Translations under genes and position numbers: made by a program
Shown here: in pieces, positions 1-20,891 of the stretch
Layout of the letters: each line of letters begins with the position of its first letter
Numbering within the stretch: the stretch's first letter is position 1
IMG/VR virus record: IMGVR_UViG_3300021962_000781
Span: 1 to 20,891 of that record
Length of the DNA: 20,891 nucleotides
Reading direction: 5' to 3' (one strand)
DNA from: a virus
Notes under the pieces: generated by a model
What the model was told of the DNA's origin: nothing
Databases searched by the model: none
The model's input: the letters and a program-made list of their open reading frames with translations, nothing else

Positions 1-3000
1 TTTCAGGTGTGTCAAAATCAACACCCTGCGCGTTCATTTCGTTTTGGAATTCTGAGAAATTGTTAAAAATTATAGAACATTTTTCATTATTACTATCCCT
101 ACCATTAAATTTAAATTCTTGCACTGATAAATCCAAATTAGGTATTTCCGCATCATTTTCTGGTGTACCATACCAATCAGTCGCCCTTTTTAATAATACT
201 CTCGCAGTACAACCACCAATAGTTATTGTAGGGAAGGCTGGGTTACCTAATGTTCTTATTCTTATCCTATGTTGTTTAAATGTTGGGTTACCTTGAAAAT
301 TATTACTAAAAACAGGAACAGGTATTCCGAATTGGTTATTTTCAAAACCTACTCTTTCCTTACATTCAAAATCACAGAATTTGTCTTTTTTAATTTGTCC
401 AAATTTCCTTTTTGACTTTTTTAACTTATATTGTCTTTTTATTAGTGGGAAATATAATGTACCACCCACCCAATCATTATAAAAGTCAAATTTTAACATC
501 CGTAAGAAAACCGCAACAGGTTCCAATAAACAAGATGCCCAATCTTTAATGCCAGGTGTTTGTCTACCACCACAATTCACACAAGCAAATGGTTTAACAT
601 AAGTTCTATTACAAGCTGGTGAAAAACCTTGTAAGTTAATTAAACTTATTTCTAATTCAACACCTTCATCTGCACACTTTAATGGAATCAACCCTATTCT
701 TTGACAACATCTTCCACCACAACATCCGTCTTCTGGTCCCCCACATATTGATGGGTTTTCTATGCAATCATTATTACCACAACAATTAAACTCTTCACCA
801 TTACAACCATCTTTACAATTATTACATAGAGTAGTAGAGAACAAACATTTTCTTTTTAATCTCCAACACTTACCAAATAATGGAAACCCACCTGTACTAC
901 TACATGCAGCCTTTTCTGCTTGATCAGTAACACCCTGGCAATTTCTTAATTTTATTTCATTACCATCGGCATATTTCCATCTTCTACATTTAGTTGCTGG
1001 TTCACTACTAGGTATACCACCTGCAGGATCCCAACAATCCTCAAAATTGTAACAATATAATCCTCCATTTGGTCCAAATCCTGAACTTGTTTTCGGACAC
1101 CAAAAATCGGCAGAACTACTAGCCAATCCATTTGCATCACCACCTATTAGTTCCCAATTATTTCCTAAATTACTATCTTTAGGATATCTACCTTGATGTC
1201 CTATTGCACCACCAGTTATAGTTGGTCCAGTAGCAGGATTATCAGCAAATTTACAATATGTGCCACTATTACCATTACAAACAGTTAATGGACTCCCTAA
1301 AGCTTTCCACCCATTAAGTGGTGTAGGTACATTAAATACTTGAGTTTCTAAATCACCACAATTTCCATAACCACCATCAAAATCACCACCACTAACTGTA
1401 TCAACATCAATATCTGTTGTAAATGCACTATCCCCTTCATCATTAGCAAATCCACCACCAGTATCCCAAACACTACCGTTCCACCTTTCAACTACATATC
1501 TCGATTGTACTCTACTATTTTTATAACTTTCTGTACATATTCCAGTAGGAATTTTTATATTACAAATTAAAGTTATAAGTCCATTTATAAATTGTATAAT
1601 ACCATTGATGAACCCTACTATATGCCCAAATAAAACAACCAATATACAAATAATACTATATATTGGATTAATTGTTGTGTCTGTTCTATTTGTTGGGAAT
1701 TTGTTAACTCCTTCTGCGTTTATAATATCTTTAATCCCTATAAACCCTCTGGATTCATCTTTTTGATCAAAAGCAATGGGAGTTTTTTGCATTCTCCCAA
1801 TATATTGTTTTACCGTGTAAACTTTCTTCCATCTAAAAGGGAAAAACTCTTCTAAATAGTTATATTGGTTTGTTATGTCATCTTCATATTGTGTACCTAA
1901 AGTTGTTTGACTTAATTGTACATTCTTAGTAAAAGGTCTATCTTTTTTTAATTGTTTTATAGAAAACTCCCCAAAACTAAAGTTGTTGTTTGTATTAGGT
2001 ACTAAATATTTCGCCCTTTGTCTAAGTCTTTTATCATTAGATGTTGCGTCCATAGACACTCTAAATCTATAATCTCCTTCTGTCGCAATACCTTTAATTC
2101 CGTCAGGTGATGGAACTAAATTACCAAACTCATCAGTAACAACCTTCCTAATATTCATAGGTACTAATACCGACCAGTTACCATTATCATCTATAGAGTT
2201 ATCATTAAAGTCAAATGTTTCTATATTCCCATCTACAGTCCTTCTAATAGCCTCAATCTTACCTGGTCCTGTGATAACCTCATTAAGTTTACCCATCTCT
2301 CTGGCGGGTTTACAATTTTTGTTTAATGAATCTTTTTCGTCATCAGAAAATATACTACCCATAAAGATTGCGGTAGGTGTAATTGATATATTTGGTTCGA
2401 TATCATACCTATTAATACCTAAACCACTACCAACACTTAAACTATCACACCAATAAGGTTCTACTGTGATAGGAATGTTTTCAGAAAATATTTGTGGTAA
2501 ACTATCTAAGTTATTAGAACCTTTATATTTAAATCTACTATTAAATAAATCGTCACTATAACCATCTTTGTCTATCATTTCAAAAGGTCTTATCGAAATA
2601 AAACCAATATCACTTACATCCATATCGTAATGTAAGAAATGATCCCCTACAGGTACCCCAAATAAAATATAATCACCCGCTTCATTAGTTACCGTTGTGT
2701 ACTTATAATATTTTTCATATATTTCTAATGTTGTATTATCATCTAATACTTCTCTTTTCTTTGGAAATGTGCCTACTGGTGTGTGATCAAATGATTGTTG
2801 ATTTTTAGGTAATAAATTATACCTAACACCATTTTTATTCTTTTGATCAGGAAATGGTTCTTTATATGGATATATTGCAGATTTTACTGGGTCACTTAAA
2901 TCGGAATCTTGTACAGGAACAAATATTGAAACTTTTACATTTGGTACACCGAACCCATTATTGACAATTACTCTACCCGCTACTACACCATAATCAGCAC

Positions 3001-3145
3001 AAAAGTTTTGGTAATCGTCTTTTTGAGAAATTTTAAGGCTTAGTATCTCTAAGTGATCATAGTTTTGATTAAGATCAACATTTACTTGTATATAACCATT
3101 GTTCTCTTGACCTGGTGTTGTCCTAATTCTGTATGACTTAGACAT
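1..3145 (-). CDS. Giant cysteine-rich tail/baseplate-associated protein with internal membrane segment (partial, 3' end beyond window)
   Basis: The minus-strand frame from the ATG at 3143-3145 stays open to the left edge: 1,048 codons, each checked, no stop. The protein is therefore truncated at its C terminus by the window. Visible parts: a beta-rich domain at residues about 50-180 with VVAGRVIVNNGFGVPNVKV and later TVTNEAGDYILFGVPVGDH, which has the look of a carboxypeptidase-regulatory-like (Ig-type) domain; a hydrophobic stretch at about 495-528 (IICILVVLFGHIVGF then a Gly/Asn break, then IIQFINGLITLIC), long enough for a hairpin; Trp/Gly/Cys-rich sequence from about 545; and 15 Cys between residues 748 and 824. 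It starts 10 nt after the 126-aa membrane protein gene and lies downstream of gp6- and gp25-like genes, the place where T4 has gp7 (also about 1,000 residues). I see no sequence evidence that it is gp7. Role in baseplate or host contact is inferred from position. Confidence 0.85.
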   Translation of the reverse strand, partial: MSKSYRIRTTPGQENNGYIQVNVDLNQNYDHLEILSLKISQKDDYQNFCADYGVVAGRVIVNNGFGVPNVKVSIFVPVQDSDLSDPVKSAIYPYKEPFPDQKNKNGVRYNLLPKNQQSFDHTPVGTFPKKREVLDDNTTLEIYEKYYKYTTVTNEAGDYILFGVPVGDHFLHYDMDVSDIGFISIRPFEMIDKDGYSDDLFNSRFKYKGSNNLDSLPQIFSENIPITVEPYWCDSLSVGSGLGINRYDIEPNISITPTAIFMGSIFSDDEKDSLNKNCKPAREMGKLNEVITGPGKIEAIRRTVDGNIETFDFNDNSIDDNGNWSVLVPMNIRKVVTDEFGNLVPSPDGIKGIATEGDYRFRVSMDATSNDKRLRQRAKYLVPNTNNNFSFGEFSIKQLKKDRPFTKNVQLSQTTLGTQYEDDITNQYNYLEEFFPFRWKKVYTVKQYIGRMQKTPIAFDQKDESRGFIGIKDIINAEGVNKFPTNRTDTTINPIYSIICILVVLFGHIVGFINGIIQFINGLITLICNIKIPTGICTESYKNSRVQSRYVVERWNGSVWDTGGGFANDEGDSAFTTDIDVDTVSGGDFDGGYGNCGDLETQVFNVPTPLNGWKALGSPLTVCNGNSGTYCKFADNPATGPTITGGAIGHQGRYPKDSNLGNNWELIGGDANGLASSSADFWCPKTSSGFGPNGGLYCYNFEDCWDPAGGIPSSEPATKCRRWKYADGNEIKLRNCQGVTDQAEKAACSSTGGFPLFGKCWRLKRKCLFSTTLCNNCKDGCNGEEFNCCGNNDCIENPSICGGPEDGCCGGRCCQRIGLIPLKCADEGVELEISLINLQGFSPACNRTYVKPFACVNCGGRQTPGIKDWASCLLEPVAVFLRMLKFDFYNDWVGGTLYFPLIKRQYKLKKSKRKFGQIKKDKFCDFECKERVGFENNQFGIPVPVFSNNFQGNPTFKQHRIRIRTLGNPAFPTITIGGCTARVLLKRATDWYGTPENDAEIPNLDLSVQEFKFNGRDSNNEKCSIIFNNFSEFQNEMNAQGVDFDTPE

Positions 3146-3155
3146 ATACTAATCA

Positions 3156-3536
3156 TTATTTTTTATCTTCGTTATCGTAAATTTCTACTTCTTCAATCTC
3201 TTCATTAACATAGTTAGTAGTTTTTTCAAATTGTCTTTCTCTTTTCTTTAAAGTTCTTTTTACCTTAAATTCTGCATATTTTGTAAAAATACCCATAAAA
3301 AAGTCTTTAAACTTTTTAGATGCTGCAGGTAATTTTTTAGGTAAAAATAAAGTAAGAAACAATTGTACTACTAATACTAATATAATAAGTGGTATTGCAA
3401 CTACTATAACTAAAAACGTAACTATTTTTAAAAAAAATGTTAAATCGTATAGATTATCAGGTAATAATTTTATTGTGTCTATACCTTCTGTGTTAACTGT
3501 GTCTTCATTTGATTTTTTACATGTACTACATCCCAT
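3156..3536 (-). CDS. Small single-pass membrane protein in baseplate operon
   Basis: A 126-residue protein of unknown function. It begins MGCSTC (Cys3, Cys6), has one long hydrophobic segment at about residues 33-65 (FLVIVVAIPLIILVLVVQLF at its core), then a basic region (about 67-105, many Lys/Arg) and an acidic C terminus (EEIEEVEIYDNEDKK). There is no cleavable signal peptide: about 30 polar residues precede the hydrophobic part. With the positive cluster after the membrane segment, an outside-N, inside-C orientation would follow the positive-inside rule. The gene lies between the gp6-like gene (48-nt gap) and the giant protein (10-nt gap), so it is probably co-transcribed with them. Its membrane segment is notable because the giant neighbour also has one. 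It could be a virion protein, a membrane-anchored assembly factor, or a lysis/superinfection protein; the sequence does not decide. Confidence 0.8.
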   Translation of the reverse strand: MGCSTCKKSNEDTVNTEGIDTIKLLPDNLYDLTFFLKIVTFLVIVVAIPLIILVLVVQLFLTLFLPKKLPAASKKFKDFFMGIFTKYAEFKVKRTLKKRERQFEKTTNYVNEEIEEVEIYDNEDKK

Positions 3537-3584
3537 AACTTTAATTTTATTATAAAACTAATTCATTTTTTTAAAAAGTAATTA

Positions 3585-5414
3585 TTATGAAGTGGAAATT
3601 GTCACTTTAATATCTTTATTAGGGTATTTAACTTCAAACATAGCATTAGGTTCCCCAAATAATGTATATCTACCTAATAAATCTATTTGTCTTGTTTCAT
3701 CATCAATATATGGCTGGGCGACTTCATTAAGAGAATACTTACCATTCTCATTAACTTTATTAAATACTCTTAAATCTGTAACATTTAATACGCCACCAAC
3801 ATTGTTAATATTTTCTACTAACTGAGATATATAGATATTATCTCCCATATCCCATTTATTAATATCCATATAATCTGTAACTTGTTTAATAACACCACTA
3901 ATAACTTGTCCTTTAGGTACTGCCTTTTCTATAAAAACATCTATCTCAAATGCCAAATTTAAAACTCTACCGTTTTTAATTGTAACATAATCATTAATCA
4001 TTCTAAAGTCCGCCAAATACTCCGCAATATTTTGCTTCAATGCGGAAGTTGATTGTGTTGTTAATTTACTATTTTCATCTAATGCTAAAATAGAAACATT
4101 AACTTTATTTCTTTCTTCATACACACCAGTTCTAAATGGAACTCCAAATTGACCAGGCATTAGTGGTACTCTACTTTGATAGTCTTTTATTGTAACACAT
4201 CTATTTTGTGCGGAAAAATTATATCTAATTAAATTTCTGATTTCATCTACAGATGGTTGTTCTTTACCACCCAATGCGGGAATAGGATTATTAACACTAA
4301 TACTTTGTCCAATAATTCTATTAGTATTACTATCATCACCATTTATAATAGGAATAACAGTACCTAATGATGTTATAGTGTTTGGACCAATATTACTATC
4401 TTCACCACCACCAATTCTATATCTAATAAAAAGAGTATTGTCTGTTTGAGGTATTTCCCCCAATGATAAATTGTTAACTGTTTTACCTATCCTCTCTATT
4501 TGTCCTCTACAACCCACAAATTCATTTAATTCTGATGTGTCTTGATCACCAGCACCAAATATAATTTTACAAAATCCATTATCAGTATATTCTTTAATAA
4601 ATCTTTGTGGTGAATTTTTCCATTTACCTACAACAACACCTTCTCTATCTGATACCGCATTTTCATCGACTACATACACTTGTGCTTGTGCTAATGCAGG
4701 TACTTCGTACCAATTAAGATCGAAGTCCGAATATTCTTCTTCGGTTGGTTGATTAATGAAATTAGTACCTTCTTTTGTTATAATATTTTCAATTGACAAT
4801 ACATTGTTTTCAGGTAAAATAATTTCTAAAAATGGTTTATAGTCATTTCTAGTTAAAACTTTTTTAAATGTTTTAGTTATACCATTAACCATTATTTCTC
4901 TCTTAGTTAAAGAATAGTTTTGTATAGTACCTGTACCATCTATATTAGGTATTATAAGTCTATTTGGTATTCCACCAGTAGTAAATGGGGAAGAAAAATC
5001 ACAATCTTCTAAAAGTTCGAATACTTTACCCGCTCCAGATGCTTGTGAACCTTTTAATATTTTAGGTGCGTAACTAATGTCAAATGTGTCACCCTTAACA
5101 GGTATATTAGTAACTGTCCAATCTACAATAGTAATACTAGGTCTTTTCCCCGGAATATTTAAACCAAAAGTTCTTGCCAATTCTAATACTGAAGATCTTT
5201 CTTGCGCATAATTTATTTGTGTCTCGTTAAACATTCTATCGGTATGGAATGATAACATATCACCTACCGCAGCATTTAATTCCAATAACATCATACCTAC
5301 TGATGCGTCATTAAAATCTGAAAATGTTTCTGGATAATATTTTTGTATGAATTCTATCAGTTGTCTTCTTACATCTGCGAAATTCCTAGCATTATAATCA
5401 ATTTTTTTTACCAT
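3585..5414 (-). CDS. Baseplate wedge protein, T4 gp6 / baseplate J-like
   Basis: A 609-residue protein of the gp6/baseplate-J family, which forms the wedge ring that joins tail spokes and triggers sheath contraction. Family signs: the N-terminal stretch DARNF-like NARNFADVRRQLIEFIQ followed by DASVGMMLLELNAAVGDMLS and FHTDRMFNET, typical of gp6 N termini; and the conserved core near residues 385-420 with PSVDEIRNLIRYNFSAQNRC then VTIKDYQSRV, the classic baseplate J 'A..R.vT..Dy...' element. Length is near that of T4 gp6 (660). The start ATG lies only 3 nt after the gp25-like stop, showing tight coupling of the two wedge proteins. The stop is TAA. Family assignment is strong; detailed geometry is inferred from T4. 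Confidence 0.93.
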   Translation of the reverse strand: MVKKIDYNARNFADVRRQLIEFIQKYYPETFSDFNDASVGMMLLELNAAVGDMLSFHTDRMFNETQINYAQERSSVLELARTFGLNIPGKRPSITIVDWTVTNIPVKGDTFDISYAPKILKGSQASGAGKVFELLEDCDFSSPFTTGGIPNRLIIPNIDGTGTIQNYSLTKREIMVNGITKTFKKVLTRNDYKPFLEIILPENNVLSIENIITKEGTNFINQPTEEEYSDFDLNWYEVPALAQAQVYVVDENAVSDREGVVVGKWKNSPQRFIKEYTDNGFCKIIFGAGDQDTSELNEFVGCRGQIERIGKTVNNLSLGEIPQTDNTLFIRYRIGGGEDSNIGPNTITSLGTVIPIINGDDSNTNRIIGQSISVNNPIPALGGKEQPSVDEIRNLIRYNFSAQNRCVTIKDYQSRVPLMPGQFGVPFRTGVYEERNKVNVSILALDENSKLTTQSTSALKQNIAEYLADFRMINDYVTIKNGRVLNLAFEIDVFIEKAVPKGQVISGVIKQVTDYMDINKWDMGDNIYISQLVENINNVGGVLNVTDLRVFNKVNENGKYSLNEVAQPYIDDETRQIDLLGRYTLFGEPNAMFEVKYPNKDIKVTISTS

Positions 5415-5417
5415 ATA

Positions 5418-5801
5418 TTAAAAAGTTAATGTCACAGTATCAGTACTAGAAAAAGAATCTTCTGTAACTGTAAATGTTATTTCTACAACAATAGATTCTT
5501 CTACCTCATTATTTCTAAAAATAATACTATTAATAATTAAATTAGGGATATACTTTTTTATGGTATCATTTAAGTTATCTCTAATTTCTTCATGTGTAAT
5601 ACTATCATTAGGTTCAAATATATATTTCTTTAAATCACTACCAAAATCGGGTAAATATAGTCTTTCACCCTTATTAGTTAATAAAAGATGTAATAAATCA
5701 GCCCTAATAGCGTCTCTCGATGTTTGATTTAAATTTAAATAAAAACCTTTGTCACTATCCTTAAAAGGGAAATCAATATTTATATAATTAGTCTTTGCCA
5801 T
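5418..5801 (-). CDS. Baseplate wedge protein, T4 gp25-like
   Basis: A 127-residue member of the GPW/gp25 family (T4 gp25 is 132 residues). In contractile tails gp25 is part of the inner baseplate at the base of the sheath, where it nucleates sheath assembly and binds gp6. Visible family features are the start NYINIDFPFKDSDKGFYL, the helix RDAIRADLLHLLLTNKGERL, and the hallmark GERLYLPDFGSDLKKYIFEP, in which the GER...P.FGS.L pattern is conserved. The C-terminal half is beta-rich. The ATG is preceded by an A/T leader (TATTTATAAACAA on the coding strand) without a Shine-Dalgarno sequence. It is directly followed by the gp6-like gene, the expected partner. Confidence 0.93.
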   Translation of the reverse strand: MAKTNYINIDFPFKDSDKGFYLNLNQTSRDAIRADLLHLLLTNKGERLYLPDFGSDLKKYIFEPNDSITHEEIRDNLNDTIKKYIPNLIINSIIFRNNEVEESIVVEITFTVTEDSFSSTDTVTLTF

Positions 5802-5862
5802 TTGTTTATAAATATTGTACTATAAATTTTTTGAAAAGAAATGGTAAAATATATAAAAAAAT

Positions 5863-7740
5863 TTATTTACATTCTATTTTCATTTTAAATATTGTTTCGG
5901 CTAGCGGTGAGAAAACTAATATAGTTATTTTTTCTTCATCATCTTTTAATTTTTTCATAGTAAATGATCTATCACCTTTTAAAACATCTCCATAACTATC
6001 ATATATATCTTTTAATTTGGTTTTAGTGTTTTTTATACCATTAGTGATTTTTTCTGCGTTTCCATCACCATTTTTAAATATGTTATTAATTGGTGTTCCA
6101 CCAACCTTACTTATTTCCGCGTTTATAGACTCTAATAAACCGTCATTTTGTTTATACCATACTAACTCACCTGCGAAGTTTCTAGGATACCTATCAACTA
6201 TACTAGTGTCATTTTCACTTGTTATTTTACTAGGGAAAATGTCTTTATAAAATCTATTTTTAATATCATCAGGGACACTAGCCATTTTATATAACCCTTC
6301 AGACTTGTTATAAACATCCCCAACAAAACCACTCCAAAATTCTTGTTCACCATATTTTATGTAGAACGCATCTGGTACAATTAAAGGATCGAAAGTAATT
6401 GTTACTTCACCCGTTCCTGAGAACGGCCATTCTGTTTGTAACGATTTATTTACAAAATTATTTTCTTTTTTTCCTCTACCACCTTTTATATCATAAGTTT
6501 GATTACATTTAGGTGGGGTTTTCTTTTTTTCACATTTACAACTTTCCCCCGCAGTATTTAATATTTCATCTTCTTTTTCACATACACATGTGATATTACC
6601 TTCAGCGTCTTTTTGTTCTTTTAATCCCGCCTTACATTTACAATTATTAGTTTCTTCATCCAGTTCTTGACAAGTCGGACATTCTTTTTTCTTTTTACAA
6701 TTACAATCGTCATCTGGTTCTGAACCATCCTCACACACACACTTACCATCTACCTCTTTTAATCCAGGTTTACATTTACATTCACCTTTATCGTCTTCCT
6801 CTTGACACTTAGGACATTCTTTTTTTTCTTTACATTCACAATTTTCGTCAGGTGGTTCATTAGTTTTTTCACAAACACACTTACCATCTACCTCTTTTAA
6901 TCCAGGTTTACATTTACAATTACCTTCTTTATCCTTTTCCATACAAGCATCTGTACACTCTTTAGGTAACTCATAACATAAAGTTGCAGTACATAAAACT
7001 ATTTGTCCTGGGTTAATTTTTCCTTGACTTATGCGTGTCTTCCAATTTTCATCAACCTTATTTTCAGTATAAATTGTTCCACCTTGCAAATATTTAGGTT
7101 TTAAATTAGGATCAATCTTAATTCCTTCTTCTTCCGCCTTTTTTGTAAGTTTTTCTTTAAGTGCTTTATATAAATTTTCTGCCCTTCTACTTGCTAATTG
7201 ATTATTTTCACCTTTTTTACCACTATATGAAGATAATTTTTTACCTGAAAAAGATTTAATTTCCCAATCACTACACAACCCATCATATAAATTACCCCTG
7301 CGTTCCCATTTTTTACACCAGTTATTATCAAAGTCTGGTTCTATTGTACCCTTATAGTAATTACTTGCAAATCCTTGTAGAGTTATTTCTGTAATAAACA
7401 TTGACCCACCTTTAACTTTTGCCTGATTAAAGTCGGGATTATTTTTTACTACAGTTTCTAAATTTTTTATGAAGTTTGTTACCGCACCACTATTTTCATC
7501 AACATCAACAACAAATTCACCTGAAGCTTTTATAACTATACAATCATTTGATTTTTTTGTGTCATCATTTGTTTCTGAAGATTTAGTTTCACCTCCACTA
7601 TTGAGATTTACTTCTGAAGATTTAGTTTTTTCCACATTAGTTGATCCCCCAACTGTGGTAGAAATTTCATTAATAGGTGTACCTTTTTCATACACCATTA
7701 AATCTTTCATTCTATTTAATTGTTCTAATAAATTTCTCAT
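5863..7740 (-). CDS. Cysteine-repeat protein with OmpA-like segment, probable virion protein
   Basis: A 625-residue protein not recognised as a known family. Parts in order: an amphipathic N-terminal helix (MRNLLEQLNRMKDLM) followed by a polar Ser/Thr-rich linker (about 25-65); a domain at about 66-255 whose end, ENNQLASRRAENLYKALKEK, resembles the helix of OmpA-like peptidoglycan-binding domains; a cysteine-rich region at about 262-412 made of three repeats of roughly 46 residues with the core CKCKPGLKEVDGKCVCE; and a C-terminal domain at about 415-625. It has no signal peptide. It sits immediately upstream of the gp25/gp6 genes and starts 59 nt from the divergent metzincin gene, so it probably opens the baseplate operon. 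Peptidoglycan binding or a baseplate role are both inference; the cysteine repeats could bind metal or form disulfides. Confidence 0.85.
   Translation of the reverse strand: MRNLLEQLNRMKDLMVYEKGTPINEISTTVGGSTNVEKTKSSEVNLNSGGETKSSETNDDTKKSNDCIVIKASGEFVVDVDENSGAVTNFIKNLETVVKNNPDFNQAKVKGGSMFITEITLQGFASNYYKGTIEPDFDNNWCKKWERRGNLYDGLCSDWEIKSFSGKKLSSYSGKKGENNQLASRRAENLYKALKEKLTKKAEEEGIKIDPNLKPKYLQGGTIYTENKVDENWKTRISQGKINPGQIVLCTATLCYELPKECTDACMEKDKEGNCKCKPGLKEVDGKCVCEKTNEPPDENCECKEKKECPKCQEEDDKGECKCKPGLKEVDGKCVCEDGSEPDDDCNCKKKKECPTCQELDEETNNCKCKAGLKEQKDAEGNITCVCEKEDEILNTAGESCKCEKKKTPPKCNQTYDIKGGRGKKENNFVNKSLQTEWPFSGTGEVTITFDPLIVPDAFYIKYGEQEFWSGFVGDVYNKSEGLYKMASVPDDIKNRFYKDIFPSKITSENDTSIVDRYPRNFAGELVWYKQNDGLLESINAEISKVGGTPINNIFKNGDGNAEKITNGIKNTKTKLKDIYDSYGDVLKGDRSFTMKKLKDDEEKITILVFSPLAETIFKMKIECK
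6737..6918 (-). repeat. 44-nt exact direct repeat inside the cysteine-repeat gene
   Basis: Positions 6737-6780 and 6875-6918 are identical over 44 nt and are spaced 138 nt apart, which equals 46 codons, one protein repeat unit. Both encode the CKCKPGLKEVDGKCV core. A third, diverged unit lies at about 6590-6660 (CKAGLKEQ). Exact identity including third codon positions points to recent duplication or recombination between units. Confidence 0.9.
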
Positions 7741-7747
7741 AAAAAAT

Positions 7748-7778
7748 TTTGCCAGTTAAAAAAAAACTGTTATATTTG
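7748..7778 (+). promoter_or_regulatory. Bacteroidota-type promoter for the metzincin gene
   Basis: TTTG at 7748-7751 is followed after 19 nt by TATATTTG at 7771-7778. This matches the Bacteroidota housekeeping promoter (-33 TTTG, -7 TAnnTTTG) in both elements and spacing. Transcription would start near 7784, giving a leader of about 15 nt before the ATG at 7800. It lies in the only divergent intergenic space of the window. In AT-rich DNA single elements occur by chance, but the paired match at the right distance from an isolated gene supports it. Confidence 0.55.
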
Positions 7779-7799
7779 TTATATAAATATAAAACAACT

Positions 7800-8360
7800 A
7801 TGAAAAATTTAATTATTATCTTATTTATTTTAGTTCCAAACTTAATATTTTCTCAAACATATTTCACTCACGAACAAATCGTAAAAATTACAAAATCTAA
7901 GAGATGGGAATCTGATGTTAAAATTTTTATCTACGGTGATTGTGATTCTGTTAGTAAAAACACTATATATGAAACTATATCTCATTTCAACAATTTAATG
8001 GAAACAGTTCAAATAAGGGTTGTTGATAAAAAAGAAGATGCAAATACTATTATCTATTTTTTAACAGATAAAGAGTACCAAAATTTATTTTCTTATTGTG
8101 ATCATAGTGACAATCTTGGTGCAACATATGTTAAAAGATCGTTAGACCTTAAAAATACTATCATTGAGGGTGATGTACACATAGACACTCAATTTAGTAA
8201 TAAAGAAATACAACACACTATCAAACATGAAATGTTTCATATGTTAGGATTCCATCATCACAAAGACGAAAGTTCGACTATTATAAAATATGCAGGTAAT
8301 TTTACCAAAAAAGATGATGAAATGATTAAATATTTATATTCTAAAAAATTTCAATTTTAA
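7800..8360 (+). CDS. Secreted metzincin-type zinc metalloprotease
   Basis: The only plus-strand gene. The ATG at 7800 gives 186 residues starting with a classical signal peptide (MKNLIIILFILVPNLIFSQ; likely cleavage near residue 19-20). An upstream in-frame ATG at 7749 would bury the signal peptide and overlap the promoter, so it is not used here. The catalytic motif HEMFHMLGFHH at residues 143-153 fits HExxHxxGxxH: zinc ligands His143, His147 and His153, general base Glu144. Soon after comes SSTIIKYAG, in the place of the metzincin Met-turn but without a Met. The protein is small for a protease and has no propeptide or extra domain that I can see. The export signal places it in the periplasm or outside. 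Own promoter, own terminator and opposite strand suggest a moron expressed independently of the phage programme. Substrate unknown; a peptidoglycan or surface-protein role is possible. Confidence 0.85.
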   Translation: MKNLIIILFILVPNLIFSQTYFTHEQIVKITKSKRWESDVKIFIYGDCDSVSKNTIYETISHFNNLMETVQIRVVDKKEDANTIIYFLTDKEYQNLFSYCDHSDNLGATYVKRSLDLKNTIIEGDVHIDTQFSNKEIQHTIKHEMFHMLGFHHHKDESSTIIKYAGNFTKKDDEMIKYLYSKKFQF

Positions 8361-8363
8361 AAA

Positions 8364-8387
8364 AAAGTCAGCGGTTAGGCTGACTTT
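8364..8387. terminator. Bidirectional hairpin terminator between converging genes
   Basis: A perfect 9-bp stem, AAAGTCAGC (8364-8372) with GCTGACTTT (8379-8387), and a 6-nt loop. In the minus direction it is followed by a run of T (the A run at 8359-8366 on the plus strand), giving a strong intrinsic terminator for the RNR/DUF5522 transcript. In the plus direction the following TTTATTACT is a weaker tract, ending the metzincin transcript. Confidence 0.85.
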
Positions 8388-8413
8388 ATTACTATGTTTT
8401 TAAGTTTTTATCC

Positions 8414-8632
8414 TTAATTTGTTACAACATTTGTATTACCTCTTTGATGTTTTGGTTCATAAGGGCAATGTAAACATCCATTACCACAACATCTACCTCT
8501 TCTTATATGGTATGATTCAGTCATAACCATATTACCGTTTTTATCATAATAGAAATCAGTAGAAAGGAGTTTGTTACCAAACTCCCTTATATACAATTGT
8601 TGTACCCAATCTTCTGATGGTTTTACTGTCAT
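8414..8632 (-). CDS. DUF5522-like small cysteine protein
   Basis: A 72-residue protein. The centre matches what is known of DUF5522 proteins of bacteria and eukaryotes: a tyrosine-containing strand (MVMTESYHIRRG) followed by RCCGNGCLHCPYEP, with Cys at about residues 48, 49, 53 and 56 plus a His, which looks like a compact metal or Fe-S site (CC...C..CPY). Function of the family is unknown. The start ATG (8630-8632) lies 2 nt after the RNR stop, so translation is likely coupled, and it is the last gene before the terminator. A link to the redox chemistry of the RNR is suggested only by this position. The residues after the motif (KHQRGNTNVVTN) are a polar tail. Confidence 0.8.
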   Translation of the reverse strand: MTVKPSEDWVQQLYIREFGNKLLSTDFYYDKNGNMVMTESYHIRRGRCCGNGCLHCPYEPKHQRGNTNVVTN

Positions 8633-8634
8633 AA

Positions 8635-10515
8635 CTATACAATTTCACAAGCTCCACCAGCACAAGCAACTTCACCTGATAGATTAGTATTATCTTGTAG
8701 TTCAACAACCTTAGTCAAATCTACATTACTTAATGATCTCATCATTGATTCATATGTTGAGATGTCGCAATCCTCAAAAGGGGCTTGTTGGTACGTGCCT
8801 CCATTATATGGTAATACAGATAAACCATTGTAATGTTTTCTGTTTTCCCACATCCATTCTCCAGCAAGTTCCCAATCTTCTTCTTTTAAAGATATTGTGG
8901 CAGATACATTATGTGTATTCTGTCCACCTCTGTGTCCATACTTAATCCACTCCTGCGATACTTTCTTAACACGATTCAATAATTCAAAAGGTGATTCATA
9001 TCTTAAGATAGAACCTTCTGGTGACTTTTGTGGGATAGATATTACTGCAGTATCGTGTGGACGGAATACTTCATCTTCTACTAATTCTGGATGATGAATT
9101 GATAAATAGGTATAAATTGCCTCATTTTTACCAACCCTAATTCTTCTGATATAATAGTCATTATGCCATGCATGAATTCCTGAAGATGTCCCTAAAACCA
9201 AAGATGATGTACCTGATGGTTTTACCGTTGTTGTTCTAGCTGCTTTATTAATACCAATTAAATTTGCAACTCTTTCGTTTTCTTCTTTAACTGCTTTAGC
9301 TGCAGATTTCATATCATAACCCAACACAACACCTGATCCAATACCTGTCATACCAACACCTATTAATGCATCTTTTTGTGTAGTTCTCTTCCATACATCT
9401 CTTAGATAATGAAAGTCTGTATATCCCGCCTGTAATGTTCCAATAAACGCAGCACCTTTAACTCTTTTTTCAAAGTCTTCTTGTGAATCAATGTCAGATG
9501 CGTTTACTTCACATAGGTTACAGAATTGATATGGTCTCAAACCTATTTCACAACAAGGATTAGTTCCCCAATCTTTATCGTTTGAGAAATAGATTCCCGG
9601 TTCACCTGCCCCACTTAATTCAATTCTTTTCCATAGATCTAAGAAAAACTCTTTAGTTACTTTGTGTCTTAATAATACCGCAGAATTGTTAGCTCTACCT
9701 CTTTGTGGATTAAGTTCCCACCAAGCACCAGATTTACAAGATATCATTTCATCGTCATCTGCACTAAACAAACTAATTAAAGCTGCTCTACGGATACCTC
9801 CAGCAAGAACTGCATCTGCAATATGACATATAATATCGTGAGTTTCAATAGAGGTTAGTTTATCACCATCTGATTTTGCATCTAATACTTTCTTAATATT
9901 ATGGATACAATCCTTTAGTGGCTGAGGTCCAGGTGCTTTACCTCCTGATGTTACTAATAGCGCACCTTTTTGTCTGATATCAGAATAATCAAACGTTGGT
10001 GATGAGGATTTAACCCCAAAATAAGACTCCACTAATACTTTAATTGCATCCGCCCATCCCTCAATAGAATCACTAATAAGATATCTTCTACTCCTATTAG
10101 GATTTGGTTTTCTAATTTCAGGTAATGCATCTACATGGTGTTTTTGTACTGAGAATCCTACTCCCGTTCCACCTAATAACAAAAACATTGTTTCTGAAAA
10201 TGCATCAACATGATCAATAGGTAGATATGCACAATTATAAATTCTATTAGGAGATATTTCAATTGGTTTACCTCCAAACTGTAAACTTCTCATAGAAGGT
10301 AATATTTTTTTATCATATACCATCTTATATACATCCTCAATCTCATCCTTTATATTAGGATATCTTTTTTGATGCATTTCTTTATTTCTTGTTACTAACT
10401 CTTCCCAAGTCTCTCTTCTATTTTCTTTGGGTAAATATTTGGCGTATTTCATATACACCGTAATGTCTGATAAAATCTTGTTTGATAACTCCATTTTTTT
10501 AATTTTTTTTCTCAT
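8635..10515 (-). CDS. nrdJ: Class II (adenosylcobalamin-dependent) ribonucleoside-triphosphate reductase
   Basis: Converts ribonucleotides to deoxyribonucleotides for phage DNA synthesis, using coenzyme B12 to make a thiyl radical. The 626 residues follow the monomeric RTPR type of Lactobacillus leichmannii. By alignment to that enzyme from memory: Cys95 (RIYNCAYLP) and Cys332 (QFCNLCEV) form the redox pair, Cys321 in NPCCEI is the thiyl site, Glu323 the general base, and Cys618/Cys623 (CAGGAC) are the C-terminal shuttle thiols. The loop TTVKPSGTSSLVLG and GGTYQQAP are also typical. The usual NPCGEI reads NPCCEI here. It is about 110 residues shorter than the Lactobacillus enzyme, mostly in the segment after GVGFSV. 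No nrdB-like small subunit is present, as expected for class II. M8 (10494) is an equally plausible start. The stop is TAG. Confidence 0.92.
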   Translation of the reverse strand: MRKKIKKMELSNKILSDITVYMKYAKYLPKENRRETWEELVTRNKEMHQKRYPNIKDEIEDVYKMVYDKKILPSMRSLQFGGKPIEISPNRIYNCAYLPIDHVDAFSETMFLLLGGTGVGFSVQKHHVDALPEIRKPNPNRSRRYLISDSIEGWADAIKVLVESYFGVKSSSPTFDYSDIRQKGALLVTSGGKAPGPQPLKDCIHNIKKVLDAKSDGDKLTSIETHDIICHIADAVLAGGIRRAALISLFSADDDEMISCKSGAWWELNPQRGRANNSAVLLRHKVTKEFFLDLWKRIELSGAGEPGIYFSNDKDWGTNPCCEIGLRPYQFCNLCEVNASDIDSQEDFEKRVKGAAFIGTLQAGYTDFHYLRDVWKRTTQKDALIGVGMTGIGSGVVLGYDMKSAAKAVKEENERVANLIGINKAARTTTVKPSGTSSLVLGTSSGIHAWHNDYYIRRIRVGKNEAIYTYLSIHHPELVEDEVFRPHDTAVISIPQKSPEGSILRYESPFELLNRVKKVSQEWIKYGHRGGQNTHNVSATISLKEEDWELAGEWMWENRKHYNGLSVLPYNGGTYQQAPFEDCDISTYESMMRSLSNVDLTKVVELQDNTNLSGEVACAGGACEIV

Positions 10516-10582
10516 TTTTTTAGGGGGTAAAAGTCCCTTAATGACTTATAAATAAACCACTAAAGTTACTCCCTAATTTTAA

Positions 10583-11971
10583 TTAATTATTATTTATAGA
10601 ACTTCTTTTTTTCTCTATCGTTTGTGCGATAAAATCAGACGTTTTCTTTTTCTGTCCTTTTTCATGTTGTAAAAGTGTTACGTCTGTACTTTCGCTTGTG
10701 TCGATAGTCAATGTACCATTGTCAAAAACAATGTCATCGAAAACAACTCCGTCCCTACCAAAACGAGATTTAAGAATGGCTAATGTTGCTCTTCCTTCTT
10801 CTTTCTGATCTAAAGTTTTAGCAACTGATAAAATAAAATGTCCTATCTGCCCTTTTTTGATTGATCCACCCATCATATTCGCTTCAACCAAATCGGCACC
10901 AATTGCACTTCTGTTACCTTGTACCGCAGTCCAACCAGCAATATCTAATTCTGCTAACATAGTTTCGAATTGTCTCATAACATTTCCTTCACCACTATAC
11001 TCGTCTTTGAATTGTTTTGTCGGTTGAATACAATCAATGTAATCAACAAATACAATATCTGGTTTAATTCCAGATGAAATTAGTTTACGTAAGTATTGTT
11101 TGATGTGTGGAATAGTTGTCCCATCACTAGACATTTTTTTAAGTATTAGGTTATTTTCTAAATTTTGGAATCTAGGTAGGAATTCTTTAACCTCTTCCTT
11201 TCTATCCCCTAATTGACTTAACTCAATACCTGTAAAACATGTTAAGTGTTTTCTCTGAATTACTTTTACATTGTCCTCAAAGAAAATTTGTACCACATTT
11301 TTACCTTCTAAATACGCAGTGTTCGCCATTCTAGTTATTAATGTTGTTTTACCAACACCAAACGCCGCTAGAATAACACCTAACTCACCTTTAGATAATC
11401 CACCACCCATTAGATTATCAATACCTACCAAACCAGTTGCAATAGGATTTCTAAAATCATCAGCTAAAACGTCTTCGATTGCGTGAAAAATATCCACACC
11501 TTCATCTTTTTCAGTACCAACAGATATTGCCTGTTTAACTAATTCCTCACACTCATCGTACCTATCAAAATCCCCAACGTCTAAGATTTTTTGAATTTTT
11601 TGGGTAGCCTTCTTAAGTTCTTGTTGTTTGCAGAACTTAATGGCAACATCTTGTGTGTGTAAACAGTCTCTATTGTCAGATTCTCTAACCTCTTTAATTA
11701 GTTCAGTAGCGGATTCTCTAGCAATTTCTCTTCTAACTTCACTTTTAATTATGTTAAAGATGGTTTCATAAGATGGAATAGTCTCGTATTTTTCATAGTA
11801 ATCTTTTATACCAGCAACAACTAGTCTCATATATTCATTATCGAAATAATTTGGATCGATAATCGAAATAATACTTTCTGAAAACTTATGATCTTCTACT
11901 AATTGTTTAACTAATTTTACTTGAAAACTATATCCTAAATAACCTAAATTTAAACTCTCATTTTTCGCCAT
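10583..11971 (-). CDS. Replicative DNA helicase, DnaB/T4 gp41-like
   Basis: A 462-residue hexameric 5'-3' helicase of the DnaB-like RecA-fold superfamily, which unwinds DNA at the phage replication fork. An N-terminal helical domain (about 1-110, with SIIDPNYFDNEYMRLV as in DnaB N-domains) is followed by a linker helix and the motor domain. Walker A is AAFGVGKTT (Lys208), Walker B IVFVDYIDCI (Asp310), the sensor-type Gln lies in AVQGNR (351), and KSRFGRDG (401-408) supplies the arginine finger. Length matches T4 gp41 (475). The start ATG is 13 nt after the unknown 158-aa gene. The C-terminal tail is polar and basic. It shares the transcript with UvsX and the gp32-like protein. No primase gene is in the window. 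Confidence 0.9.
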   Translation of the reverse strand: MAKNESLNLGYLGYSFQVKLVKQLVEDHKFSESIISIIDPNYFDNEYMRLVVAGIKDYYEKYETIPSYETIFNIIKSEVRREIARESATELIKEVRESDNRDCLHTQDVAIKFCKQQELKKATQKIQKILDVGDFDRYDECEELVKQAISVGTEKDEGVDIFHAIEDVLADDFRNPIATGLVGIDNLMGGGLSKGELGVILAAFGVGKTTLITRMANTAYLEGKNVVQIFFEDNVKVIQRKHLTCFTGIELSQLGDRKEEVKEFLPRFQNLENNLILKKMSSDGTTIPHIKQYLRKLISSGIKPDIVFVDYIDCIQPTKQFKDEYSGEGNVMRQFETMLAELDIAGWTAVQGNRSAIGADLVEANMMGGSIKKGQIGHFILSVAKTLDQKEEGRATLAILKSRFGRDGVVFDDIVFDNGTLTIDTSESTDVTLLQHEKGQKKKTSDFIAQTIEKKRSSINNN

Positions 11972-11984
11972 TCTTTATCTGATT

Positions 11985-12461
11985 TTAGTTATTAATAAAT
12001 ATACCGTCAAGTTGATAACCGCACAAATTTTTTGTATAATTTTTCATACTTAACCCCTGTTGCACGTATTCGATGATTTTAGGAATAATTTTTCTTATAT
12101 CTACATCGTATCTTACGTTTGGTGGGTAATCATTACCACTAAAAATTCTTTCACATACTACTTTTCCTTTAACTTTTATCTGTATAGTAAAGAAGTCTTC
12201 ATTTTCATAAATATCGACTGGCGATGACTCTTCTTCGGCAGTCGTTGCGAAAAAATTATAATATCTTTCCATATAGTCGTATGTTTTATTTTTAAACATA
12301 TCTCTAATTAATTCTGTTACTGAATCAATAGTTTCTTTTAATTCATAAGAATATAATGAATCTTTATTAAAATCTACCACTGGGAAGTTTCTACCAACTA
12401 TAGGGTTTCCATTAATCATAAATAGGAATTCATACGGATAATTTTTATAGTTCTTTTTCAT
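11985..12461 (-). CDS. Conserved-looking phage protein of unknown function
   Basis: A 158-residue soluble protein I do not recognise. It starts MKKNYKNYPYEFLFMINGN and has alternating strand and helix character: strands near YEFLFMINGNPIVGR and FFTIQIKVKGKVVCERIF, a helix at about 40-65, and a helix near IRKIIPKIIEYVQQG. There is no membrane segment, no clear catalytic motif and only two Cys. It is wedged between the FEN nuclease and the helicase, both replication-fork proteins, so a replication accessory role is plausible but unsupported. Its ATG lies in the same reading frame as the FEN nuclease, separated only by that gene's TAG and one Ile codon. Confidence 0.8.
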   Translation of the reverse strand: MKKNYKNYPYEFLFMINGNPIVGRNFPVVDFNKDSLYSYELKETIDSVTELIRDMFKNKTYDYMERYYNFFATTAEEESSPVDIYENEDFFTIQIKVKGKVVCERIFSGNDYPPNVRYDVDIRKIIPKIIEYVQQGLSMKNYTKNLCGYQLDGIFINN

Positions 12462-12464
12462 AAT

Positions 12465-13508
12465 CTAAACATTTAATTTTTTAAAATAATTTTTCTCTTT
12501 TTTTATAATTGATAAGAATGGTTGTAAAAAATTTATATAACCATCTCTACCGCCAGGTATTGCCCACATTAAACCATCTTCTATCATCATATTTATAACG
12601 TTTTTAGTTTCTCTACCTTCAGGATCTATAGATGTGGAAAATAGATAATCTAATTCGTTTTTACAATCTTCAGTTAGTAGTGGTTCTGACAAATTTATTA
12701 ACTTTTCATTAACCTCATATATTAGTTCTTTTTGCGAACCTTTGGTAACTTTGTTTAATATATTATCTAGTGTTGTCAACCTATCTTTTCTTTCTTTTTG
12801 TATTTCTTCAATTTTACTGAAAATATATTCCAAAGTCAAAGTTTTTTCCATTATTTCAGGAAAATATTTAACTAATGTTTTTTCACTAACACCAGTTATA
12901 CCTTTTATATTATCACTAACATCACCTGTAATCATTTTAATTAATTTTAAATTAGATGGGTGATGATCGAAATCTACTAAATAGTTTTCTTCAGTAACAA
13001 TCTTTTTAAGGTTTATAACGTAAACTGAAACTTTTTGATTTATTAGTTGACACAGATCTCTATCATTGGACATAATAACCACTTTCTCATCATCTGAGAT
13101 GTTTTTTACATAATATGCAATAGAATCATCCGCTTCAACAATATCATCTCTGTATTGTCTTATAAATAACTCTTCACAGTAAGAAATTAATCTTTCTTTT
13201 TGTAAATATAAATCTAATTCTGATGGTGGTTGTTCTTTGTAGAAATCTTTATCTCTATTGGATTTGTATTCTTTGTATAATTCATACCTTAGTCTACCAC
13301 TAAAAGTACCATCCCAAAATACATATACTCTGTCAAACTTATTTTCGTTTAACATCTTACGTAACATAGTTAAGAATTGAAAAATACCGCCTATATGGGT
13401 TTCTTTATAATAAAGATTCTTAGCCCCATGATAGGCGGTTTTTAACAACGAGTCCCCGTCAACTAATAATGTTCTTTGGAATACTTTTTTCTTACTAGGG
13501 ATTTTCAC
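12465..13508 (-). CDS. 5'-3' exonuclease / flap endonuclease, T4 RNase H-like
   Basis: A 347-residue nuclease of the FEN/PIN superfamily, which removes RNA primers and 5' flaps from lagging-strand fragments. The acidic active-site residues appear in the expected order: Asp17/Asp19 (LLVDGDSLL), Asp66 (VFWDGTFSGR), Glu125-Asp127-Asp128 (VEADDSIAYY), Asp149/Asp151 (SNDRDLC), and Asp196/Asp199 (TGDVSDNIKG). The last opens the helix-3-turn-helix DNA-binding motif GITGVSEKTLVKYFP. The C-terminal 120 residues are specific to this protein. The start codon is GTG at 13506-13508; a nearby ATG at 13510-13512 is out of frame. The stop is TAG. Downstream of uvsX, with a 25-nt gap. Confidence 0.9.
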   Translation of the reverse strand: MKIPSKKKVFQRTLLVDGDSLLKTAYHGAKNLYYKETHIGGIFQFLTMLRKMLNENKFDRVYVFWDGTFSGRLRYELYKEYKSNRDKDFYKEQPPSELDLYLQKERLISYCEELFIRQYRDDIVEADDSIAYYVKNISDDEKVVIMSNDRDLCQLINQKVSVYVINLKKIVTEENYLVDFDHHPSNLKLIKMITGDVSDNIKGITGVSEKTLVKYFPEIMEKTLTLEYIFSKIEEIQKERKDRLTTLDNILNKVTKGSQKELIYEVNEKLINLSEPLLTEDCKNELDYLFSTSIDPEGRETKNVINMMIEDGLMWAIPGGRDGYINFLQPFLSIIKKEKNYFKKLNV

Positions 13509-13533
13509 ACATTATTGGTTAAAGATTAAACAA

Positions 13534-14586
13534 TCAATTATCTGCATAATCAACAGGTGCCTCGATAACATCCCCTTCTTCGACATCAAAATTAATTAAT
13601 TCATCTCCAACAGTATCAAATACTTCTGCCCAATAATCTTTATAATCATTCTTATATTGATCGATGTATTTTTTCTCATCTTCGATAAAACCATGTGTGG
13701 TTGCCAAAATTTTGTTATCTGCATATCCCAAACCATTCATATGATTTTTGTGAATACCTACTTTGGTTCTAATTGCAAAATTAACTTTTCTACCTTTATT
13801 TGTTGCACTTAGTTTAGAAACTCCTGAACTTTTTTGGTTACCAAATAAGAATACTAACGCACAGGATAAATAAATTGATTGTCCACCTTTAGGTTGTATT
13901 CTAGGTTGTCCAAATGGGTTATCTGGTAATTCTACCCAAGGTTGGTTCACAAACACCATTGTGTTAGTATATGGAGATGTTTCTTTACGTGAAGATGTGA
14001 TTCTTTGTGCCATACCCATACCCCATTTTTCAGAGATAATTCTAGCAGTATGTTGATTACCACCTTTACCTTCAAAACTCATCTGACAAGGTATTGTACC
14101 TATTGAGTCCCAACAGAAAACAATATCATGTGGTATTTCACCATCTCTTTGTGCATTTAAAATTTCTGTTACATAATCAAAAGCTTGTTCAATATAATCA
14201 AAACCTAATTTATATAATAAAAACCCATCCCAATAACCTATGACTTCACCAGTTTGTTCATCAACTTCTTCAACATATTCAGTCTCTAAACCCATTTGTT
14301 TAGCGTGTTCAAAACTAAATTTTTGTTCCGTAATAATGAATATTGGTAGTATTCCCTTCTTTTGTGCATCTACCGCAGTTTTAATAAGTGCGGTTGTTTT
14401 ACCAGTATCGGAATGTCCTAAAAGCATATTAATCTGACCCATAGCAGGACCTGGTATTCCTGTCGCCTTATGAAAGGCTTCCCCTAGATCAAAGTACTTT
14501 TGTTCTTTGTACTTATCACTAGAGGAAAACTTCTTTCTTATAGACGAAAAATCAGATGCCTTTTTCTTAAGTGGTTGTTTAGCCAT
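13534..14586 (-). CDS. uvsX: RecA-family recombinase, T4 UvsX-like
   Basis: A 350-residue strand-exchange protein that pairs single-strand 3' ends with homologous duplex, supporting recombination-dependent replication and repair. Walker A is GHSDTGKTT (57-65, Lys63), Walker B VFCWDSIGTI (Asp160 region), and the RecA-type DNA-binding region includes RIISEKWGMGMAQ and PKGGQSIYLSCALV. The conserved Glu after the second strand is in IFIITEQKF (Glu87). Length is close to T4 UvsX (391) and RecA. The C terminus is acidic (DVEEGDVIEAPVDYADN), as in RecA and UvsX, where it modulates DNA binding. It lies 8 nt after the gp32-like gene, its functional partner in T4. No UvsY-like gene is recognised. The stop is TGA. 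Confidence 0.9.
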   Translation of the reverse strand: MAKQPLKKKASDFSSIRKKFSSSDKYKEQKYFDLGEAFHKATGIPGPAMGQINMLLGHSDTGKTTALIKTAVDAQKKGILPIFIITEQKFSFEHAKQMGLETEYVEEVDEQTGEVIGYWDGFLLYKLGFDYIEQAFDYVTEILNAQRDGEIPHDIVFCWDSIGTIPCQMSFEGKGGNQHTARIISEKWGMGMAQRITSSRKETSPYTNTMVFVNQPWVELPDNPFGQPRIQPKGGQSIYLSCALVFLFGNQKSSGVSKLSATNKGRKVNFAIRTKVGIHKNHMNGLGYADNKILATTHGFIEDEKKYIDQYKNDYKDYWAEVFDTVGDELINFDVEEGDVIEAPVDYADN

Positions 14587-14594
14587 ATTAAATA

Positions 14595-15506
14595 TTAAAA
14601 TGGTAATTCGTCATCGTCATCTAAGTTAGAAACCTCAGGATCATTGTCATAAACATCATCATCGTCATCATCATCATCATTATAGTCAGATTCAAATGAC
14701 TTAGTTGTTTCAGATCTCATCATATTGATTTCTTCTGCTAGTGACGCAGTTTCTTTTTCTTCTTTGTCTTCTTCCGCAACAAATTTCTTTTGTTCAGAAT
14801 CCCAAATAGGAGTTTTGTTTGTGGCAACAATTTCTAAATACTCATTAGACTTTTTAGAATAAACATCTCTATGTGTTTCTTCATTGTTAATCCACTCATT
14901 AGCGTATGTTTTATCTGTAGTAAGGATAGTTACATCATCAGTCATAATAGAATTAACAACACTATGTCCTTTATCATTTCTACCTGATGAAATAATAATA
15001 TCTCTCCCTTCTCTAGGATCAGTAATATCACCCTTCAGCTTAAACACAGGAATAATTTTATCCATAACACCATCACCAGTTTTCTTATGTTTAAATCTCC
15101 AAAATTTAACACCATCAGATTCATTCTCTCTATCAATCCCTTTTACTACGTAGAATTTTCTAGGAATGAATTCTTTCGCCAAAGCTTTCGCTTTTTCAGA
15201 ACCATCTTCATATAAAGCATCTTTTGCTTCACATAAAGGACAATGTTCCCCATCATTTAAATGATTACAATAGATTTTTTCCCATTTACCATTAACTTGT
15301 TTTTCATGATAATAAACTTCGGTAAATGGAGTTTCACCGTTCTTAGTCGGTAAAATTCTAAAAGTTTTTGTTTGTGACTTTACACCTTTCGGTAACTTTT
15401 CAGTAAAGTACTTTTTCAGTCTGTCTTCGCTGGAAATTTTGTTTCCACTTTTTGTAGGTTCAGTGTTTTTTTCATACTGAGCCAAAATTGCATCTAAACT
15501 ACTCAT
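14595..15506 (-). CDS. Single-stranded DNA-binding protein, T4 gp32-like
   Basis: A 303-residue protein starting at the ATG 15504-15506 (MSSLDAILAQYEKN); further upstream codons are TTG and lie in the promoter. gp32 coats single-stranded DNA during replication and recombination. Evidence: a basic/polar N-terminal region for cooperative binding, a zinc site at about residues 80-92 with the pattern C-x-H-x6-C-x2-C (IYCNHLNDGEHCPLCEAKD), as in T4 gp32's zinc subdomain, aromatic/basic core strands (FRILPTKNGETPF, KFWRFKHKKTGDGV), and an acidic C-terminal tail with eight consecutive Asp. The tail ends DDDDELPF, close to the DDDIPF tip of bacterial SSB rather than to T4 gp32's end. First gene of the replication transcript, preceded by a promoter and a terminator for the operon upstream. 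Confidence 0.9.
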   Translation of the reverse strand: MSSLDAILAQYEKNTEPTKSGNKISSEDRLKKYFTEKLPKGVKSQTKTFRILPTKNGETPFTEVYYHEKQVNGKWEKIYCNHLNDGEHCPLCEAKDALYEDGSEKAKALAKEFIPRKFYVVKGIDRENESDGVKFWRFKHKKTGDGVMDKIIPVFKLKGDITDPREGRDIIISSGRNDKGHSVVNSIMTDDVTILTTDKTYANEWINNEETHRDVYSKKSNEYLEIVATNKTPIWDSEQKKFVAEEDKEEKETASLAEEINMMRSETTKSFESDYNDDDDDDDDVYDNDPEVSNLDDDDELPF

Positions 15507-15533
15507 TGTTTTATTTTTTAAATTAATAATATA

Positions 15534-15564
15534 CAATGATACGTATACAATCTTAAAAAGTCAA
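15534..15564 (-). promoter_or_regulatory. Probable promoter for the gp32-uvsX-helicase-RNR transcript
   Basis: On the minus strand, TTGACT (plus 15559-15564) is followed after 17 nt by TATCAT (plus 15536-15541), a sigma70-like pair. The same bases also read as TTG then TATCATTG, one mismatch from the Bacteroidota TAnnTTTG box. It lies just after the terminator at 15580-15603, with a leader of about 20 nt to the gp32 start. This position makes a promoter likely. Confidence 0.5.
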
Positions 15565-15579
15565 TAGTCTTATAAAGAA

Positions 15580-15603
15580 AAAACCCCACTTTTGTGAGGT
15601 TTT
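15580..15603 (-). terminator. Intrinsic terminator ending the small acidic-protein operon
   Basis: In the minus direction the RNA forms a 10-bp stem AAAACCUCAC with GUGGGGUUUU (one U-G pair) around an AAAA loop, followed by more U (plus strand A run 15577-15583). It lies 8 nt after the stop of the 180-aa gene and before the gp32 promoter, so it separates the two transcripts. Confidence 0.8.
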
Positions 15604-15610
15604 ATTATTA

Positions 15611-16153
15611 TTATCTTTGGTTTCTTCTTCTTACTCTAAATGGTTTTCCTCCAGATTTTTCTTGATATGTTTTAAAGTATTTTCTACCCATTTCTTCATC
15701 AGGTGAATTAAATTCCCATTTATTTTTTCTATCAGAACCGTATCTACTTTTTCTATAAGAATCAAAGTCCTCAAACTCTTCTTCCTCAAACTCATCATAA
15801 TCATCAAAATTAGTCGTATTTCTTCTGTCTACTCTATAATCACCATCAAAAGTACCATAATATTCATCATCATCTGAAATATCATCTAATGTTTCTTCTA
15901 TACCTTCAATATCCATATCCCCATTTAATTCTGTCATTCCTTTGAATTCTCCTGATGTGTCATATGACGGGTAATAATCATCTTCTTGACCCATTCTAAT
16001 AATATCATCATTACTTAATTTGGAGAAGTTTAAATCTCCAAATCTTGGGTGACCATCATCCATCCCACCTAACTCATTAAGTCTAGATTCTTTAATTACT
16101 CTTTTAACAATTCTTTGTAGATCTTTTTCTGTTAATTTTATAATTTTTTTCAT
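15611..16153 (-). CDS. Acidic protein with N-terminal basic helix, possible virion-targeted protein
   Basis: A 180-residue protein of unknown function. The ATG at 16151-16153 is chosen because MKKIIKLTEKDLQRIVKRVI gives a clean amphipathic basic helix; an in-frame ATG at 16189 would overlap the preceding gene by 35 nt. After the helix comes IKES (residues 20-23), which fits the T4 prohead-protease rule (hydrophobic-x-Glu, then Gly/Ala/Ser). The rest is strongly acidic and probably disordered (DDISDDDEYYGTFDGDY, EFEEEEFEDF), with a basic end (PFRVRRRNQR). No enzyme motif. It starts 1 nt after the stop of the 242-aa acidic gene and ends before a terminator. Internal head protein, scaffold component or DNA-associated virion protein are all possible. 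Confidence 0.8.
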   Translation of the reverse strand: MKKIIKLTEKDLQRIVKRVIKESRLNELGGMDDGHPRFGDLNFSKLSNDDIIRMGQEDDYYPSYDTSGEFKGMTELNGDMDIEGIEETLDDISDDDEYYGTFDGDYRVDRRNTTNFDDYDEFEEEEFEDFDSYRKSRYGSDRKNKWEFNSPDEEMGRKYFKTYQEKSGGKPFRVRRRNQR

Positions 16154-16154
16154 A

Positions 16155-16883
16155 TTAATAATTATCTTCTTCTTTATTATTAGAGTCAAAAGATGACTTT
16201 ATTTGTTTCTCATCAAAATTATCGACATCTGATTGTGTCAATGTATACTCCTCTTCTTTTTCTGTTGCGTCGTAACCTTCTCTATCTTTCCAAAAATCAG
16301 TTAATTTAACACTGTAAGGGAATGAATCCATAGATCTCATTTCTAATCTTTCTACTGGTGTAGGATTTCGTCTTTCAATTTCTTTTTCTAAATTATCTAT
16401 TTTATTGATAACATTGTCCATACCATTAACTTGAGACTCTAATTCGGATAATTTAGACATCAATTCATCCATTTTAGTGTTAACTCCATCTACAGAAGTT
16501 TTAGTTTCTTCGGTTTTATTTACTATATCTGTAACATCCACTTCTATTGTATCTTCATCTCCACTTGTTTCATCTGCAAATTCATCTTCTACCTCAGAAT
16601 CGGTACCAAAAGGATCAGTTTCACCCTCTCCTTCTGTTGGTTCTTCTGTATCCTCTGTATCTTCTTCACCTTCAGGTGCGGGAGTTTCTTCAGGAGTTTC
16701 TTCATCACCTACATCTGAAAATGGATCTTCCTCCTCTTCACCTGCAGGATCTTGTTCAGTTATGTACATCCCATCAAATAAAAGATCTTCTTCATCTTCT
16801 TTTTCTTCGGGAACATAAAAAGTATATTCTAACAATTGTTTATACCTTTTTAAATCTCCAGAAAGTAATTTTTTCTTATCCAT
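16155..16883 (-). CDS. Highly acidic coiled-coil protein, possible scaffold or virion protein
   Basis: A 242-residue protein of unknown function. Residues 1-20 form a basic/amphipathic helix (MDKKKLLSGDLKRYKQLLEY); about 25-120 is a very acidic, Pro/Gly/Thr-rich, probably unstructured stretch (runs such as GEEEEDPFSDVGDEETPEE); about 120-170 is a coiled coil (VDGVNTKMDELMSKLSELES then NVINKIDNLEKEIERR); about 172-205 is a compact segment, NPTPVERLEMRSMDSFPYSV with KLTDFWKDR, that looks like a conserved docking element; the end is polar. Acid-rich coiled coils like this are common in phage scaffolding/core proteins, but there is no direct evidence here. The ATG is 1 nt after the stop of the 62-aa gene. 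The long plus-strand frame opposite it is only the mirror of its Glu/Asp codons. Confidence 0.8.
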   Translation of the reverse strand: MDKKKLLSGDLKRYKQLLEYTFYVPEEKEDEEDLLFDGMYITEQDPAGEEEEDPFSDVGDEETPEETPAPEGEEDTEDTEEPTEGEGETDPFGTDSEVEDEFADETSGDEDTIEVDVTDIVNKTEETKTSVDGVNTKMDELMSKLSELESQVNGMDNVINKIDNLEKEIERRNPTPVERLEMRSMDSFPYSVKLTDFWKDREGYDATEKEEEYTLTQSDVDNFDEKQIKSSFDSNNKEEDNY

Positions 16884-16884
16884 T

Positions 16885-17073
16885 TTACATTAATAATTGT
16901 CTACCGTCATTAGTCTTATATACTTTGTTAACTCTCTCAACAATCTCTTTTCCATCATTAATTAAACACTCATCCCCAACACATTCTTCTTTTTGTGATT
17001 TAGAATCAGAAAGAAAATTATCTAATTTATTTTCTAATGTTTCTTTTTCCTTGTTGTTTTTACTTGTTTCCAT
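16885..17073 (-). CDS. Small hypothetical protein with CxxxxC
   Basis: A 62-residue protein of unknown function. The N half is a charged helix (ETLENKLDNFLSDSKSQKEE); then CVGDEC (a CxxxxC pair) and the end IVERVNKVYKTNDGRQLLM, which has the strand pattern of a short beta hairpin. Its stop overlaps the spacing to the 242-aa gene (1-nt gap), supporting real co-translation. On the coding strand, TATAAATA sits 8 nt before the ATG; see the rejected list for why it is not called as a late promoter. Confidence 0.65.
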   Translation of the reverse strand: METSKNNKEKETLENKLDNFLSDSKSQKEECVGDECLINDGKEIVERVNKVYKTNDGRQLLM

Positions 17074-17101
17074 AATACTTTTATTTATAAATATTAAGAA
17101 T

Positions 17102-17512
17102 TTAAGAAAAATCCTTATTTATATTGAATATTTTTAATTCCTCATTTTTTATAATTATCATTTTATTTTGATAGATGTCCCAATCAATTTTAATATCTTG
17201 ATGATTTATATTACCAGTTTCTGTTTCAGTCATATTTTCAATTAATTTATTTAATGCATTAATTGTGTAAAAACATTCACCTTTTTTATGTACAATGATT
17301 GTAGGTGGATAAAATGATCTGGTGTCTACCTTTTCATCTTGTTTTAATCTAACCATAAAGGTTAGTATTTTTTTGTCTTCTTCATTAAACGTGTATTGGA
17401 ATATGTTATTCTCTTTTATTTTAAATCTATTACTAAGATATTTTTTAAAACTTTTTACTTTATCCAAATACACAAAAGACGCTAAAGTTATAATTTTATC
17501 GTTTGTATTCAT
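17102..17512 (-). CDS. Hypothetical protein
   Basis: A protein of 136 residues if started at MNTNDKIITLASF (ATG 17510-17512). ATGs at 17518 and 17533 are in the same frame and would lengthen it to 138 or 143 residues with more overlap onto the preceding gene; the shortest is chosen because it needs least overlap (17 nt). I see no known domain. Features: a Lys-rich helix (KVKSFKKYLSNRFKIKEN), strands FQYTFNEEDKKILTFMVRL and TIIVHKKGECFYTI, a helix NALNKLIENMTE, and a closing strand pair IDWDIYQNKMIIIKNEEL. It has a small alpha/beta fold and no membrane segment. Overlap with its neighbour indicates coupled translation. Confidence 0.7.
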   Translation of the reverse strand: MNTNDKIITLASFVYLDKVKSFKKYLSNRFKIKENNIFQYTFNEEDKKILTFMVRLKQDEKVDTRSFYPPTIIVHKKGECFYTINALNKLIENMTETETGNINHQDIKIDWDIYQNKMIIIKNEELKIFNINKDFS

Positions 17513-18098
17513 AATCATAAATGTAAGGTACATATTTGTTCTTATTTTTTAAATTTAAAATAAGATCCTTACATTTATTAAATATCTCTAAATCTACCAA
17601 AGTATTGTTTTCTAAATTCCTTACTTTATTTATTATTTTTTCTGTTCTATTTTCGAACAAAGAGACAACGTTTAAATCGATACCAAAAATTATGTTTTCA
17701 CCATATATGTAAACCATATTAGTATCTGTTATATAGGTTATTGGATTTTTTAATGATAATATTTTTCTGATAATTCTAAAATTAACATTTCTTTTTCCCA
17801 TTATAATATCTAAATAAACATATGGTATATTATTACCAAAAGAATTATAACAATAAGTTATAAAAGAATCCAAATCTGTTTCATATTCTGATTTTCTTTC
17901 TTTAGTGGAAAATGTCCAAAATAATTTTTGATTTATTTTTTTATGTAAAATAGAAACTTGATCACCTAATAACTCCTTAGTATTTTCCCAACCAATTATC
18001 AATGTGGGTATATTTTGATCAATAGTATCTAGTTTACGACAAATTTTAAAATTTTCGTTATCAATTTTAGAAGTTGTTACTATATTTCCAACATACAT
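17496..18098 (-). CDS. Hypothetical protein
   Basis: A 200-residue soluble protein of unknown function. It starts MYVGNIVTTSKIDNENFKIC and shows an alpha/beta pattern: strand TLIIGWENTKELLG, a helix around DSFITYCYNSFGN, strand YVYLDIIMGKRNVNF, strand pairs ITYITDTNMVYIYGE and IIFGIDLNVVSLFE, and a Lys/Asn-rich C-terminal helix. No catalytic motif was recognised. It follows the large tail gene by 35 nt and may have its own promoter there. Its end overlaps the start of the next gene. Confidence 0.75.
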   Translation of the reverse strand: MYVGNIVTTSKIDNENFKICRKLDTIDQNIPTLIIGWENTKELLGDQVSILHKKINQKLFWTFSTKERKSEYETDLDSFITYCYNSFGNNIPYVYLDIIMGKRNVNFRIIRKILSLKNPITYITDTNMVYIYGENIIFGIDLNVVSLFENRTEKIINKVRNLENNTLVDLEIFNKCKDLILNLKNKNKYVPYIYDYEYKR

Positions 18099-18102
18099 AT
18101 TA

Positions 18103-18133
18103 CAAATATAATAATTTTTTTATTAAAAAACAA
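18103..18133 (-). promoter_or_regulatory. Possible Bacteroidota-type promoter before the 200-aa gene
   Basis: On the minus strand TTG (plus 18131-18133) and TATATTTG (plus 18103-18110) are spaced by 20 nt, like the -33 and -7 boxes of Bacteroidota promoters. Predicted initiation falls at or next to the ATG (18098), which would make the message leaderless. The same octamer occurs by chance inside genes of this AT-rich window, so this is weak. Confidence 0.3.
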
Positions 18134-20891
18134 TTAAGGGTTATTATAATCAATTAATGGTGTAAGATCTTTAAGCGTAAATACATTTAACACATTTTCA
18201 AATGTGTTAAAACTTGATTCTTTACCCGGAGGATTATACTGATGTGAAATATCGATACAAAATCCATAAGATGCTGCGGTTCCTAAATTTGAGAATTCGT
18301 ATGCCGTTTTTGTTTTAGTATCGGATGTTCCTCCCGAAATACCTTTCCAAACATTTATAGAAGTAGATATTGCATTTTCTTCAGTATCATTTAATAGAAA
18401 TGGATTTTCAATAGCCCTATAATTATAATTGTCATAATATTGTTTTCTACCTATAAGGTATAAATAACCTCTAGGTCTAAATCTATATGCATCACCCTTA
18501 AAAATATTGTAATAATTAGTATATTTATATAACTCCTTTTCTTTATCTTCTAATTTTTTATATTCTTTATCTAATTTTTGTTTATTCTGTTCATCTGTAG
18601 TAGAAGTACCTGTTATTGAATTTATTTTTTTTCTATTATTAGTTTTATCTTCATTAATTTTATCATTTACACCTCTTTCATCTAATACATTATTACCTTT
18701 TGGTGCATATGCAATATCATTTGTTGTTCCCGCAGTAAATAGAGGTATTGAAGATAAATAGGTGGATTTTTGGGCATCAATAATAGGATCATATAGTGGG
18801 TCACCTACAGTTACATATTTACTATTATTAGTTAAGCCATAGTAAAGTGTATTACTTCCATCTTTAACAGGTACCTCATTAATATCTAACTCCCAAGGCA
18901 TTTCTTTATTAGAAAGATTATTAGAGTTTGATAACATTGCCGATATAAAGGTAGTTACTTGTGAATTTGTTTCTATTTTATTTTTAGGTAATTCTATATT
19001 TAAATATTTTACTATACTTTTTAATTTCTCATCGGTAAATTGGGTAACTCCTATTTGTTTGAATTTATCAATACCTCTAGTAAATCCGTCACTTTCGGTA
19101 CCAAAATTTGTTTCAAAATCAAACCGTTCTGTTGGATTTAATACACCTATTTTAAATAATTCATTTTTATTATTAAAATTAAAGAATTCTAATTTAGGTA
19201 TATCATTAATTTCATTTAAATCCAAATCTAATTCCGCAGTAATTTTGTTTGATGGTGGCGATATAAATTTTGATTGTCTAACCCCTTGAAAATTAGTAGT
19301 CATATGATTTGGCGATATATTATGGTTTACACTTGTCACTAAATACGCACCATTAAAAAATGGAACATTTTGTAAATCGAAATACATTAATGGTTGTATA
19401 TTCATACACCCTAATGCGTCAACTTTACATGTGTACGATCTAGTTTTAAATAATCTTAACAAATCTGTACCCACATAAGTTTTTTGTGTGCCACCTCTTT
19501 TATCTACTAAATCTCCTAACGCCTTAAAATATTCTCCAGTTTCTTTATGTTCTTGTTGACTAAGTGACACGTTTTTGAAAATAACTTGATTTTGTGCACC
19601 AAACGCAACTCTAAATGCGACTAAAGAACTATCATCAGGACTAACCATATCAGGTGGTAAATCACCTTTATCATTTGGATCATTGGGGTTAGGGAAACTA
19701 AAACCATCATTTTTAAAATAATAATTATTTCTTTCTCCAATATCTAAAACTTCTGATGCTCCACCAACATAAATACAACAAAAAATTGGTCCTGTCTGAG
19801 AATTAACTTCTAATTGTGTTTGTGGTTGAAACATCTTAGCCACTTCCTTAGAGTCTTTATAATCTATATATGTTGGTAGTATTTGAAATAAGAAATTACT
19901 ATCTCTTAATAATTTAGACATAAAAAAGTAAACGCTAGTATTTAAATTACTTCCTAAAGTTAAAAAACTTTTAAGGTTAAATGTAGCTTCTGAACCAATA
20001 TTCCTCCAACCCCTATCAATAAATTTAAAATACTCAATTAAATCTTTATCACCTCCACCACATATATTAAAAGCTCTACGATCACCACCAACCCATTTAT
20101 TATTTATGTTTTTAAAATAATTATATATTTGTAACTTTTCTAATGTCGCCTTTTTTATTTCTTCGTCTGTTTTAGGTTCAGGTATTAAATCTCTTTCATT
20201 TTCTACCACACCAAACTTTTTTATTATAATATCTATATAAGATTCTATTTCAGTTTTGGGAACTGTTAATCCATAATTATTTCTATTTGGATTAAATATA
20301 TTTGGGTTTAATATTATTAAATTAGTTGTTTTTTTTAATTCATCTAAAATTTGTTTTTCCGCCAATTGTAAGTCTTGAGTACTTGTAGGTAAATCATTTT
20401 TTGACGGTACCATACGTTTCATTTTTAACTCTAAAAAACCATTTTTTGTATTATTAAAATTTCCTTGATCAACCCAAATTTTAAATTTATTTATTAGAGC
20501 ATTTTTTACTGAACTTGGTAGGGATATTAATTCGTTTTCTAAAACAGATGATGTATTACCAGTATTAAGATATCTATGATACCCTAAATTAATATATCTA
20601 TCTTTACCTGAATCAAAAATAGTATAATTACTAGAACACCCAGAAGCATTCATATTAAAATCTATTGTGAATTGGTTCTCATACCTCATTAACAAACCAC
20701 CTAAATAATAAACATATGTGATAGGTATATTTACTATTCTAGCACCATCAAATACTTTTTTATCCCCAAAAACACTTTTCAAAAATGAGTCTTCAAATTT
20801 TCTAAAAGGAAAAGTAGAAAGTAAAAGTAACGCCCTAGCATAATTACTATCCTGTTGTTGGTATAAATTACTACTGATTAACGTATCCCCA
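18134..20891 (-). CDS. Large tail/baseplate protein with possible hub-like region (partial, 5' end beyond window)
   Basis: The frame is open to the right edge. A TTG at 20780-20782 can be read as a start, but 36 further codons upstream are open and protein-like (SSNLYQQQDSNYARALLLLS), so the true start lies outside; 918 residues are visible. Around 19270-19390 it encodes YFDLQNVPFFNGAYLVTSVN followed by HNISPNHMTTNFQGVRQ. This resembles the closing region of gp27/gpD-type baseplate hub proteins, where a 'V.H..s....T.f' segment ends the hub fold. A Lys/Glu-rich coiled coil lies at about 18510-18680, and the last 120 residues are a separate, mostly polar domain. It has no signal peptide or membrane segment in the visible part. 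It opens this set of leftward genes. Hub assignment is inference; a large structural protein is likely. Confidence 0.8.
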   Translation of the reverse strand, partial: GDTLISSNLYQQQDSNYARALLLLSTFPFRKFEDSFLKSVFGDKKVFDGARIVNIPITYVYYLGGLLMRYENQFTIDFNMNASGCSSNYTIFDSGKDRYINLGYHRYLNTGNTSSVLENELISLPSSVKNALINKFKIWVDQGNFNNTKNGFLELKMKRMVPSKNDLPTSTQDLQLAEKQILDELKKTTNLIILNPNIFNPNRNNYGLTVPKTEIESYIDIIIKKFGVVENERDLIPEPKTDEEIKKATLEKLQIYNYFKNINNKWVGGDRRAFNICGGGDKDLIEYFKFIDRGWRNIGSEATFNLKSFLTLGSNLNTSVYFFMSKLLRDSNFLFQILPTYIDYKDSKEVAKMFQPQTQLEVNSQTGPIFCCIYVGGASEVLDIGERNNYYFKNDGFSFPNPNDPNDKGDLPPDMVSPDDSSLVAFRVAFGAQNQVIFKNVSLSQQEHKETGEYFKALGDLVDKRGGTQKTYVGTDLLRLFKTRSYTCKVDALGCMNIQPLMYFDLQNVPFFNGAYLVTSVNHNISPNHMTTNFQGVRQSKFISPPSNKITAELDLDLNEINDIPKLEFFNFNNKNELFKIGVLNPTERFDFETNFGTESDGFTRGIDKFKQIGVTQFTDEKLKSIVKYLNIELPKNKIETNSQVTTFISAMLSNSNNLSNKEMPWELDINEVPVKDGSNTLYYGLTNNSKYVTVGDPLYDPIIDAQKSTYLSSIPLFTAGTTNDIAYAPKGNNVLDERGVNDKINEDKTNNRKKINSITGTSTTDEQNKQKLDKEYKKLEDKEKELYKYTNYYNIFKGDAYRFRPRGYLYLIGRKQYYDNYNYRAIENPFLLNDTEENAISTSINVWKGISGGTSDTKTKTAYEFSNLGTAASYGFCIDISHQYNPPGKESSFNTFENVLNVFTLKDLTPLIDYNNP

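Follow-up and report, generated by a model that had tools for sequence, protein, structure and literature searches.

It is poorly understood how contractile phages cross host membranes once the sheath has contracted, and the usual candidates for membrane-active parts are tape-measure or hub proteins. The locus analyzed here, a stretch of viral DNA of 20,891 nucleotides (the window), raises the question of whether a giant protein encoded directly after two baseplate wedge genes (GIANT) could be such a part. The gene was originally predicted as 1,048 stop-free minus-strand codons without a stop in the window, and this was confirmed (Table 1). Because the window is an entire IMG/VR record, the missing part of the gene was taken from a relative, L002 (L002:10001-15409), whose protein is 100% identical to that of the window over residues 1 to 1048. 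Completed in this way, GIANT comprises 1,802 residues, of which 54 are cysteines. Between L002 and L003, dN/dS was 0.04 over residues 1 to 450 and 0.13 to 0.26 beyond, and the frame is a genuine coding sequence under purifying selection.

Table 1. Positions in the window of GIANT, its parts, and the neighboring genes
Feature	GIANT residues	Window position	Strand	Remarks
GIANT gene, first 1,048 of 1,802 codons	1-1048	2..3145	minus	ATG at 3145; open at left edge
Transthyretin/carboxypeptidase-regulatory-like domain with inserted helices	50-255	2381..2998	minus	AlphaFold2 pLDDT mostly 75-89
Second beta-sandwich, transthyretin/CnaB-like (weaker assignment)	257-450	1796..2377	minus	Z about 6
Hydrophobic helix, stripe C500-G507-N514-N521-C528	494-528	1562..1666	minus	
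Hypervariable, length-variable segment	530-745	911..1558	minus	Low model confidence
15-cysteine block	748-824	674..904	minus	Absent, along with the helix, from L085 and L152
KFDFYNDWxxGTLY core motif	885-898	452..493	minus	Chain rejoins the conserved core here
s126, MGCSTCKK-TM-charged-tail protein		3156..3536	minus	Candidate membrane partner of GIANT
Baseplate wedge gp6/J-like		3585..5414	minus	PHROG 219, E=9.7e-20; 28% identity to full-length immuto gp6
Baseplate wedge gp25-like		5418..5801	minus	Pfam GPW_gp25, E=2.5e-13

GIANT belongs to a widespread, unnamed protein family

Pfam and PHROGs searches with the full protein gave chance-level matches and nothing better, and profile searches of PDB sequences gave weak beta-domain matches or none; no search matched GIANT to a known tail fiber or gp7 family. 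Relatives were found in metagenomic data. One scan with GIANT recovered 133 IMG/VR loci, and two further scans with divergent members enlarged the family; a scan with L088, a member that lacks the hydrophobic helix described below, returned no relatives. tblastn with the window protein and three other members (L078, L086, and L137) against 50,697 INPHARED phage records gave no match, and no cultured member of the phage group that carries GIANT was found. Seven homologues came from GTDB genomes; most of these lie on MAG contigs, and one belongs to a single-cell genome of Prochlorococcus. BFVD contained one clear homologue, A0A8S5LA66 from Myoviridae sp. ctPuP5 (Foldseek E=1.9e-45; 39% identity over 540 columns), a true relative that is itself only a predicted, unnamed metagenomic sequence. 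Contigs carrying GIANT reach 380 kb. We conclude that GIANT represents a widespread protein family that has no name and that combines its features in an unusual way.

Several observations concern individual members. The Prochlorococcus member (L083:10001-14911; QCKH01000004.1) lies in single-cell genome AG-409-L21, an assembly with sheath and terminase genes on contigs other than that of L083; an infected cell or a co-sorted particle is possible. The longest members seen, of 1,961 to 2,433 amino acids, come from host-associated MAG contigs, two of them labeled rumen (L084, L086, and L087). Two homing/HNH endonuclease-like genes lie within the structural region (65,136-67,660 of G001, the record of L019; L147:5136-7660). 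crAss001 gp44 was considered as a relative and rejected, as its start differs and its sequence, read by eye, had no similarity to GIANT.

GIANT is an additional protein of the baseplate operon

The placement of GIANT after gp25 and gp6 was borne out by the profile matches of both neighbors (Table 1). In L002, the gene order is RNR, gp25, gp6, s126, GIANT, d744, d294, d291, d300, and d932, and the order gp25-gp6-GIANT-d744-d294-d291-d300-d932 is kept across the family. This conserved association with gp25, gp6, and the gp7-like d932 supports a gene of the baseplate operon, as the original prediction had it. A tail sheath (PF04984) was detected in 9 of 10 records checked, above the cut-off in 5 of them, and a terminase was detected in 4 of 7. 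The region between RNR and gp25 in the window holds a divergently transcribed open reading frame (ORF) of 203 amino acids (7749-8360, plus strand) and one of 625 amino acids (5863-7740, minus strand), which only some members of the family keep; in others they are replaced.

The closest cultured relatives of gp6 are those of Microcystis phage Mel-JY01 and Flavobacterium phage immuto (28 to 29% identity). In both phages, a large protein is encoded soon after gp6; PHROGs gave it no name, and it is, in our reading, gp7/gpI. Against the proteins of immuto, Mel-JY01, and LR756508, a profile of d932 gave matches at E=3.6e-9, 4.8e-7, and 2.5e-5, including the large post-gp6 proteins of immuto and Mel-JY01. 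In contrast, the best E value of a GIANT profile against the proteins of these three was 0.09 (in a set of about 33), and GIANT alignment A1 matched the large immuto protein with a probability of 0.1%. As far as tested, then, GIANT did not behave as the gp7 equivalent, and the separate downstream d932 matched instead. Since it is d932 that matches the large post-gp6 protein, and since synteny ties GIANT to the same operon, we conclude that GIANT is an additional baseplate-operon protein but not gp7.

Transthyretin-like N-terminal domains and exchangeable C-terminal tails

AlphaFold2 modeled the window protein (55 sequences) with a mean pLDDT of 68.6 and L074, a minimal complete relative of 954 amino acids (58 sequences), with a pLDDT of 86.7 and a pTM of 0.84. 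The N-terminal domain superimposed on the transthyretin-like domains of carboxypeptidases N and D with Z values of 6.2 to 6.8, which, being below 8, call for a cautious reading (rmsd of 1.9 to 2.5 over 79 to 86 residues). The best match, to the L074 model, was human carboxypeptidase N domain (Z of 6.8, rmsd of 1.9, 80 residues, 25% identity). PF13620 stayed below its cut-off in this region (E=0.052; 14.3 bits versus 32.3). The carboxypeptidase-regulatory-like N region proposed earlier is thus supported by fold. For the second beta-sandwich, the Z value lies below the level that would exclude a common arrangement. Foldseek and VIA-align searches with whole models returned transthyretin/CnaB-like folds only and nothing informative for the helix, the cysteine-rich head, or the C-terminal core.

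L074 stops directly past the conserved YFYFGLSPGKTAL motif, and other members run on into variable tails. SprB repeats scored above the Pfam cut-off in the tails of seven distant members (L056, L062, L075, L121, L069, L106, and L054); they point to Bacteroidota hosts, unlike the Prochlorococcus setting of L083. The tail of L045 has a weak laminin-G match. No SprB repeats were found in L002, and its final 402 residues matched no family.

A conserved hydrophobic helix with a heptad stripe

A hydrophobic segment had been noticed near residues 495 to 528. The Kyte-Doolittle threshold for transmembrane (TM) segments is indeed exceeded at residues 488 to 530, a stretch that is free of charge at 490 to 530, and a hydrophobic segment lies at the same place in all of the first 80 relatives and in 152 of 156 testable members. 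AlphaFold2 predicted one uninterrupted helix, of 35 residues in the window protein (494-528) and 53 residues in L074 (456-508), with a pLDDT of about 77 to 95. The Gly/Asn-broken hairpin of the original prediction is therefore unsupported. It should be noted, however, that a midhelix Pro occurs in many distant members and that the approximately 70 hydrophobic residues of far clades could form two helices.

We scored membrane insertion with a home-made simplification of a published scale, of which the ranking alone is usable. The GIANT helix scored -1.15, and 100 shuffles averaged +3.2. Because the lowest shuffle (-1.33) lies under the GIANT score, shuffling alone does not decide; it is the conservation of the segment at one place across relatives that puts the helix beyond chance. 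Among the ORFs listed for 120 kb of a 128-kb relative (G001), GIANT had the lowest score, in a ranking in which the s126 homologue was masked by an overlapping ORF. Among the genes of the window and five downstream genes of L002, only s126 approaches GIANT, and by this score no tail gene of immuto or Mel-JY01 encodes a comparable segment.

In 49 ungapped sequences, the helix has a periodicity of 102 degrees that was equalled by none of 5,000 column shuffles. The register formed by C500, G507, N514, N521, and C528 is an exact heptad with a mean entropy of 0.5 bits, versus 1.3 to 2.3 bits in the other registers, and N514 is identical in every row. Two of the other registers are mostly small or polar and four are mostly I, L, V, or F; the helix is free of charge in 35 of the 49 sequences. 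A Gly/Asn/Cys stripe with a hydrophobic exterior fits the packing of a membrane-embedded oligomer. The earlier idea of a membrane role is plausible and has been strengthened.

The same registers can, however, be read as positions a, d, e, and g of a multihelix barrel, in which case the helix would form the shaft, a coiled coil or alpha barrel, of a baseplate spike or fiber. Concealed by its own copies and by adjacent tail proteins, this shaft would never meet a bilayer, and a head at its tip would bind the receptor. Supercoiled packing of helices is implied by a heptad spacing that stays exact over 28 residues, and such a coiled coil could be buried by partner proteins. At 35 to about 70 residues, the hydrophobic stretch also exceeds the need of a single bilayer crossing, and its length varies past bilayer thickness. 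Against this, the outer positions are Gly, Asn, Thr, and Ser and mostly uncharged, which is unusual for a soluble coiled coil, and the most invariant part is the small/polar stripe rather than the hydrophobic face. We judge a shaft of this kind unlikely.

The helix and the cysteine-rich stretch behave as one cassette

The original prediction counted 15 cysteines, including CC pairs, between residues 748 and 824. There are exactly 15 (748, 760, 767, 774, 777, 781, 788, 789, 794, 801, 808, 809, 813, 814, and 824), and the block is better conserved among carriers than is the hypervariable segment that precedes it. In close pairs (for example, L005/L006, L011/L008, and L107/L108), identity drops to 7 to 60% at the end of the helix and recovers before the core motif, in otherwise highly conserved surroundings. 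For L005 and L007, dN/dS in this stretch was 0.9, a value taken where the alignment is unreliable; the stretch was likely exchanged through recombination. A hypervariable segment at the helix end would suit a stalk with a tip. It is also hard to reconcile a hypervariable head that lies past a membrane helix with receptor binding before insertion.

Two members have neither the helix nor the cysteine-rich stretch: L085 (747 amino acids, complete) and L152 (754 amino acids, 3′ end missing). Both retain the N domains as well as a core motif of the DFYNDW type, and L085 also retains the YFYFGL end. L088 (728 amino acids) likewise lacks the helix. Judged from these sequences, the helix and the cysteine-rich stretch appear to act as one cassette. 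Since the flanking core persists in L085 and L152 although the helix is missing, the scaffold does not require the helix as a buried core.

A small TM gene accompanies GIANT

The s126 gene ends 10 nucleotides upstream of GIANT and encodes 126 amino acids: an MGCSTCKK start, a hydrophobic helix of approximately 30 residues, and a basic and acidic tail. A search for s126 in phage records (the tblastn set of 50,697) gave no match. In GIANT members with upstream sequence, a TM gene lies upstream of GIANT in 135 of 166, with an M-x-C-x-C-like start in 134 of the 135. Considering members long enough for both features, the TM gene is present in 125 of the 152 that carry the GIANT helix and in none of the four scored as lacking it (L085, L088, L152, and L226, the last being incomplete and less clear). 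A hypergeometric estimate for all four helix-less members lacking the TM gene is about 0.001, with members being related. This relatedness, and the existence of far clades that have the helix but not the gene, make the association suggestive only.

In these far clades (L205, L222, L225, L133, L212, and relatives), about 44 to 71 consecutive residues are hydrophobic, often with a Pro in the middle, a SYPxCxxCxCE-like cluster follows the hydrophobic stretch, and no TM gene precedes GIANT. The stretch is possibly two helices in a single chain; the idea that it arose by fusion with the small TM protein is suggestive at most, and we do not claim it.

A buried shaft would leave the co-encoded TM gene unexplained. 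The gene figures instead in a second alternative, that GIANT and the small protein anchor the growing baseplate at the inner membrane of the infected cell, or that the small protein chaperones the helix up to closure of the baseplate, with no role in entry. A virion TM protein would be odd in a membrane-less phage, which favors a role in the infected cell. The adjacency of the TM gene, its near-constant start, the more basic region C-terminal of its helix, and its absence from the four helix-less members are all in line with tethered assembly, and membrane-anchored contractile systems are known (PMC8894136, PMC10781749). However, the segment past the helix is hypervariable, which suggests that it touches a host molecule that changes, and far clades carry the helix without the neighboring gene. 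We regard tethered assembly as unlikely. That GIANT is a nonvirion membrane protein displayed on the infected cell, acting in exclusion or aggregation through adhesin repeats, is very improbable: the TM-like helix and the cysteine-rich and SprB-type adhesin modules would suit it, but GIANT has no visible N-terminal hydrophobic signal peptide, its synteny between gp6 and the gp7-like gene is strict, and its N-terminal scaffold survives without the helix.

Proposed role of GIANT

We tentatively favor, at a little short of even chances, the reading in which GIANT, mounted on the baseplate and fiber-like, attaches to the host and inserts its helices into a membrane, perhaps together with a small partner. 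The shaft and tethered-assembly readings have real support and together weigh about the same. Under the favored reading, the conserved transthyretin-like N part and the core around KFDFYNDW and YFYFGLxPGK would form a scaffold, probably bound to the gp6/gp25 wedge, and the C-terminal tail would be a module open to exchange, which in relatives consists of SprB repeats or is lectin-like. The two scaffold parts would flank a cassette of a 35- to 70-residue hydrophobic helix followed by a hypervariable cysteine-rich head. The helices may oligomerize along the Cys/Gly/Asn stripe. Upon host contact, they would enter the membrane, possibly with the MGCxC-TM protein encoded upstream, and the head would meet a host-specific partner. 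The virion location, oligomer, membrane insertion, its timing, and the target membrane are what we infer here. Here, a membrane-like helix is part of a giant protein encoded next to the wedge genes, with a small TM gene as neighbor, in a large phage group with over 130 loci; the hypervariable segment may set host specificity, and natural variants without the cassette make the idea directly testable.

Comparison with known systems

Like T4 gp7 and P2 gpI-like wedge proteins, GIANT is large and encoded after gp6 in a baseplate operon; unlike them, it is accompanied by a separate gene, d932, for the homologue of the large post-gp6 protein. The fold of its N-terminal domain is common to carboxypeptidase regulatory-like/transthyretin and CnaB domains, whereas in GIANT this domain is embedded among large helical insertions and falls under the Pfam cut-off.

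Hydrophobic helices of phi29 gp9 exit the tail knob and form a barrel as thick as a membrane (PMC6542822). The gp9 L-loops resemble GIANT as an internal long hydrophobic helical stretch of a tail protein, thought to penetrate the host membrane (PMC6542822). Unlike GIANT, gp9 is a podovirus knob, with no detectable sequence relation to it; profiles A1 and A2 retrieved no gp9 chain from PDB sequences (E≤1 and E≤5), and folds were compared as whole models only. To our knowledge, gp9 has no cysteine-rich hypervariable head, adhesin tail, or small TM partner.

The membrane proteins TssNQOPR of the Bacteroidota T6SSiii were considered as a counterpart and rejected, since their domains differ (PKD, vWA) (PMC10781749). 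In the Anabaena thylakoid-anchored contractile system (tCIS), Cis13 is a baseplate-bound, fiber-like trimer whose TM helix anchors the contractile machine, and removal of its membrane segment freed many particles (PMC8894136). Cis13 differs from GIANT in having its TM helix near the C terminus and in not belonging to a phage, and no sequence match between the two was found. It resembles the predicted GIANT in being baseplate bound and fiber-like and in combining a long helix with a segment that spans a membrane. By this analogy, the GIANT cassette and the MGCxC-TM partner might make up a two-protein baseplate membrane module that anchors the contractile tail to a membrane, a proposal we consider somewhat doubtful; with equal reserve, such a module would be anchoring akin to that of T6SS and thylakoid-anchored CIS, but in a free phage.
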